This document shows positions 1-64,000 of a stretch of DNA of 64,000 nucleotides, in pieces. A model generated the notes under the pieces. That model did not search any database. It was not told the origin of the DNA and saw only the letters and a program-made list of their open reading frames with translations. The first letter of the stretch is position 1, and every line of letters starts with the position of its first letter. The translations under genes and the position numbers were made by a program. Origin of the DNA: Flavobacteriales bacterium (GTDB taxonomy: Bacteria > Bacteroidota > Bacteroidia > Flavobacteriales > UBA7430); the NCBI GenBank assembly GCA_002692065.1, contig NZJX01000019.1, positions 1 through 64,000 on the forward strand. The letters are read 5' to 3'.

Positions 1-176
1 ATTTTATTCCAATTAGATTCTTTGATTTCTATAATATGGTAAGATATTGAATAATCTTTAGAGTTAAATATTTTTTCAATAAGCTTTCTTCCCATATTTT
101 ATTCCAATTAGATTCTTTGATTTCTATAATATGGTAAGATATTGAATAATCTTTAGAGTTAAATATTTTTTCAATA
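1..176. repeat. Perfect 81-base direct repeat (95-base tandem duplication)
   Basis: Bases 1-81 and 96-176 are identical and are separated by 14 bases, so the repeat period is 95 bases. The left copy begins at the first base of the window, so the repeat may extend further left. It lies inside the 5' part of prmA on the minus strand. Because 95 is not a multiple of three, it throws that gene out of frame. There are no inverted ends and no transposase nearby. Its place at the sequence edge makes an assembly artefact at a contig end likely, but a true tandem duplication cannot be excluded from this sequence. Confidence 0.9.
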
Positions 177-346
177 TTATTCAATATATTTAATTTTTTA
201 GATATGTATCCTTTAACTCCAAATTCTGTTTGAATAAAGCTGTCAAAATCATATATTGAAAGTTTTGCAATAATTATTCCTTTTACTGATTCAATATTTA
301 GTTCAGAATTAATTTTTAATATTTTGAAATTATATTCATAATGCAT
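29..346 (-). pseudogene. prmA: prmA 5' fragment: ribosomal protein L11 methyltransferase, disrupted
   Basis: PrmA methylates ribosomal protein L11. The first 87 residues look like the N-terminal substrate-recognition domain of flavobacterial PrmA, with 'TEFGVKGYI' near residue 40 and 'NWNKIWEE' near residues 80-87. In relatives this is followed by an NFEPI-like segment and then the SAM-binding domain. Here the reading runs into the 95-base duplication right after 'WEE', continues 18 residues in the wrong frame and stops. The methyltransferase domain is therefore absent from the window. The start at 346 fits the usual short PrmA N-terminus. The break is probably an artefact of the sequence end, not a real pseudogene. 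Family assignment rests on the N-terminal motif pattern only. Confidence 0.65.
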
Positions 347-480
347 ATTAGTAATTAATTAAAAATTTTAATTCTCATAATTGTTGATTTAATATTATTT
401 AGAAATTAATTCTACCATTATTAATATTTTTAAGAAGTCTTAATTATTTTTCGAATAAAAATAAGGATTATAATTAATAA

Positions 481-2559
481 TTATCTATTGTTCTTAGTTT
501 GTAGTTTAAGATTAGAAAAATCTACTTTAAGATTGGCATATCCAATTTGTAGTTTTGCAGATTGTTTGTCAATTTCTGTAATTCTTCCAACCTGATTCGA
601 GTTTTTAATTTTAACATTGTCACCTATTTTGAAAGAGTATTTTTTATCAGTTTTCTTTAAAATTGCTCTTTCAGATTTCTTTTTATTAAGCTCTTTTTCA
701 ATTAATTTCTTAAATTCAATATTTATTTTCTTTATCGATTTACCATTTTTATATATTGTAATTAACTTAGACACTTTTTCGCCTAGTTGTTTATACTTAT
801 TATCTAATTCATTATTTTTTTTTTGGTGATTAATTTTTTGATTAATCAATTTTATTTTATCATCAAGTAAATTATTTTTTTTTAATAATTTACTTTCGCT
901 ATTGTCTAACAATTTCTTTCTTTTTTCAAATTCAAGTGCCTTAAAATGATAGTTTTTTATTGTATCTTCTAATTTAATTACTTTGTTATTTATTGATTTC
1001 TTTACTTTTTTAATAATATATTCTGGAATACCTACATTTTTAGCAACCTCTAATGTAAAAGAACTCCCTGGATGACCAAGATTTAATTTATATAATGGTT
1101 TTAATTTATTTTCATCAAATTGCATCGATGCATTAATACTATTAACATTATTATCAGCCATAACTTTAATTTTACCATAATGTGTAGTTAAAATTATTTG
1201 AGATTTTAATTTAATTAATTCTTGAAAAAAAAATAGAAGCGAGTTCACCACCAAGAATTGGATCTGATCCAGAACCAAATTCATCAATTAGAACAAACGA
1301 ATTTGAGTTTGCTTTATTTAATATTTGATTCATTTTTTTTTAATCTATATGAATAAGTACTTAATTCATTCTCTATTGATTGGTTATCGCCAATATCAGT
1401 ATAAATAGAATCATAAATTGTAAATTTTGATTTACTATTTACAGGAACAAATAACCCACTTTGAATCATTAATTGTAGAATTCCAAATGTTTTTAATGTT
1501 ACTGACTTTCCACCTGCATTTGGTCCTGAAATAACAATTAGTCTTTCTTTATCATTTATCTCAATTTTTTGAGAAACTGTTTCAATTTTTTTTTTTTTAT
1601 TTTCTATGGCTAATATTGGATGAAGAGCATCTAAGATTTTTACATTTTTTTGATAAATTGATTATTGGTTTAACTCCATTAATCAATTCTGATAGTTTGT
1701 TTTTTGCCGTTAAAAAATCAATTTCTTCAATCAAAAAATTAAAATTAATAATATCATATATTTGATTCGAAAAGTCATTTGTAATTTTTGAATAGATTTT
1801 CTTTATTTCTTTATTTTCTTCATCTAATAAAATTGCCAAATCTCTGTTGTATTCGACACATCCAGAAGGTTCAATAAATGAAATACTCCCAGATTTTGAT
1901 TGTCTTCTATTTATCCCTTTAATTTTTCTCTTATATTCTGAAGAAATTGCAAGTACCATAATACCCTCATAAAATGACTCTTCTATATCAGATAGAAATC
2001 CTTTTTGTTTGTAAATTTTTTTTTGAGAATTAAAAATTATTGTAATTTTTTTTCTTAGTTTTTGTATTGATTTTCTTAGTTTAAATAATTTTTCTGAAGC
2101 TTTATCTTTTAATATTCTTTTTGAAGTAAATATATTGTTTATCGATTTTATAATATTTTTATTTATAAATATATCTTTGGTTAGAATCTTTAAATTTTGA
2201 AAATCAAAATTTAATTTTTTTAAAACATTTAAAAAACTATTAGCCCAATCTACTGCATCATAAATATTAAAAATTTGATCTTTTGAAAGAATAGAATTTG
2301 ATATTTTTAAAAGTTTAATACAATCAGATAAATCAATATACTTAAATCTCGGATATTCATTAAAAGATTTGATAAATTTAAATTCATCAAGACAATTTAA
2401 GTGATAATTTATTTCTTTTTCATCTTTGTATACTTCGATATTATTAATTCTAATTTTGTTGAATTCACTTTTACTATTCTCATTTAGTATTTTGATTATC
2501 TTGTTGAATTCAAGCTCATTTTTAAGTTTTTGGTCAATTTTCAAATTTTTATTAATCAT
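481..2559 (-). CDS. mutS2: MutS2 family DNA-binding ATPase, three +1 frameshifts
   Basis: MutS2 is a MutS paralogue that acts in recombination control or rescue of collided ribosomes, not in classical mismatch repair. The track shows two pieces (1597-2559 and 481-1287), but the missing ATPase core can be read between them in the other frames. It holds Walker A 'SGPNAGGKS' around 1500-1530 and Walker B 'VLIDEFGSGSDP' around 1255-1290. Three frame changes are needed, each removing one base from a run: T7 at 1645-1651, T9 at 1333-1341 and A9 at 1225-1233. After correction the protein has about 690 residues: an N-terminal lever and clamp region, the ATPase, a Lys-rich coiled coil and a small C-terminal beta domain. 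No Smr nuclease domain is visible at the C-terminus. The gene is probably intact in the organism. Confidence 0.85.
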
Positions 2560-4812
2560 CTAGTCAAATATTTCTAACTCATTAATTAAATTTTTTGAGT
2601 CATGGTAATTATCAATCATAAAAAGAATAAATCTTATATCAACCATTATATTCCTGCAAAGTTTTGGATCAAAATTCACATCACTCATTGTGCCCTCCCA
2701 AAGTCTATCAAAATTTAAACCAATTAAATGACCTTTTGAGTCTAAAACTGGACTACCAGAATTACCTCCTGTAGTATGATTAGTAGATATGAAACAAAGA
2801 GGTAATTTATTTTCAATAGCATATTTTCCATAATTTTTGTATTTATATATATTTAAAATTTTCTCAGGTAAATCAAATTCATAATCATTAGGAATATATT
2901 TTTCAATCATACCATCTAAATAAGTAATATAATTATATGTTACCGCATCTCTTGGTTTCATTTTTTTGATTTCACCGTAACTTAATCTTAAAGTACCATT
3001 TGCATCAGGATAATAATTTTTATTAGGATAAATATCCATTAATAATTTAATATATTTCTTATCTAATTCAGATATTTGATCACGTATATCCCAATATGTT
3101 GGTGAAATTTTAGTAAAATAAAAATCAAATAAATATTCAGTTAAAATATAAGCCTTATCATTTTTAATTATATTTTTAACTTTAGCTTTGTTTTTATTAT
3201 TTATCAATTTCAATATTTTACTTCTATCAGTAAAAATTGATTTTTCAAAAATGTTCTTAACATTAAATAATTTTTCATTTGCAATAAATGGATAAATATT
3301 TAAAAAATTGTACTTAACAGTGTATTCTAACTTTTTTAATGAATCAAATTCTATTTCATTACTAATATTGGAATAATTATTTTTTTTCTGTCCGTAATTC
3401 CAACCTTTCTCAAATTCATAATCTTGACTTTTAGATAATTCAATTATTTCGTCATCAAATGTTAATTTATGATTATTTTTTGGCACCATTGGTATAATTA
3501 ACTCTTTAAATAAATCTTCATCTATCTCTTTGCTATAGCTATTAAAATGTTTATTGGTAAAAGAAATTAAATTTGAATCACTTTCATTATTTAAGATTTT
3601 TTTTGAAATATTATTGGTAAAGCCAAAAAAATCTACACCTTTATATACCTTTTCAATAAATGTTGATCTTATAAAAGAATAAATTCTTAATTCGTTATAT
3701 AATGAGTCATACTTATTAATAATATCATATTTTTGATATTTTTGATATTTTTTAAGAGAGTCCATTAATGATTTTTCAAATTTAATTTTATTCTGTATTG
3801 CATTAGATTTAAAAATACCTAAATTTTCTCCCTTCCATTTTTTGTAATAATTTGATATTGAAGCATATTTAGAGGAGTAATTTAGCTTAATTTGATCAGA
3901 CTTTTTCATATAAAAATCTAAAACATTTAATAAATTTTTTCTAATTTCAATTCTATGTTCATTGAGTTCTTTTAAATGTTCTATGGCACATGAAGGTAAG
4001 TATTCATTAGTTGATCCTGGAAAGCCGTATACCATTGCAAAATCATTTTCTTTAAATCCCCGAGTACTTATTTTTAAAAAATTATCAGTTTTTAGAGGAA
4101 TATTTTCTTTATTATATATAGCTGGTTTATTTTCTTTATTAACATATATTCTAAATATTGAATAGTCACCAGTATGTCTGGGCCAAACCCAATTATCAGT
4201 ATCTGATCCAAATTTACCAATCGATGAAGGAGGTGCATTGACTAACCTTATGTCATAGAATTTTTCATAAACAAATAAATAGTATTGTTTTCCTTTATAA
4301 AAAGGTTTAATGATTGCATCATAATTAGTATTTTCAATTTCTTTCTTTATAATAGAATCAATTACATATTTTTGATTCAAATTATTGTCATTAGTTTGGA
4401 AATTAACTTCATTTGTAACGTCTTTAACATATTTGACAATAGAAACATATAAGTTTTCGTTTGGCAGTTCTTCATTTAGGTTTTTAGCTGAAAAACCATT
4501 TTCAAGAAGATTATTTTCAATTGAGGAATTTGCTTGAATCTGGGAATAACCACAATGATGATTTGTTAATACTAAACCTCTATTTGAAATTATACTTGCA
4601 GTACATCCACCATTAAAATGAACTATTGCATCTTTTAAACTATTGTTATTAATTGAATAAATATCATCTTTCGATAATTGAAATCCTAAATCAATCATGT
4701 GGTCTAAATTTATTTGACTTAATAGATATGGTTGCCACATTCCTTCATCAGAATAACATCTATTAAAAATATTTATTCCTAGACAAATTATAAAAATTAT
4801 TTTTTTCATCAT
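2560..4812 (-). CDS. S46 family serine dipeptidyl peptidase, DPP11-like
   Basis: This is a periplasmic exopeptidase that removes dipeptides from the N-terminus of peptides. A signal peptide of about 21 residues precedes the family-typical mature start 'DEGMWQP'. The catalytic triad of S46 is visible: His in 'LTNHHCGY' (about residue 85), Asp in 'RHTGDYSIF' (about 216) and Ser in 'GGNSGSP' (about 685). The specificity residue 18 positions after the Ser, in 'NFDRLWEG', is Arg. In the Porphyromonas enzymes Ser655/Arg673 marks the acidic-residue-specific DPP11, whereas Gly there marks DPP7. Asp/Glu specificity at P1 is therefore inferred. The length of 750 is slightly above the usual 710-720. It overlaps the upstream thioesterase gene by one base, which suggests cotranscription. 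Confidence 0.92.
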   Translation of the reverse strand: MMKKIIFIICLGINIFNRCYSDEGMWQPYLLSQINLDHMIDLGFQLSKDDIYSINNNSLKDAIVHFNGGCTASIISNRGLVLTNHHCGYSQIQANSSIENNLLENGFSAKNLNEELPNENLYVSIVKYVKDVTNEVNFQTNDNNLNQKYVIDSIIKKEIENTNYDAIIKPFYKGKQYYLFVYEKFYDIRLVNAPPSSIGKFGSDTDNWVWPRHTGDYSIFRIYVNKENKPAIYNKENIPLKTDNFLKISTRGFKENDFAMVYGFPGSTNEYLPSCAIEHLKELNEHRIEIRKNLLNVLDFYMKKSDQIKLNYSSKYASISNYYKKWKGENLGIFKSNAIQNKIKFEKSLMDSLKKYQKYQKYDIINKYDSLYNELRIYSFIRSTFIEKVYKGVDFFGFTNNISKKILNNESDSNLISFTNKHFNSYSKEIDEDLFKELIIPMVPKNNHKLTFDDEIIELSKSQDYEFEKGWNYGQKKNNYSNISNEIEFDSLKKLEYTVKYNFLNIYPFIANEKLFNVKNIFEKSIFTDRSKILKLINNKNKAKVKNIIKNDKAYILTEYLFDFYFTKISPTYWDIRDQISELDKKYIKLLMDIYPNKNYYPDANGTLRLSYGEIKKMKPRDAVTYNYITYLDGMIEKYIPNDYEFDLPEKILNIYKYKNYGKYAIENKLPLCFISTNHTTGGNSGSPVLDSKGHLIGLNFDRLWEGTMSDVNFDPKLCRNIMVDIRFILFMIDNYHDSKNLINELEIFD

Positions 4813-5207
4813 TAAAACTTTAGTTTATCATAGATAAAATCAGGGATTCTGACTGGTTTTTTAGATTCTAAATCTACAGTTACAAGTGTAGTTTTAGAAA
4901 TATTTACTAGGTTGTTATTTTTATGAAATTCATGATAAAAATAGAACCTATTATTTTTGATTTTGATTAATATATTATTTAAAGTAACCTTATCATCATA
5001 CTCTAATGGTTTAATATATTTAATATTCATCTCTAAAACAGGTAAAGCATAACCTCTGTTTTCAATTTCTTTGTATGTTAAATCATATGATCTAAGTAAT
5101 TCAACTCTACCCATTTCTAAATATTTTGCATAATCTCCATAATACATATATCCCATTTTATCCGTATCAGAATATAGAACTCTAAAATTTATTATTTTTT
5201 TAATCAT
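4812..5207 (-). CDS. Acyl-CoA thioesterase, 4HBT hotdog fold (YbgC-like)
   Basis: The 131-residue protein is a single hotdog domain that would hydrolyse acyl-CoA or a similar thioester in the cytoplasm. The motif 'YSDTDKMGYMYYGDYAKY' near the N-terminus is the 4HBT active-site signature, with the usual Asp before the MG turn. 'PLEYDDKVTLNN' follows in the normal place. It starts 48 bases from the divergent 5'-nucleotidase gene and ends one base into the S46 peptidase gene. A thioesterase close to dnaA is common in flavobacterial genomes as far as I recall. The physiological substrate cannot be read from the sequence. Confidence 0.88.
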   Translation of the reverse strand: MIKKIINFRVLYSDTDKMGYMYYGDYAKYLEMGRVELLRSYDLTYKEIENRGYALPVLEMNIKYIKPLEYDDKVTLNNILIKIKNNRFYFYHEFHKNNNLVNISKTTLVTVDLESKKPVRIPDFIYDKLKF

Positions 5208-5255
5208 ATAATTGTTAAATTAGGATTATAATAAATCATAAAATTAAGATAAATA

Positions 5256-5966
5256 ATGTTTAAAATACACTATTTTTTGTTTATTGTTCTATTAAATTTT
5301 AGTTGTAATATCGATAAATATAAATCAAAAAATTATAATTTTACTTATTCAAATATGTTAATTGATTCAAATTTAATTGTTGACTCAGTTATTCTTAAAA
5401 CTTATTTACCTTATAAAATTTTTTTAGACAGTGTTCTAAATAAAAATATATCATTTTCTCCAAAATTCATAGAAAAATCTAGACCTGAATCTGAATTATC
5501 TAATTTGATTGCCGATGCTTGTTATAACTTTATAAAGAATAAATACAAGATTGATTTTTGTTTATTAAATTTTGGAGGTATTAGAAGCTCAATGCCTAAG
5601 GGAAATATTACTATCAGGGATATTTACGAAATTATGCCATTTGAAAATAAGTTGGTTATTGTTGAATTATCATATGATAATTTTAAATTTTTACTAGAAT
5701 ATCTAAATGAAATTAATGGACAACCAATAAGTGGATTGAAGATAAATATAAATAATAATATTATTTCTCATAACCTTTCATCAAATTCATCATATAAAAT
5801 TTTAACTTCTGATTATTTATCCAGTGGAGGAGATAATATGTTTTTTTTAAAAGATTCAATTTCATTTATTAATACTCATCACAAAATCAGGGACGTATTA
5901 ATTGATTATTGTACTAATTATGATACATTAGAATATAAGTTAGATCAAAGATTCCACTATGAATAA
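5256..5966 (+). CDS. 5'-nucleotidase C-terminal domain lipoprotein
   Basis: This is the substrate-binding C-terminal half of a UshA/5'-nucleotidase, encoded as its own gene. The N-terminus has a hydrophobic segment and a lipobox-like 'LLNFSCN', so it is probably a lipoprotein. Domain motifs include 'ESELSNLIADA', 'LNFGGIRSSMPKGNITIRD', 'IMPFENKLVIVEL' and 'TSDYLSSGGDNM', all typical of the 5'_nucleotid_C family. The metallophosphatase half is the next gene and overlaps it by 8 bases, so the two products probably act together to release phosphate from nucleotides outside the cytoplasm. The gene order is the reverse of the domain order in fused enzymes. Flavobacteria commonly have this two-gene form, so it is not read as a frameshift. 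Confidence 0.88.
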   Translation: MFKIHYFLFIVLLNFSCNIDKYKSKNYNFTYSNMLIDSNLIVDSVILKTYLPYKIFLDSVLNKNISFSPKFIEKSRPESELSNLIADACYNFIKNKYKIDFCLLNFGGIRSSMPKGNITIRDIYEIMPFENKLVIVELSYDNFKFLLEYLNEINGQPISGLKININNNIISHNLSSNSSYKILTSDYLSSGGDNMFFLKDSISFINTHHKIRDVLIDYCTNYDTLEYKLDQRFHYE

Positions 5967-6876
5967 AGTAATTAATAGAAATACATTTTTAAAAAAATTA
6001 TCAATAATTTCTGCAGCTAGTATTATTAACCCAATTGAATGCATTTCAGATAATCTAGATAATGATATTACAATTATGCATACTAATGATTTTCACAGCC
6101 ATATTGATCCTTTCCCTTTGAACCACAATAAATATGCTGGATTAGGAGGTATTTCAAAAAGATCCTCAATAATAAATTTAATTAGAAAAAATAACAAAAA
6201 TACACTTTTATTAGATGCTGGTGATATTATTCAAGGTACACCATATTTTAATTATTTCGGAGGTAATTTAGAATTTAAGTTAATGAATTTATTAAAATAT
6301 GATTGTATTACATTAGGTAACCATGATTTTGATAATGGCTTAATCAAGTTGAAAGAGTTAATTAAACTAGCAAAATTTGATACAGTAATAAGTAATTATA
6401 AATTTAATGATTTAAATATTGAGGATGAAATATTGAAATATAAAATATTTTACAAAGGAAAGTTTAAAATTGGTGTATTTGGATTGGGAATAAAATTAGA
6501 TGGTTTGGTCAATAAAAATTTATATGGTAATACAAAATATATTAATCCGCTAGAATGTGCTCATACAACCTCAAAATTTTTAAAATTTAATGAAAAATGT
6601 AATTTGATTATTTGTTTATCACATCTAGGATACAGTTATAATTCTAATAGAATATCTGATATTAAACTTGCAAAAAATAATAATTATATTGATTTAATAA
6701 TAGGAGGTCATACACATACATTACTTGATAGACCAACACTTGTAAAAGATGTCAATAATAATAAAAAATATATTTTTCAAGCAGGTTGGGGAGGATTATA
6801 TTTAGGTAAAATAGATATAAAATTAACTAGAGAAGGACTGGAATTTTTAAATAAATTTTCAATCATAAATATTTAA
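5959..6876 (+). CDS. 5'-nucleotidase metallophosphatase subunit
   Basis: The 305-residue protein is the calcineurin-like catalytic half of a 5'-nucleotidase/UshA system. Metal-binding motifs appear in order: 'MHTNDFHSHIDP' (about 35-46), 'LLDAGDIIQGTP' (about 85-95), 'ITLGNHDFDNG' (about 116-126), 'ICLSHLGYS' and 'IIGGHTHT' (about 250). The N-terminus 'RNTFLKKLSIISAASI' resembles a degenerate Tat signal in which the second Arg is missing, so the export route is uncertain. It lacks the C-terminal nucleotide-binding domain, which is encoded by the overlapping upstream gene. The two genes are translationally coupled. Confidence 0.9.
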   Translation: MNKVINRNTFLKKLSIISAASIINPIECISDNLDNDITIMHTNDFHSHIDPFPLNHNKYAGLGGISKRSSIINLIRKNNKNTLLLDAGDIIQGTPYFNYFGGNLEFKLMNLLKYDCITLGNHDFDNGLIKLKELIKLAKFDTVISNYKFNDLNIEDEILKYKIFYKGKFKIGVFGLGIKLDGLVNKNLYGNTKYINPLECAHTTSKFLKFNEKCNLIICLSHLGYSYNSNRISDIKLAKNNNYIDLIIGGHTHTLLDRPTLVKDVNNNKKYIFQAGWGGLYLGKIDIKLTREGLEFLNKFSIINI

Positions 6877-7078
6877 AATATCAAAAAAAACATAAATATT
6901 GCTAATTCTCTTATTTATGAATAAAAAAATTAAAATCCAATAGCAAATAAATTATTTTTTTTAGTTTTTTTTTTACAAATTTGCTAAGCATAAAATTTAT
7001 AGATTTTTTATATTTTTAGTAATTATAAATTTTTTATAAATATTTTATTTTACGTAATACTTTAATAATTGATTTTAG

Positions 7079-8516
7079 ATGAAAAACTCTGCTGAGTCTT
7101 TTTGGGAAAGTTGTTTATTGTTCATAAAAGATAATATTTCAGAACAAAGCTATAAAACTTGGTTTTTACCAATAAAACCTATCAAATTGAATGGTAAAGT
7201 TTTAAATATTCAAGTCCCTAGTAAATTTTTTTACGAATGGATTGAAGAGCATTATATAAAATTACTTAAATCTGCCATAAATAAAGAATTAGGAGAAAAC
7301 GCAAAATTAGTTTATTCAATAGTTATGGAAAATACTTATGATAATCATACACCTTACACAGTAAAAATCCCTAGTAGTAATAGACCTCCAATCAAAAATC
7401 CAAATCTTTCAATACCTATCGAAATTGCAGCCAATGGTTTAAAAAATCCTTTTATTATTCCAGGATTAAAAAAACTTAATATTAACTCTCAATTAAATCC
7501 TAATTATTCATTTGAAAACTTTATCGAAGGAGATTGTAATAGACTTGCAAGATCTGCTGGCTATGCAGTTGGTAATAATCCTGGTGGAACTTCATTTAAT
7601 CCTCTTTTAATTTATGGAGGTGTAGGTCTAGGAAAGACACATCTATCTCATGCCATTGGAATAGAAATAAAAGATAAGCATCCTGACAAAACCGTACTAT
7701 ATGTATCTGCTGAAAAATTTACTCAACAATTCATTGATTCTATAAGAAATAATACAAGAAATGATTTTGTACATTTTTATCAAATGATTGATGTATTAGT
7801 AATTGATGACGTTCAGTTTTTTTGCAGGAAAAGAAAAAACTCAAGATGTTTTCTTTCATATATTTAATCACCTTCATCAACAAGGAAAGCAACTTGTATT
7901 AACTTCAGATAGAGCTCCAGTAGACCTTCAAGGTATGGAACAAAGACTTCTATCAAGATTTAAATGGGGACTTTCTGCTGACTTACAAATTCCTAACCTT
8001 CAAACAAGAATATCAATACTTAAAAAGAAACTATATTCAGATGGAATTGAGATGCAAAAAGAAGTTATTGAATATCTTGCCTACAGTATCACAACAAACA
8101 TAAGAGAACTTGAAGGTGCATTAATATCAATTTTAGCTCAATCATCATTGAATAAAAGAGATATTAATTTATCTTTAGCAAAAGAAATGATTGATAGATT
8201 TGTCAAAAATACAAAAAGAGAAGTATCAATTGATTTCATTCAAAAAGTTGTTTGTGATTATTTTGATTTGTCATTAGAACTATTAAACTCAACTACCAGA
8301 AAAAGAAGAATTGTTCAAGCTAGACAATTAGCAATGTTTTTTTCAAAAAAACTCACAAAGTCATCATTAGCTAATATTGGAAATCAATGTGGTGGAAAAG
8401 ACCATGCAACTGTTCTTCACGCATGTAAAACAGTAAATAATCTTGTAGATACTGACAAACAATTTAGATCGTATGTTGATGAAATTTCCAAAAAACTTGA
8501 ACTACAACAACTGTAA
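7079..8516 (+). CDS. dnaA: Chromosomal replication initiator DnaA, one +1 frameshift
   Basis: DnaA binds oriC and opens DNA for replication. The track splits it into 7079-7867 and 7803-8516. The first part has domain I ('FWESCLLFIKDNISEQSYKTW'-like start), a linker and the AAA+ Walker A 'YGGVGLGKTH' (about residue 178) and Walker B 'VLVIDDVQFF'. The second part resumes with 'FFAGKEKTQDVFFHIFNHL', the arginine-finger region and the domain IV DNA-binding signature 'GGKDHATVLHACKTV'. Removing one T from the T7 run at 7817-7823 joins them into a standard protein of about 478 residues. Because DnaA is essential, the frameshift is either a sequencing error or is corrected during expression. Confidence 0.93.
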
Positions 8517-8542
8517 ATTTATTTTTTAATATTTTATTACTT

Positions 8543-9259
8543 ATGAATACAGGTAAATTATTTGTTATTCCTAGTTTGTTTAGTATAAAGTCTGACAAAA
8601 ATTTAATCCCATCATACATAATAAATAATTTAAATAAAATCGATGAATTTATTGTTGAGAATGAAAAAAAATCCAGAGCTTTTTTAAGAAAAATTTTAAG
8701 TGTTAAATCGGAGGATAATTTTATATTTCACACTATTGGTAAACATTCTAATAGTGAAAATTTAAATAAAATATTAAATAATTGTCACAAAGGTATAAAT
8801 ATTGGTTTGTTATCAGATTTAGGTTGTCCTTCAATAGCTGATCCAGGATCAAATGTTGTACAAACTGCACATCTAAATAATATAAAAGTTATTCCTTTAA
8901 TTGGACCATCATCAATTTTCTTAGCATTAATGGCAAGCGGATTGAATGGACAAAATTTTACTTTTCACGGATATTTACCTGTTAATAACATTGATTTACA
9001 AGAAAAAATCAAAAAAATTGAAAAAAAATCAATTAATTCAAGTCAAACACAAATATTTATTGAAACTCCATTTCGAAACAATAAAGTTTTTTCTTTTTTG
9101 ACTAAACATTTAAGAAACTCCACTAAGCTATGTATAGCTAAAAATATAACTTTAGATGATGAAGTTATATTTACACAAAAAGTTAGTCAATGGAAAAAAA
9201 ATAATTATAATTTTAATAAAAAATTATGTGTTTTTTTATTAAATGGAGGCAATGATTAA
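8543..9259 (+). CDS. SAM-dependent methyltransferase, RsmI-like (tetrapyrrole methylase fold)
   Basis: The 238-residue protein belongs to the tetrapyrrole methylase superfamily and resembles RsmI, which 2'-O-methylates C1402 of 16S rRNA. Visible family motifs are 'FIVENEKKSRAFLRK', 'NIGLLSDLGCPSIADPGSNV' and 'VIPLIGPSSIFLALMASGLN'. Bacteroidota carry both a canonical RsmI and this paralogous group, so rRNA as the target is plausible but not certain. It follows dnaA by 26 bases, an arrangement I recall from other flavobacteria. It is cytoplasmic, with no signal peptide. Confidence 0.82.
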   Translation: MNTGKLFVIPSLFSIKSDKNLIPSYIINNLNKIDEFIVENEKKSRAFLRKILSVKSEDNFIFHTIGKHSNSENLNKILNNCHKGINIGLLSDLGCPSIADPGSNVVQTAHLNNIKVIPLIGPSSIFLALMASGLNGQNFTFHGYLPVNNIDLQEKIKKIEKKSINSSQTQIFIETPFRNNKVFSFLTKHLRNSTKLCIAKNITLDDEVIFTQKVSQWKKNNYNFNKKLCVFLLNGGND

Positions 9260-9280
9260 CGAATAAATATTTACCACTAA

Positions 9281-12100
9281 ATGAATAATTTTATTGATAT
9301 TAAAGGTGCAAGGGAAAATAATCTCAAAAATATAGATATTAAAATTCCTAGAAATAAATTTATTGTTATTACTGGTTTAAGCGGAAGCGGAAAATCATCT
9401 TTAGCTTTTAATACCATTTATGTAGAAGCTCAAAGAAGATATATTGAGACATTCTCATCATATGCAAGACAATTTATTGGTAATTTAAATAAACCTGATG
9501 TTGATAAAATTGATGGATTAAGTCCTGTAATTGCTATTGAGCAAAAAACTGTAAATAAAAATCCTAGATCTACAGTTGGAACAATTACGGAAATATATGA
9601 TTTTTTAAGATTACTATATTCAAAAATTTCTATTGCATACTCATATGAAACAGATAAAAAAATGATAAGTTATTCAATAGATGAGATTAATGATTTGATT
9701 TTAAAAAATTATAACAATAAAAATATTTCTATATTATCACCAATAGTTAGGTTAAGGAAAGGTTCATATAAAGAATTATTTGAAAATATTCTAAAAAAAG
9801 GATTTATAAAGTGTAGAATAGATGGAAATATAATTGAATTGAATAAAAATTTATCATTAGATAGATATAAAAATCACGATATAGACATACTCATTGACAA
9901 AATAAAAGTCAATGTTAGAAATAAAAATAGAATAATAAATTCTATCAAAATTGCACTTGACTATGGAAATGATACTTTAGTAATCCTTGAAGACTCATCA
10001 AAAATATCTAATTTTTACAGCAAAAATTTAGTTTGTCCTGATTCAGGAATTAGTTATGATAAACCTCAACCAAATACATTTTCTTTCAATTCTCCTAAAG
10101 GTGCTTGTGAAACATGCAATGGACTTGGATTTAAAATGGATCCTGATGAAAATAAGATTTTTCCAAATAAAGATTTAAGTATAAATAATGGTGGTTTTGT
10201 GCCATTTATAAATAATAGAGATATTTGGCTAAAGTCTCAATTAACTTATATTTCAAAGTTATATAATTTTGATTTTGATACTAAAATCAAAGATATACCT
10301 GAAAAAGGGATTAATGCTATTCTTAATGGAAAGAAAAAAATATTTACTATTAATAATAAAAAAATTGGTGTAACTCAAAATTATAATTTGAATTTTGATG
10401 GTATATCTGAATTTATTAAACACCAATATTATAATTCAAATTCATTAAGCTTAAAAAAGTGGGCAAAAAATTTTATGATCAAGAAACATTGTGAAAAGTG
10501 TAATGGTCTTAAATTGAAAAAAGAGTCATTATCTTTCAAAATTTTAAAAAAAAGTATATCAGATATTTCAAATTATGATTTAATTAATTTAAAAAAATTT
10601 ATTACTCAATTAAAATTTAAATTAAATAAAAATGTAAAGTTGATTTCTAGTGAAATTATATTAGAAATTTCAACAAGATTAAATTTTTTAATTGATATTG
10701 GTTTATCTTATCTTACACTTAGTAGAACATCTAACTCTTTATCAGGTGGAGAATCTCAAAGGATTAGATTAGCTACACAAATTAGCTCAAATTTAATAGA
10801 TGTATTATATATTTTAGATGAACCAAGTATTGGACTTCATCCAAAAGATAATTGTAAATTAATTGATTCTTTAAAAAAAATTAGAGACATTGGAAATACT
10901 GTAATAGTTGTTGAACATGACCAAGAAATGATGCAATCATCAGATCATATTATAGATATTGGTCCTAAAGCTGGAATTAAAGGCGGAGAAATTGTTTTCC
11001 AAGGCAGTCCAATTAAAATGAAATTAGCTAAAACCTTAACTTCAAAATATTTAAATAAAAAATTATCTATCAAAATACCAAAAGTTTTTAGAGAAGGTAA
11101 TGGTAAAACTATTAATCTAATTGGTGCTAGAGGAAATAATCTTAAAAATATTAATGTTGAAATAAATTTAGGTACTCTTACCTGCATTACTGGTGTATCA
11201 GGTAGTGGGAAATCTACTCTAATAAATGGAACATTATATCCTATTTTGAGTAATTATATTTATAAAACACAAAAAAAATCCTATGAATTTAATAAGATAT
11301 TTGGAGTTGAGAATATAGATAAGGTTATCCAAATCAACCAAAATCCTATTGGGAGAACTCCTAGATCTAATCCCTCAACATACGTTGGTTTATTTACTGA
11401 AATAAGATTTTTGTATTCTCAGATTACTGAGTCTAAAATTAAAGGTTATTTACCAGGAAGGTTCTCTTTTAATGTTTCTGGAGGAAGGTGTGAGAATTGT
11501 AAAGGAGCTGGAATGTTAAACATTGAAATGAAATTATTACCTGACATTTCAGTTGTTTGTGATATTTGTAATGGTAAAAGATTTAATAAAGAAACCTTAG
11601 ATATAAAGTACAAAAACCATTCAATATCAGATATTTTAAATATGGATGTTAATACTGCAATTAATTTTTTTAAATCAATCCCAAAAATTTACAATAAACT
11701 TATTACCTTACAAGATGTTGGACTTGGATACATTACTTTGGGCCAACAATCAACTTCGTTATCAGGAGGTGAAGCTCAGAGAATCAAACTAGCATCAGAA
11801 TTATCAAAAAAAGATACTGGTCAAACATTGTATATTTTAGATGAACCAACATCTGGCCTACACTTTGAAGACATTAGAATTTTAATGGATGTAATTCAAA
11901 AGCTTGTTAATAAAGGTAATACTGTTTTAATAGTTGAACACAATTTAGATGTAATAAAGATGGCTGACTTCGTTATAGATTTAGGATATGGAGGAGGAGA
12001 TGAAGGAGGTAATGTAATTTTTCATGGAAATATGAGAGAATTTTTAAAAAATAATAAAAGTTATACTTCAATGTTTTTAAATAAAATTATAAAAAATTAA
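9281..12100 (+). CDS. uvrA: UvrA, excinuclease ABC subunit A
   Basis: UvrA is the damage-recognition ATPase of nucleotide excision repair. The 939-residue protein has two ABC modules: Walker A 'GLSGSGKSSL' (about residue 30) and 'GVSGSGKSTL' (about 640), ABC signatures 'LSGGESQRIRLA' and 'LSGGEAQRIKLA', and Walker B 'LYILDEP' twice. The third zinc module 'CENCKGAG...CDICNG' is intact. The first is degenerate: it reads 'CPDSG' where E. coli has CPxCG, while the partner 'CETCNG' is kept. A similar loss is, as I recall, usual in Bacteroidota UvrA. Length is normal. The gene starts 21 bases after the methyltransferase gene and ends 5 bases before tRNA-Arg. Confidence 0.97.
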   Translation: MNNFIDIKGARENNLKNIDIKIPRNKFIVITGLSGSGKSSLAFNTIYVEAQRRYIETFSSYARQFIGNLNKPDVDKIDGLSPVIAIEQKTVNKNPRSTVGTITEIYDFLRLLYSKISIAYSYETDKKMISYSIDEINDLILKNYNNKNISILSPIVRLRKGSYKELFENILKKGFIKCRIDGNIIELNKNLSLDRYKNHDIDILIDKIKVNVRNKNRIINSIKIALDYGNDTLVILEDSSKISNFYSKNLVCPDSGISYDKPQPNTFSFNSPKGACETCNGLGFKMDPDENKIFPNKDLSINNGGFVPFINNRDIWLKSQLTYISKLYNFDFDTKIKDIPEKGINAILNGKKKIFTINNKKIGVTQNYNLNFDGISEFIKHQYYNSNSLSLKKWAKNFMIKKHCEKCNGLKLKKESLSFKILKKSISDISNYDLINLKKFITQLKFKLNKNVKLISSEIILEISTRLNFLIDIGLSYLTLSRTSNSLSGGESQRIRLATQISSNLIDVLYILDEPSIGLHPKDNCKLIDSLKKIRDIGNTVIVVEHDQEMMQSSDHIIDIGPKAGIKGGEIVFQGSPIKMKLAKTLTSKYLNKKLSIKIPKVFREGNGKTINLIGARGNNLKNINVEINLGTLTCITGVSGSGKSTLINGTLYPILSNYIYKTQKKSYEFNKIFGVENIDKVIQINQNPIGRTPRSNPSTYVGLFTEIRFLYSQITESKIKGYLPGRFSFNVSGGRCENCKGAGMLNIEMKLLPDISVVCDICNGKRFNKETLDIKYKNHSISDILNMDVNTAINFFKSIPKIYNKLITLQDVGLGYITLGQQSTSLSGGEAQRIKLASELSKKDTGQTLYILDEPTSGLHFEDIRILMDVIQKLVNKGNTVLIVEHNLDVIKMADFVIDLGYGGGDEGGNVIFHGNMREFLKNNKSYTSMFLNKIIKN

Positions 12101-12105
12101 TAATT

Positions 12106-12179
12106 GGCCCTGTAGCTCAATTGGATAGAGTGTCACACTACGGATGTGAAAGTTGCAAGTTCGAATCTTGCCAGGGTCA
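12106..12179 (+). tRNA. tRNA-Arg(ACG)
   Basis: The 74-base sequence folds as a standard cloverleaf. The acceptor stem pairs GGCCCTG with CAGGGTC, including one G-T wobble. The D arm is GCTC/GAGT, the anticodon stem TCACA/TGTGA encloses the loop CTACGGA (anticodon ACG), and the T arm carries GTTCGAAT. The discriminator base is A and CCA is not encoded. It sits directly between uvrA and the CotH-type gene. Confidence 0.96.
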
Positions 12180-12193
12180 CAAAATATTATAAA

Positions 12194-15160
12194 ATGATCA
12201 GATTTTTTTCAATCTCATTAATTTTAATGTTAAGCAACATTACCTACTCCCAAATTATTTTAAATGAATATAGTTCATCAAATTATAATTTAATTCTTGA
12301 TGATAATGATGAATATGAAGACTGGATTGAGATTAAAAATATTGGAAGTGAACCATACAATTTAAATTCAATTTATTTGAGTGATAAAATTGATAATCTC
12401 ACTAAATTTAAAATAAATCATGATGTTATTATTATGCCTAACGAATTTCAATTAATTTATGCATCAGGTAAAAATTATATTAGCGATAATATTATTCATA
12501 CAAATTTTAATTTACAACAAACTAAATCAAATGAATGGATAGTAATAACTGATTCTGATGGAATATCAATAATTGATTCTGTGTTATTAAAAAGGACTAA
12601 AGTTAATCACTCAAGAGGAAGAATGAATAACTTAGATTGGTATCTTTTTATAGATCCATCACCAAATGAAATTAATTCAAATAATTTAATTGAATACCTA
12701 GATATTCCAAACTTTTCTATTGAACCTGGAAATTATGATAGTGAAATTTTTGTAACTTTATTAGTCGATTCTAATTATCAAACTTTCTTTACTCTTGATG
12801 GTAGTTCACCAAATCAAAATTCAAATTTATATACATCTCCAATAAATATTTTAAATACTAGTGTTTTAAAAGCAATGACTATTTCAGATAATCCAAATTA
12901 TTATGATAGTTTCATTCAATATGGCACCTTTTTTATTAATGATAATTTTAATCTCCCTGTTATATCAATTTCTGGTCAAAATGTTGAATTGATGATGAAT
13001 GCTGATACACTTAATTCAATTGGAGCTCTTGAATATCATATAAATGGAAATATAATAGACAAATCAATAGGTGAATTTAACAAACATGGAAACGACTCAT
13101 GGAATTACCCACAAAGAGGATTTGATTTTATATGTAGAGATCAATTTGGATATAATTATTCTATAAAAGATCAAATATTTAATAATTCAAATCGTGAAAA
13201 ATTTCAAAGATTAATAATAAAAGCAGCAGCTAATGATAATTATCCTTTTTCTAATGGTCAATTCGGAGCTGAATCTGGGTGTCATATTAGAGATGCTTTT
13301 GTTCAGTCATTATCTCAGGTTGCAAAATTAAATTTAGATGAGAGATCACACCAATCATGTGTCTTATATTTAAATGGAAATTACTGGGGATTGTACGAAA
13401 TAAGAGAAAAAGTTGATGATATTGATTACACTAAACATTATTATTCTCAAGATTTCAATCAAGTTGATTATTTAAAAACTTGGGGTGGAACTTGGATAGA
13501 GTATGGATCTGATACAGGGTGGTATAATTTAAGAGATTATATTTTAAACAATGATATGAATAATCAAAATAATTATAACAATGTGAAAAATCAATTAAAT
13601 ATAATGAGTATAATTGATTATTTTATTATAAATAATTTTACTGTTAATTCAGATTGGTTGAATTGGAATACTTCTTGGTGGAGAGGAAATCATCCATCAT
13701 TAAATAATATAAAATGGAGATATACATTATGGGATTTAGATAATACTTTTAATCATGGAGCAAATTACACTGGGATAGTAGATCAATCATTTGAATCGAA
13801 TATTTGTGATCTAGATACTTTAGGAGATATTGGGGGTCAAGGCCATATTCCAATATGGAATAAACTTATGTTAAATAATAATTTTTTTGAATCTTACATA
13901 AATCGTTTTAGTTATTTAAATGATACATATTTAAGTTGTGATTTCTTATTAAATCATTTAGATAGTTTGATAAATATTATTGAACCAGAAATGCCTGCGC
14001 AAATTCTAAGATGGGGAGGAAATATTGAAACTTGGAATCAAAATGTTCAAGAATTAGTTAATTTTATATCAAATAGATGTAATAATATTAATAATAACAT
14101 TTTAAATTGTTATGATGATCAATTATCCAATTATCATAATATCACAATTATTTCAAATATTGAAAATAATGGAGAAATATATTTAAACAATAATTATATT
14201 TCAAATCTTCCATCATTAAATACATGTTTTGAAAATATTAATCAGAATATCGAAATTTTTCCTGATTTGAATTTCGATATTGATACTATTTTTTTTGTAA
14301 ATAACACACCTATATCAAACAACTTTAATTCTTTTAATTTTGAATTACTATTTGATGATACTTTAATTATAAATTTTAAACCTTTAAATAGTGTCAATAT
14401 TAATACGATACCTAATGATGTTGGATCAATTTCATTTAATAATTCATTGATAAATAACTTACCCATTCAATATGTTTTAAGTGGTATAATTTATTTAGAA
14501 GCAAATAATTTAAATAATCAATATTATTTTGATTATTGGTTAGTTAATGATTCTATTATTGATCAAAATAACCTTTCATTATTTATTGAAGGTAATTTTG
14601 ATGTTACTGCATTTTACTCAGAACAAATAGAATTTAGTGACATATATTTTAAAATTGACCCAGAAAATTCTGGTTATATATATATGGATGGAAATATGAT
14701 TGATGTAAATCAAAATTTTATGTTACAGGAAAACTCAAATATTTTACTACAATCTTATCCTGAAAATGGTTTTAAATTTAAAAATTGGGAATATTACTTT
14801 GGAAGTGAAAGTTCAAATACTTATTTAAATTATAATATCATTCAAAATGATACCATAAAAGCTATCTTTGAAATTAAAGAATTAGATGTGTATATACCAA
14901 ATTCTTTTTCACCGAATGGAGATAATATAAATGATATGTTTATTCCAATATGTGATTATAATAATGTGAAATATTTTGAAATGTATATATATGATAAATG
15001 GGGAAAATTGATTTTTAATTCTAATAACATTTATAATGGATGGGATGGATCAAATTCTGATATTTTAAAAAATGATTACTATAGTTATATTATAAACATT
15101 ACTTCAAAAATATCAAATAAAATTTTGACATACAAAGGAAATATTTTTTTAATTCACTAA
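12194..15160 (+). CDS. Secreted CotH-kinase-type protein with lamin-tail domain and T9SS type B sorting domain
   Basis: This is a large exported protein of about 988 residues. I start it at the ATG at 12194, because the track start at 12146 lies inside tRNA-Arg; the new start gives a clean signal peptide ending 'SNITYS'. Domains in order are a lamin-tail-like fold ('NEYSSSNYN...DWIEIKNIGSEPYNLN'), a chitobiase/hexosaminidase C-terminal-like module ('TFFTLDGSSPN'), and a CotH kinase-like domain ('FQRLIIKAAANDNYPF', 'WGLYEIREKVDDIDY', 'WRYTLWDLDNTFNH'). Then come repeat modules of the kind that ends 'FDVTAFYSE', and a gliding-type CHU_C domain ('IPNSFSPNGDNINDMF') for T9SS type B export. CotH proteins in Bacillus phosphorylate coat proteins. 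The substrate here is unknown. Confidence 0.88.
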   Translation: MIRFFSISLILMLSNITYSQIILNEYSSSNYNLILDDNDEYEDWIEIKNIGSEPYNLNSIYLSDKIDNLTKFKINHDVIIMPNEFQLIYASGKNYISDNIIHTNFNLQQTKSNEWIVITDSDGISIIDSVLLKRTKVNHSRGRMNNLDWYLFIDPSPNEINSNNLIEYLDIPNFSIEPGNYDSEIFVTLLVDSNYQTFFTLDGSSPNQNSNLYTSPINILNTSVLKAMTISDNPNYYDSFIQYGTFFINDNFNLPVISISGQNVELMMNADTLNSIGALEYHINGNIIDKSIGEFNKHGNDSWNYPQRGFDFICRDQFGYNYSIKDQIFNNSNREKFQRLIIKAAANDNYPFSNGQFGAESGCHIRDAFVQSLSQVAKLNLDERSHQSCVLYLNGNYWGLYEIREKVDDIDYTKHYYSQDFNQVDYLKTWGGTWIEYGSDTGWYNLRDYILNNDMNNQNNYNNVKNQLNIMSIIDYFIINNFTVNSDWLNWNTSWWRGNHPSLNNIKWRYTLWDLDNTFNHGANYTGIVDQSFESNICDLDTLGDIGGQGHIPIWNKLMLNNNFFESYINRFSYLNDTYLSCDFLLNHLDSLINIIEPEMPAQILRWGGNIETWNQNVQELVNFISNRCNNINNNILNCYDDQLSNYHNITIISNIENNGEIYLNNNYISNLPSLNTCFENINQNIEIFPDLNFDIDTIFFVNNTPISNNFNSFNFELLFDDTLIINFKPLNSVNINTIPNDVGSISFNNSLINNLPIQYVLSGIIYLEANNLNNQYYFDYWLVNDSIIDQNNLSLFIEGNFDVTAFYSEQIEFSDIYFKIDPENSGYIYMDGNMIDVNQNFMLQENSNILLQSYPENGFKFKNWEYYFGSESSNTYLNYNIIQNDTIKAIFEIKELDVYIPNSFSPNGDNINDMFIPICDYNNVKYFEMYIYDKWGKLIFNSNNIYNGWDGSNSDILKNDYYSYIINITSKISNKILTYKGNIFLIH

Positions 15161-15168
15161 ATTTAAAG

Positions 15169-16599
15169 ATGATGAACAAAAAACCAACTTTTTTTATAGC
15201 AATTTCTCCAATAATTTTTTTAGTTATTTTTCTTTTTATAAATGTATCTGTTTACGGTGACTTATGTTTAAATGGTCCAAATCAAATTGCTTTGTTAGTT
15301 TCATCATTTTTTTGTTCAATTTTAGGTCAAATTTATTCAATAAGCTGGGACAATATTCTAATTAAAATCAAAGAAAATATACAAAAAACCTCAAGTGCAA
15401 TTATAATAATACTTTTAATTGGATCATTAACTGGTACATGGTTAATAAGCGGAGTAATTCCAGCTTTTATTTATTATGGTATTCAAATTATAAATCCAAA
15501 ATATTTTTTTGTAACTGCATGTGTAGTTAGTTCAATAGTATCTATAACTTCAGGTAGTTCATGGTCAACTATTGCAACTATTGGAATTGCATTGTTAGGA
15601 ATAGGTAATATTTTTGGAATTTCAGAATCAATTTTAGCTGGAGCTATAATTTCTGGAGCATATTTTGGTGATAAAATGTCTCCCCTATCAGACACTACAA
15701 ATCTTGCATCTGCAATTTCAGATTCGAAACTATTTGAGCACATTAATTATATGACTTTAACAACAATTCCGTCAATATTTATTTCACTGATAATTTTTTT
15801 TATTTTAGGTTTAAACCAAAATAATAATGAAATTTCCAATATAAGTGATTTATTGTTATCTATCGATGGTTTATTCTATATTTCGCCAATTTTATTTTTA
15901 ATTCCTATAACATTATTTTTTTTGATATATAAACAATTCTCTCCTATTATATCTTTATTTAGCACGATAATTTTAAGCAGTATTTTTGCAATTATTTTTC
16001 AACCAAATATCATACAATCAATTGGTAATAATGAAAATTATTTCATTTCTTCTTTTATTTCAGTGATTAATTCAATGTCTGGAGAAATATCTCTAGAGTC
16101 AGATAATTCTCTAATAAATAATTTATTAAAATCTAAAGGAATGGCAGGAATGTTAAATACTGTATGGCTGATACTAGCTGCTATAATATTTGGTGCATCA
16201 ATGGAAGGTTCAGGGTTTTTAAATTTGATAACAAATTTTTTATCAAAATTTGCAAAATCAAAATCATCTTTAATATTAACAACCTCTGGTACATGTGTAT
16301 TATTTAATTTGACAGTATCTGATCAATATTTATCTATTCTAGTCCCTGGTAAAATGTTTAATAGTGCATTCAAAAAAAAGAATTTAGCTAATGTTAATTT
16401 AAGTAGAACATTAGAAGATTCGGCAACAGTCACCTCTGTTTTAATTCCATGGAATACATGTGGTGCGACGCAGTCTGCTATACTAGGTGTTTCAACATTT
16501 ATGTATTTTCCTTTTTGTTTTTTTAACATAATAAGTCCTTTTATGACTATTATTTTTGCATATTTAAATATTAAAATTAAAAAATTAAAAAATGAATAA
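15169..16599 (+). CDS. nhaC: Na+/H+ antiporter, NhaC family
   Basis: The 476-residue inner-membrane protein has about twelve hydrophobic segments. The family core 'TSGSSWSTIATIGIALLGIG' is followed by 'AGAIISGAYFGDKMSPLSDTTNLAS', the characteristic NhaC substrate-site region. A second-half motif 'LEDSATVTSVLIPWNTCGA' is also present. It would exchange Na+ for H+ and so support pH and salt homeostasis, which fits a marine lifestyle. It lies 8 bases after the CotH-type gene and overlaps the next gene by 8 bases. Confidence 0.93.
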   Translation: MMNKKPTFFIAISPIIFLVIFLFINVSVYGDLCLNGPNQIALLVSSFFCSILGQIYSISWDNILIKIKENIQKTSSAIIIILLIGSLTGTWLISGVIPAFIYYGIQIINPKYFFVTACVVSSIVSITSGSSWSTIATIGIALLGIGNIFGISESILAGAIISGAYFGDKMSPLSDTTNLASAISDSKLFEHINYMTLTTIPSIFISLIIFFILGLNQNNNEISNISDLLLSIDGLFYISPILFLIPITLFFLIYKQFSPIISLFSTIILSSIFAIIFQPNIIQSIGNNENYFISSFISVINSMSGEISLESDNSLINNLLKSKGMAGMLNTVWLILAAIIFGASMEGSGFLNLITNFLSKFAKSKSSLILTTSGTCVLFNLTVSDQYLSILVPGKMFNSAFKKKNLANVNLSRTLEDSATVTSVLIPWNTCGATQSAILGVSTFMYFPFCFFNIISPFMTIIFAYLNIKIKKLKNE

Positions 16600-17101
16600 A
16601 TTAATAAAAACTATTTTAGCCATAATTTTACTATTAATCTCCATTTTATTATTTATAAAATTGCATATTTTTTTGGGTATTTTATCAATAATATTTTCAA
16701 TATTATCAGTTGTTACTATTTTTAAAAATGAAAAAATTATTTTTGCATTTTATTATTTAAAAAGAAATAAACTAAATAAATCTCTAAAAATATTAGAGTC
16801 AATAAAAAATCCTGAAAATCTTATTAAATCCCAGTATGCTTACTATAATTACTTATTTGGTTTAATATTCTCTCAAATTCAAGTAAATAAATCAGAAAAG
16901 TTTTTTAAAAAAGCATTAAGTATTGGACTAAGAAGTAACACTGATAAAGCAGTTGCTAAGTTAAATCTAGCTGGACTGGCGATAAATAGAAGAAGAAAAA
17001 GAGAAGCTACTATTTTAGTATCTGAAGTTAAAAAATTAGATAAATATAAAATGCTAACTGAGCAAATTAAACTTATTAAAATACAACTTAAAAAAATTTA
17101 G
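16592..17101 (+). CDS. Membrane-anchored TPR-like protein of unknown function
   Basis: The 169-residue protein has two transmembrane segments in its first 50 residues. A cytoplasmic, Lys-rich helical region follows, with a TPR-like pattern ('YYLKRNKLNKSLKILESI', 'FGLIFSQIQVNKSEKFFKKALSIGL', 'AVAKLNLAGLAINRRRKREA'). No catalytic motif is visible. It overlaps nhaC by 8 bases and abuts the next small gene, with mutL just beyond, so these genes probably share a transcript. TPR-type membrane proteins near mutL occur in flavobacteria. A role as an assembly scaffold is only a guess. Confidence 0.7.
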   Translation: MNKLIKTILAIILLLISILLFIKLHIFLGILSIIFSILSVVTIFKNEKIIFAFYYLKRNKLNKSLKILESIKNPENLIKSQYAYYNYLFGLIFSQIQVNKSEKFFKKALSIGLRSNTDKAVAKLNLAGLAINRRRKREATILVSEVKKLDKYKMLTEQIKLIKIQLKKI

Positions 17102-17305
17102 ATGTTTTTTACATTTTTTAAAAATAAAAAAATAAAAAAATTCAAATTTATATCTAGATATGAAAAAAAAGAATTTTCTCATTACAGAAAAAATAAAATC
17201 TCAAATAATATTATTAATAAAAAGTTTAATAGAAGTTCTAATTTTAGGTTAATTTTTTTCATTTTAGTTTTGTTTGTCCTTTCCATTATAATTATAAAAT
17301 TTTAA
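17102..17305 (+). CDS. Small pre-mutL membrane protein (often misnamed riboflavin synthase beta)
   Basis: The 67-residue protein has a basic N-terminal half with the motif 'FKFISRYEKKEFSHYRK' and one C-terminal transmembrane helix. This matches a small family found immediately upstream of mutL in many flavobacteria and usually labelled 'riboflavin synthase subunit beta'. It has none of the lumazine or riboflavin synthase fold, being far too short and membrane-bound, so that label is not supported. The gene directly follows the TPR-like gene and ends 3 bases before mutL. The function is unknown. Confidence 0.75.
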   Translation: MFFTFFKNKKIKKFKFISRYEKKEFSHYRKNKISNNIINKKFNRSSNFRLIFFILVLFVLSIIIIKF

Positions 17306-17308
17306 TAT

Positions 17309-19060
17309 ATGATTGAAATCCTTCCTGAATATATTGCTAATCAGATTGCAGCTGGAGAAGTAATTCAGAGACCTTCTTCAGTAGTTAAAGAATTATTAGA
17401 GAATAGTATTGATGCAAAAGCTACACATATTACATTAATTCTAAAAGAATCTGGAAAAAAATTAATTCAAGTTTCTGATAACGGGGAAGGAATGTCAAAA
17501 GATGATTCACTAAAATGTTTTAAAAAGCATGCTACTTCCAAAATAAGTAATATTGATGATTTACTTAAGATAAAATCTAAAGGTTTTAGAGGAGAGGCTC
17601 TTTCCTCAATAGCTTCTATTTCAATGGTAAGTCTTAAAACTAAGAAAAAAAATTATGATACTGGAAATGAAATATTAATTGAAGGATCTAAATTAATTTC
17701 AAATAAAGAATGTTCATCAAATATAGGAAGCTCTTTTGTTGTTAAAAATCTATTTTATAATGTTCCTGCAAGAAGAAATTTTTTAAAATCTGACAAAATT
17801 GAATACAAACATATCTTAGAAGAATTTATCAGAATTTCTATTTCTAATTCAAATATTAAATTAAAACTCGTTCATAATGGTAAAGAAATATATAATTTAT
17901 CAATTCAAAATTTAAAAGCAAGACTAATAAAAATATATGGTAATAAAATATCTGATAAGTTATTGCCAATTAATGAATCAACAAATTTGGTAAATATATC
18001 TGGATTTATATGTAAACCTCAATATTCAAAAAAAACAAGAGGTGAACAGTATTTTTTTGTTAATGGTAGATTTATTAAATCTCCATATTTAAATCATTCA
18101 GTTTTAAAATCAATGGAAGGACTAATTTTAAAAGATCATTTTCCATCTTATTTTATTTTTTTAGAAATAGATCCTAAAAACATAGATATTAATATTCATC
18201 CAACAAAAACAGAAATAAAATTTAATGATGAAAAGTTAATTTATTCAATTTTAAAATCATGTATTAAACATTCTCTTGGACAATTTAACATTATACCATC
18301 AATAGATTTTAACGTAAACACAAATTTTAAGATTCCAAATTTTGATCCAAATAGAAAAGCTTATCCACCAAAAATTAAAGTCGATCCAACATTTAATCCA
18401 TTTGAAAAAAATGAAAATAAAAAAAATATTTTCTGGAAGTCTGTTTTTAAGGAAAATATAGAAGAAATTGAAGATTTAAAAAACTATGATAATTTTGAAA
18501 ATATTAATGATAATTTTTTTCAATATTTAAATAAATACATAGTTACAAATAATAATGAAGGAATTCTTGTTATAAACCAAAGAAAAGCACACGAATATAT
18601 ATTGTATAATAATTACAAAAATAAAATTTCAAATATTTCAAATAATACTCAAAGTTTATTACACTCTATTGAACTAGATATTTCTGATCAAGACAGGATA
18701 ATAGTATCTGAAAATATTCAAAAGTTCAATCAACTTGGTTTCGAAATATCATTAAGAAAAAAATCAATATCAATTAAATCAAAGCCACTTTTCTTAAACA
18801 ATGAAGATACAGAAGAATTAATTTATTCAATTATTGAAAACTTGAAATTGAATTTAACTACAGAAAACCCAATAGAAGATTTCTTTTGTTCTAAACTTGC
18901 AAAAAAAAACTCAATAAAAAATGGAAAAAAGTTAAATAGTATTGAAATTAAAAAGTTAATTAGTGATTTAAATAAAAAAAGCAAAGATTTATCTTTTTAT
19001 AACTGTAATATATTTTCATTTATACTTAAATTTGAGGATATTAAAAAAAATATTGGTTAA
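17309..19060 (+). CDS. mutL: DNA mismatch repair protein MutL
   Basis: MutL couples MutS mismatch recognition to strand removal. The 583-residue protein has a GHKL ATPase with 'IAAGEVIQRPSSVVKELLEN', 'VSDNGEGM', 'HATSKI' and 'GFRGEALSSIASI' in the first 105 residues. A transducer domain follows ('DINIHPTKTEIKF'), then a linker and a C-terminal dimerisation domain. The segment corresponding to the endonuclease motif DQHA(X)2E(X)4E reads 'NQRKAHEYILYN' near residue 421. Asp, His and the last Glu are replaced, so metal-dependent nicking may be lost. It overlaps the first rhomboid gene by one base. Confidence 0.95.
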   Translation: MIEILPEYIANQIAAGEVIQRPSSVVKELLENSIDAKATHITLILKESGKKLIQVSDNGEGMSKDDSLKCFKKHATSKISNIDDLLKIKSKGFRGEALSSIASISMVSLKTKKKNYDTGNEILIEGSKLISNKECSSNIGSSFVVKNLFYNVPARRNFLKSDKIEYKHILEEFIRISISNSNIKLKLVHNGKEIYNLSIQNLKARLIKIYGNKISDKLLPINESTNLVNISGFICKPQYSKKTRGEQYFFVNGRFIKSPYLNHSVLKSMEGLILKDHFPSYFIFLEIDPKNIDINIHPTKTEIKFNDEKLIYSILKSCIKHSLGQFNIIPSIDFNVNTNFKIPNFDPNRKAYPPKIKVDPTFNPFEKNENKKNIFWKSVFKENIEEIEDLKNYDNFENINDNFFQYLNKYIVTNNNEGILVINQRKAHEYILYNNYKNKISNISNNTQSLLHSIELDISDQDRIIVSENIQKFNQLGFEISLRKKSISIKSKPLFLNNEDTEELIYSIIENLKLNLTTENPIEDFFCSKLAKKNSIKNGKKLNSIEIKKLISDLNKKSKDLSFYNCNIFSFILKFEDIKKNIG

Positions 19061-19788
19061 TGTACAGACAAAGTTTTTCATCATTCCCATTAGTTGTTAA
19101 AAATTTAATAATAATAAATGGTCTATTTTTTTTAGCTAGATATACAATTCTAAATATTTTTTCATATGATTTAAATCAATCATTTGGACTTTATTATTAT
19201 GATTCACTTAACTTTAATCCATTGCAAATAATTTCATATATGTTTATGCATGGAGGATTCACTCACATATTTTTTAATATGTTTGCTTTATGGATGTTTG
19301 GTTCTCAAATTGAAAATATTTGGGGTAGTAAAAGATTTTTAAATTACTATTTAATTACTGGATTTGGTGCAGCATTTCTACATTATTTAATTATTCACTA
19401 CCAGATTATTGATTTAAAATCAAATTTTTCACCTTATGAATTTAATGATATAGTATATAATGGTAAGTTTGATAGATCAAGTTTTCAATTTTTAAATGCC
19501 GTATCACTATGGAAACTTTATAATACACCAGTAGTTGGGGCATCAGGATCTGTATTTGGTTTACTATTAGCTTATGGAATGACATATCCAAACCAATATA
19601 TTTATCTAAATTTATTCTTTCCAATAAAAGCTAAATATTTTGTAATTATTTATGGATTACTAGAATTTTTTAGTGGAATCCAAAACTCTCCTGGTGATAA
19701 TGTTGCTCATTTTGCTCATTTAGGTGGTATGCTTTTTGGATATCTACTCATTAGGTATTGGAAAAAAAATGACATGAAATTCTTCTAA
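19060..19788 (+). CDS. Rhomboid family intramembrane serine protease (first of two)
   Basis: Rhomboids cleave transmembrane substrates inside the membrane. The 242-residue protein has six or so hydrophobic segments. It has the conserved loop 'MFMHGGFTHIFFNMFALWMFG', the catalytic Ser in 'VVGASGSVFGLLLA' (about residue 163) and the catalytic His in 'VAHFAHLGGMLFGYL' (about residue 220). All active-site elements are present. It starts inside the mutL stop codon region and is followed 13 bases later by a second rhomboid gene, a tandem arrangement typical of flavobacteria. Confidence 0.95.
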   Translation: MYRQSFSSFPLVVKNLIIINGLFFLARYTILNIFSYDLNQSFGLYYYDSLNFNPLQIISYMFMHGGFTHIFFNMFALWMFGSQIENIWGSKRFLNYYLITGFGAAFLHYLIIHYQIIDLKSNFSPYEFNDIVYNGKFDRSSFQFLNAVSLWKLYNTPVVGASGSVFGLLLAYGMTYPNQYIYLNLFFPIKAKYFVIIYGLLEFFSGIQNSPGDNVAHFAHLGGMLFGYLLIRYWKKNDMKFF

Positions 19789-19801
19789 TTTTAAAACTTT
19801 T

Positions 19802-20611
19802 ATGAATTATTTTAAATTAAATAAATTAATCTTTATTAATTGTATTATATTCATTTTAATAAAAATAATTGATACTATTTCATTCTTATCCAATATTGAT
19901 TTTAATTACATAAAATATTGTTTAGGATTATCTTCATCATTTAATTACTTTACTTATGATTTGATATCATTATTTACCTACATGTTTGTTCATTTTGATT
20001 TTATTCATTTTGCTTTAAATATGATGTCATTTTACTTCATTTCGAATATTTTTTTGATTTTTTTTGAAAAATATAAACTTTTTGTAATCTATCTTTTTGG
20101 AGGAATAACAGGAGGAATATTTTATGTCTTTTCTCATAATTATTTTCCAGTTTTTGAAAATCAAAATGGACTATTAATTGGATCTTCAGCATCAATAATT
20201 GCAATTCTTTCTTATTTAACCTTAATAAAACCAAACTATGAGATTAATTTTGTGAATTTTTCATTTAAATTAAAATTCGTAACGTTATTTATTTTTCTTA
20301 TTGATATTATTAGTATTCCTAATGGTAATCCAGGTGGACATATTTCTCATATTGGAGGACTATTTTCAGGGATTTTATTTTCACTCTTTGAATTAAATAA
20401 TAAAATATTTAAAACTAAAATTTCACATACAATAAAATCAAGAAATAATAAAATAAGTAAAAGGTTTAAGACAAATATTGAATATAATTCAGAAAAAATA
20501 GAGCTCAATAATAAAATAGACAAGATTCTTGAAAAAATTTCAACTTCTGGTTATGATAGTTTATCAAAATTTGAAAAAGATTTTTTAAATAAAAATAGTA
20601 ATAATCTCTAA
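19802..20611 (+). CDS. Rhomboid family intramembrane serine protease (second of two)
   Basis: The 269-residue protein is a diverged rhomboid. It has 'MFVHFDFIHFALNMMSFYF', the catalytic Ser in 'LIGSSASIIAILSYL' and the His in 'HISHIGGLFSGILFSL'. The usual GASG of the active site is GSSA here, but the Ser is kept. A basic cytoplasmic tail of about 70 residues follows the last membrane segment. Its last four bases overlap the end of the convergent solute-binding gene, so no terminator fits between them. Substrates are unknown. Confidence 0.9.
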   Translation: MNYFKLNKLIFINCIIFILIKIIDTISFLSNIDFNYIKYCLGLSSSFNYFTYDLISLFTYMFVHFDFIHFALNMMSFYFISNIFLIFFEKYKLFVIYLFGGITGGIFYVFSHNYFPVFENQNGLLIGSSASIIAILSYLTLIKPNYEINFVNFSFKLKFVTLFIFLIDIISIPNGNPGGHISHIGGLFSGILFSLFELNNKIFKTKISHTIKSRNNKISKRFKTNIEYNSEKIELNNKIDKILEKISTSGYDSLSKFEKDFLNKNSNNL

Positions 20612-22194
20612 TTTAACTTAACTGTTTCTAGATTAAGTATATTCATTTTATTCAAATTTAAATTTTCAACATTCTTTTGAGTTAATCTTATTATTTGATC
20701 GTAATATAAAGGAATAACTACAAAATTATTAACAATTATACTATCCATTTGATTGTATAATTTCATTCTTGTTGATTTATCATTAGTAAAATATAACTTA
20801 TCGTATAAATTGTCATATAATTTGTTTGAAAAATGAGTATAATTTGGACCATAAGGTGAGTAATTTTTACTGTAAAATAATGATAGAAAATTCTCAGCAT
20901 CTGAATAGTCAGCAATCCAAGATGCTCTGAATATAGATGCTTTAGAAGAAGAAATTATTTCTCTATGAGTTGATGGAGGTGATACAATTAAATTTACATC
21001 TATTCCCAAATTCTGCCATGAATTTTGAATAAATTCAGAGATATCAACATAAGCTGGAGTTGTATATATATTAAGGTTATTAAGGGTATATTTTTTTTTA
21101 AAATTATCAATGATTTTTTTTGATTTTTTAAGGTTATAATTACCTATTTTTAATTTTTCTATATGTCCATTCATTCCTTTTGGTATAAAACCTCCGATTC
21201 CAGGATTACCAATATTATTTCTTAAATATTTGATAATTTTATCCTTATCAATTGAATTATTTAAAGCCATCCTAAAGTCCTTAATTAATAAATTAGAGTT
21301 TATTTGATTATGATCAACTAAAATTCCTAGATATTCTGTGTTAAAAAATATAGATTTATTAAAATTAAATTTTTGATTAAATTTTTCTTTTAAATATCCA
21401 TTTTTATTGAGTATCTCATTTTTATATGAATTTTCAATATCTGATATAAATTCTAGATTTCCCTTGATAAACTCTAAAAAAGAAGTCTGCTTGTCTGGAA
21501 TGAATGATATTGAAATAGCGTCAATATACGGTAATCTGTTGTTAAAACTATCATATTCATAATAATAATTATTTTTTGTTAATATTAATTTAGTATTTAA
21601 TTTATGATATTTAAATTTAAAAGGACCAGTACCAACAGGATATTGAAAAAAATCTTCAATAAATTCAGATTCCTTTGGGATAATTGAACAATATTTCATT
21701 GATAACAATTCTAAAAAATAAGGATTTCTTTTGTTTAGTATTATTTCAAGAGTTTTAGAATCAATAATTTTAATTTCATTAACATTTTCCATAATCCAAT
21801 ATCCTGGAGATCCATTTGAAATATCTTTTATTCTATCTAATGAGTATTTTACATCATTAGAAGTTAATTCTCTGTTTTTAAATATTGAATTAAATTTATC
21901 ACTTTCATGAAAATATATTTTATCTCTAATTTTAAATTGATAAATAAATCCGTTATCTTTTATTTTCCATTTATGAGAAATAGAAGGAATAATATTCAAA
22001 TTAGAATCAAGTTTTACTAGAGTACTATAAATATGATTACAAAACCAGTTATGTGATTGATTTTTTGAATATAATGGATCAAATGACTGAAGACCAGAAA
22101 TTTCATTATATCTAAAAACTTTTTTTTCAGATAAATAGATTTCATCTGAATTACATGAAATCATTAAAAAAAAAATGAATATTATTATTACCAA
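20608..22194 (-). CDS. Peptide-type ABC solute-binding lipoprotein (SBP_bac_5 family)
   Basis: The 528-residue protein resembles OppA/DppA/NikA-type solute-binding proteins. A short signal ends in a lipobox-like 'FFLMISCNSD', so it is probably lipid-anchored. Family features are 'GLQSFDPLYSKNQ' at the mature N-terminus, 'LTSNDVKYSLDRIKD', 'YPVGTGPFKF', 'DFRMALNNSIDKDKII' and a C-terminal 'ADYSDAENFLSLFYSKN'. The start codon is TTG, since an in-frame stop lies just upstream and no ATG precedes the signal. No permease or ATPase genes lie next to it, so its transporter is elsewhere. The substrate is unknown, with oligopeptides likely. Confidence 0.88.
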   Translation of the reverse strand: MVIIIFIFFLMISCNSDEIYLSEKKVFRYNEISGLQSFDPLYSKNQSHNWFCNHIYSTLVKLDSNLNIIPSISHKWKIKDNGFIYQFKIRDKIYFHESDKFNSIFKNRELTSNDVKYSLDRIKDISNGSPGYWIMENVNEIKIIDSKTLEIILNKRNPYFLELLSMKYCSIIPKESEFIEDFFQYPVGTGPFKFKYHKLNTKLILTKNNYYYEYDSFNNRLPYIDAISISFIPDKQTSFLEFIKGNLEFISDIENSYKNEILNKNGYLKEKFNQKFNFNKSIFFNTEYLGILVDHNQINSNLLIKDFRMALNNSIDKDKIIKYLRNNIGNPGIGGFIPKGMNGHIEKLKIGNYNLKKSKKIIDNFKKKYTLNNLNIYTTPAYVDISEFIQNSWQNLGIDVNLIVSPPSTHREIISSSKASIFRASWIADYSDAENFLSLFYSKNYSPYGPNYTHFSNKLYDNLYDKLYFTNDKSTRMKLYNQMDSIIVNNFVVIPLYYDQIIRLTQKNVENLNLNKMNILNLETVKLN

Positions 22195-22266
22195 AGTAAA
22201 TAAAAATATTAAAAAAAATTAAATTTGTAACTAATATAATATTATTAATGTTATTAAATTATAAAA

Positions 22267-23574
22267 ATGAAAAAAATTGCTTTTCATACATTAGGATGTA
22301 AACTAAATTTTTCTGAAACTGAATACATTCAAGAAAGTTGTTTGAAAAGTAATTATATTTTAGTTAAATCAAATTTAATTTCTGACATATACGTAATAAA
22401 TACATGTTCTGTTACTGAAAATGCGGATAAAGAATGTAAATATTTGATAAGAAAATTCAAAAAACAAAATCCTTTATCTAAAATTATTATTATTGGTTGC
22501 TATGCTCAACTAAAACCAAATGAAATCATAAAAATAAAAAATGTTGATTTAGTATTAAGTACAAAAGAAAAATTTCAAATTACAAAATATTTAGATGAAT
22601 TATTTAATGAAAATGATTCAAAAGTATATTCATGTAATATTAATGAAGTTAAAAATTTTCAAACCTCGTATTCTATCAATAATAGAACTAGATCATTTTT
22701 AAAAGTACAAGATGGCTGTGATTATAAATGTACCTATTGTACTATTCCAATGGCAAGAGGATTATCAAGAAGTGATACTGTTAAAAATATATTAAATCAA
22801 ATAAATAAAATTTCTAAATCGGATGTTAAAGAAATTGTTTTAACGGGAATAAATTTGGGAGATTTTGGCAAAAGTAATCCAAATAATAGAGTTCGTCAAA
22901 GTTCTTTACTTAGGTTAGTTAAAGAAATTGAAAAATTACAAAACAATATGAGATTTAGGCTATCATCTATTGAACCTGATCTTTTTGACAAAGAAATAAT
23001 TGACTTTATATCAAAATCAAATAAATTTGTTCCTCATTTTCATATTCCACTTCAGTCAGGTTCTAATTTGATTTTAAGAAAAATGAAAAGAAAATATGAC
23101 ACTAAATATTATCAAGACTTAATATACTATATAAAAAATAAAATACCATTTTCTTCAATTGGTTGTGATGTAATTGTTGGATTTCCTGATGAATCTGATG
23201 AAATTTTCAAAGAAACTTACTCTTTTCTCGATAAAATTGATATCTCTTATCTGCATGTTTTTCAATTTTCCCAAAGAAATAGAACCAAAGCATCATTAAT
23301 GGATAATAAGATTGAAAAAATTATCAAAATTAATAGAAGTAAAATACTTAGAGATCTGTCCACTAAAAAAAGATTTTCTTTTTATAAAAAAAACATAGGT
23401 CAAACAAGATCAGTTTTATTTGAAAATGATAATAAAAATGGTTTTTTATTCGGTTATACAGAAAATTACATAAGAGTTAAAACAAAATATGATCCAGGTT
23501 ATAGAAATCAGTTAATTAATGTTAAAATAGATAAATTAACTAATGATGGAACTATATTAACTAAAATTAATTAA
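22267..23574 (+). CDS. mtaB: MtaB, tRNA t6A37 methylthiotransferase
   Basis: MtaB converts t6A37 to ms2t6A37 in tRNAs reading ANN codons. The N-terminal cluster domain has the three cysteines in 'TLGCKLNFSE', 'NTCSVTENAD' and 'IIGCYAQLKP'. The radical SAM motif CxxxCxxC is 'DGCDYKCTYCTIPMARG' around residue 150. A TRAM-like C-terminal region completes the 435 residues. 'GCKLNFSET' at the N-terminus favours MtaB over MiaB. It is divergent from the solute-binding gene and starts 72 bases from it. Only one base separates it from lgt. Confidence 0.93.
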   Translation: MKKIAFHTLGCKLNFSETEYIQESCLKSNYILVKSNLISDIYVINTCSVTENADKECKYLIRKFKKQNPLSKIIIIGCYAQLKPNEIIKIKNVDLVLSTKEKFQITKYLDELFNENDSKVYSCNINEVKNFQTSYSINNRTRSFLKVQDGCDYKCTYCTIPMARGLSRSDTVKNILNQINKISKSDVKEIVLTGINLGDFGKSNPNNRVRQSSLLRLVKEIEKLQNNMRFRLSSIEPDLFDKEIIDFISKSNKFVPHFHIPLQSGSNLILRKMKRKYDTKYYQDLIYYIKNKIPFSSIGCDVIVGFPDESDEIFKETYSFLDKIDISYLHVFQFSQRNRTKASLMDNKIEKIIKINRSKILRDLSTKKRFSFYKKNIGQTRSVLFENDNKNGFLFGYTENYIRVKTKYDPGYRNQLINVKIDKLTNDGTILTKIN

Positions 23575-23575
23575 A

Positions 23576-24733
23576 ATGTTTCCAACTGTAAGTCATATAG
23601 TACAATATTTTACTGGAGTTTTCATTAATCTTCCATTTAAAACATTTGGTTTATTTGTAGCTTTAGCATTCTTGGCAGCTGGATTATTTATAAATATTGA
23701 TTTAACTCAAAAGTATAAACAAAACAAAATATTAAAAACTAAAATTAAGATATATAAAAATAAACACAAGAAAATTTATAACTATATTTTTATTGTTTTT
23801 TCATATTATTTCTTGTTTTTTAAAGGTATTCATGCATTTAATAACTATAATGAATTTAGTTATGATACTCTATCATTTATTTTTTCATCAGAAGGTTCAA
23901 TTTATGGTGGGATAATTGGGTTATTTTTAAGTTTAATTTACATAGTTTATTTCTATTACTATTCAATTAATAAAAAAGAAGAAATAATCGAAAGAGATGT
24001 AATGCCAAATGATATTACTTCCAATTTATTATTAGTAACTTCTATTTCTGGCTTAATTGGTGCTAAATTTTTCCACCAACTTGAAAATTGGGATGATTTT
24101 GTCTCCGATCCGTTTAATCAATTATTCTCTGGTGGAGGTTTAACATTTTATGGAGGATTAATTTTTGGATCAATTTCAGTAATATACTATGTTAAAAGAT
24201 TTAATATTAATTCATCAACTATTGCAGATATAATGGCAGGTCCGTTAATGCTAGCATATGCAATTGGAAGGATAGGATGTCATATGTCAGGAGATGGAGA
24301 TTGGGGAATACAAAATACAAATACTAAGCCCCATTTTCTTGAATTTATTCCCGATTGGTTATGGGCATATAATTATCCAAATAATGTAATAAGATTAGGA
24401 GTAAAAATTCAAGATTGTACAGATCCACTTGGAATATACTGTTATAAACTTCCATATAGTGTTTATCCTACAGCTATATATGAATCAATAATTTGTCTTA
24501 TTTTGTTTCTAATTCTATGGAACTTAAGAAAAAAGATTAAAATATCAGGTACTCTTTTTTCAATTTATTTAATATTTAATGGTTTTGAAAGATTTTTTAT
24601 AGAAAAAATTAGAGTTAATAACAAAATTTATTATGATTATACTCAAGCTGAAATAATCTCATTTATGTTAATTATTATAGGATTTATTAGTATTTTTGTT
24701 CTACATTTAAGAAATAATAAAAGAAAAATATAA
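23576..24733 (+). CDS. lgt: Lgt, prolipoprotein diacylglyceryl transferase
   Basis: Lgt transfers diacylglycerol to the lipobox cysteine of prolipoproteins, the first step of lipoprotein maturation. The 385-residue protein has about seven membrane segments. The Lgt signature region appears as 'YAIGRIGCHMSGDGDWGI', the form usual in Bacteroidota, and 'YPTAIYESIICLILFLILW' contains the conserved YP(T)xxYE region. It is longer than E. coli Lgt (about 290) because of loops, including an insertion around 'PNNVIRLGVKIQDCTDPLG'. It is followed 2 bases later by a thioredoxin-fold gene. Confidence 0.94.
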   Translation: MFPTVSHIVQYFTGVFINLPFKTFGLFVALAFLAAGLFINIDLTQKYKQNKILKTKIKIYKNKHKKIYNYIFIVFSYYFLFFKGIHAFNNYNEFSYDTLSFIFSSEGSIYGGIIGLFLSLIYIVYFYYYSINKKEEIIERDVMPNDITSNLLLVTSISGLIGAKFFHQLENWDDFVSDPFNQLFSGGGLTFYGGLIFGSISVIYYVKRFNINSSTIADIMAGPLMLAYAIGRIGCHMSGDGDWGIQNTNTKPHFLEFIPDWLWAYNYPNNVIRLGVKIQDCTDPLGIYCYKLPYSVYPTAIYESIICLILFLILWNLRKKIKISGTLFSIYLIFNGFERFFIEKIRVNNKIYYDYTQAEIISFMLIIIGFISIFVLHLRNNKRKI

Positions 24734-24735
24734 AT

Positions 24736-25341
24736 ATGTTAAGATTTCTAATTTATTTACTTCCACTAAACTTACTTTCTCAAATTCCTTCAAATTTTGA
24801 AATTGGACAAAAACCTAGTGATAAAATTTTAAATATTGAAATGATCAATATTGATGACAAATTATATAGCCTTAATAATCTATCTTCAAATAACGGTTTA
24901 TTGATAATTTTTTCTTCTAACACATGCCCATTTGTTCTTATGTGGCAAGATAGATATAAAATAATTGAAGAAATATGTAAAGAGAATGAATTAGGTTTAG
25001 TATATATTAATTCCAACTCAAAAAATAGAAATGATGTTGATTCACACTCAAATATGAAAAATTATCATTTAAACAATAATTTACAATTTCCTTATTTACT
25101 TGATAAAAATAATATTGTTGCTGATTATTTTGAAGCTAAGACTACCCCACATATTTTTTTATTAAATAATAATTATGAACTAATTTATAAAGGTGCAATT
25201 GATGATAATTACAAAAGTTATAAAGATGTAACTAATTTCTACATAAATGATGCAATTTATAATATGATTAACAAACAACCATTAATATTAAACTACACTA
25301 AGCCAGTAGGTTGCAGCATCAAAAGGTTAAGCGTCAAGTAA
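24736..25341 (+). CDS. Exported thioredoxin-fold (redoxin/AhpC-TSA-like) protein
   Basis: The 201-residue protein has a short signal peptide ending 'LNLLSQ' and a thioredoxin-like fold. The redox-site region is 'FSSNTCPFVLMWQDRY', with one Cys before PF and no CxxC. Later features are 'AKTTPHIFLLNNNYELIYKGAIDD' (cis-Pro loop) and a C-terminal 'TKPVGCSIKRL' with a second Cys. These match the periplasmic thioredoxin family proteins common in Bacteroidota. It may act as a peroxiredoxin-like thiol enzyme in the periplasm. The partner is unknown. Confidence 0.82.
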   Translation: MLRFLIYLLPLNLLSQIPSNFEIGQKPSDKILNIEMINIDDKLYSLNNLSSNNGLLIIFSSNTCPFVLMWQDRYKIIEEICKENELGLVYINSNSKNRNDVDSHSNMKNYHLNNNLQFPYLLDKNNIVADYFEAKTTPHIFLLNNNYELIYKGAIDDNYKSYKDVTNFYINDAIYNMINKQPLILNYTKPVGCSIKRLSVK

Positions 25342-25393
25342 TATTTTTTTAAAAATATTTCATTTTTTCAAATTAATTAAACTTTCATAATTA

Positions 25394-25837
25394 ATGTACC
25401 TCATAAAAAAATTAATACTATATATTTATTCAATATTTTACATATATATAGGCATTAAACATTTTATAAATTCTAATTTTTTTTATTTAATTATTCCTCC
25501 ATTTATTCCTTTTAAAAATTTTATAATTTATTTTACAGGTATTATAGAAATAACTGGAGGGTTATTGATAATTTTTAAAAAATTTAGAACTTTTGGATCT
25601 TATATAATTATTTTCCTATTGATAATTGTTTTTCCAGCAAATATTTACATTGTAGTTTCAAAAAACATTCAAGAGGTAGTTAATTTATCTTTTTCAGGCT
25701 CACTCATTAGATCATTTTTTCAAATTCCTTTAATTTTGGTTGCAAGTTGGTTTAGATATGATAAAATGAATAATTTTGCAGAATTATTTTATGTAATAAT
25801 TTCGATAATAACAATAATTTATTTTCTAACGTTATGA
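25394..25837 (+). CDS. DoxX/MauE-like small membrane protein
   Basis: The 147-residue protein has four predicted membrane helices and DoxX-like features: 'IYIGIKHFINSNFF', 'YFTGIIEITGGLLIIF' and 'FPANIYIVV'. DoxX-type proteins are poorly understood and have been linked to quinone or thiol redox in some organisms. Its stop overlaps the crtD start by 4 bases (ATGA), so it is translationally coupled to the carotenoid cassette. That coupling suggests a linked role, but no enzyme activity can be read from the sequence. Confidence 0.72.
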   Translation: MYLIKKLILYIYSIFYIYIGIKHFINSNFFYLIIPPFIPFKNFIIYFTGIIEITGGLLIIFKKFRTFGSYIIIFLLIIVFPANIYIVVSKNIQEVVNLSFSGSLIRSFFQIPLILVASWFRYDKMNNFAELFYVIISIITIIYFLTL

Positions 25838-27303
25838 TCAAAAAGAAAAAAGCAATTATAATTGGTTCAGGGATATCAGGTATAGCTACAGCTATTAGAT
25901 TAAATAAAAAAGGTTATGAAACTCACATATATGAAGCAAATTCATATCCAGGAGGAAAAATAAGAGAAATGAATAAAAATGGTTACAGATTTGATATGGG
26001 ACCTTCTTTATTAACTAAACCCATTTTATTAAATGAACTATTTGAATTAGAAAATGAAAATATTAAAGATTACATCAAAATAAAGAAACTTGATGAAATT
26101 TGTAAATATTTTTTTAATGACAAAACATACATAGTAGCTCGATCAAATATAAAAAATTTTGCTAGTGAATGTTCCAAAAAATTTAACATAAAAGAAAAAA
26201 AAATTATAAATTTTTTAAATAAATCAAAATACATTTATAACAATACAAGTTTTATTTTTTTAGAAAAAAGTTTACATAAAGTTTCAAGTTTTTTAAGTTT
26301 TAAAGTCTTAAAATCACTTTTACTAATACCTACTTTAAATATTTTTAAAACTATGAATACGGTAAATCAAAAAATATTTAATAATAGTAAACTTACCCAA
26401 ATATTTAATAGATATGCTACTTATAACGGATCTAACCCTTATAAAGCATCAGCAATTTTAAATGTAATTCCTCATTATGAATTTAATATTGGTGCGTATT
26501 TTCCATCTAATGGTATCTATTCTATTATATTAGGATTATCAAAATTTGCAAAAAACAAAGGAGTGAAATTTCATTTTAATACAAGAGTAGATGAGATAAT
26601 CTATTCTGATTATAATAAAATTATTGGAGTTAAAATTGGTCAAAATATTATTGATTCCGATATAGTAGTTTCTAATATGGATATTATTAATTCATATGAA
26701 AAACTTCTTCCAAAAATTAATATGCCTAAAAGTTTAATTTGTCCTGACTTATCTACTTCAGCCATTATCTTTTATTGGGGCGTTAAAAAAACAAATAAAA
26801 ATTTAAAACTTCATAATATTTTATTTTCCTCAAACTATAAAGAAGAATTTGAAAATATAGATAAAAATATAATTAATAATGATCCAACAATCTATATTAA
26901 TATTTCATCTAAAGAAAATTTTAGTGATGCACCAATCGGTTGTGAAAATTGGTTTGTAATGATAAATGTAAAACCAATTAAAAATAATAATTGGGATAAA
27001 ATAGTTAAAGATTACAGAGAAATAATCTTTAAAAAAATTATGAAAGTACTAAATATTGATGTTAAAAATTTTTTAGAATATGAAGAGATTTCTGATCCAA
27101 GAGATATTGAATCAACCTCATCTTCTTTCATGGGTTCATTGTATGGTCCCTCATCAAACAAATTTTTTTCTGCTTTTCTAAGACATCCAAATTTCTCAAG
27201 TATTAAAAACCTATATTTTTGTGGAGGTTCTGTTCACCCAGGTGGTGGTATACCTTTGTCCTTATATTCTGCAAAAATAGTTGACAATTTAATCAAGACA
27301 TGA
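25834..27303 (+). CDS. crtD: CrtD-like carotenoid 3,4-desaturase (phytoene desaturase family)
   Basis: The 489-residue FAD enzyme has the N-terminal dinucleotide fold 'IIGSGISGIATAIRLNKKGY' and 'PGGKIREMNKNGYRFDMGPS'. The C-terminal signature is 'FCGGSVHPGGGIPLSLYSAK'. The HPGGGIPL form, together with the coupled cruF gene, points to 1-hydroxycarotenoid 3,4-desaturase (CrtD) and not to CrtI, which usually ends HPGAGVPG. It would introduce a double bond at the hydroxylated end of a gamma-carotene derivative on the way to myxol- or saproxanthin-type pigments. It overlaps the genes on both sides by 4 bases. Confidence 0.8.
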   Translation: MIKKKKAIIIGSGISGIATAIRLNKKGYETHIYEANSYPGGKIREMNKNGYRFDMGPSLLTKPILLNELFELENENIKDYIKIKKLDEICKYFFNDKTYIVARSNIKNFASECSKKFNIKEKKIINFLNKSKYIYNNTSFIFLEKSLHKVSSFLSFKVLKSLLLIPTLNIFKTMNTVNQKIFNNSKLTQIFNRYATYNGSNPYKASAILNVIPHYEFNIGAYFPSNGIYSIILGLSKFAKNKGVKFHFNTRVDEIIYSDYNKIIGVKIGQNIIDSDIVVSNMDIINSYEKLLPKINMPKSLICPDLSTSAIIFYWGVKKTNKNLKLHNILFSSNYKEEFENIDKNIINNDPTIYINISSKENFSDAPIGCENWFVMINVKPIKNNNWDKIVKDYREIIFKKIMKVLNIDVKNFLEYEEISDPRDIESTSSSFMGSLYGPSSNKFFSAFLRHPNFSSIKNLYFCGGSVHPGGGIPLSLYSAKIVDNLIKT

Positions 27304-27953
27304 TTTTAACTCATAGAAGAAATAACTGTATTTTATTAATAATTATTTTTTTTCATGCAATTGGAGGAATTGGATTATCCTTAGAAAACAATAAATTTTT
27401 TTTAGATTTCACCCCTATTCAAATTTATTTTAATTTTTTGATATTTTCATTTTTAACTATTAGAAGAGAAAAAATTTTTGAATATATTTTCTTTTCCTCT
27501 GTTATTTTTTCGTTAGGATTGTTTATTGAAATAATTGGTGTAAAAACTCAATATATTTTTGGAAATTATAGATATGGTTCTGTACTTGGTTATTCAATTT
27601 ATAATGTTCCAATAACAATTGGATTGAATTGGTTGTTATTATCATATATTTCGTCTGGAATAATTCAAATGTTTAAATTAAATATAAAGTTAAAGTTTGC
27701 AATTGCATCACTAATTATGGTTTTATTAGATTATCTTATTGAACCTGTGGCAGTAAATTTAAAATGGTGGTATTGGGATAATATTAATCCTCCTATTTTA
27801 AATTTTATTGCCTGGTTTCTTATTTCTTATATAATTCAAGTAATTATTTATTTTTCAAGATTAAAATTCAATAAAAAAACTTCATTAACTTTTTTATTGT
27901 CGCAAATTTTACTTTTTTTGATTATAAATATTAAATTTTATGTATTTAATTGA
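27300..27953 (+). CDS. cruF: CruF-like carotenoid 1',2'-hydratase
   Basis: The 217-residue integral membrane protein has six or seven helices and the CruF (former DUF422) pattern: 'LFIEIIGVKTQYIFGNYRYG', 'LGYSIYNVPITIGLNWLLLS' and 'DYLIEPVAVNLKWWYW'. CruF hydrates the acyclic end of gamma-carotene to give a 1'-hydroxy group, after which CrtD desaturates. It overlaps crtD by 4 bases and the cyclase by 14 bases, so all three genes are coupled. The assignment is strong from the motif set and context. Confidence 0.85.
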   Translation: MILTHRRNNCILLIIIFFHAIGGIGLSLENNKFFLDFTPIQIYFNFLIFSFLTIRREKIFEYIFFSSVIFSLGLFIEIIGVKTQYIFGNYRYGSVLGYSIYNVPITIGLNWLLLSYISSGIIQMFKLNIKLKFAIASLIMVLLDYLIEPVAVNLKWWYWDNINPPILNFIAWFLISYIIQVIIYFSRLKFNKKTSLTFLLSQILLFLIINIKFYVFN

Positions 27954-28644
27954 TTATAAGTTATTCTATTCTTTTTTGTTAATTCTAACAATATTTTATC
28001 CTTTGTTATATAGTTTTAATTTTAAATTTAAATTTTATAAAAATTGGGCAAATCTTTTTATTGGAATTTTTTTTATGTCTCTTATTTTTATCTCTTGGGA
28101 TATTTATTTCACAAAAATGAAAATATGGACGTTTAATGATAAATTTACTTTAGGTTACGAATTTTTAAATCTCCCAATTGAAGAATGGTTATTTTTTTTA
28201 ATTATTCCTTATTCATGTGTTTTTATATACGAATCAGTTAAATTTTTTATTAATCATCAGTTTAGTGAAAAGTTTATTTTTTTTACTACAATAATATTGA
28301 TAATTTTCTTAAGTGTTTTATTTATTATTTTTAGAGAAAAATTATATACTAAATTTTGTTTTTTAATAACAATTATTTCATTGGTTACTACCATATCATT
28401 AAAAAAAGAAATTTTATCAAACTTTTATATTTCATATTTATTTTCCTTAATACCATTTACCATTATAAATGGTTTTTTGACAGGGAGCTTTTCCAGTGAA
28501 CCAATAGTTACATATAATTCAAATGAATTAATTGGAATAAGATTTTTAAATATTCCATTTGAAGATTTCTTTTATAGTATGTCTATGTTAATTATTGTTA
28601 TTCTGGTATATGAAATGAAATTAATTAAAAATAATAATTTTTGA
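27940..28644 (+). CDS. Lycopene cyclase, CrtYcd/CrtYe-type membrane protein
   Basis: The 234-residue protein contains two tandem lycopene cyclase domains, each with about three helices. The first has 'SWDIYFTKMKIWTFNDKFTLGYE' and 'NLPIEEWLFFLIIPYSCVFIYE'. The second has the shortened 'LIGIRFLNIPFEDFFYS'. This is the fused form of the heterodimeric actinobacterial and archaeal cyclase found in many Bacteroidota. It would form beta-ionone rings on lycopene. It is the last gene of the cassette. About 110 bases follow before the convergent eda gene, and I saw no strong hairpin terminator there. Confidence 0.87.
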   Translation: MYLIDYKLFYSFLLILTIFYPLLYSFNFKFKFYKNWANLFIGIFFMSLIFISWDIYFTKMKIWTFNDKFTLGYEFLNLPIEEWLFFLIIPYSCVFIYESVKFFINHQFSEKFIFFTTIILIIFLSVLFIIFREKLYTKFCFLITIISLVTTISLKKEILSNFYISYLFSLIPFTIINGFLTGSFSSEPIVTYNSNELIGIRFLNIPFEDFFYSMSMLIIVILVYEMKLIKNNNF

Positions 28645-28756
28645 AATAAATTAAAAGATAATACTTATTTAGATAAAATAATTATGATTTAAGTTTGACC
28701 TAAATACATATTATTATGATATCAGAAAAAAAGAAAATCTTAAAAATTTATAAATT

Positions 28757-29332
28757 CTAATGAGAATTAATTTTTTTTTGTAACCATGATCCTCCAACAG
28801 ATATAACATTTTTAAGTTGTAAAAATTTCTTATAATTTTCTTCGTTAATACCACCAGTTGGACAAAAAATTACTTTGGAAAATATATCTCCGTAATCTTT
28901 TAAAATTTTATAACCTCCTGAAATATTTGCAGGAAAAAATTTTAAATAGTAACATTCATTTTGAATAGCATATAAAATCTCGCTAGGAGTCATTACACCA
29001 GGAAGAAAAGGAATAGAATTTATTTTTAATATTTCTATTAATTTTAAATCAAACCCTGGCATAACTATAAAATCAATATTTATATTCATTAATTTTAAAA
29101 TTTGATTTTTATCTATTACGCTTCCTGCGCCTATAACGAACTTATCATATTTTTTTTTTATGTAGGAAATTGCTTTAAAACTAACATCTGTTCTTAAAGT
29201 TACTTCTATTATATTAATTTTATGTTTAGCTAAATATGACATCAATATATCAATTTCATCCATTGAATTGAATTTAACTACAGGTATTAATGGATTATTT
29301 TGAAGAATAAATTTTATTTTATTTTTTTTCAT
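28757..29332 (-). CDS. eda: KDPG aldolase (Eda)
   Basis: Eda splits 2-keto-3-deoxy-6-phosphogluconate into pyruvate and glyceraldehyde 3-phosphate, the last step of the Entner-Doudoroff pathway. The 191-residue TIM-barrel protein has 'NIIEVTLRTDVSFKAI' with the catalytic Glu. The Schiff-base Lys is in 'CYYLKFFPANISGG' and the phosphate-binding 'CPTGGINEENYKKF' follows. It is a little shorter than the usual 205-215 residues. It lies 2 bases after edd and ends the operon. Confidence 0.95.
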   Translation of the reverse strand: MKKNKIKFILQNNPLIPVVKFNSMDEIDILMSYLAKHKINIIEVTLRTDVSFKAISYIKKKYDKFVIGAGSVIDKNQILKLMNINIDFIVMPGFDLKLIEILKINSIPFLPGVMTPSEILYAIQNECYYLKFFPANISGGYKILKDYGDIFSKVIFCPTGGINEENYKKFLQLKNVISVGGSWLQKKINSH

Positions 29333-29334
29333 GA

Positions 29335-31134
29335 CTAGAATAATATTGATGCACCTTCATCACTTGATGTAATTGTTTTTTTAAAGTTATTAAATAATTC
29401 TCTTCCACAATTTTCCTGATAATTGTTGTATTTTTTTTGTTTTCTTAAAGATATAATTTCTTCATTATGACAATTCAAAATTCCTTTAGTAGCATCCAAA
29501 GTAACTATATCTCCATCTATTAGTTTTGATAACAATCCCCCATCCATAGCTTCTGGTGACAAATGAATGGCAGCAGGAACGCGTCCTGAGGCACCTGACA
29601 TTCTTCCATCTGTAATTAAGGCAACTTTATATCCATTGTTAAGTAAAATACTTAATATTGGAGTAAGCTTATGTAATTCAGGCATACCTTTAGCTTTTGG
29701 CCCTTGAAATCTTAAGACAGCGATAAAATCTTTATTTAAATTATTTTTTTGGAAAGAACTAATAAGTTCATGTTGCTCCTCAAATATAATAATTGGAGCT
29801 GTAATTATCAAATGTTCTTTTTTTACAGAAGAAATTTTAATTATAGATTTACCAAGATTACCATTTAAAACTTTGATCCCTCCATTATTAGAAAAAGGAT
29901 TACTAAAAGTTCTTAAAATACTAGGATTTTTTGACTTTTCTGAAGAATTTTCCCATTTTAATTCAGAATTTATAATAGAGGGAAATTTTGTAAAATCATA
30001 TAAATTATTTCCTAAAATTGTATTAACATCATTGTGAAGTATTTCTGCATTTAATAGTTCTTGAATTAAAAATGGCATTCCACCAGCATCATGAAAATGA
30101 TTTACATCTAAGGATCCGTTTGGATATATTTTTAAAAGTAAAGGAACAACTGACGAAAGCTCGGAAAAGTCATTCCAAGTAATTTGAATCCCAGCTGCTT
30201 TTGCAATTGCAATTAGGTGAATTGTATGATTTGTTGAACCTCCAGTTGAAAGTAAACCAATAATTGCATTAACAATTGACTTTTCATTTATTACATTAAA
30301 TAATGGAATATAGTTTCGACCTTTTTCAGATATTTTTTTAGATAACTTAACTGAATATTCAGTTAGTAATAATCTAAGTTTATTATTGGGATTAACAAAC
30401 GAAGATCCTGGTAATTGAATTCCCATTATTTCCATTAACATCTGGTTACTATTTGCGGTACCATAGAATGTGCATGTTCCCTCAGAATGGTAAGATTTAG
30501 ATTCAGCCTTTAATAGTTCTTTTTTTGAGATTAAGCCTTTTGCAAAATCTTTTCTATATTTTGCCTTTAATTCATTAGAAATTCCAGTTTGCATAGGACC
30601 TCCTGGAACAAAAATAGTTGGTAAATGTCCAAATTTTAAAGCTCCAATTAAAAGTCCAGGTACGATCTTATCACATATCCCAAGGCAAATAATTGAATTG
30701 TATACATTATGAGATAATCCAATTACAGTTGAAAGAGCAATGACATCTCTACTAAACAAGGATAAATCCATACCTGGTTCTCCTTGAGTAACGCCATCAC
30801 ACATAGCTGGAACACCAGAAGATACTTGAGCTACACAATTATATTTACGAGCAAAATTTCTTATTATTTCTGGATAATTTTCATAGGTTTTATGAGCGGA
30901 AAGCATGTCATTATATGCAGTTACAATTCCAATGTTATTTATTTCATTATCTGATAATGCATTTTTATCTGCTTTTGAACAGCCAGCAATAGCATGAGCA
31001 ATATTACCGCAAGAAATTGAACTTCTATCAGATATGGAATCTTTGTTTCCAATCATTTGAGATAAATATTTTTCTCTATACTTTTTACTTCTGTCTATAA
31101 TTTTTTTAGTGACACTTCTAACTATTTTATTCAT
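29335..31134 (-). CDS. edd: Phosphogluconate dehydratase (Edd)
   Basis: Edd dehydrates 6-phosphogluconate to KDPG. The 599-residue protein belongs to the IlvD/Edd Fe-S dehydratase family. Conserved cysteines lie in '[14 protein letters not shown]', '[12 protein letters not shown]' and '[15 protein letters not shown]'. Also visible are '[19 protein letters not shown]' and the C-terminal '[20 protein letters not shown]'. The length and cysteine context match Edd and not IlvD. It stands between pgl and eda with single-digit spacing. Confidence 0.96.
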
Positions 31135-31140
31135 ATATAA

Positions 31141-31842
31141 TTATTTAGTCCAAAAAACTTCAATTAATTTAGAATTATTATGAATGAAACATGAAATAGG
31201 ATTATTAACATTCATTGAACTATTTTCAGATTTTGTAATGCAATTTAATTTTGAATTTCCTGTAATGTACAAAAAAAGTCGATTGGTATTAACTAAACTT
31301 GAAAATGTATGAGAAATTCTAGTGTTAGGATAACTTTTAGTTTCTGTTTTAATTATTGTTGACTTGGAATCTATACTTAATCCTTTTTTTGAATTAAAAT
31401 CAAATGGAAATAGGGATGCTGTGTGGTAGTCCTCCCCCATTCCTAGTAATACTAAAGATTTTCTAGCAAAAAAAATATTATTTTTTTCCAATGCTATTTC
31501 TAAGGATTTTTTTATAGAAGTTTCATCATAAATTAAGCTTATAAAATTAGCATTTTTTGCAAAATTGATTAATAAATTTTCTTTTATGAGTTTATCATTT
31601 CTATAATTTGAATTATTTTTCACGAATCTTTCATCAACTAATCCAACGTAAACTTTGTCCCAAAGTAATTCCTTTTCTAATGATAGTTTTTTATATAAAT
31701 TTATTGGTGTATTTCCTCCAGATAACAATATAATTGATTTATCATTTTCTTTTATGTCATCATTAATTGAAATTTTAATTTGATCAATAAGTTCTTTCTC
31801 TAATGATTCAATATTTCTAAAAATTCTTTTTTGTAATTTCAT
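31141..31842 (-). CDS. pgl: 6-phosphogluconolactonase (Pgl, SOL/DevB type)
   Basis: Pgl hydrolyses 6-phosphogluconolactone to 6-phosphogluconate. The protein has the SOL/DevB family features 'IILLSGGNTPINLYKKLS', 'VYVGLVDERFVKNNSNYRND' and 'LVLLGMGEDYHTASLFPF'. The track start at 31857 is a TTG overlapping zwf by 10 bases. I prefer the in-frame ATG at 31842, which gives 'MKLQKRIFRN' and leaves a 5-base gap. The gene is the second in the zwf-pgl-edd-eda operon. Confidence 0.92.
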   Translation of the reverse strand: MKLQKRIFRNIESLEKELIDQIKISINDDIKENDKSIILLSGGNTPINLYKKLSLEKELLWDKVYVGLVDERFVKNNSNYRNDKLIKENLLINFAKNANFISLIYDETSIKKSLEIALEKNNIFFARKSLVLLGMGEDYHTASLFPFDFNSKKGLSIDSKSTIIKTETKSYPNTRISHTFSSLVNTNRLFLYITGNSKLNCITKSENSSMNVNNPISCFIHNNSKLIEVFWTK

Positions 31843-31847
31843 ATTTA

Positions 31848-33299
31848 CTAATGCCAACTATGATTATTTATTAATATACTTTCTCCAGGACCATTAGAGC
31901 CAGCCTTGTAAAATTTATTTGGAGTATTATTAATTTCCCATGATTTAGATATTGAATCAATCCATACCCATGAAGCTTCAACTTCATCTTTTCTCATAAA
32001 TAATGTTTGATTACCTCTAATTACATCAATTAATAATCTTTCATAGGCTTCAGGAAACCTGTCCTTAAAAGATGAACTATAATCTAAAACTAATGAGGTT
32101 GGTTTATATCTATATCCTCCAGGACCTGGAATTTTTACTGTTTGGACAAGTTCAATTTTCTCTTCAGGTTGAAGTTTAATAATTAATTTGTTATTAGTAA
32201 TTTGCTTTTTGTTAGGAAAAATATTGTGGGGAATATTCTTAAAATTAATTACAATTTCTGATTTACGCTTACTCATTCTTTTTCCTGTCCTTAAATAAAA
32301 TGGAACGCTAGCCCATCTCCAATTATCAATATACAACCTTATAGCTACAAAAGTTTCTGTATTTGATGAAAATTTTTTAATATCTTCTAAATAAGATTTT
32401 ACTTTTTTATCATTGATCTTACCTCTAGTGTATTGACCTTTTTCAATACAATTATCTACAGATTCTTTTGAAATTGGTCTCAAAGATTTAAGAACTTTTA
32501 ATTTTTCATCTCTAACATTGTCAGCAGTAAGTTCATTAGGAGGTTCCATAGCAACAAGACATACTAATTGAAGTAAATGATTTTGAACCATATCTAAAAG
32601 TGCTCCATAATTGTTGTAATAAGATGCTCTCGACTCTACTCCTATCTCCTCAGCTACAGTTATCTGGACATTGTCAATATTTTGTGAATTCCATGCATTC
32701 TCAAATAAATTATTGGTAAACCTAAGGACCATTAAATTTTGAACAGTTTCCTTACCTAAATAGTGATCTATTCTGAATATTTGATTTTCATTAAAAAAAT
32801 TTAATATTTCATTATTTATTTTTTTTGAAGTATCTGAATTATTTCCAAGAGGTTTTTCAAGAACGACTCTAGAACTAGAATTTATAAGATTATTGTTTTT
32901 TAAATTATCAGTAATAGTTGAAAATAAGTTTGAAGGTGTGGAAAAGTAAAATATTCTAATTATATTTTTGTCGTTTCTTAATAAACTGCTTAGTTGATTT
33001 AATGAATTGTCATCTGAAATATTTGCTGAATAAAAAAAACATATTTTAAGAAATTTTTTAAGTTGAATATTGTTAATTTTTAAAATTTTATTTTTTAAGG
33101 ATTTAACAATGATATTATTGAATTCACTTATCAGTAATTTTTTTCTTGAAACCAATATTACTTTACTATTGAGGTTTATTTGTCCGGCTTCAAGCCTGTA
33201 GAAAATGGCAGGTATTATTTTTCTTAAGGATAAATCTCCAAGACCACCAAAGATAATTATATCAGCATCCTTTAAAATATTTTTTTTCATGAAAAACAT
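31848..33299 (-). CDS. zwf: Glucose-6-phosphate dehydrogenase (Zwf)
   Basis: Zwf oxidises glucose 6-phosphate to the lactone and reduces NADP+ (or NAD+). The 483-residue protein has the N-terminal nucleotide fold 'IIFGGLGDLSLRKIIPAIF' and the active-site signature 'FRIDHYLGKETVQNLM'. The C-terminal 'PFYLRTGKRMSKR' and 'YERLLIDVIRGNQTLF' are also present. Two Met codons lie close together at the start (MFFMKKN), so the true start could be 9 bases downstream. It is the promoter-proximal gene of the Entner-Doudoroff operon and is divergent from the MFS porter gene across about 134 bases. Confidence 0.96.
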   Translation of the reverse strand: MFFMKKNILKDADIIIFGGLGDLSLRKIIPAIFYRLEAGQINLNSKVILVSRKKLLISEFNNIIVKSLKNKILKINNIQLKKFLKICFFYSANISDDNSLNQLSSLLRNDKNIIRIFYFSTPSNLFSTITDNLKNNNLINSSSRVVLEKPLGNNSDTSKKINNEILNFFNENQIFRIDHYLGKETVQNLMVLRFTNNLFENAWNSQNIDNVQITVAEEIGVESRASYYNNYGALLDMVQNHLLQLVCLVAMEPPNELTADNVRDEKLKVLKSLRPISKESVDNCIEKGQYTRGKINDKKVKSYLEDIKKFSSNTETFVAIRLYIDNWRWASVPFYLRTGKRMSKRKSEIVINFKNIPHNIFPNKKQITNNKLIIKLQPEEKIELVQTVKIPGPGGYRYKPTSLVLDYSSSFKDRFPEAYERLLIDVIRGNQTLFMRKDEVEASWVWIDSISKSWEINNTPNKFYKAGSNGPGESILINNHSWH

Positions 33300-33433
33300 A
33301 TTGAGTGAACAAATTAATTAAATTAGAGGCTTCGAAATTAACAAAGTTTTATTTAAATTTTAAAGTTAACCAATATAATAAAATAAATGTACTTTAAATT
33401 AATTTTTTTTATTTTAGCATTCCAACCTAAATT

Positions 33434-34990
33434 ATGAACGAAAATAAATATAAAATAGTATATATTAGTCTAATTGTTGCATTAGGTGGCCTTTTAATGG
33501 GATTCGATGCTTCAGTTATTTCAGGTGTAATTAAGTTTATTGAAATTGATTTTAATTTATCTAAGATTCAACTTGGGTGGGCGGTAAGCTCTTTAACTCT
33601 TACATCAACACTCGCTATGTTTATAGCTGGACCTTTAAGTGATAAATACGGCAGAAGATTAATATTAAAATATTCAGCTATATTATATGCTATATCAGCA
33701 ATATATTCTGCTCTTTCTATAAATTTTACTCACCTTATAATTGCGAGAATGATTGGTGGCCTTGGGGTGGGATCTTCACTTATTATTGCTCCGATGTATA
33801 TAGCTGAAAATTCACCCCCTAAAATAAGAGGAAGAATGGTTTCTTTCAATCAACTTAATATTGTTATTGGTATATCTCTAGCTTTTTTTTCAAATTACTT
33901 CATACTAAATTTATCCAATAATGATATTTTTTATAATTCTATTTTAAATAATAATTCATGGAGAATTATGTTGGGTGTAGAATTTATTCCTGCTATTTTA
34001 TATTTAATTGCTTTATTTTTTGTTCCAAAAAGCGTAAGATGGCTAATTATGAATAATAAAGTTTCAGAAGCTAAAAAAGTAATAAAATCACTTTCCACTA
34101 GCACAAACATTGATGATGAAATAAAAGAAATTCAATTTTCACTTTCTACTGAAACAAACGAAAACAAATTTAATTACAAAGAACTATTTAATCCAATTTT
34201 CAATAAAATTTTAATTATTGGGATTGTAATTGCAATTTTACAGCAAATAACAGGTATAAATTCTGTTTTCTTTTATGCTCCTATGATTTTTGAACAAACT
34301 GGTATTGGAACAAATGCTTCCTTTTCTCAAGCGATTTTAATAGGAGTTATAAATATTATTTTTACGGTTTTAGCTATATCTTTAATTGATAAAATCGGAA
34401 GAAGACCTTTATTGATTTTTGGAGTTACTCTCATAACAATTTCAATGTTAACTTTATCATACAGTTTCAATAAAGCAACATATAAAATTTCTGATGATTC
34501 ATTTTTAAATCTTCCTGAAGAAATTGCTAATTCAGAAAAAATTGATAAAATTCTAAATATTGAATACTCAAATGATATTTTATTCAAACAAGCACTCAAA
34601 GATATTTTCGGAGAAAAAATTGCCAATAAATATGAATCAGATTTAATAAAGTTAGCAATTAAAGCAAATTCCTTAATTATATTAATTGCAATATTATCTT
34701 TTGTAGCATCATTTGCAATCTCTTTAGGACCTGTCATGTGGGTTTTGTTATCTGAATTATTTCCAAATAAAATTAGAGGAATAGCCATTTCATTTGTTGG
34801 ATTAATTAATTCTTCAGTCAGTTTTGTAGTACAATTTTTATTTCCTTGGGAGCTCTCTAATTTAGGTTCATCACTAACATTTTTGATTTACGGTCTTTTT
34901 GCCCTTTTGGGCATTATTTTTGTATATTTCAAAATACCCGAAACCAAAGGTAAATCTCTTGAGGATCTTGAAAAATTGTTAGTTAAATAA
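33434..34990 (+). CDS. MFS sugar porter
   Basis: The 518-residue inner-membrane protein is a sugar porter of the major facilitator superfamily (XylE/GLUT-like), importing a hexose or small oligosaccharide with H+ or Na+. It has twelve membrane segments. Family motifs are 'GGLLMGFDASVISG', 'GPLSDKYGRR', 'PKSVRWLIMNNK', 'LQQITGINSVFFYAP', 'IDKIGRRPLL' and the terminal 'PETKGKSLEDLE'. A hydrophilic insertion of about 60 residues lies between two late membrane segments (34500-34680). It opens the plus-strand carbohydrate locus and lies divergent to zwf, so import and the Entner-Doudoroff pathway may share control through the 134-base gap. Confidence 0.93.
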   Translation: MNENKYKIVYISLIVALGGLLMGFDASVISGVIKFIEIDFNLSKIQLGWAVSSLTLTSTLAMFIAGPLSDKYGRRLILKYSAILYAISAIYSALSINFTHLIIARMIGGLGVGSSLIIAPMYIAENSPPKIRGRMVSFNQLNIVIGISLAFFSNYFILNLSNNDIFYNSILNNNSWRIMLGVEFIPAILYLIALFFVPKSVRWLIMNNKVSEAKKVIKSLSTSTNIDDEIKEIQFSLSTETNENKFNYKELFNPIFNKILIIGIVIAILQQITGINSVFFYAPMIFEQTGIGTNASFSQAILIGVINIIFTVLAISLIDKIGRRPLLIFGVTLITISMLTLSYSFNKATYKISDDSFLNLPEEIANSEKIDKILNIEYSNDILFKQALKDIFGEKIANKYESDLIKLAIKANSLIILIAILSFVASFAISLGPVMWVLLSELFPNKIRGIAISFVGLINSSVSFVVQFLFPWELSNLGSSLTFLIYGLFALLGIIFVYFKIPETKGKSLEDLEKLLVK

Positions 34991-35012
34991 GTTGATAAAA
35001 TTAAAATTATAG

Positions 35013-37755
35013 ATGAAAAATTTAAATTATAATCTAAATTGGGAATTTACCGATGAGGATGGTTCATTTAAAATTGAAAATGCAATTAATTTACCTGTAT
35101 TATACTTTCCTTTAATGAACACTTATGGAATGAAGTGTTTTGTTACTCCAAATCTTAAAGGTGATATATGTAGAGATTTTCATTCCTATTTAACTACACC
35201 AACAGTTACTGAAGAAATTAAAAAAACTAATGCTTCAAGAAATTTCTGGATTAAAGCTAATGATAAATTACCTTGGTCAGCAACCGGTCAAAGTTCTTTT
35301 CAAAAATCAGAGTTATTTAATGAAAATATAGACATATATTCAGTTTATGGAAAAATTGGAGCATTTATTACAGAGAGACAAAATTTAAATTTAGGAGTAA
35401 AAGTTAAAATAACAATATTTGTACCTGAGGAAGATAATCATGTCGAATTAATGAAAATAGAAGTTACAAATACTGGTTCAAAAGATATTTCAATTACTCC
35501 TTTTTATTCATTACCAATATTTGGAAGATCAGCCGATAATTACAGAGATCATAGACAGGTTACAACTATGTTTCAAGAATGCTTCATTGAAAATAGCTGC
35601 GTAAGAGTAAAACCTAAAATTTTTCATGATGAATCAAGTCATGTTGTCAATAACACAAATTATTACGTTAAAGCTTTTCAAAATGGAAAAAATGTAAAAA
35701 AAATATGGACTAGATTAAATGATTTTACAGGAAACTCTGGTAACCTGGATAATCCAAAAAGTATATATTTCAACGAAGATCCTCCAAAACTGAATAACTC
35801 TGAATTACATGGTGTGGATACAATCGCAGCATTTAAGTTTGACACAATTAAAATTAAACCCAACAAAAAAAGTTTTTACACTGTAATTCATGGAATATCT
35901 AATGATTATAATAAATTAAAAAAAATTTGTAAAAAATATTCAAATGTTAGTAATATTGACAATTCATATAAGGAAACTCTTAAATTTTGGAAAAATAAAA
36001 TATCAAAAAATTTAATCAAAACAGGAAATATACAATTTAACAATTGGGTTAAGTGGATACAATTTCAAGTTAAATGTAGACAAATTTATGGAAATTCATT
36101 TTTACCTGACTATGGTTATGGCAGAGGTGGTAGAGGTTGGAGAGATCTTTGGCAAGATCTGCTTTCAATTTTTTTAGTTGACCCCAAAAGTGGTCATGAT
36201 GAAATTATAAATTGTTTTAAGGGCATCAGAATTGATGGAACGAATGCAACAATAATAGGAGAAAAGAAAGGTGAATTTAAAGCTGATAGAAATAATATCC
36301 CAAGAACATGGTGTGATCATGCAGCATGGCCAGTTTTTGTTTTAAATTTTTATCTTAATCAAACAGGAGACTATGAAATTTTGAATAAAGAAATTACATA
36401 TTGGAAAGATCAATTTGTATACAGAAGTAAGGTTATTGATCCAGAATGGAATTCTAGTCACGGAAATCATCAAAAAACAGTTTCAAATAAAGTTTATACC
36501 TCTTCAATATTAGAGCACCTACTTATTCAACAATTATCATCATTTTATAATGTTAATAATAAAAATATTCTGTTGCTTGAAGGAGCTGATTGGAACGATA
36601 CTTACGATATGGCAAGAATAAATGGTGGAAGTGTATGCTTCTTTAATTTTTATTCTTATAATTTTAAATTACTTTCTGAAATTTTAAGTGTCTTAAAATC
36701 AAAAGGTATTAAGAAAATTAAAATATTGAAAGAATTAGTTATTCTTCTTGACTATTTACCTGGACAATACAGAATTGATTATAATTCTCCGAATGAAAAA
36801 CAAAAATTACTAAAAAAATATTTTGATTCGGTAAAAAATAAAGTAAGTGGAATAAAAACAGATATTTACATTGATGATTTAATAATTGATCTGAAATCAA
36901 AGTCTAAACATATTTTAAATATGATTAGAGATAATGAAATATTAATCACAAATACAGGTTATAAATTTTTTAATGGACACTATGATGATAATTTAAATAA
37001 AATTGGATGTTCAATTGAAAAAAATTTAATGATGGATTTAACTTCTCAAGTGATGCCCATTTTGTGTGAAATTTCTGATAAAAAATTATCAAAAGAAATA
37101 TATAGGTCAGTAAAAAAATATTTAAAAGATAAAGACTCTCCTGGAATAAGATTAACTACCGAATTTAAAAATGTTGATTTAAAAGTAGGAAGAATTACAG
37201 GATTTGTATATGGATATAAAGAACATGGAAGTAAATGGATTCAACAAAATATTATGTTAGCTTACGCTCTTTTTAAAATTGACTTAGTTGATGAAGCTAA
37301 TGAAATTATGAATGATGTTTATGAAATTTGTAATGATCAAAAAAAAAGCAAAAATTTTTCCAGGTATTCCATCTTTTTTTAACTCAGATAACAAAGGATT
37401 GTATTGCTATTTGACAGGATCTTCCTCATGGTATTTATTGACTTTAATTACTCAAATATTCGGAGTACGTGGAGAAAAAGGATATTTAGTTATTCATCCT
37501 AAATTATCCCAAGAATATTTTGATGAAAAAGGTATTTCAATTATTAAAACTTCTTTTTCTTCAATAGATTTTAATATAAAATATACTAATAATAACAATA
37601 AAAATTACCATACATACAAGATTAAAAATTTTACTGTTAATGACAAAATAATTTCTAAAGAGTTCGTGAAAATTACTGATCGAAAAATTATATTTACTAA
37701 TAATAAAATATTTAATAAAAATTCTGAAAATAAAATAAAAATAAACTTAGATTGA
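35013..37755 (+). CDS. GH94 family disaccharide phosphorylase, one +1 frameshift
   Basis: GH94 enzymes split beta-glucosides such as cellobiose or laminaribiose with phosphate, giving glucose 1-phosphate and a free sugar. Domains are an N-terminal beta-sandwich ('NAINLPVLYFPLMNTYGM'), an (alpha/alpha)6 barrel with 'GYGRGGRGWRDLWQDLLSIF', and the catalytic Asp in 'EGADWNDTYDMA'. The end reads 'CYLTGSSSWYLLTLITQIFG'. The track splits it at 37339-37347, where nine A's should be eight; the corrected protein has about 913 residues. It has no signal peptide, so it acts in the cytoplasm after import. The exact linkage specificity is not readable. The surrounding GH16 and GH3 genes favour a beta-glucan-derived disaccharide. 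Confidence 0.85.
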
Positions 37756-37761
37756 TCTAAT

Positions 37762-39087
37762 ATGAAAAAATTAACATATTTCTACATATTATTATCCTTT
37801 AATATTTCTTTACATTCCCAATCAAATATTTCAGATCAATTTTCATTACCAATTGATTTTGAAAATGGTTTTGATTTTGAAGGATATGTTTTTGCAGACT
37901 TTGATGGAGCAACTACTACAGTTGTTGAAAACCCTCAAGTTGATTTAAATAATTCTAGTATCTATGTTGGAAGACAATACAGAATAGATGGTCAATGGTT
38001 TGGTGGCAGTACAATTTTGTTATCTGATACTCTTGATTTTGCTTACAATAATACATTTAGAATGAAAGTTCTGAGTAATAGAAATGATGTTCCAATTCAA
38101 TTAAAACTTGAGGGAGAAAATGGCCAAATTGACTTTGTTCAAGTTACAAGAACAAATTCTTTAGCCAATACCTGGGAAAATATCGATTTTTATTTTGGTG
38201 AACAAAGTTCATCAAAATATATTAAAATCACCATGATTTTTGATATTGGTTCTTATGGAGATGGAACTGATAGTTCAACCTTTTACTTTGATGATATTGA
38301 ATTCATATACACTCAACCTGATATAAATGATTTTCCAATAAATTTTGATGATCAAGATATTAATTATCAATTCCTTGATTTTCAAGGTACTTACACAACA
38401 ATTCTACCAGATAAAGATAATCAATTTAACAATGTCGCAAGAACTACAAAAGGAAATGGTGCAGTAAACTGGGCTGGAACAGTAATTGGGACGAATGGAT
38501 ATTTATTAGGGGATTCTATTCCTTTTTCAGAAAATAATACAAAAATGCACATGCGTATAAAAATACCATCATCTTTTATAGTAGCAAAAATTAAACTAAA
38601 AGTTGAAAATGGTTCAAATTCAAATATCTATGTTGAAACTGACGCATATGCAATAAGTGGAGGACAATGGGAAGTAATAGAATTTGATTTTAATAATGTT
38701 TCTATTGATGATGAAAGTCAAACAACATTAGATTTATCCAATAATTACAATAAAATTATAATATTCTTCGATTTTGACAATGAAGGAAATGAGGATTATT
38801 TTTATTGGGATGATCTCTCATTCGGTGAAATACCTCCAGATTTTAATTTAAATAATAATAATAATAATAACAACCTAACAATTTATCCAAACCCCTCTTC
38901 AGACTATATTATGATTGAAGGTAGATTAAATCACAAATTAAAATTTTATAATACTGATGGAAATCTTGTAAAAGAACATAATGATAAATTGAATAAAATA
39001 GATATAAAAGATTTGAAACCAGGGTTGTACTATCTTAAAATCATAGATAATGGTAATACTTTAATCAAAAAATTTATTAAAAACTAA
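37762..39087 (+). CDS. Secreted tandem carbohydrate-binding-like protein with T9SS type A sorting domain
   Basis: The 441-residue protein has a signal peptide ending 'NISLHSQ' and no catalytic domain. Two related beta-sandwich modules follow (about residues 27-190 and 193-360). Each opens with a phrase of the type 'LPIDFENGFDFEG' or 'FPINFDDQDINYQF' and closes with 'FYFDDIEF' or 'FYWDDLSFGE', a pattern seen in carbohydrate-binding lectin-like folds. A run of eight Asn links them to a classical type A T9SS domain ('LTIYPNPSSDYIMIEG' to 'YLKIIDNGNTLIKKFIKN'). It is probably displayed on the cell surface to bind the glycan. The gene ends in a one-base overlap with the next. Confidence 0.8.
   Translation: MKKLTYFYILLSFNISLHSQSNISDQFSLPIDFENGFDFEGYVFADFDGATTTVVENPQVDLNNSSIYVGRQYRIDGQWFGGSTILLSDTLDFAYNNTFRMKVLSNRNDVPIQLKLEGENGQIDFVQVTRTNSLANTWENIDFYFGEQSSSKYIKITMIFDIGSYGDGTDSSTFYFDDIEFIYTQPDINDFPINFDDQDINYQFLDFQGTYTTILPDKDNQFNNVARTTKGNGAVNWAGTVIGTNGYLLGDSIPFSENNTKMHMRIKIPSSFIVAKIKLKVENGSNSNIYVETDAYAISGGQWEVIEFDFNNVSIDDESQTTLDLSNNYNKIIIFFDFDNEGNEDYFYWDDLSFGEIPPDFNLNNNNNNNNLTIYPNPSSDYIMIEGRLNHKLKFYNTDGNLVKEHNDKLNKIDIKDLKPGLYYLKIIDNGNTLIKKFIKN
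38851..38871 (+). repeat. (AAT)7 microsatellite encoding poly-Asn linker
   Basis: Seven tandem AAT triplets encode most of an eight-Asn linker between the binding modules and the T9SS sorting domain. Because the unit is three bases, slippage would change linker length without breaking the frame. Confidence 0.95.
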
Positions 39088-40427
39088 TGAATAAAAAAAA
39101 ATTAATTTTTATAATAACAGTCTTTATTATTAGTTTCTCTAATTATGCTCAAGAAAATAAAGTTGAAATAATTAAGATAAATAACAATTGGAAATTATTA
39201 AGAAATGGTATTCCCTACTATATTAAGGGTGCTGGATGTGAAGATCTAAAATATTTCAAGCATCTTGCTGATGCTGGTGGTAATTCAATTAGAACTTGGT
39301 CTCCTGATAACGGAAGAGAAGTTTTAGATAAGGCTCATGAATTAGGTCTAACTGTTATGATGGGTTTGTGGGCTGGACAAGAAAGACAGGGATTCGATTA
39401 CGACAACGAATCTGCAGTAAAAACACAACTAAATTACTTCAAATCAGTTGTTAAAAAATATAAAGATCATCCTGCATTATTGTTATGGGGAGTTGGAAAT
39501 GAAGTTGATTTGTTTTATACAAATACTAAAGTATGGGATGCTATACAAGATATTGCTAAAATGATCCATGAGATTGATCCTAATCACCCAGTTACTACTG
39601 TTACTGCAGGTCTTGATCCAGTTGAAGTTAAATTAATTCAAGAAAAGGCACCAGATATAGATATCTATTCTATTAATACTTATAGAGAAGTTTGTTCTGC
39701 AAGTAATGTAATTCGTAAAGCTGGTTGGAATAAACCTTATCTTTTTGCTGAATGGGGACCAGCAGGTCATTGGGAAGTTAGAAAAACTATGTGGAATGCT
39801 CCTATTGAACAAAACAGTCATGAAAAAGCATTACAATATGTAGATAGTTATGAATGTATAATTGAAGATACTAGTATGTGTCTTGGTTCTTACACATTTC
39901 TTTGGGGACATAAGCAAGAAGTTACATCAACATGGTATGGAATGTTTACCAAAAAAGGTCAAATTACTGAAGTTATTGATTACGTAACTAATTGTTGGAC
40001 TGGAAAATTTCCCTTAAATTTAGCACCTAGTGTAGATAGCGCAAAAATTGAAAATTTTAGTAAGTATGATAATATTCAATTAATTTGTGAGGAAATATAT
40101 CAAGGTGAAGTATATGCTAAAGATGACAATAATAAACTAAAATTTTCATTTAAAATATATCCTGAGAGTACTGTTGAAGCAGTTGGTGGTGATTTTCAAG
40201 ATGAAATTCCATCTATTCCGGGCTTAATTAAAAAATCAAAGATTAATGAAGTAAGGTTTATGGCACCAAAAAATGAAGGTGCCTATAGATTATTTATATT
40301 TGTTACTGATGACATTGATAAAATTGCATATGCAAATATTCCATTTTACTCTAATCCCAGACCTGATAATATGAAACAAAGACAAAAAATAAAACTTAAA
40401 ACAAGAAGGTTAAAATTGAATGAGTAA
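39087..40427 (+). CDS. Clan GH-A glycoside hydrolase (GH2 TIM-barrel-like)
   Basis: The 446-residue exported enzyme has a signal peptide ending 'FSNYAQ' and a (beta/alpha)8 barrel of clan GH-A. 'IPYYIKGAGCEDLKYFKHLA' opens the barrel. The acid/base Glu is in 'LLLWGVGNEVDLFYTN' (about residue 150) and the nucleophile Glu in 'PYLFAEWGPAGHWE' (about residue 222). The last 120 residues form a separate beta-sandwich-like domain. Similar proteins are usually labelled GH2 TIM-barrel or GH5-like. The exact family and substrate are uncertain, with a beta-glucan likely from context. It overlaps the downstream barrel gene by 8 bases. Confidence 0.8.
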   Translation: MNKKKLIFIITVFIISFSNYAQENKVEIIKINNNWKLLRNGIPYYIKGAGCEDLKYFKHLADAGGNSIRTWSPDNGREVLDKAHELGLTVMMGLWAGQERQGFDYDNESAVKTQLNYFKSVVKKYKDHPALLLWGVGNEVDLFYTNTKVWDAIQDIAKMIHEIDPNHPVTTVTAGLDPVEVKLIQEKAPDIDIYSINTYREVCSASNVIRKAGWNKPYLFAEWGPAGHWEVRKTMWNAPIEQNSHEKALQYVDSYECIIEDTSMCLGSYTFLWGHKQEVTSTWYGMFTKKGQITEVIDYVTNCWTGKFPLNLAPSVDSAKIENFSKYDNIQLICEEIYQGEVYAKDDNNKLKFSFKIYPESTVEAVGGDFQDEIPSIPGLIKKSKINEVRFMAPKNEGAYRLFIFVTDDIDKIAYANIPFYSNPRPDNMKQRQKIKLKTRRLKLNE

Positions 40428-42390
40428 TTTAGATTTTAAAATAATTACAAAAATATTTCTTCTTACATTCTTTATTAATATGTCCTCAGTCTATTCTCAA
40501 AATGAAGATATAAGTATAGAAGAAATTGGATTATTTCCAAAAAAAGAAACAGATAATCTATATAGTTTTAAGGTGAGTGGTGAATATCGTTTCTTTTCAA
40601 CTTACAGATATCTAGATTTCCCATTTCAATTAAGTCAATTTTCTGATGATAAAACATTAAGAAGGAATATTTTTATAAATGATGATAGTCAATTCCCTAA
40701 TTTATTTTTGAGATTTTCAGGTAGGCCTAACTTAAAAACATCTTGGGGTTTTGATCTTTTTACATTTCAATTTTTAGAGGGAAATATTGGACCTTCGTAC
40801 AGTAATCAGATAAGTAATGATAATTTACCATTATTATATGATCCTATAATTGGTAACAGACTTGCAGGTCAATTTGGTCTTAATTTGGGAATGAATTTAT
40901 ATGGTAACTTTGATACTCAATATGGTTCTATTGAATTTAAAGCTGGAGGAATTCATTGGGCTTCATTAAGTCCATTTACGTTAGCAACTTTTAATCAAAA
41001 TCCCAGATTATCTGGTTTAGGAACATATTCAGCATTTGAAAGAGACCCTTGGCACCCAATAGGTTCGTCCGTAGAACAAAGATACAATGATTTTTTTAAG
41101 ACAGGTAATATTCAACAAGGTGAAAGATGGGGAGAAAAAGCCTTTACAGGAATTATTCTTGAGGCAAGCAATTTACCAAAAAACTTGAGTTTTATTTTAC
41201 TTTATGGAAAAACAGAATTAAATGGAGGTTTTTCCTATCTTCCTAATAATTCCTTTGGAGGTCAAATAAGAAAAAATTTTCCTAGTGGAAATTTTATTGG
41301 TATTAATTCATTTAATTCAAATACATTTGTTGATAGTGCTGGTAATCAAAACTTTGGATTCAATATCCATACAGTTGAATCAAACTTTAATTTATCTAAA
41401 TTAAAACTAAATTTTGAATTAGGACAAGGAAGATATATTTCTGAATCAGGAAAGGGAAATTGGGGAGAAGCAATGTATGTTGAAATATCTCCACCTAAAT
41501 TGACAAAAAGAATAACAATATTGACACAGTTATTTAGGGTTAGTCCAAATGTTATCAATAATAATTCTGTATTTTTTAATACTTCTATAAATCAAAGTTC
41601 ATCAATTATTCAAGATAATTCGGTTGGAAGTACTACTCTACTTCAACCATTTGCAAGTTCAATTGTACCACTTGGGCAAATGACAAACAACAGAAAAGGA
41701 ATTTCCTCGAATATACTGATAGAATTTGATAGAATGAATTTTAATCTAGGAATAGGATCATCTTCAGAGTTAAGGCCTATAAGCAATCAAATTACATATT
41801 CACATCAAGTAAATCAATTAACAAGATCTAGATTTTGGAGATGGAATTTTCCCCAAGGAGTTGGACCATATGGAAATCAAAATGTAATTTTTAGAGATGT
41901 TTATGAGACAATAAATCTTACAGATGACCAATTAGGAGAAGTAATAAATAAAAAATATTTCAGTCTTGTTGAATTATCAACAAAATTTCGTCCTAGATTT
42001 TCAATGGGTAGATTATATTTATTCTCTATAACTAGACTAATTTCCTCTCAAAATTATTGGTCATACCTACCTATTTTTAATGAAAATGCTTATGTTCGTC
42101 AATATAATCAAGAGATTGAGGCTTATTATGCTATTAATAGTAAATTCATATTAAGTGGTTATTCAGGATTTGAAAGAACTATAGCAAATTATAATACTGA
42201 GTTAAGTCCGGATTCTGGTAAACCAAGAAATCAAATAGGAACAGGTTATGGATTGGGTTTAGATATAACAATATCAAAAAATACTGCTCTTTATTTTAGA
42301 CATAGATGGTTCTTCTTTGAAGATAAAAGCTTTGAATTGCACAAATTTAAAGGTACAGAAACAATTATTGAACTAAAAACTTTATTTTAA
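40420..42390 (+). CDS. Unrecognised outer-membrane beta-barrel protein (first of two)
   Basis: I do not recognise this 656-residue protein. A signal peptide ends 'MSSVYSQ'. The rest is rich in alternating aromatic and polar beta-strands with Asn/Ser-rich turns, and the C-terminus is 'TIIELKTLF', the terminal Phe typical of outer-membrane barrels. There is no TonB box, plug domain or SusD-like helix content, so it is not SusC. Stretches such as 'SGRPNLKTSWGFDLFTF' and 'SIEFKAGGIHWASLSPFTLA' look like strands with pore-facing residues. It overlaps the GH-A gene by 8 bases and the second barrel gene by one base, so it belongs to the glycan operon. A porin for oligosaccharides is the simplest guess. 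Confidence 0.7.
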   Translation: MSNLDFKIITKIFLLTFFINMSSVYSQNEDISIEEIGLFPKKETDNLYSFKVSGEYRFFSTYRYLDFPFQLSQFSDDKTLRRNIFINDDSQFPNLFLRFSGRPNLKTSWGFDLFTFQFLEGNIGPSYSNQISNDNLPLLYDPIIGNRLAGQFGLNLGMNLYGNFDTQYGSIEFKAGGIHWASLSPFTLATFNQNPRLSGLGTYSAFERDPWHPIGSSVEQRYNDFFKTGNIQQGERWGEKAFTGIILEASNLPKNLSFILLYGKTELNGGFSYLPNNSFGGQIRKNFPSGNFIGINSFNSNTFVDSAGNQNFGFNIHTVESNFNLSKLKLNFELGQGRYISESGKGNWGEAMYVEISPPKLTKRITILTQLFRVSPNVINNNSVFFNTSINQSSSIIQDNSVGSTTLLQPFASSIVPLGQMTNNRKGISSNILIEFDRMNFNLGIGSSSELRPISNQITYSHQVNQLTRSRFWRWNFPQGVGPYGNQNVIFRDVYETINLTDDQLGEVINKKYFSLVELSTKFRPRFSMGRLYLFSITRLISSQNYWSYLPIFNENAYVRQYNQEIEAYYAINSKFILSGYSGFERTIANYNTELSPDSGKPRNQIGTGYGLGLDITISKNTALYFRHRWFFFEDKSFELHKFKGTETIIELKTLF

Positions 42391-44108
42391 TGACTAAAAA
42401 AAATATATTATATCTAATGATGTTTATTTCAACATCATCAATTTTTTCTCAGACTACTGAAAAAAAATTTTGGTTATCTGGATTGTCACGTGGATTATTT
42501 AATATTGATAATATTAATTCAATGAATGATACTATATCTCTAAAAAAAGCAGAATATGGACACACACTTGTTGACTTATCAGCAAATATTAAACCTAACA
42601 GCAATACATATATTAGAAGCTCAATAAGGGTTCGAAATGAATATGGTGGATTCTGGGGATCTGGGGTAACATTTGATTTAAGAGAATTATATCTCAGAGG
42701 ATTGATATCTAATTCAATACGATACCAAATTGGAGATATGGATTATAAAATGACTCCATTTACGTTTTATAATAATTCTGAAAGATTTTACTCTAATTCA
42801 TTAGATATATTTGGGATTTATAATAATATTATTGATTATGATAATTTTTATTTTGATAATAACACATGGAGACAACAAGGTGGAGCGATCGATTTTAGTT
42901 TATCATTTAATAAAAATATTGATGAAATGAAATTTAATTTTTTCACCTCTAGAATTAACACAAGTGATTTTAATTCCATTAATGATAGAATATTTTTTGG
43001 AACTAATATTTCAATAATTCAAAGCGAAAAATTAAATCTGGGGTTAAATTATATTAACTTGAAAGATATATCTGGAACATCACTAAATAATAATTATTAT
43101 AAAAATCCAGTTTTTACCGGGACTTATAACTTTACAAAAAAATCAGAAGATTTTGAACTCAATTTAAAAGGTGAAAGTGGATTTTCTAATGTAGATATTG
43201 AAAATACGAGTGAATTTGAAAAACTAAGTGACTATTTTAACTATTCAAAATTAACTTTTAAATACCTTCCTTTAGATTTAACTTTTAAATTTTCCTACAG
43301 AAATGTTGGACAAAATTTTAGAAGTGTTGGCTCCCAGATGAGAAGATTAAATTATTCTACTCAAGGATATACATTTAATAGATATACTAATGACTTAGTT
43401 ATAAGACCAATTGGTATTTGGGATATTTATAACGATGCTTCTTTATTCAATAATCAAATTCAAGTTGGTCTTGATAATTTTTATCCTCAATATAATAATA
43501 TTGATCCATATGGGTTATCCACTCCCAACAGAAAAGGATTTAATTTTGAATTAGTTAACTCAAATAAACATAAAAAATATGACTTTACTATTTACTTTAA
43601 TAATCTTTCTGAAATAGTCGGTGTTGGAACAAATAATACAAGAAACTATAAAACATATGGTTTTAACTTTAATTCTAATCTTGCTAATTTTATGAATTTT
43701 AATAAATCCCTTATGTTACAATTAAATTATAATTTTGACAAAACCAAAAGAAATTCAAATACTCCTAGTGATTCATATTTAAAATCTAATTTAAATACTT
43801 CTAAATTACAAATAGGATTGAATTATCAAATCTCAGGAGATTTTTATGTGATATCAGGTTATGAAAGAATTTGTTCTAGTGGAAAAGACCATATTTCTAT
43901 TAGAAATCAATATGATCAAATTAATAACTTAAGGTATTATGAAACAAATCTTAATGAAGAAATTTTTGGACTTGGTTTTGAATATAAATTTGATTCTAAA
44001 AATAATTTGAAATTTATTTGGCAAAATTATAATTGGAGTGACCAATTAACACTACTACCAGATTATGAATTTTCGAGGTTTTCCTTAATTTATATAATGA
44101 AATTTTAA
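42390..44108 (+). CDS. Unrecognised outer-membrane beta-barrel protein (second of two)
   Basis: This 572-residue protein has a signal peptide ending 'STSSIFSQ', a beta-strand-rich body and a C-terminal 'FSLIYIMKF', again ending in Phe as outer-membrane barrels do. Segments such as 'FDLRELYLRGLISNSIRYQIGDMDYKM' resemble porin or Wzi-like barrel strands. No plug domain or TonB box is seen. It shares no obvious sequence with the upstream barrel, so the two are not simple duplicates. It starts at the stop of that gene and is followed 11 bases later by a binding lipoprotein. Barrel plus barrel plus lipoprotein may form one outer-membrane complex. Confidence 0.68.
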   Translation: MTKKNILYLMMFISTSSIFSQTTEKKFWLSGLSRGLFNIDNINSMNDTISLKKAEYGHTLVDLSANIKPNSNTYIRSSIRVRNEYGGFWGSGVTFDLRELYLRGLISNSIRYQIGDMDYKMTPFTFYNNSERFYSNSLDIFGIYNNIIDYDNFYFDNNTWRQQGGAIDFSLSFNKNIDEMKFNFFTSRINTSDFNSINDRIFFGTNISIIQSEKLNLGLNYINLKDISGTSLNNNYYKNPVFTGTYNFTKKSEDFELNLKGESGFSNVDIENTSEFEKLSDYFNYSKLTFKYLPLDLTFKFSYRNVGQNFRSVGSQMRRLNYSTQGYTFNRYTNDLVIRPIGIWDIYNDASLFNNQIQVGLDNFYPQYNNIDPYGLSTPNRKGFNFELVNSNKHKKYDFTIYFNNLSEIVGVGTNNTRNYKTYGFNFNSNLANFMNFNKSLMLQLNYNFDKTKRNSNTPSDSYLKSNLNTSKLQIGLNYQISGDFYVISGYERICSSGKDHISIRNQYDQINNLRYYETNLNEEIFGLGFEYKFDSKNNLKFIWQNYNWSDQLTLLPDYEFSRFSLIYIMKF

Positions 44109-44119
44109 AAATAATAAAA

Positions 44120-45109
44120 TGAAAAAAATAATAATAATTATTACAGTTCTTCTATTAATGTCATGTGAGAGGGAAAATGATATTTTAGGTCCCTCATTAA
44201 ATGATATTTATGGAGAATTTAATATAATTGAAAAAACTTGATATAAGTAATAGAAATGTTGATTTTGAAAATAGTCAAATTGTCTATTTTACTGCTGAAT
44301 TTTCAAAAACAGTTGATTGGCAAATTAAAATAAAAGGTAACATTTCTGGTGCTGAGAAAATTATAAATGGTTATTCCAGAATAATTAATGAGAATAACTC
44401 ATTATGGGATGGTTCAACTACAAACCTACCTTTTTTTAAAATTGAAGATTGTAATGTAGAATTGTATATTCCTTCTGATTCTTTATTTTTTTATGATAAT
44501 AATTTAACTATTTTATCAACTAAAGTTTTTGATGGACTGATAGTTGCTGATTTTGAAAATGGATTAAATCCTAATTGGATTCCATTTGTTCAAGCTGGTA
44601 CTAATATGAGTTTTAATATAATTAATGATAATGCTCCTGAAGGAAATTCTTATTATGATATGGGTGGAGATGTCGATTGGGACTGGCTTATTGGGATGAT
44701 AGATTTTCCTGCATCAGCATATGGTCAAAATACTTTCAATTTAAATGATAATCCAGATCAAGTATATTTTAATTTATTACTTTACTTACCCGAAAATTTA
44801 ATAAATCCTCCTCTTGTTTTATTTCAATTTAAAGAAGATGATAATTTGGATAATGAATTTACTCCTGGAATTGAAGACATGTATTCAATCGAATTAAGAG
44901 AGTTTAAATTAGGATGGCAAATAATTTCAATTAAATATTCAGATTTATTAACCCTTTCTAATGGTGCTACTGTTGAACCTGATGGAGACGGTATTATGAA
45001 TCCAGATAAATTAAACATGATATCAATGCTATTTCTAGCTCAACAAGGAGCTGGTTATAGTCAAGTTTACGTAGATTACTTAATTTTTACCGAAAGTCAA
45101 CCTCTTTAA
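44120..45109 (+). CDS. Carbohydrate-binding-like lipoprotein, one +1 frameshift
   Basis: The real start is the ATG at 44120, not the TTG at 44228 offered by the track. It gives 'MKKIIIIITVLLLMSCERE', a clear lipoprotein signal with lipobox LMSC. The frame breaks in the A6 run at 44231-44236; with five A's the protein reads 'FNIIEKLDISNRNVDF' and continues to 45109, about 329 residues. A first domain (about 35-135) resembles an extracellular Ig-like fold ('VYFTAEFSKTVDWQIKIKG'). A second module starts 'GLIVADFENGLNPNW' and ends 'YVDYLIFTE', like the beta-sandwich modules of the T9SS protein at 37762. No catalytic residues are evident. It is probably a surface glycan-binding protein. Confidence 0.75.
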
Positions 45110-45111
45110 AT

Positions 45112-46338
45112 ATGAATATCTTAAAAAAAATATTTCTGTTTTTTATCCTAATGATTATAAATTCTTGCATGAATTTAAAACAAGTAAATTTATTTGATGA
45201 GAAATCAGACCAAGTAATTAAAAAATCAATTGAGAACTTTTATTCATTATCAATATTTAATGATAATATTAATGGTGAACATTGGTGGACAGAGTCTGGT
45301 AATTCAACATTAACTATACCTTTTTTAAAAAATAAAAAAATATTAAATAATGATATTGATCAAAGTTCAAGTTGGATAAAGAAAGCAAATGTATGCTTAG
45401 AAATTAAGTCAATTGAAAATATATTTTTTTCAGGTAGCAAATGTATGCATTGGAAATGGAATAAAAATGCGGGAAATTGTGAGTGGCTGGGTATGGGTTT
45501 TGGATGGGATAGTTGGCAAGGAAAGGATATGAGTAATATAATAGATAAAGCTGCAATTCAGTTAAAAGTAAGATCTGTTAAGGGGATCCTTAAATCTTTA
45601 CCTTTAGCTGCTTGTCTTGAAGATTATTCAGGGACTCAACTTTGGATAGGTTTTAAACCTCAAACCATTGAATCTTCAGTTGTTTCTGAAGAATGGTCAA
45701 ATGTAATACTACCAATTAGAGAATTTGAGTGGGAAATTGCACCAAATTTTGATCCAAGTAATGTTAAACAATTTATTGTTCAATTTGAAGCTGAAGGAGA
45801 AATATATGTAGATCAAATTGAAGTAATTCCTTATGATGGAGGTTTTGACAATAGGATATATGTTAACAAAGTAAATGATAAATCATATATTTCAGAGAAA
45901 GACACATGGGATAAAACAGATTTAATTAATATTTCAAATTCAACAATACAAACAATTGTAGACAACAACAACATTTATTTTAAAGTTACTTCTGATAAAG
46001 ATATTAAATCTTTAGAAATTGCTTTTTCTTCCAATTATAAATTACCAAGAAAAAGGAAATATATGTATTCAAGTGATAACCACATAAATATTAATTTTAA
46101 AAATAATATCGTTGAAAATTTAAAGACCAGTATATTAGTAGATGCAAGTATAAATAATCAAAAAAAATCTTTTGATATAATTATACCATTTAGCGAATTA
46201 AATTTTGAAAATTTTGAACAAAATAAAGTCTATAAAATAGAATTTGGAATTACTGAAGAAAATATCAAAAAAGTTTGGAATTTATCACAAGAAAACTTTA
46301 ATAATCCTTCCCTGTGGGGAGAAATGGTTATCAAATGA
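45112..46338 (+). CDS. Lipoprotein with two carbohydrate-binding-like modules
   Basis: The 408-residue protein has a lipoprotein signal ending 'MIINSCMN'. The first module (about 60-245) looks like a CBM11-type or galactose-binding beta-sandwich, with 'KCMHWKWNKNAGNCEWLGMGFGWDSWQGKDM' and a closing 'EIYVDQIEVIPYDGG'. The second (about 250-408) resembles a CBM9-like domain. The many Trp residues in the first module fit a sugar-binding face. No hydrolase residues are seen. Its stop codon overlaps the GH16 start as ATGA, so the two products are coupled and the lipoprotein may present substrate to the enzyme. Confidence 0.78.
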   Translation: MNILKKIFLFFILMIINSCMNLKQVNLFDEKSDQVIKKSIENFYSLSIFNDNINGEHWWTESGNSTLTIPFLKNKKILNNDIDQSSSWIKKANVCLEIKSIENIFFSGSKCMHWKWNKNAGNCEWLGMGFGWDSWQGKDMSNIIDKAAIQLKVRSVKGILKSLPLAACLEDYSGTQLWIGFKPQTIESSVVSEEWSNVILPIREFEWEIAPNFDPSNVKQFIVQFEAEGEIYVDQIEVIPYDGGFDNRIYVNKVNDKSYISEKDTWDKTDLINISNSTIQTIVDNNNIYFKVTSDKDIKSLEIAFSSNYKLPRKRKYMYSSDNHININFKNNIVENLKTSILVDASINNQKKSFDIIIPFSELNFENFEQNKVYKIEFGITEENIKKVWNLSQENFNNPSLWGEMVIK

Positions 46339-47165
46339 AAATATTTAAAAAAAATATAATTTTTTTTATTTCAATTTTATTATTTTTCATAAAATGTGAA
46401 TTACCTTCCCCACCACAAGAATCAAATGGAGAATTAATATTTATCGACGATTTTAATGGAAATGAAATTAATACATCTAAATGGAAACATGATATTGGAA
46501 ATGGTTCATATGGTTGGGGAAATGGAGAAATTCAATTTTACCAACCAGAAAATACTTCAGTCAGCAATGGCACATTAAAAATTATTGCTAAAGAAGAATC
46601 TGGTCAAAATATAGTTAATGAATGGGGAAATCCATTAAACTATACCTCATCAAAAATTAAAACAGATGGATTATTTAACTTTAGATACGGTAGAGTTCAA
46701 GCTAAAATTAAAACACTTGAAGGGGTCGGTTTCTGGCCTGCATTTTGGATTTTACCTTCAAACTCTGATTGGCCCTGTGATGGAGAAATAGATATTATGG
46801 AACAATTATGGGTATTTAATGGTAATTCAAATATTTCTACAGGAGCAGCTCATGTTGGAAATTGCCCCTACTCTCCTTCTAATCATCAATATAAATCATT
46901 TCAAAAAAATATTTCACCTGAGAGATTTTCTGAAGATTTTCATATATATGAAATAAGATGGGAACCAAATTATATTGCATGGTATATTGATGATGAATTT
47001 GTTTATTCAGTAACACCTGAGGACTATAGCTCAGAATATGAATGGCCATTTAATAGAGGACAATGGTATTTAATATTAAACTTAGCAATTACCAATTCGG
47101 GCCCAAATGATAACACCCAATTTCCCTCTCAATTAGAAATTGATTGGGTAAAAGTATATAATTAA
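46335..47165 (+). CDS. GH16 endo-beta-glucanase (laminarinase-type) lipoprotein
   Basis: GH16 laminarinases hydrolyse beta-1,3- or beta-1,3-1,4-glucans. I start the gene at 46335, where ATG overlaps the previous stop; the track start at 46314 would extend backwards into that gene. The signal ends in a lipobox-like 'FFIKCELPS'. The catalytic motif ExDxxE is 'GEIDIMEQLW', preceded by 'GVGFWPAFWILPSNSDWPCD' and followed by 'GAAHVGNCPYSPSNH'. The C-terminus 'LEIDWVKVYN' is the usual family ending. The sequence pattern matches the laminarinase subfamily. It supports a beta-glucan as the locus substrate. Confidence 0.93.
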   Translation: MKIFKKNIIFFISILLFFIKCELPSPPQESNGELIFIDDFNGNEINTSKWKHDIGNGSYGWGNGEIQFYQPENTSVSNGTLKIIAKEESGQNIVNEWGNPLNYTSSKIKTDGLFNFRYGRVQAKIKTLEGVGFWPAFWILPSNSDWPCDGEIDIMEQLWVFNGNSNISTGAAHVGNCPYSPSNHQYKSFQKNISPERFSEDFHIYEIRWEPNYIAWYIDDEFVYSVTPEDYSSEYEWPFNRGQWYLILNLAITNSGPNDNTQFPSQLEIDWVKVYN

Positions 47166-49439
47166 ATGATGAAATATAATTTATATATAATATTTTTTTT
47201 AATAATCTTTTCTTCTAATAAACATGAAAAAATTAATAATTCTTTCGATAAAAAAATTGATAGTTTATTGATGCAAATGTCTTTGAAAGAAAAAATTGGA
47301 CAAATGACACAAATTGGAATACCAGCTATATGCGTACAAAAAAATTATTGGGATTATATGGATACTTTGGTAATTGATACTAAAAAATTAAATTTTTTTA
47401 CTAATGTCAAATATGTTGGTTCCTTTGTAGGTAAAGGTTACTACCCACCAAGTAAATATGAATATTTTAATATTATAAGTCAAATCCAAAATTATGTTGC
47501 TAATAATTCAAGACATAAAATACCTATACTTTATGCAACTGATGGGGTACATGGAGCAAATTATACAAAAAATTCAACATTATTTCCCCACCAAATAGGA
47601 ATGGCAGCAACATGGAATTATGAATTAATTAAAGATGTTTCAAAAGTTACTGCATATGAATTAAGAGCTTCAAATATACCATGGAATTTAGCTCCTACTG
47701 CAGATATTTCTTGGCAAGGTAGATGGGGAAGAATATGTGAAACATATGGAGAAGATCCCTATCTTGTCTCTATGATGACAAAGGCGTTTATTGAAGGTGG
47801 AACAAGTAATGAAATTAATGAATTTGAAACAGCACTTTGTGCAAAACACTTCATTGGATATGGTGGATCGCAATATGGAAATGACAGAAAAAATGCTTTT
47901 ATCTCTGAAAGATTTTTAAGACAGTATTACTTACCTCCATTTATATCAGCAATTAATAATGGGGTGCAATCAATAATGATAAGCTCTGGAATGATAAATT
48001 CCATTCCTTGTCATACAAACAAAAATCTAATTACAAATATTCTAAAAAAAGAGTTTAAGTTTGATGGAGTTGTAATATCAGATTGGGGTGATATGCAATT
48101 TTTAAAAGATTTTCATAAAACTGCAGAAAATTACAAAGAAGCTACATATCAGATAATTAATGCTGGAATTGATATATGTATGGTTCCATATGATGCCTCA
48201 TTCTCTGATTACTTGTTTGAATTAGTAAATGAAAAAAGAATTCCAATTTCAAGAATAAATGATGCTGTAAGAAGAATATTAAAATTGAAATTTAAATTAA
48301 ATCTTTTTAAAGTACCTAATACTAACCCTAACAATTATCCGAGATTTCAAAGTAAAACTTCAATTGATCTTAGTTATAAATCTGTTTCTGAGTCAGTTAC
48401 ACTACTTAAAAATAAAAAAAAATTACTACCAATTAATCAAAATAAAAAAGTATTTATTACGGGAGTTGCATCAAATTCATTAAATTATTTAAATGGTCCA
48501 TGGTCACGAACATGGAGTGGTCAAGACACTATATATAATGATTCAAATAAGAATACTATACTAGAATGCATTCGTAATAAAATTGGTAGGGAAAATGTTA
48601 TGTTTAATAATGGGGTTTCTTTTGATGAAGTCAAAGACTATAATAAAATAATTTCTGATTCTAAAAAGTCTGATATTATCATAGTTTGCCTTGGTGAAAA
48701 ACCCTCCACTGAGAGACCTAGTGATATAAAACAACTTTCATTTCCAAAATCTCAAATTAATTTAGTAAAAACTTTAAGCAAGGCTGAAATACCAATTATC
48801 TTACTCTTATTTGAGGGAAGAACACTAAATATTACTGAAATTGAACCGTTAGTAGATGCTATAATTATGTGTTATTACCCTGGTGATAATTCTTCTGACG
48901 CAATTATTGATTTAATATATGGAGATATTAATTTCTCTGGAAAATTACCATATACCTATCATAAAAGCCTAACAACTACAATGCCCTATATTCATACAAT
49001 AACTGACAGGTCAGATAACTATGGTGGATATACTGATTATGATCCACTTTATCAATTTGGTTACGGACTATCTTATTCAAATTTTCAGTATGATTCAATA
49101 TATTTAAATAAAAAAAGAATATCTATCAGTGATAGTATACAAGTAAAAGTTAAAATCAAAAATAACTCAAAATATAATGGAAAAGAAGTTGTTCAATTAT
49201 ACTTGCAAGATGAATACGCTAGTATTGATCCTGACTTTGAGAAATTAATTAGATTTAAAAAAGTAGATTTTAAACCAATGGAAACTAAAATTATAAGTTT
49301 TACTATTTATCCAAAAGATTTATCGTTTATTAATTATGATAATACTAAGATAATTGAAAATGGATTTTTTTATTTAAAATCTGGGGACAGAAAAAATCAA
49401 ATCATAAAAGAAAAATTTAAATTAACAGATTATGATTAA
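47166..49439 (+). CDS. GH3 beta-glucosidase
   Basis: The 757-residue exported enzyme removes terminal beta-glucose from oligosaccharides. A short signal peptide is followed by the GH3 N-terminal domain with 'MSLKEKIGQMTQIGIPA', 'YATDGVHGANYTKN', 'ALCAKHFIGYGG' and the nucleophile Asp in 'GVVISDWGDMQFL'. The (alpha/beta)6 domain includes 'SVTLLKNKKKLLPINQN' and 'IIVCLGEKPSTE'. The C-terminal fibronectin-like domain has 'YGLSYSNFQYDS'. Length and domain set are standard for family 3 beta-glucosidases. It abuts GH16 and overlaps GH26 by 8 bases. Confidence 0.94.
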   Translation: MMKYNLYIIFFLIIFSSNKHEKINNSFDKKIDSLLMQMSLKEKIGQMTQIGIPAICVQKNYWDYMDTLVIDTKKLNFFTNVKYVGSFVGKGYYPPSKYEYFNIISQIQNYVANNSRHKIPILYATDGVHGANYTKNSTLFPHQIGMAATWNYELIKDVSKVTAYELRASNIPWNLAPTADISWQGRWGRICETYGEDPYLVSMMTKAFIEGGTSNEINEFETALCAKHFIGYGGSQYGNDRKNAFISERFLRQYYLPPFISAINNGVQSIMISSGMINSIPCHTNKNLITNILKKEFKFDGVVISDWGDMQFLKDFHKTAENYKEATYQIINAGIDICMVPYDASFSDYLFELVNEKRIPISRINDAVRRILKLKFKLNLFKVPNTNPNNYPRFQSKTSIDLSYKSVSESVTLLKNKKKLLPINQNKKVFITGVASNSLNYLNGPWSRTWSGQDTIYNDSNKNTILECIRNKIGRENVMFNNGVSFDEVKDYNKIISDSKKSDIIIVCLGEKPSTERPSDIKQLSFPKSQINLVKTLSKAEIPIILLLFEGRTLNITEIEPLVDAIIMCYYPGDNSSDAIIDLIYGDINFSGKLPYTYHKSLTTTMPYIHTITDRSDNYGGYTDYDPLYQFGYGLSYSNFQYDSIYLNKKRISISDSIQVKVKIKNNSKYNGKEVVQLYLQDEYASIDPDFEKLIRFKKVDFKPMETKIISFTIYPKDLSFINYDNTKIIENGFFYLKSGDRKNQIIKEKFKLTDYD

Positions 49440-50475
49440 TAAAGTTTATTTATTTACACTTATTTTCTTAGGAATTTCTTCATGTAACAATGATAAAATT
49501 AAAAATTATAAAAATAAAATTTCAACATCAGATAAATGCTCGATTAATGCATATTTATTTGGAGAAAACGGGAGAATATTTCCTAAAAATTATAAAGAAA
49601 TCATTAAAAATTATGAAGATTTAATTTGTAATGAATTAGAATATGTTATGTGGTATCCTACTTTTTCTGATAATTTCCCAATTAAAGATTGCGAAAAAGT
49701 TAAAAAACTCGGAAAGACTCCTCACTTAACATGGGAATTTTACTTTTCTGATTCAACAAATTACCAATATATGACACAACCAATTAAAAATGAATATTCC
49801 TTGATGAATGAAATTTTAGAGGGTAAGCATGATAAATACTTAAATAAATTTGCTAATGATGTTAAAAAATATAATGGTAACATACTAATAAGGCCACTTC
49901 ATGAATTTAACGGGAATTGGTACTTGTGGAGCGGATTTAAAAATGGTAAGAATAAAGGAGGTCCGGATAAAGTAGTATCAGTATGGAGATATGTGGTTGA
50001 TATATTTATCAAGAATCAAGTAAGTAATGTTAAATGGGTGTGGAATCCTCACGGACCAAGTATTGATATGACAAAGGATAACTGGAATAAAATTTCAAAT
50101 TACTGGCCTGGTGATGATTATGTTGACTGGATTGCGATGGATGCATACAACTGGTATCCAAAAGATCCATGGGGAGGAGAAAGACCATTTAGAGACTTTG
50201 ATAATTGTTTTAAAAAACTTTATAATGAGTGTATTAAAATATCAAAGAACCACCCGATAATGATTGCTGAATTTGGTTCACCAGAATTTAATTTTAAAGA
50301 TCAAAATAAAGCACTTTGGATAAAAGACGCATTTTACAAAATAAAAAATGAGTATCCATTAATTAAATCAGTGACATGGTTTCAAATAAATAAAGAATTG
50401 GACTGGAGAGTAAATTCAAGTAAAGAATCACTTATTGAATTTAAAAAAGCAATTTCAGATAGTTATTTCTATTAA
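49432..50475 (+). CDS. GH26 family endoglycanase lipoprotein
   Basis: The 347-residue protein has a lipobox 'LGISSCNND' and a GH-A barrel of the GH26 type. The acid/base region is 'LIRPLHEFNGNWYLWSGF' and the nucleophile region is 'MIAEFGSPEF'. 'VKWVWNPHGPSIDM' and 'YVDWIAMDAYNWYP' are also characteristic. GH26 contains beta-mannanases but also lichenase-type beta-1,3-1,4-glucanases and beta-1,3-xylanases. With GH16 and GH3 beside it and no mannan-specific enzymes, a mixed-linkage beta-glucan activity is a fair alternative to mannanase. It is the last plus-strand gene, two bases from convergent gapA. Confidence 0.88.
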   Translation: MINKVYLFTLIFLGISSCNNDKIKNYKNKISTSDKCSINAYLFGENGRIFPKNYKEIIKNYEDLICNELEYVMWYPTFSDNFPIKDCEKVKKLGKTPHLTWEFYFSDSTNYQYMTQPIKNEYSLMNEILEGKHDKYLNKFANDVKKYNGNILIRPLHEFNGNWYLWSGFKNGKNKGGPDKVVSVWRYVVDIFIKNQVSNVKWVWNPHGPSIDMTKDNWNKISNYWPGDDYVDWIAMDAYNWYPKDPWGGERPFRDFDNCFKKLYNECIKISKNHPIMIAEFGSPEFNFKDQNKALWIKDAFYKIKNEYPLIKSVTWFQINKELDWRVNSSKESLIEFKKAISDSYFY

Positions 50476-50477
50476 AT

Positions 50478-51485
50478 CTAATTATTAATAACTTTCATAG
50501 CATGATTTATCATATCTAAAATTTTAGATGAGTATGCATATTCATTATCATACCAAGCAATTATTTTGAAGAAATTTTTAGAAATTTCTAAACCAGACTT
50601 AGAATCAAAAACACTTGTATGTGGATCTGATAAAATATCAGAGGAAACTAAACTATCTTCACTATATCTTATAATATTATTAAAATTATTCTCAGAGGCA
50701 TACTTAATTGATTGGCATATTTCAGTATAAGAAGTGTCGATTTCAGTATTTAAGGATAAGTCGACAACTGAAACATTTGGTATAGGAACTCGAAAAGACA
50801 TTCCAGTTAATTTTCCGTCTAGTTCAGGAATCACCTTACCTAAAGCTTTTGCTGCACCAGTTGATGAAGGAATAATATTTTGATATGCCCCCCTTCCAAG
50901 CCTCCAATTTTTAGAAGATTTTATATCAAGTACATTTTGTGATGAAGTTACTGCATGTACTGTCGTCATTAATCCATTTTTAATTTTAAAATTATCATTA
51001 ATTACTTTTGAAATTGGTGCAAGACAATTAGTAGTACATGAAGCATTTGAAATAACTTTCATTTTAGGATCATACGAATTGTGATTTACTCCATATACAA
51101 ACATTGGTGTATTATCTTTAACAGGTGCAGAAATGATAACATTTTTTGCACCAGCATTAATATGTTTTGAAGCTAACTCATTTGTCAGAAATAAACCTGT
51201 TGACTCAACAACAAAATCTACATCTAAATTTCCCCAATTTATTAATGAAGGATCTTTAAAATTGGAAATTCTGATCTTATTTTCATCAACTGTTAAAATA
51301 TTGTTATTGAAAGATATTTTATTATTTAACTTTCCATGCGTTGAATCATATTTTAATAAGTAAGAAATATAATCAGAATCAAATAGATCGTTAATACCAA
51401 CTACTTTGATATTTGGATTATTAAGAGAATTTCTAAATACTAACCTTCCGATTCTGCCAAATCCATTTATACCTATTCTAATCAT
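50478..51485 (-). CDS. gapA: Glyceraldehyde-3-phosphate dehydrogenase
   Basis: GapA oxidises glyceraldehyde 3-phosphate with NAD+ and phosphate. The 335-residue protein has 'IGINGFGRIGRLVFRN' at the N-terminus, the catalytic Cys in 'ISNASCTTNCLAPI', 'IPSSTGAAKALGKV' and the C-terminal 'IAWYDNEYAYSSKILDM'. The loop after the active site, 'TVHAVTSSQNVLDIKSSKNW', varies from the usual TVHAYTATQ. The gene is convergent with GH26, at the far end of the glycan locus from the Entner-Doudoroff operon whose product it would process. Confidence 0.96.
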   Translation of the reverse strand: MIRIGINGFGRIGRLVFRNSLNNPNIKVVGINDLFDSDYISYLLKYDSTHGKLNNKISFNNNILTVDENKIRISNFKDPSLINWGNLDVDFVVESTGLFLTNELASKHINAGAKNVIISAPVKDNTPMFVYGVNHNSYDPKMKVISNASCTTNCLAPISKVINDNFKIKNGLMTTVHAVTSSQNVLDIKSSKNWRLGRGAYQNIIPSSTGAAKALGKVIPELDGKLTGMSFRVPIPNVSVVDLSLNTEIDTSYTEICQSIKYASENNFNNIIRYSEDSLVSSDILSDPHTSVFDSKSGLEISKNFFKIIAWYDNEYAYSSKILDMINHAMKVINN

Positions 51486-51554
51486 AACAAAATATTTTTG
51501 TGCAAATTTAGTAAAATATTAGATAATATGAATTTAAAAGATTATTTCAATCAA

Positions 51555-54500
51555 TTAATAAGAAAAACTATTTGATAAATATAATAATACAGATTCTTGA
51601 TTTGTTTTTAATTGATATCCTTTGGAAGGAGTAAGGTCACCTATTCCATTAAAATTAAACTCGGGAAGATATGCAGAGCCAGAATAATCTTTAACGATAA
51701 TTAATGCATTATTATCTACTAATTCATTCATTACTAGATCTACAGGTGAGGGAGAAATTCTTAAATATCCAATTATATTCCAACCTTGATTCAATGAAAT
51801 AGGGTTGTTTTCAGGCACTAAATATTCACCATCAATCATAATTGTTAATGAACTATTTAATTTAATTTGATATCCACTACCAATATTAATATTTCCTATA
51901 CCATTGAAATTGAATTCAGGTAAATATGCATTACCTTCATAATCTTTAATTATAACTAAATTTTCTACAAAATCTGAAAATATGAAATCTAAACTAGTAT
52001 TAGAAGGATTCATGTAAGTAGAAAACATTGACCATCCTGCTGGAAAATTGATCTCTTGATTTACAGGAAAAATATTATCTGAAATAAAATCACTTATAAA
52101 TGTTATACCATTGGAAGTATAATATTCAGGACCAGATGTATAAATAGGGTTAACAATATATTCATTGCATAAAGAAGGATCCCAGACTAAAAAATTAAAT
52201 TCTTGACCATAAATTAATCCCTCAATTTCATCTGTTGAAGAATCATCTCCCATTACTGCTATCTGAATAGTTCCATCCTCAATTAATGAATATCCAGCGC
52301 ATTGATTTTCTCCATAATTATCAGTGTAAAATACACCAATTGAAGATCCTTCAGAAAAAGAATTTTCATTGTCACTTATAATTGAACCTTGAATAAATAT
52401 TGAATGATTTTGATCTGTTACAACTATATTCCAGGGAAAGTCACAATCATAATTACAAGAATCATTGTCAATATCAGCAAGTGGATTATAATTATTTGAA
52501 CTTGAATCTGTACAACCTAATATTGGACATCCAATTGTACTTGGATAAAGAGAACAATAGTCTTCATATGACATACATTCGGAACAAGCAAGACATGATG
52601 CAGTAATTGCAGCACAACATACTTGAGGACAATAATTACATGTTCCATTGTCAAAATTTGCATCAATATTAAAATTAATAGCTAAAGAATCTGTACAACC
52701 AAATATAGAGTCTACAGAATTTGCACAAAATTGAACCAAAAGATCCTCATTTTGTAGAGTAAAACCGTAATAAGAATCATTATTATTTTGAATAAAGTCA
52801 CAGTTTGAGTTCATTAGGGGTTGAATTAAAAATGAAGAATTTTCAGGGTCTGAATTAAATGTGTTAATGTTATTTACACATTGTATAAAATACTCATAAG
52901 ACCCATTCTCTAATTCAATTGAAAAATTGTTTGCAAAAGTAACTCCCCATCCTGAAAAATTATTAAAATCACCTGATATGTTAATTAAACCATTACAATT
53001 GATATCAGATACATCAAAAGTTACTTCATTTAATGATGAAGGTGGTATCATTTGCGAATAAGTTGTATAAGCCAATCTTGGATTTCTGTGAATATCAACA
53101 ATTCCAAACCATTCTTCACTAACAAATTCATCAAGAAAACCACCAGTAGACCAAGATGATAGTTCATCATGAATTGCCCAATCACCTCCATTATGTTTCC
53201 ACCATTCGTCATTCCATTCAAATACCATACCTCCAGTGCAATTTGAAAAACCACTTTCATTAATTGATGCATTATTATAAATTTCGTTAGTTAGGCTTTC
53301 AACAATTAATGATTGATATTCTTCATTAACTGAATCTCCTACTGTATGGAATGCATCAATTCCATATTCAGATAAATAAAATGGTTTGTTTGTTGAGTTA
53401 TTCCACTGTTCAAATAAACTTAAAAATGATTCTCCAACATATAAATTTAATCCATAGATATCAACATTATTTAATGTATTAAAGGTATTTTCGTCAGGAA
53501 TCCAACCACCCCATGTGGTCGATATTAGTCTTGTAGAATCATTATATTTAAGTTGAGATGTAAGATAATCTACTACACTTAGAGCTTCAGAAAAATTGGA
53601 AAAAATAGATGAGGAAAGATTAGTAAGATTCCACTCATTTCCAACTTCCCATCCAATAATTGCAGGATGTTGTTTTAACTCACATAATCTATCAAATGTA
53701 TTTTCAAGAGGTTCATCATAACCGAAATAAATAACAGAAATTACATAAATACCATGATTATAAAGAACATCTAAAGCGTATTCGTCAACAACTCCATATG
53801 TTCTTACGATATTTATTCCAGCAGCTTGCATTAAAGGTGCATCTTGATCAACAAATTGGGAAAAATAAGAAGGATTTCCGTTATCTAACCCAGGACCACC
53901 TCCTATAGGAGTTGGTGACCAGCAAACACCTTTCATGTGAAAAGCTTCATTTCCAATTATTATTTTATTATTTTCAATTCTAACTGATTCTTCCCTACCT
54001 GGTGAACTAAAACAACTTGATTGTAAAAGATTTTCAAATGAACAAGAGCCATCATTAAGTACTGCCAAAGGATTATAATTTGAAGCATATGAATTTGTAC
54101 ATCCAGATAGGACTGATTCAGAATTACAAAATTCTACTTCTATATTATTATTTGATACTGAAAATCCAAAATTACCAAAGTTATCATTTGGATTAAAATC
54201 ACAAGTAGAAAGAACTTCAGAATTAATAACAGTTGAATTGTTCCAAACATTATTCCAGAAATTTGGAATACTGGTATCAATACATAAATACACAAATTGA
54301 TAGTCGCCAGGTTGCAAATTAATTAAATAATTATTATCAGGGTGGGCACCCCATCCACTCCAGTTATCAAATTCTCCTGAAATATTAATTTGCCCTTCAC
54401 ATTCAATATCATCTACTAAAAAGTTAACTGAATATAATTCATCAATACCAAGAATACAATTACTGGGATTTAATACAATATTATTATTAACTATAAAACC

Positions 54501-54833
54501 AAAATTGGTAAAACTATCATCAGGATTAAAATCACATGATGATCCTTGCTCTGGTTCATAAATAATTGAATTACTCCAAGGATCATTAAACCAATTAGAG
54601 TTAGAAGTATTAATACACAAAACTTGATATTCATAACTACCACTATTTAGTTCAATAGTATGATTATTATTAGGATTAGCTCCCCATCCGCTCCAATTAT
54701 CAAATGAGCCTGTAATATTAATTTGGCCGTTACAATCAATATCATCCACTAAAAATTCAACCTGAAAAACTTCATTATTATTTTGACTAAATAAGAAATT
54801 ATTTATAAAAAAAAGAAATAAAATTATTCTCAT
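51555..54833 (-). CDS. Large secreted modular GH-A hydrolase with three beta-sandwich modules
   Basis: The 1092-residue exported protein has a signal peptide ending 'NNFLFSQ'. Two related CBM48-like modules come first (about 27-125 and 132-235, 'VEFLVDDIDCNGQINITGSF', 'FDNWSGWGA'). A cysteine-bearing 'GCTNSYASNYNPLAVLNDGS' repeat follows, then a GH-A barrel with 'MKGVCWSPTPIGGGPGLDNG', acid/base Glu in 'IGWEVGNEWNLT' and nucleophile Glu in 'PFYLSEYGIDAFH'. A third CBM-like copy follows, then more Cys-rich GCTD repeats. The C-terminus has two copies of a 'GYQ...' module and no standard T9SS tail. The hydrolase family is uncertain (GH2, GH5 or GH17-like). It probably acts on the same glucan outside the cell. 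Confidence 0.8.
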   Translation of the reverse strand: MRIILFLFFINNFLFSQNNNEVFQVEFLVDDIDCNGQINITGSFDNWSGWGANPNNNHTIELNSGSYEYQVLCINTSNSNWFNDPWSNSIIYEPEQGSSCDFNPDDSFTNFGFIVNNNIVLNPSNCILGIDELYSVNFLVDDIECEGQINISGEFDNWSGWGAHPDNNYLINLQPGDYQFVYLCIDTSIPNFWNNVWNNSTVINSEVLSTCDFNPNDNFGNFGFSVSNNNIEVEFCNSESVLSGCTNSYASNYNPLAVLNDGSCSFENLLQSSCFSSPGREESVRIENNKIIIGNEAFHMKGVCWSPTPIGGGPGLDNGNPSYFSQFVDQDAPLMQAAGINIVRTYGVVDEYALDVLYNHGIYVISVIYFGYDEPLENTFDRLCELKQHPAIIGWEVGNEWNLTNLSSSIFSNFSEALSVVDYLTSQLKYNDSTRLISTTWGGWIPDENTFNTLNNVDIYGLNLYVGESFLSLFEQWNNSTNKPFYLSEYGIDAFHTVGDSVNEEYQSLIVESLTNEIYNNASINESGFSNCTGGMVFEWNDEWWKHNGGDWAIHDELSSWSTGGFLDEFVSEEWFGIVDIHRNPRLAYTTYSQMIPPSSLNEVTFDVSDINCNGLINISGDFNNFSGWGVTFANNFSIELENGSYEYFIQCVNNINTFNSDPENSSFLIQPLMNSNCDFIQNNNDSYYGFTLQNEDLLVQFCANSVDSIFGCTDSLAINFNIDANFDNGTCNYCPQVCCAAITASCLACSECMSYEDYCSLYPSTIGCPILGCTDSSSNNYNPLADIDNDSCNYDCDFPWNIVVTDQNHSIFIQGSIISDNENSFSEGSSIGVFYTDNYGENQCAGYSLIEDGTIQIAVMGDDSSTDEIEGLIYGQEFNFLVWDPSLCNEYIVNPIYTSGPEYYTSNGITFISDFISDNIFPVNQEINFPAGWSMFSTYMNPSNTSLDFIFSDFVENLVIIKDYEGNAYLPEFNFNGIGNINIGSGYQIKLNSSLTIMIDGEYLVPENNPISLNQGWNIIGYLRISPSPVDLVMNELVDNNALIIVKDYSGSAYLPEFNFNGIGDLTPSKGYQLKTNQESVLLYLSNSFSY
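51640..51960 (-). repeat. Duplicated C-terminal module in the large hydrolase
   Basis: Two stretches, about 51640-51710 and 51894-51960, encode nearly the same phrase: 'KDYSGSAYLPEFNFNGIGD' and 'KDYEGNAYLPEFNFNGIGN'. Each is preceded by a 'GW' segment ('PAGWSMFSTY', 'NQGWNIIGYL') and followed by 'GYQLK' or 'GYQIK'. The DNA has diverged at synonymous positions, so the duplication is old. The paired module replaces the usual T9SS sorting domain at this position. Confidence 0.85.
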
Positions 54834-54878
54834 TATTTAAAATTTTTAAATTAATATAAATGTAAGAATATAAATTGA

Positions 54879-55580
54879 CTAATTATAAAACATCATTATA
54901 ATCATTAAGATCATAATAATATTTTCAAAAATAGTAACTTTTGACATAGGTAAATCAAAAAAAGATCCCATACATGCACATTTAATTTTTTCATTTTTCA
55001 AAACACTATTTAATACACCAATAGAGGATGCAAACAAAAAAATTAATGCAAACAAATTTCTCTCAAATTCAATAAAATTGTATAAAAATAAAATCCCTAA
55101 TAAAAATTCTATAAATGGATAAATATATCCCCAAACATATATTTTTTTTGATATTATATCGTACTTATTAAACATTTTACTGAAAGACTTTAAATCATAT
55201 ATTTTAAGGAGAGAAAATAAAATAAAAAAAAATGAGATGAATTCGCGGATAAAAATTTTGGATTTGAAACTTTCAAATCTTATTTGAAATATTAAAGTCA
55301 AAAAAAATATTAAGGTAAATAAAATTATTAGAGGTTTATATATTCCAATTAGATTGAATATTTTTTGATATTTTTTTTGTTTCAATAATTTATAATTACC
55401 TATATCGATAAGATAATTGTTTAAAAAATCTAAATCTATATCATTATCGTGATAAATATGAATCTCGGATTTATTAAATAATTTAACTTTAGATATATTA
55501 TTTAAATCTAAAAGTTCACTAGTTATTTTTTCTACGCAGCTAGAACAAGAAACTCCTAAGATATTATATTTAGATATCAT
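54879..55580 (-). CDS. HMA domain plus MauE-like membrane protein
   Basis: The 233-residue protein starts with a heavy-metal-associated domain ('LGVSCSSCVEKITSELL', CxxC motif at about residues 11-14). A MauE/DoxX-like region with about five membrane helices follows. The C-terminal 'IKCACMGSFFDLPMSKVTIFE' carries two more Cys and is the conserved signature of this flavobacterial fusion. Such proteins are associated with copper or other soft-metal handling. It lies 28 bases after the cupredoxin gene on the same strand, which supports a copper-delivery role. The mechanism is unproven. Confidence 0.82.
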   Translation of the reverse strand: MISKYNILGVSCSSCVEKITSELLDLNNISKVKLFNKSEIHIYHDNDIDLDFLNNYLIDIGNYKLLKQKKYQKIFNLIGIYKPLIILFTLIFFLTLIFQIRFESFKSKIFIREFISFFFILFSLLKIYDLKSFSKMFNKYDIISKKIYVWGYIYPFIEFLLGILFLYNFIEFERNLFALIFLFASSIGVLNSVLKNEKIKCACMGSFFDLPMSKVTIFENIIMILMIIMMFYN

Positions 55581-55608
55581 TAAAATTCAATTCAAAAAAC
55601 ATTAATTA

Positions 55609-56754
55609 CTATTTTCTGGTAATTTTTTCAACTGTTCCATCATTATAAATATATATTTTAATTGGAACATTTGAATCTTCACTAACTATTCTTCCTAATG
55701 GATCAATTATTTTAACTAAAATTCTTTTTGATGTTTTTTGTAAATTATTAATTTCAAGATTACAATCATCTCCATCATAATTATTATTTACACAGTTAAG
55801 GTTAATTAAATTGAATCCATCAAGATTAGAATAATCATAGCAATAATTATCTGCTTTTGAATTGAAAACTTGACAGGTAACATTATTTTGAGGATTATAC
55901 ATATATCTATTTTCATCACAATCACCATCTCCAATCCATCCTGAAGGAGCACAATATCCATTGCAATCTTCAACAAGATTAACATTACCCTCAGAAGGGT
56001 TATTATTAATAAATATTGATAAACTATAATCCTCACAAGAACAATTTTCATAATAACAAGAACCATCATCAGAACCAGCTAAAGGATTGTAATTACAAGC
56101 TAATCCGTCAGTGCATCCAGGAAGGTCACAGTCACCATTATCAAAATTACTTGATATACAAAATAAATCAACAGTGTTAAATCCATCTAAATTTTCTAAA
56201 TCATTACAATAATTTTGACCAAAAGAATTATTTAATTGACAGTATGTATCAGTATTAGGATTATACATATAATCATTATTGTCGCAAAATCCATCTCCAA
56301 GCCACCAATTTGGTACACATGCACCATTACAATCATATATTAATGTTTGTGTGTTATCAGGAAATAAATCACTACATGATTGGGTTATAATAACTGAATC
56401 TTGAACTGTAACACTTCCAATCATACCAGAAGCTGCATGACCATATATAGAACAATCGTAATTAAAATTTCCAATTAAATTGAAAATAACAGAACCAATG
56501 GTATCATTATTGGTTGAGGTTAAAGACTGAGAGGAAATTTCAACCGGATTATTAAAAGATAATCCAGTCATGGTATTTATATTGAAATTAACATCATGAT
56601 ATCCACCGTCATTTAACCAAGTAACAGTATCTCCAGGGTTAATTGTTAATGAGGGTGGAGAGAAATACATCATACCTGCGTTAATAAAATAGTTAGTCTG
56701 CGCATTTATAACAGAGAAAGACATCGAGAAAATTATACATATTATTTTTTTCAT
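55609..56754 (-). CDS. Secreted cupredoxin with LNR-like repeats and T9SS tail
   Basis: The 381-residue protein has a signal peptide ending 'SVINAQ' and a plastocyanin-like domain (about 20-118). All four type 1 copper ligands can be placed: His53 in 'GGYHDVNF', and Cys101, His106 and Met111 in 'DCSIYGHAASGMIG'. Two Cys-rich repeats follow, each of the form 'DCNGACVPNWWLGDGFCDNN' with a later 'FDNGDCD', resembling Notch/LNR modules, plus a 'GCTDGLACNYNPLAGSDDGS' repeat. The tail 'IIDPLGRIVSED' to 'IYIYNDGTVEKITRK' is a known T9SS-type ending. It is probably a surface electron-transfer or copper-binding protein. The substrate partner is unknown. Confidence 0.85.
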   Translation of the reverse strand: MKKIICIIFSMSFSVINAQTNYFINAGMMYFSPPSLTINPGDTVTWLNDGGYHDVNFNINTMTGLSFNNPVEISSQSLTSTNNDTIGSVIFNLIGNFNYDCSIYGHAASGMIGSVTVQDSVIITQSCSDLFPDNTQTLIYDCNGACVPNWWLGDGFCDNNDYMYNPNTDTYCQLNNSFGQNYCNDLENLDGFNTVDLFCISSNFDNGDCDLPGCTDGLACNYNPLAGSDDGSCYYENCSCEDYSLSIFINNNPSEGNVNLVEDCNGYCAPSGWIGDGDCDENRYMYNPQNNVTCQVFNSKADNYCYDYSNLDGFNLINLNCVNNNYDGDDCNLEINNLQKTSKRILVKIIDPLGRIVSEDSNVPIKIYIYNDGTVEKITRK

Positions 56755-56804
56755 GATTTTATTTTTAAACCAAATTTAAAAAGATATTGATTTAAAAAAA
56801 AAAA

Positions 56805-57737
56805 TTAATTACTTAAATGTAATATTTTTAAAGAATCAAAATCAAGGAACACATTTTCATTATTTTTTAATGGAACTTTATTGTAGAAATACCATATGTT
56901 TTGATTAAATAACGAAGTTATTAAATATTCTTTTCCATAAAAAACTGAATTTAAAATTGAAACTTTATAGTCAGATTTTGAAACTTTAACTATATCTTCT
57001 GGTCTTATATATTTGTTTTTATCAATTTTATTTAGACGTCCAGAAATTGAAGCAACATAAAAACTTTTAGGATTAAAATAAATATTTTTTGGAGAATCAA
57101 ATTGCTCGACTTGTCCATCTTTTAAAATTAAAATTTTATTGGAAATACTTAATGCGTCTGAAATATCGTGTGTGACAAGTATAGTTGTTAAATTTAAGTT
57201 TTTAATTATTAAATGAATATCATTAATTAATTTTAATTTAAAAAAATGATCTAAATTACTAAAGGGTTCATCTAATAAAAGGAGATTAGGTTCTCTAATC
57301 AAGGATGTAGCAATTGAGGCTCTTTGTAATTCACCACCTGATACTTGATGAGAAAATTTATTATCAATCTTGCTTAAGTTTGTAATCTTAATAATCTTCT
57401 CATAATTAGATAAATATTTTTTAGATAAGTTTAAAATTATATTGTCTTTAAGAGAGAGGTGCGGAAATATGGGTGAATTTTGGAAAACAAATCCAATATC
57501 TCTTTTATTAGGTTTAATAAAAGTTTTACTATCTGTTAAAATTTTATTATTTAATTTGATAAATCCCTTTTTAATACTTTGAAAACCTCCAATACATTTG
57601 AGTAAAGAAGTTTTTCCAGAACCGCTTTCACCAACCACAGAAATTATATCTCCTTTACTAGCTTTAAATGAAATAGCCTCTAAAATATTTTCAAAAGAAA
57701 TATTTTCAACAATTAAATAAGAATTATCTATCATCAC
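56805..57737 (-). CDS. fbpC: Fe(III) ABC transporter ATP-binding protein (FbpC-like)
   Basis: The 310-residue ATPase powers the permease encoded just upstream. Walker A is 'GESGSGKTSLLKC', the Q-loop region is 'DIGFVFQNSPIFPHL', the ABC signature is 'VSGGELQRASIATSL' and Walker B is 'LLLLDEPFSNLDHF', followed by 'TILVTHDISDAL'. A C-terminal TOBE-like domain of about 80 residues follows ('YIRPEDIVKVSKSDY'), as in the iron and sulfate/spermidine importers. It overlaps the permease gene by 14 bases. Confidence 0.92.
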   Translation of the reverse strand: MMIDNSYLIVENISFENILEAISFKASKGDIISVVGESGSGKTSLLKCIGGFQSIKKGFIKLNNKILTDSKTFIKPNKRDIGFVFQNSPIFPHLSLKDNIILNLSKKYLSNYEKIIKITNLSKIDNKFSHQVSGGELQRASIATSLIREPNLLLLDEPFSNLDHFFKLKLINDIHLIIKNLNLTTILVTHDISDALSISNKILILKDGQVEQFDSPKNIYFNPKSFYVASISGRLNKIDKNKYIRPEDIVKVSKSDYKVSILNSVFYGKEYLITSLFNQNIWYFYNKVPLKNNENVFLDFDSLKILHLSN

Positions 57738-59283
57738 TATAAAATTTTAAAAATACTAGCAAAAATGATGAAATAAAAACAATTAATAATGAATAAATTG
57801 ATGATTCACTCAACATCTCATCAGATGCTAATTCATAAGTAGAAGATGCTAAGGTATCAAAATTAAAAGGTCTTAAAATTAAAGTAATTGGTAATTCTTT
57901 TAAAATATCAATAAATACAAGAATAAAAGCAATAAAAACTGACTTATTAGTTAGTGGAAAATATACTTTTTTCAGAGAAGAAAATTTTGATAACTTAAGT
58001 AAATTTGATAAGTCTTTATAATCATCTGGTACTTTATCATAACTTGATTTAATAGGAGATTTTGCAACAGCTAAAAATCTAAAACAATAAGCATAGGTTA
58101 ATACTGAAAATGATGTTAAAATAGAAAATTTAGAAATTAAAATCATAAATGATAAACCAATAACAGCTCCAGGAATTGTATATCCAATAGACATTATTTT
58201 TTCTATAAACTTAGATAAATAAATACTATTAAATTTATTAAGAAAAATAAATATTAATGTAATAAAAACACAAATAGTAGCTGAAATAGACGAAAGGCAT
58301 ATTGAATTTAAGGTGACAAAAAATAAATGATTTAGTTCGGTTATAGTATTAATAGCATTAAAAATTAAATATGATACAGGTAAAATGAATCCAAAAAAAA
58401 TTGGAATTGAAATAAATAGAAATGGGAAAAATTTACTATTTAATTTTTTAAGTCTATTATGTGAATTATTTTGGCTAAAAAAATAAAATCTTGATTTATT
58501 ATATATTCTGTTTTCTATCAATGATAAAAATAAAATAATAGTTAATAAAAATAAAGATAATATTACAGCAGATTTTTCACTTCCCATGGAAAACCATAAT
58601 CTAAATATTCCTGATGTAAAAGTATTAACTCCAAAATATACAACTGCACCATAATCATTCAAAACTTCCATAATAATCAAAAATGAACCTAATAAAAGTG
58701 CAGGTCTTGAAAGTGGTAATAATAATTTATAAAAAAAATAAAAATCAGACATTCCAAGATTTTCTGCTTTATTGCTATAAGTACTCCCAATCATACTAAA
58801 AGCTATTCTAGTTGAAGCATATAAATATGGATATAATGATAATGCTAAAATAATTCCTAACACTTCGATTTGTAGATAATCATTATTTATAATATAACTG
58901 AAATCTTTGAGATACTTCCTAAAAAAAAATTGTATTGGACCAGTAAAACTTAAAATATCACCATATGTATAAGCCATAATATATGTTGGAATAGATAAAG
59001 GTAAGTATAATAAAATATCTAATAAATTTCTAAATTTAAACTTATGTGTACTTATTATCCATGAAGGTATAATTGAAAAAAAAATTGAAAAAAATAATGT
59101 TAGAAAAATTAAATAAATAGTATTGAAAGAATAATCATATAAATGAATTTCTAATAAGTATGATAGCTCTTTAGAAATGAAATCAATAGAGTTAAATAAT
59201 AAAAATATTATTGGGGATAATAAAAATATTAAAATCAATAGAGAAATTATAATATGTAAAATATTTAACCTTAAAAATTTCAT
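57724..59283 (-). CDS. fbpB: Fe(III) ABC transporter permease (FbpB-like)
   Basis: The 519-residue inner-membrane protein has about twelve helices arranged as two homologous BPD_transp_1 halves, the fused architecture of Fbp/Sfu/Hit permeases. The EAA loops are visible as 'NLGMSDFYFFYKLLLPLSRPALL' in the first half and 'LLKLSKFSSLKKVYFPLTNK' in the second. 'GPIQFFFRKYLKDF' and 'NDYGAVVYFGVNTF' are typical of iron permeases. It lies between fbpA (3-base gap) and fbpC (14-base overlap), so the order fits a single operon. Confidence 0.92.
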   Translation of the reverse strand: MKFLRLNILHIIISLLILIFLLSPIIFLLFNSIDFISKELSYLLEIHLYDYSFNTIYLIFLTLFFSIFFSIIPSWIISTHKFKFRNLLDILLYLPLSIPTYIMAYTYGDILSFTGPIQFFFRKYLKDFSYIINNDYLQIEVLGIILALSLYPYLYASTRIAFSMIGSTYSNKAENLGMSDFYFFYKLLLPLSRPALLLGSFLIIMEVLNDYGAVVYFGVNTFTSGIFRLWFSMGSEKSAVILSLFLLTIILFLSLIENRIYNKSRFYFFSQNNSHNRLKKLNSKFFPFLFISIPIFFGFILPVSYLIFNAINTITELNHLFFVTLNSICLSSISATICVFITLIFIFLNKFNSIYLSKFIEKIMSIGYTIPGAVIGLSFMILISKFSILTSFSVLTYAYCFRFLAVAKSPIKSSYDKVPDDYKDLSNLLKLSKFSSLKKVYFPLTNKSVFIAFILVFIDILKELPITLILRPFNFDTLASSTYELASDEMLSESSIYSLLIVFISSFLLVFLKFYSDDR

Positions 59284-59286
59284 GAG

Positions 59287-60315
59287 TTATTTCCATCCTG
59301 ATTTATCAAAAATTTTAATAGCTTCATCTCTATAAACTCCAAGTAAATTTAGATCAATTGAATCAATTAAAAATGTCCCCCAATTTTGCATTAAATTATT
59401 AAATTGAATATCATTATTTACAGGAAATTCATAAGAGGAATTACAATATAATTTTTGGGCATCACCGCTAATTAAATAATTTAATAGTTTTAGTGCATTA
59501 TCATAATTTGGTGAATTTTTAAGTATTCCTGCCCCAGATATATTTACATGAACTCCACTATCATTATTTTGATTTGGAAAAAAAATATCAACAGATTTTC
59601 CAGCATTAACTTCTTCTTCTTTATCAGAATTTAATAATAATCCTAGATAATAAGTATTTATTAAAGCTAAGTCTCCTTCACCTGCATAAATTGCTTTAAC
59701 TTGGTCTCTATCGTTTCCTTTTGGAGACCTTGCGAAGTTATTAACCACTCCTCTAGCCCACAATAAAGAATTCTCAATCCCTTTATGAGCAATCACCGAT
59801 GATAGAAAAGCTTGATTATAACTATTTGAGGATGACCTAATTAATAATCTATTTTTCCATTTTGATGAGCTTAAATCTTCATATGTTGATAATTCATCTC
59901 GTGATACTCTATCTTTACTAAAAACTATAACTCTTGCTCTGTAAGTTAATGGAATCCAACAAGAATCTTTATCTAGTAAAACATCCTTAAGTTTAAAATT
60001 AAAATCTGAATAGTTTAATTTTTTTAGTAAATTTTGTTTTTTTGCTTTATATAGTTTGCCGGCATCAACAGAAATAAAAATATCAGCTGGACAATTTTTT
60101 GCTTCATTTTTAATTCTTTCGATTAGTTCATCTGCATTTGATTTCACAACATTAACTTTAATTCCTGTTAAATTTGTAAAATTTTCAAATTGTTTTTTGT
60201 CAACTGAATAATGTCTTTGAGTATATAAATTTACTTCTTGAACCTTTTTTTTTGAATTTATGCAAGAAGAAAATAATATTGATATAAAAATTATATGATA
60301 ATAAAATATTTTCAT
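59287..60315 (-). CDS. fbpA: Fe(III)-binding lipoprotein (FbpA-like)
   Basis: The 342-residue solute-binding protein has a lipobox 'FISILFSSCINS'. It is thus probably anchored, unlike the soluble FbpA of Neisseria. The family opening is 'EVNLYTQRHYSVDKKQFENF', whose Tyr is a known iron ligand position. 'PADIFISVDAGKLYKAKKQN', 'PKGNDRDQVKAIYAGEGDLA' and the Tyr pair in 'LINTYYLGLLL' follow. The lipid anchor and the lone permease operon point to ferric iron uptake across the inner membrane without a siderophore gene nearby. Confidence 0.92.
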   Translation of the reverse strand: MKIFYYHIIFISILFSSCINSKKKVQEVNLYTQRHYSVDKKQFENFTNLTGIKVNVVKSNADELIERIKNEAKNCPADIFISVDAGKLYKAKKQNLLKKLNYSDFNFKLKDVLLDKDSCWIPLTYRARVIVFSKDRVSRDELSTYEDLSSSKWKNRLLIRSSSNSYNQAFLSSVIAHKGIENSLLWARGVVNNFARSPKGNDRDQVKAIYAGEGDLALINTYYLGLLLNSDKEEEVNAGKSVDIFFPNQNNDSGVHVNISGAGILKNSPNYDNALKLLNYLISGDAQKLYCNSSYEFPVNNDIQFNNLMQNWGTFLIDSIDLNLLGVYRDEAIKIFDKSGWK

Positions 60316-60316
60316 T

Positions 60317-61339
60317 TTACTTTAGTTTAATATTAATAGTAAATTTTTTTAACTTTCTTTTGATTAAACATTGTATTGTATCACCAGGATCAAACTGACA
60401 AATTTTTTCTTGTAATTCACTTACAGAATTAATATTAATATTATTTATTGCTAATATTACATCTAAATCTTTAATTCCGGATTCAATAGCAGAACCATTT
60501 TCAATTACTTTAGATATTAGGACGCCCTTATTATTGTCAAGATCGTATTTTTCTGAAATAAAATTATTTATATCTTGTACTTGGACACCAATAAAAGCTC
60601 GTCTAACATATCCAAATTCTTTCAAATCTTCAACTACATTATAAACTAAATTGCTTGGAATAGAAAAACCATAACCGGTATAACTTCCTGTATTAGACTG
60701 GATAGCAGTATTCAATCCAATTAATTCACCCTCTAAATTAACTAATGCTCCACCTGAATTACCAGGATTTATAACTGCATCAGTTTGAATAAACGATTCA
60801 ACTGCCCTTGGGTTGTGGAGAATATTTATATTTCTTGATTTTGCACTAACAATACCAGCAGTAACAGTAGAATTTAAATTATATGGATTACCAACAGCAA
60901 GTACCCATTCACCAACTTTAACTTTATCAGAGTTATAAAATTCTATTGCATCTAAATTATTTGAATTAATTTTCAATAAAGCAATGTCAGTATTCTCATC
61001 ACCAGCAATATATTCTGCTTCATATTTATCTTTATTATTCAAGGTAACAAAAATTTGTTTTGAATCACTCACAACATGAAAATTAGTAACAATATAACCA
61101 TCATTTGAAACTATTACACCAGAACCAGAAGACATTTGTTCTCTTGGATCATTAAAATATAAATTTCCAAAAAAAGGATCATAATATCTGTATAAATTTT
61201 CTTTAATTTCGACTGATTCTATGTGAACTACAGATGACAGACTTTTTTCTGAAGCTTGGACAAAATTTGGCAAAACCTGAGAATTAATTTCATAGAAAAC
61301 AAATAATATTAAGAATGTAATTATATATAATTTTTTCAT
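60317..61339 (-). CDS. HtrA/Deg-type S1C serine protease with one PDZ domain
   Basis: The protein is a periplasmic quality-control protease. I start at the ATG at 61339 ('MKKLYIITFLILFVFYEINS'), which gives a clean signal peptide; the track start at 61366 overlaps the next gene. The triad is His in 'YIVTNFHVVSD', Asp in 'GDENTDIALLKI' and Ser in 'AVINPGNSGGALVN'. One PDZ domain follows ('GVLISKVIENGSAIESGIKD'). At about 340 residues with one PDZ it resembles DegS in layout, whereas most flavobacterial homologues have two PDZ domains and about 460 residues. It ends one base before fbpA. Confidence 0.93.
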   Translation of the reverse strand: MKKLYIITFLILFVFYEINSQVLPNFVQASEKSLSSVVHIESVEIKENLYRYYDPFFGNLYFNDPREQMSSGSGVIVSNDGYIVTNFHVVSDSKQIFVTLNNKDKYEAEYIAGDENTDIALLKINSNNLDAIEFYNSDKVKVGEWVLAVGNPYNLNSTVTAGIVSAKSRNINILHNPRAVESFIQTDAVINPGNSGGALVNLEGELIGLNTAIQSNTGSYTGYGFSIPSNLVYNVVEDLKEFGYVRRAFIGVQVQDINNFISEKYDLDNNKGVLISKVIENGSAIESGIKDLDVILAINNININSVSELQEKICQFDPGDTIQCLIKRKLKKFTINIKLK

Positions 61340-61356
61340 TTTTTTTATAAAATTAA

Positions 61357-61794
61357 TTAATAACAATAACCTATTTTTTCAGATAATTTAACTTTACTTT
61401 TAACAAAAGATCCTTTACCAAAAGCAACTAAAACTCCTTGGGAATTATATGCAAAAGATTCTGAATGAAAGATATTCTTAGTGTTGGATATAACGTTTCC
61501 AATTGCTCTAATATTGCCTTGACTTACAGGTTTAATTATTGAAATATTAAAATTTAAAGTTAACAGAAAAAAATCTTCCGACAATGAATGAGATGAAAAA
61601 AAAGCTGCGTCATCTAATAACTTAAAGTATACAAAACCATGAATGGCATTTAAAGAGTGAAAAAAAATTTTATTGGTAGGGGAAGTTATTACAGATTTTT
61701 TATTTGAAATTTTAATTTTTGTATTATGAAAAATATGTTTATTTAAATTCGCATTTAAATACATATTTTCTAATTTAGAGTAATGATCGTTCAT
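61357..61794 (-). CDS. PaaI-type hotdog thioesterase
   Basis: The protein is a hotdog-fold thioesterase of the PaaI/YiiD group. The track start at 61830 overlaps the upstream gene by 26 bases. I prefer the ATG at 61794, which gives 'MNDHYSKLENMYLNANLNKH', the family's usual opening, and 145 residues. 'NAIHGFVYFKLLDDAAFFSSHSL' carries the active-site HG and Asp region, and 'SQGNIRAIGNVISNTKNIFHSES' completes the fold. It is cytoplasmic. The acyl-CoA substrate is unknown. Confidence 0.82.
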   Translation of the reverse strand: MNDHYSKLENMYLNANLNKHIFHNTKIKISNKKSVITSPTNKIFFHSLNAIHGFVYFKLLDDAAFFSSHSLSEDFFLLTLNFNISIIKPVSQGNIRAIGNVISNTKNIFHSESFAYNSQGVLVAFGKGSFVKSKVKLSEKIGYCY

Positions 61795-61804
61795 AAACTT
61801 TGAT

Positions 61805-62311
61805 TTAAGAAAACCAACTATGTTTTCCAAATTGATTTTTAGTTATTTTTTTATTATTATTCATATAAAAATCTAAACCATTTAAAACTGAACTTAAATA
61901 GGACTTTAACTTTGGAATAATATATAATTTGTATGGTATATAACTTATGAATCTGGGGATTTTTTTTAATAAATAAGGATAAATAGAAATTTTAATATAA
62001 TTTTTTCCATATTCGTTATATAAACTCCATTCAACATAAGATAATTTAGATTTATTTGAACCAATTGTGAGGGTATATCCTTTGTTTTTATGCCAAGATA
62101 AAAAAGTCCTAGTATAACATCTTCCATTGAGATATATCAACAAATCTGAGGAATTCACCCCACACCAATCAATAATTTTATTTGTTTTACAAAAGGGATG
62201 AAATAGTTCAAGATTATTTTTTGATGATATTACATCCCAAATTTCATTTAAAGGGAATTTTAATTGTTTTTTTAAACTTATTTCCCATGTTTTTGGTTTG
62301 GACTGAATCAT
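61805..62311 (-). CDS. SRPBCC/START-like ligand-binding protein
   Basis: The 168-residue protein has the pattern of the SRPBCC (Bet v1-like) superfamily: 'KKQLKFPLNEIWDVISSKNN', 'ELFHPFCKTNKIIDW' and 'YVEWSLYNEYGKNYIKISIYPY', followed by a long C-terminal helix region. These domains bind hydrophobic ligands. There is no signal peptide and there are no catalytic residues. It stands between a small lipoprotein gene (1-base gap) and a thioesterase gene, which may hint at lipid-related work. The function is not known. Confidence 0.7.
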   Translation of the reverse strand: MIQSKPKTWEISLKKQLKFPLNEIWDVISSKNNLELFHPFCKTNKIIDWCGVNSSDLLIYLNGRCYTRTFLSWHKNKGYTLTIGSNKSKLSYVEWSLYNEYGKNYIKISIYPYLLKKIPRFISYIPYKLYIIPKLKSYLSSVLNGLDFYMNNNKKITKNQFGKHSWFS

Positions 62312-62312
62312 A

Positions 62313-62720
62313 TTAATAATTTAAATTAATAAGAGAATCTTCATATTCATAAAAGATTTGCTTCGAATTTTGTGGAATTATTAAACTTGAAATATTATAA
62401 CAAAATTCACCAAATAAAAGAGCAAAACACCCGTCATTATTTGCTTCATGACTTAATTTTAAAATTATTGAGTCATTTGATATATTATGTTTAGATAATA
62501 ACTCAAAGTAATGTGGTTCACAACCTCCACCGTATGACAAGTTAATTTTTAAAAATAATCCTTCAATATTTACTGAATCTAAACCATATGGATCAAAAGC
62601 AAAGTTGTTAAAATCTGATTCTATTAAAATTGAATCACAATTATTATTATTTGAAATTCTATTGCAAGCAATAAAGGTTGAAATAAAGACAAATAAAATT
62701 ATAAATCTAGTTATAAACAT
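62313..62720 (-). CDS. Small lipoprotein of unknown function
   Basis: The 135-residue protein has a signal peptide with lipobox 'STFIACNR'. The mature part is a small beta-rich domain with four Cys ('GGGCEPHYFEL', 'NNDGCFALLFGEFCYNIS') that could form disulfides. 'HEANNDGCFALLFGE' recalls small lipoproteins seen in other Bacteroidota, but I cannot name the family. It overlaps the tspO end by 14 bases, so the two are coupled. Confidence 0.68.
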   Translation of the reverse strand: MFITRFIILFVFISTFIACNRISNNNNCDSILIESDFNNFAFDPYGLDSVNIEGLFLKINLSYGGGCEPHYFELLSKHNISNDSIILKLSHEANNDGCFALLFGEFCYNISSLIIPQNSKQIFYEYEDSLINLNY

Positions 62721-63162
62721 ATATATAAATATTTAAAGATAAGGCTACAAATAACCAAATTAAATAAGGTAAAATTAATAAAGAATAAAATTTCATATAA
62801 TTAAAATATTTGATAAAAAAATAAAATAAGGATATAATTAGTATAAAAATTATAAAAATTCCAGTTATGATATAATTTAACTTAAAAAAAATAAAACTCC
62901 ATGATGAGTTTAGAGATAATTGCAATATATAATTTAATAAAACTTTAATTTTAATAGATACTTTGAAAAATAAAATAGTTATGTAAAATGAGTACAAAAA
63001 AAATATTAGAGACCAAATGAATTTGAATGTCCAATTAGGTGGGGTCCAAAATGGTTTCGTTAGTGAACTATACCATTCATAAGGGAATTCCTTTAATGAA
63101 AAACTTCCTAAAAACAAAAAGAAAAAGTTTATTAGTAAGTAAAATGGGAAATTTTTTAACAA
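62707..63162 (-). CDS. tspO: TspO/MBR family tryptophan-rich sensory protein
   Basis: The 151-residue inner-membrane protein has five helices. The family signature is 'WYSSLTKPFWTPPNWTFKFIW' near residue 30, followed by 'LNSSWSFIFFK' and a C-terminal 'PYLIWLFVALSLNIYIY'. TspO binds tetrapyrroles and cholesterol-like ligands and modulates porphyrin or pigment metabolism in some bacteria. It starts 25 bases downstream of tRNA-Ser on the same strand and leads the minus-strand gene run that includes htrA and fbpABC. Confidence 0.88.
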   Translation of the reverse strand: MLKNFPFYLLINFFFLFLGSFSLKEFPYEWYSSLTKPFWTPPNWTFKFIWSLIFFLYSFYITILFFKVSIKIKVLLNYILQLSLNSSWSFIFFKLNYIITGIFIIFILIISLFYFFIKYFNYMKFYSLLILPYLIWLFVALSLNIYIYVYN

Positions 63163-63187
63163 TAGATTAGGTTCTAAAAATTAAATG

Positions 63188-63272
63188 CGGAGAGAGAGGG
63201 ATTCGAACCCCCGGTACCTCGCGGTACAATGGTTTTCAAGACCACCGCATTCGACCACTCTGCCATCTCTCC
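63188..63272 (-). tRNA. tRNA-Ser(TGA)
   Basis: The 85-base sequence forms a class II tRNA. The acceptor stem is GGAGAGA/TCTCTCC, the anticodon loop CTTGAAA gives anticodon TGA, the long variable arm is TACCGCGAGGTA and the T loop is GGTTCGAATCC. The discriminator is G, as in other tRNA-Ser genes, and CCA is not encoded. It lies just upstream of tspO. Confidence 0.96.
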
Positions 63273-63349
63273 TTAAAATTTCAATACAAATATAATTTAA
63301 TTAATTATATGCTAACAAAATTATTTAAATTTACTTCAAATAAAAAAAA

Positions 63350-64000
63350 TTGAAATATAAATTAAAAATACTAATATTATTTTCTCATGTTATTATTAAT
63401 ATCCTATTAAATAACAATCTTTATTGTCAGATTACCAAAGCAAACTTTAACTTTTACCAATTTGAAAATAATTCAAAACAAAAATATTTAGAATATTATT
63501 TATCATTTAACAGTAATAATTTAAATTTTGTACTAAATGATTCATCAATTTATCAAGCATTTGTAAATGTTAATATTAAAATTAAAAACTCAAATACTGA
63601 AATATATTCTGATGAGTATACTTTTGTTACTCCTAAAAATAAAACTATTCCTTTAAAAAATATTTTTATCGAGAAAAAAAAAATATTTATTAATAATGGT
63701 GACTATATCATGGACATAATGATAAAAGATGAAAATTCAAATAGCAACGAAGTTATTTCTAATCACAATTTTAAAATTATAGATTATGAAAAAAATATTT
63801 ATATATCAGATATCATTTTAATAGAAAAATATAATATTGATGAAAGTAATAGCAAACTTAACAAAAATGGAGTAAATATAATTCCAATTTTTTATGAAAA
63901 GAATGTATTCATAAATGACTATATTAAACAATTATACTTCTATTTTGAGTGGTATAACTTAAGAAATAATATTAATGAATCAGAAAATTATATGATTAGT
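63350..64000 (+). CDS. GWxTD-type secreted protein, N-terminal part (cut by window end)
   Basis: An open frame of 217 codons runs off the window end, so the track missed it. The start is TTG at 63350, giving a signal peptide 'MKYKLKILILFSHVIINILL' with cleavage near 'LYCQ'; no ATG is available in frame before the signal. The body is beta-rich, and 'IYISDIILIEKY' followed by 'LNKNGVNIIPIFYEKN' and 'LYFYFEWYN' matches the N-terminal region of Bacteroidota GWxTD-domain proteins. The GWxTD motif itself would lie beyond 64000, so the name is inferred. It is divergent from tRNA-Ser. The function of the family is unknown. Confidence 0.7.
   Translation, partial: MKYKLKILILFSHVIINILLNNNLYCQITKANFNFYQFENNSKQKYLEYYLSFNSNNLNFVLNDSSIYQAFVNVNIKIKNSNTEIYSDEYTFVTPKNKTIPLKNIFIEKKKIFINNGDYIMDIMIKDENSNSNEVISNHNFKIIDYEKNIYISDIILIEKYNIDESNSKLNKNGVNIIPIFYEKNVFINDYIKQLYFYFEWYNLRNNINESENYMIS

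Follow-up and report, generated by a model that had tools for sequence, protein, structure and literature searches.

A plastocyanin-type cupredoxin and a divergent HMA-MauE membrane protein as gene neighbours in a Flavobacteriales genome: probably two separate copper-related families

Among described systems, the closest to the first of the two proteins considered here is the plastocyanin/azurin family (PF00127; e.g. cyanobacterial plastocyanin, 4r0o/1baw), which it matches in fold, in domain length and in its four type-1 ligands; however, in the present case the domain is the N-terminal module of a protein that is probably exported to the surface and that also has Cys-rich repeats and a sorting-type tail, and there is no photosynthetic partner. 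It belongs to the same subfamily as the cupredoxin-fasciclin-tail and cupredoxin-tail proteins of marine Bacteroidota (e.g. at loci L097, L101 and L013; up to 56% identity), which carry a similar tail, but whereas the middle of those proteins consists of FAS1 domains or of nothing at all, in this protein it is occupied by LNR-like repeats. The Cys spacing in these repeats resembles the GxGxCD...DxGDC of the Lin-12/Notch repeat (LNR), although they have a long insert between Cys residues. For the second protein, the MauE of methylamine utilisation (PF07291) shares the membrane domain (profile positions 7–127 of 128), but here there is an N-terminal HMA domain in addition, and no methylamine dehydrogenase genes were seen nearby. 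Homology over the full length, together with a common CxxC, CxC, E158, E219, M223 and M226, links it to the HMA-MauE proteins found in copper clusters of Bacteroidota (e.g. Flavobacterium terrae, L153, and Pedobacter, L229), from which it differs in being very divergent, in having Ile rather than Met at positions 111 and 115, and in lacking the usual AraC, multicopper oxidase (MCO) and RND neighbours; it is a divergent member of this copper-associated membrane family.

Both open reading frames lie on the minus strand of the window (the whole 64,000-nucleotide stretch of DNA that was analysed), with the HMA-MauE gene 28 bp downstream of the cupredoxin gene (Table 1). The coordinates, order and gap of this gene pair were correctly given in the earlier note, but the gap is not unusually close for this DNA, as 32 of the 44 co-directional gaps in the window (73%) are of 28 bp or less, with a median of 1.5 bp. 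The reading that we consider probable is that these are two copper-related genes from separate, widespread families that lie next to one another in a tightly packed gene string.

Table 1 Features of the locus, in window positions, with the basis of each assignment.
Feature	Position	Strand	Basis or remark
HMA-MauE fusion membrane protein, 233 aa	54879..55580	-	ORF, Pfam, alignment, predicted structure
Cupredoxin protein, probably secreted, 381 aa	55609..56754	-	ORF, Pfam, related structures, AlphaFold
Copper-bind (PF00127) domain, ligands H53, C101, H106, M111	56401..56685	-	Profile search of genome, ligand conservation, AlphaFold
Cys-rich repeat 1 (LNR-like skeleton, no Pfam LNR)	56128..56376	-	
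Cys-rich repeat 2	55762..55986	-	52% identical to repeat 1
C-terminal tail IIDPLGRIV...IYIYNDGTVEK, probably a T9SS sorting tail	55609..55761	-	Recurrence in genome; SprA present

Judged from its sequence, the 381-residue protein is a plastocyanin-type cupredoxin with a complete putative type-1 copper site, and to this extent the earlier note's claim of a cupredoxin with all four copper ligands was correct. Its Pfam score for Copper-bind is 37.3 bits (cut-off 21.2), the solved chains closest to it in sequence are plastocyanins (4r0o, E 2.6e-7), and a fold search with the predicted domain returned the plastocyanin fold (E 3.9e-7). Residues H53, C101, H106 and M111 make up the full four-ligand type-1 set and are kept in 25–27 of 27 related domains. 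Reading from the N- to the C-terminus, a signal-like start (MKKIICIIFSMSFSVINAQ) is followed by the plastocyanin-type domain (approximately residues 21–120), the Cys-rich repeats and finally the sorting-type tail. In the AlphaFold model the pLDDT is about 90 across most of the cupredoxin domain, while outside it the model is poor (below 50 for residues 123–342). Two more PF00127 proteins are encoded elsewhere in this genome (one of them a cupredoxin followed by fasciclin domains), giving the organism some three cupredoxin proteins in all; no plasmid relatives of the cupredoxin were found. As a separate observation, the combination of cupredoxin, fasciclin (FAS1) and tail is recurrent in small-genome marine Bacteroidota (e.g. 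L097:8560-10302; also L101, L015 and L016), where a single genome may contain as many as 8 PF00127 matches; a literature search returned nothing relevant on T9SS cupredoxin/fasciclin proteins.

Most of the 22 cysteines of the 381-residue protein fall within the repeats. There are two of these, which flank a GCTD...YNPLA..DDGSC unit and have the form GDGxCD...DxGDC (more fully, CNGxCxPxxWxGDGxCD...C...DxDxC). Comparable GDGxCD repeats are found in further exported proteins of this bacterial family, such as a protease of thermolysin type that carries a Por secretion tail. A fusion of the cupredoxin to LNR-like Cys repeats had been suggested; the two Cys-rich repeats are indeed there, but an assignment as LNR was rejected, as the Pfam Notch/LNR profile has no match to them at E 1 or even at E 10, nor when the repeat region was scanned by itself, and “LNR-like” is used here to describe the skeleton of the repeats only. 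The tail presents a similarly mixed picture. No library sorting-domain model (PF18962, TIGR04183) matches it, so that the T9SS tail of the earlier note is not one of a recognised type; however, this genome has matches to it in 15 or more further places, many of them in secreted proteins, and also encodes SprA (555 bits), and because of these two findings export of the protein by the T9SS seems likely.

The 233-residue protein fits its original description as a membrane protein with a CxxC metal domain. It has five predicted membrane-length helices, a CxC at residues 201–203 and an N-terminal HMA-fold domain with CxxC at 12–15, within the motif GVSCSSC, and it scores 54.2 bits against MauE (PF07291, Pfam cut-off 27). 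Although the score for HMA (PF00403) is below the Pfam cut-off (18.8 as against 24.8 bits), the predicted fold of this domain (pLDDT mostly about 90) matches the metal-binding domains of Ccc2a, ATP7A/B and CopZ (Foldseek, prob 1.00, E ~2e-3 to 4e-3), and the full-length homologues and the predicted fold point to its being of HMA type, i.e. a ferredoxin-like fold with CxxC. Residues invariant across 33 aligned HMA-MauE proteins include C12, C15, K126, E158, C201, C203, E219, M223 and M226, and the protein in the window retains all 19 of the invariant columns; at positions 111 and 115, by contrast, it has Ile where 32 of the 33 have Met. Lys and Arg are concentrated in loops 2 and 4, whereas loops 1 and 3 and the C-terminus contain few of them, from which we infer that the CxC loop lies on the same side of the membrane as the HMA domain, presumably the cytoplasmic one. 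The branch leading to this protein in the tree is extremely long (3.42, as against a median of 0.25), making its placement there unsure, and since it is fast-evolving and carries Ile at 111 and 115 its function may have shifted.

Relatives of HMA-MauE number at least 563 in bacterial genomes, the best 80 of these at least 563 being almost all from Bacteroidota, and they form what is apparently an undescribed Bacteroidota-wide, copper-associated family; a literature search found no description of it. Gene neighbourhoods were surveyed at 117 loci with flanks of up to 8 kb (some loci being shorter, and a few duplicates). Copper-type genes were present within five genes at 91 of these, which supports a copper role for HMA-MauE, while the locus in the window is among the other 26, where copper-cluster genes are not found alongside. 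The genes encountered nearby include multicopper oxidases (22 loci), CopA-type ATPases (18), CusA-type pumps of RND efflux (17 and 6), TonB receptors (13) and a periplasmic HMA protein (12); the gene immediately upstream codes at 55 loci for a small AraC-type regulator whose N-terminus bears a CxxC, and such a regulator is nearby at 65. The CxxC segment of these regulators, which are probably copper-sensing, reads KNMVCxRC (e.g. L158:7340-7903 and L078:7541-8140). Two of the families that adjoin HMA-MauE in several Flavobacteriales, namely a TonB-dependent receptor and a small exported HMA-domain protein, are also encoded in the present genome, where the second gene comes immediately after the first on another contig, apart from HMA-MauE (L232:6780-9351, i.e. 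G000:C7:186780-189351). If HMA-MauE does move or deliver copper, then with at least 563 loci it would be a common and apparently undescribed part of copper handling in Bacteroidota, and it is this family as a whole that provides the more interesting lead, the pairing itself saying little.

The pairing was looked for elsewhere and did not recur. None of the 11 other family genomes, including three with a completeness of 94% or more, contains HMA-MauE, yet PF00127 cupredoxin genes are present in 8 of them; likewise, a profile for the cupredoxin subfamily gave no convincing match near the other 116 HMA-MauE loci, the window alone matching, and the pair is adjacent at none of them. In a sample of 398 genomes at the level of the order, 46 had a full-length HMA-MauE (of 48 matches, two were set aside as no more than the HMA domains of long proteins), and a PF00127 gene occurs in 29 of these 46 as against 147 of the 352 without, a modest excess (Fisher p = 0.007, uncorrected for relatedness). 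A conserved two-gene copper module was rejected, given its failure to recur either in the family or at other HMA-MauE loci. Since each family is widespread, and only in this one of the surveyed genomes do the two stand side by side, their adjacency is probably that of chance neighbours rather than of a conserved working unit. They are probably co-transcribed, because the genes here are so closely packed; no minus-strand terminator-like site was found between the two, the Bacteroidota promoter pattern is no commoner than expected by chance, and the count of sigma-70-like sites, though above that in shuffles, is uninformative.

As to what the proteins might do, copper is plausible as the metal of both, in view of the type-1 site in the one and the occurrence of relatives of the other in copper/RND efflux clusters. 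The cupredoxin would be exported, most likely via the T9SS, placing a type-1 copper site at the cell surface; it would bind its copper after leaving the cytoplasm, and once at the surface would probably bind copper or pass on electrons. C12xxC15 is most likely where the HMA domain picks up cytoplasmic Cu+, which it would then hand on to C201xC203 at the cytoplasmic side of the five-helix membrane domain, from where the invariant E158, E219, M223 and M226 plausibly carry it outwards, past the conserved Glu and Met residues of the last helix. HMA-MauE may thus be a step of copper export or delivery in a genome where no P-type ATPase was detected: the E1-E2 ATPase model PF00122 has no match here (estimated completeness 92%) and is present in all 14 control genomes, and the organism possibly has no copper ATPase.

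It is possible that HMA-MauE hands copper directly to the cupredoxin in the periplasm, since the T9SS exports folded proteins from that compartment; what suggests this for the two proteins of the window is their adjacency, and while copper is a reasonable metal for each of them, the joint loading or use of copper at the surface that was proposed in the earlier note gains no support beyond that adjacency. Put more explicitly, HMA-MauE would be a dedicated loader that moves Cu+ across the inner membrane and loads its periplasmic client, which the T9SS then exports as a folded, copper-loaded protein. The shared strand and 28-bp gap, the metal motifs in both proteins and the failure to detect a P-type ATPase in the genome speak for such an arrangement; a partnership of this kind is also not absurd, given that secreted multicopper oxidases, themselves copper proteins of cupredoxin fold, lie near HMA-MauE at 22 of 117 loci, and the excess of plastocyanin-type genes in genomes with HMA-MauE (29/46 vs 147/352, p = 0.007, again uncorrected for relatedness) counts against mere chance neighbours. 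Nevertheless, we regard it as unlikely, since the two do not co-occur in the family or stand together at any of the 116 further loci, and the other cupredoxins of this genome and of its relatives do not have HMA-MauE alongside. Less likely again is the more far-reaching proposition that HMA-MauE proteins provide a hitherto undescribed passage for Cu+ through the inner membrane of Bacteroidota that needs no ATPase, and that in this organism, with no P-type ATPase detected, the neighbouring copy loads a T9SS-exported surface cupredoxin.

A role with some other soft metal (Zn, Cd or Hg), in a layout comparable to that of MerT-MerP fusions and with the cupredoxin irrelevant to it, would accord with the fact that HMA domains serve several metals and with the weak matches of the HMA part to MerTP and ZntA models, but among known folds Cu-ATPase and CopZ domains come closest, and at other loci multicopper oxidase, CusA-type pumps and CopA-type ATPase are among its best neighbours, making such a role improbable. 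Alternatively, HMA-MauE might be a thiol-redox or disulfide factor for its Cys-rich neighbour, as MauE is thought to be for methylamine dehydrogenase; there is a MauE domain, the CxC is invariant, and the neighbour does have its 22 cysteines, most of them in repeats. However, the predicted position of the CxC is cytoplasmic, the conserved HMA-MauE clusters include no thioredoxin- or MauD-like neighbour, and the relatives adjoin copper genes and not Cys-rich proteins, so that we think this very improbable indeed.

A role shared with the neighbouring iron importer and hydrolase had also been suggested, but neither of these is linked to either gene of the pair elsewhere. The iron-type ABC operon upstream (56805-60315; SBP-permease-ATPase) is kept in another genome of the family, G004, at 56, 51 and 47% identity, where it is followed by unrelated genes and where neither the cupredoxin nor HMA-MauE accompanies it, and a link with the importer was rejected for this reason. 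For the hydrolase downstream, the C-terminal half matches many exported proteins in all 12 genomes of the family; being so widespread it marks no partnership, and this link was likewise rejected. Finally, the protein encoded at 51555-54833 of the window ends in a module without a Pfam match (GWSMF...VIIKDYEGNAYLPEFNFNGIGN...GYQIKL, residues ~926–1092) that recurs many times in each of the 12 family genomes and may represent a distinct surface or sorting domain.
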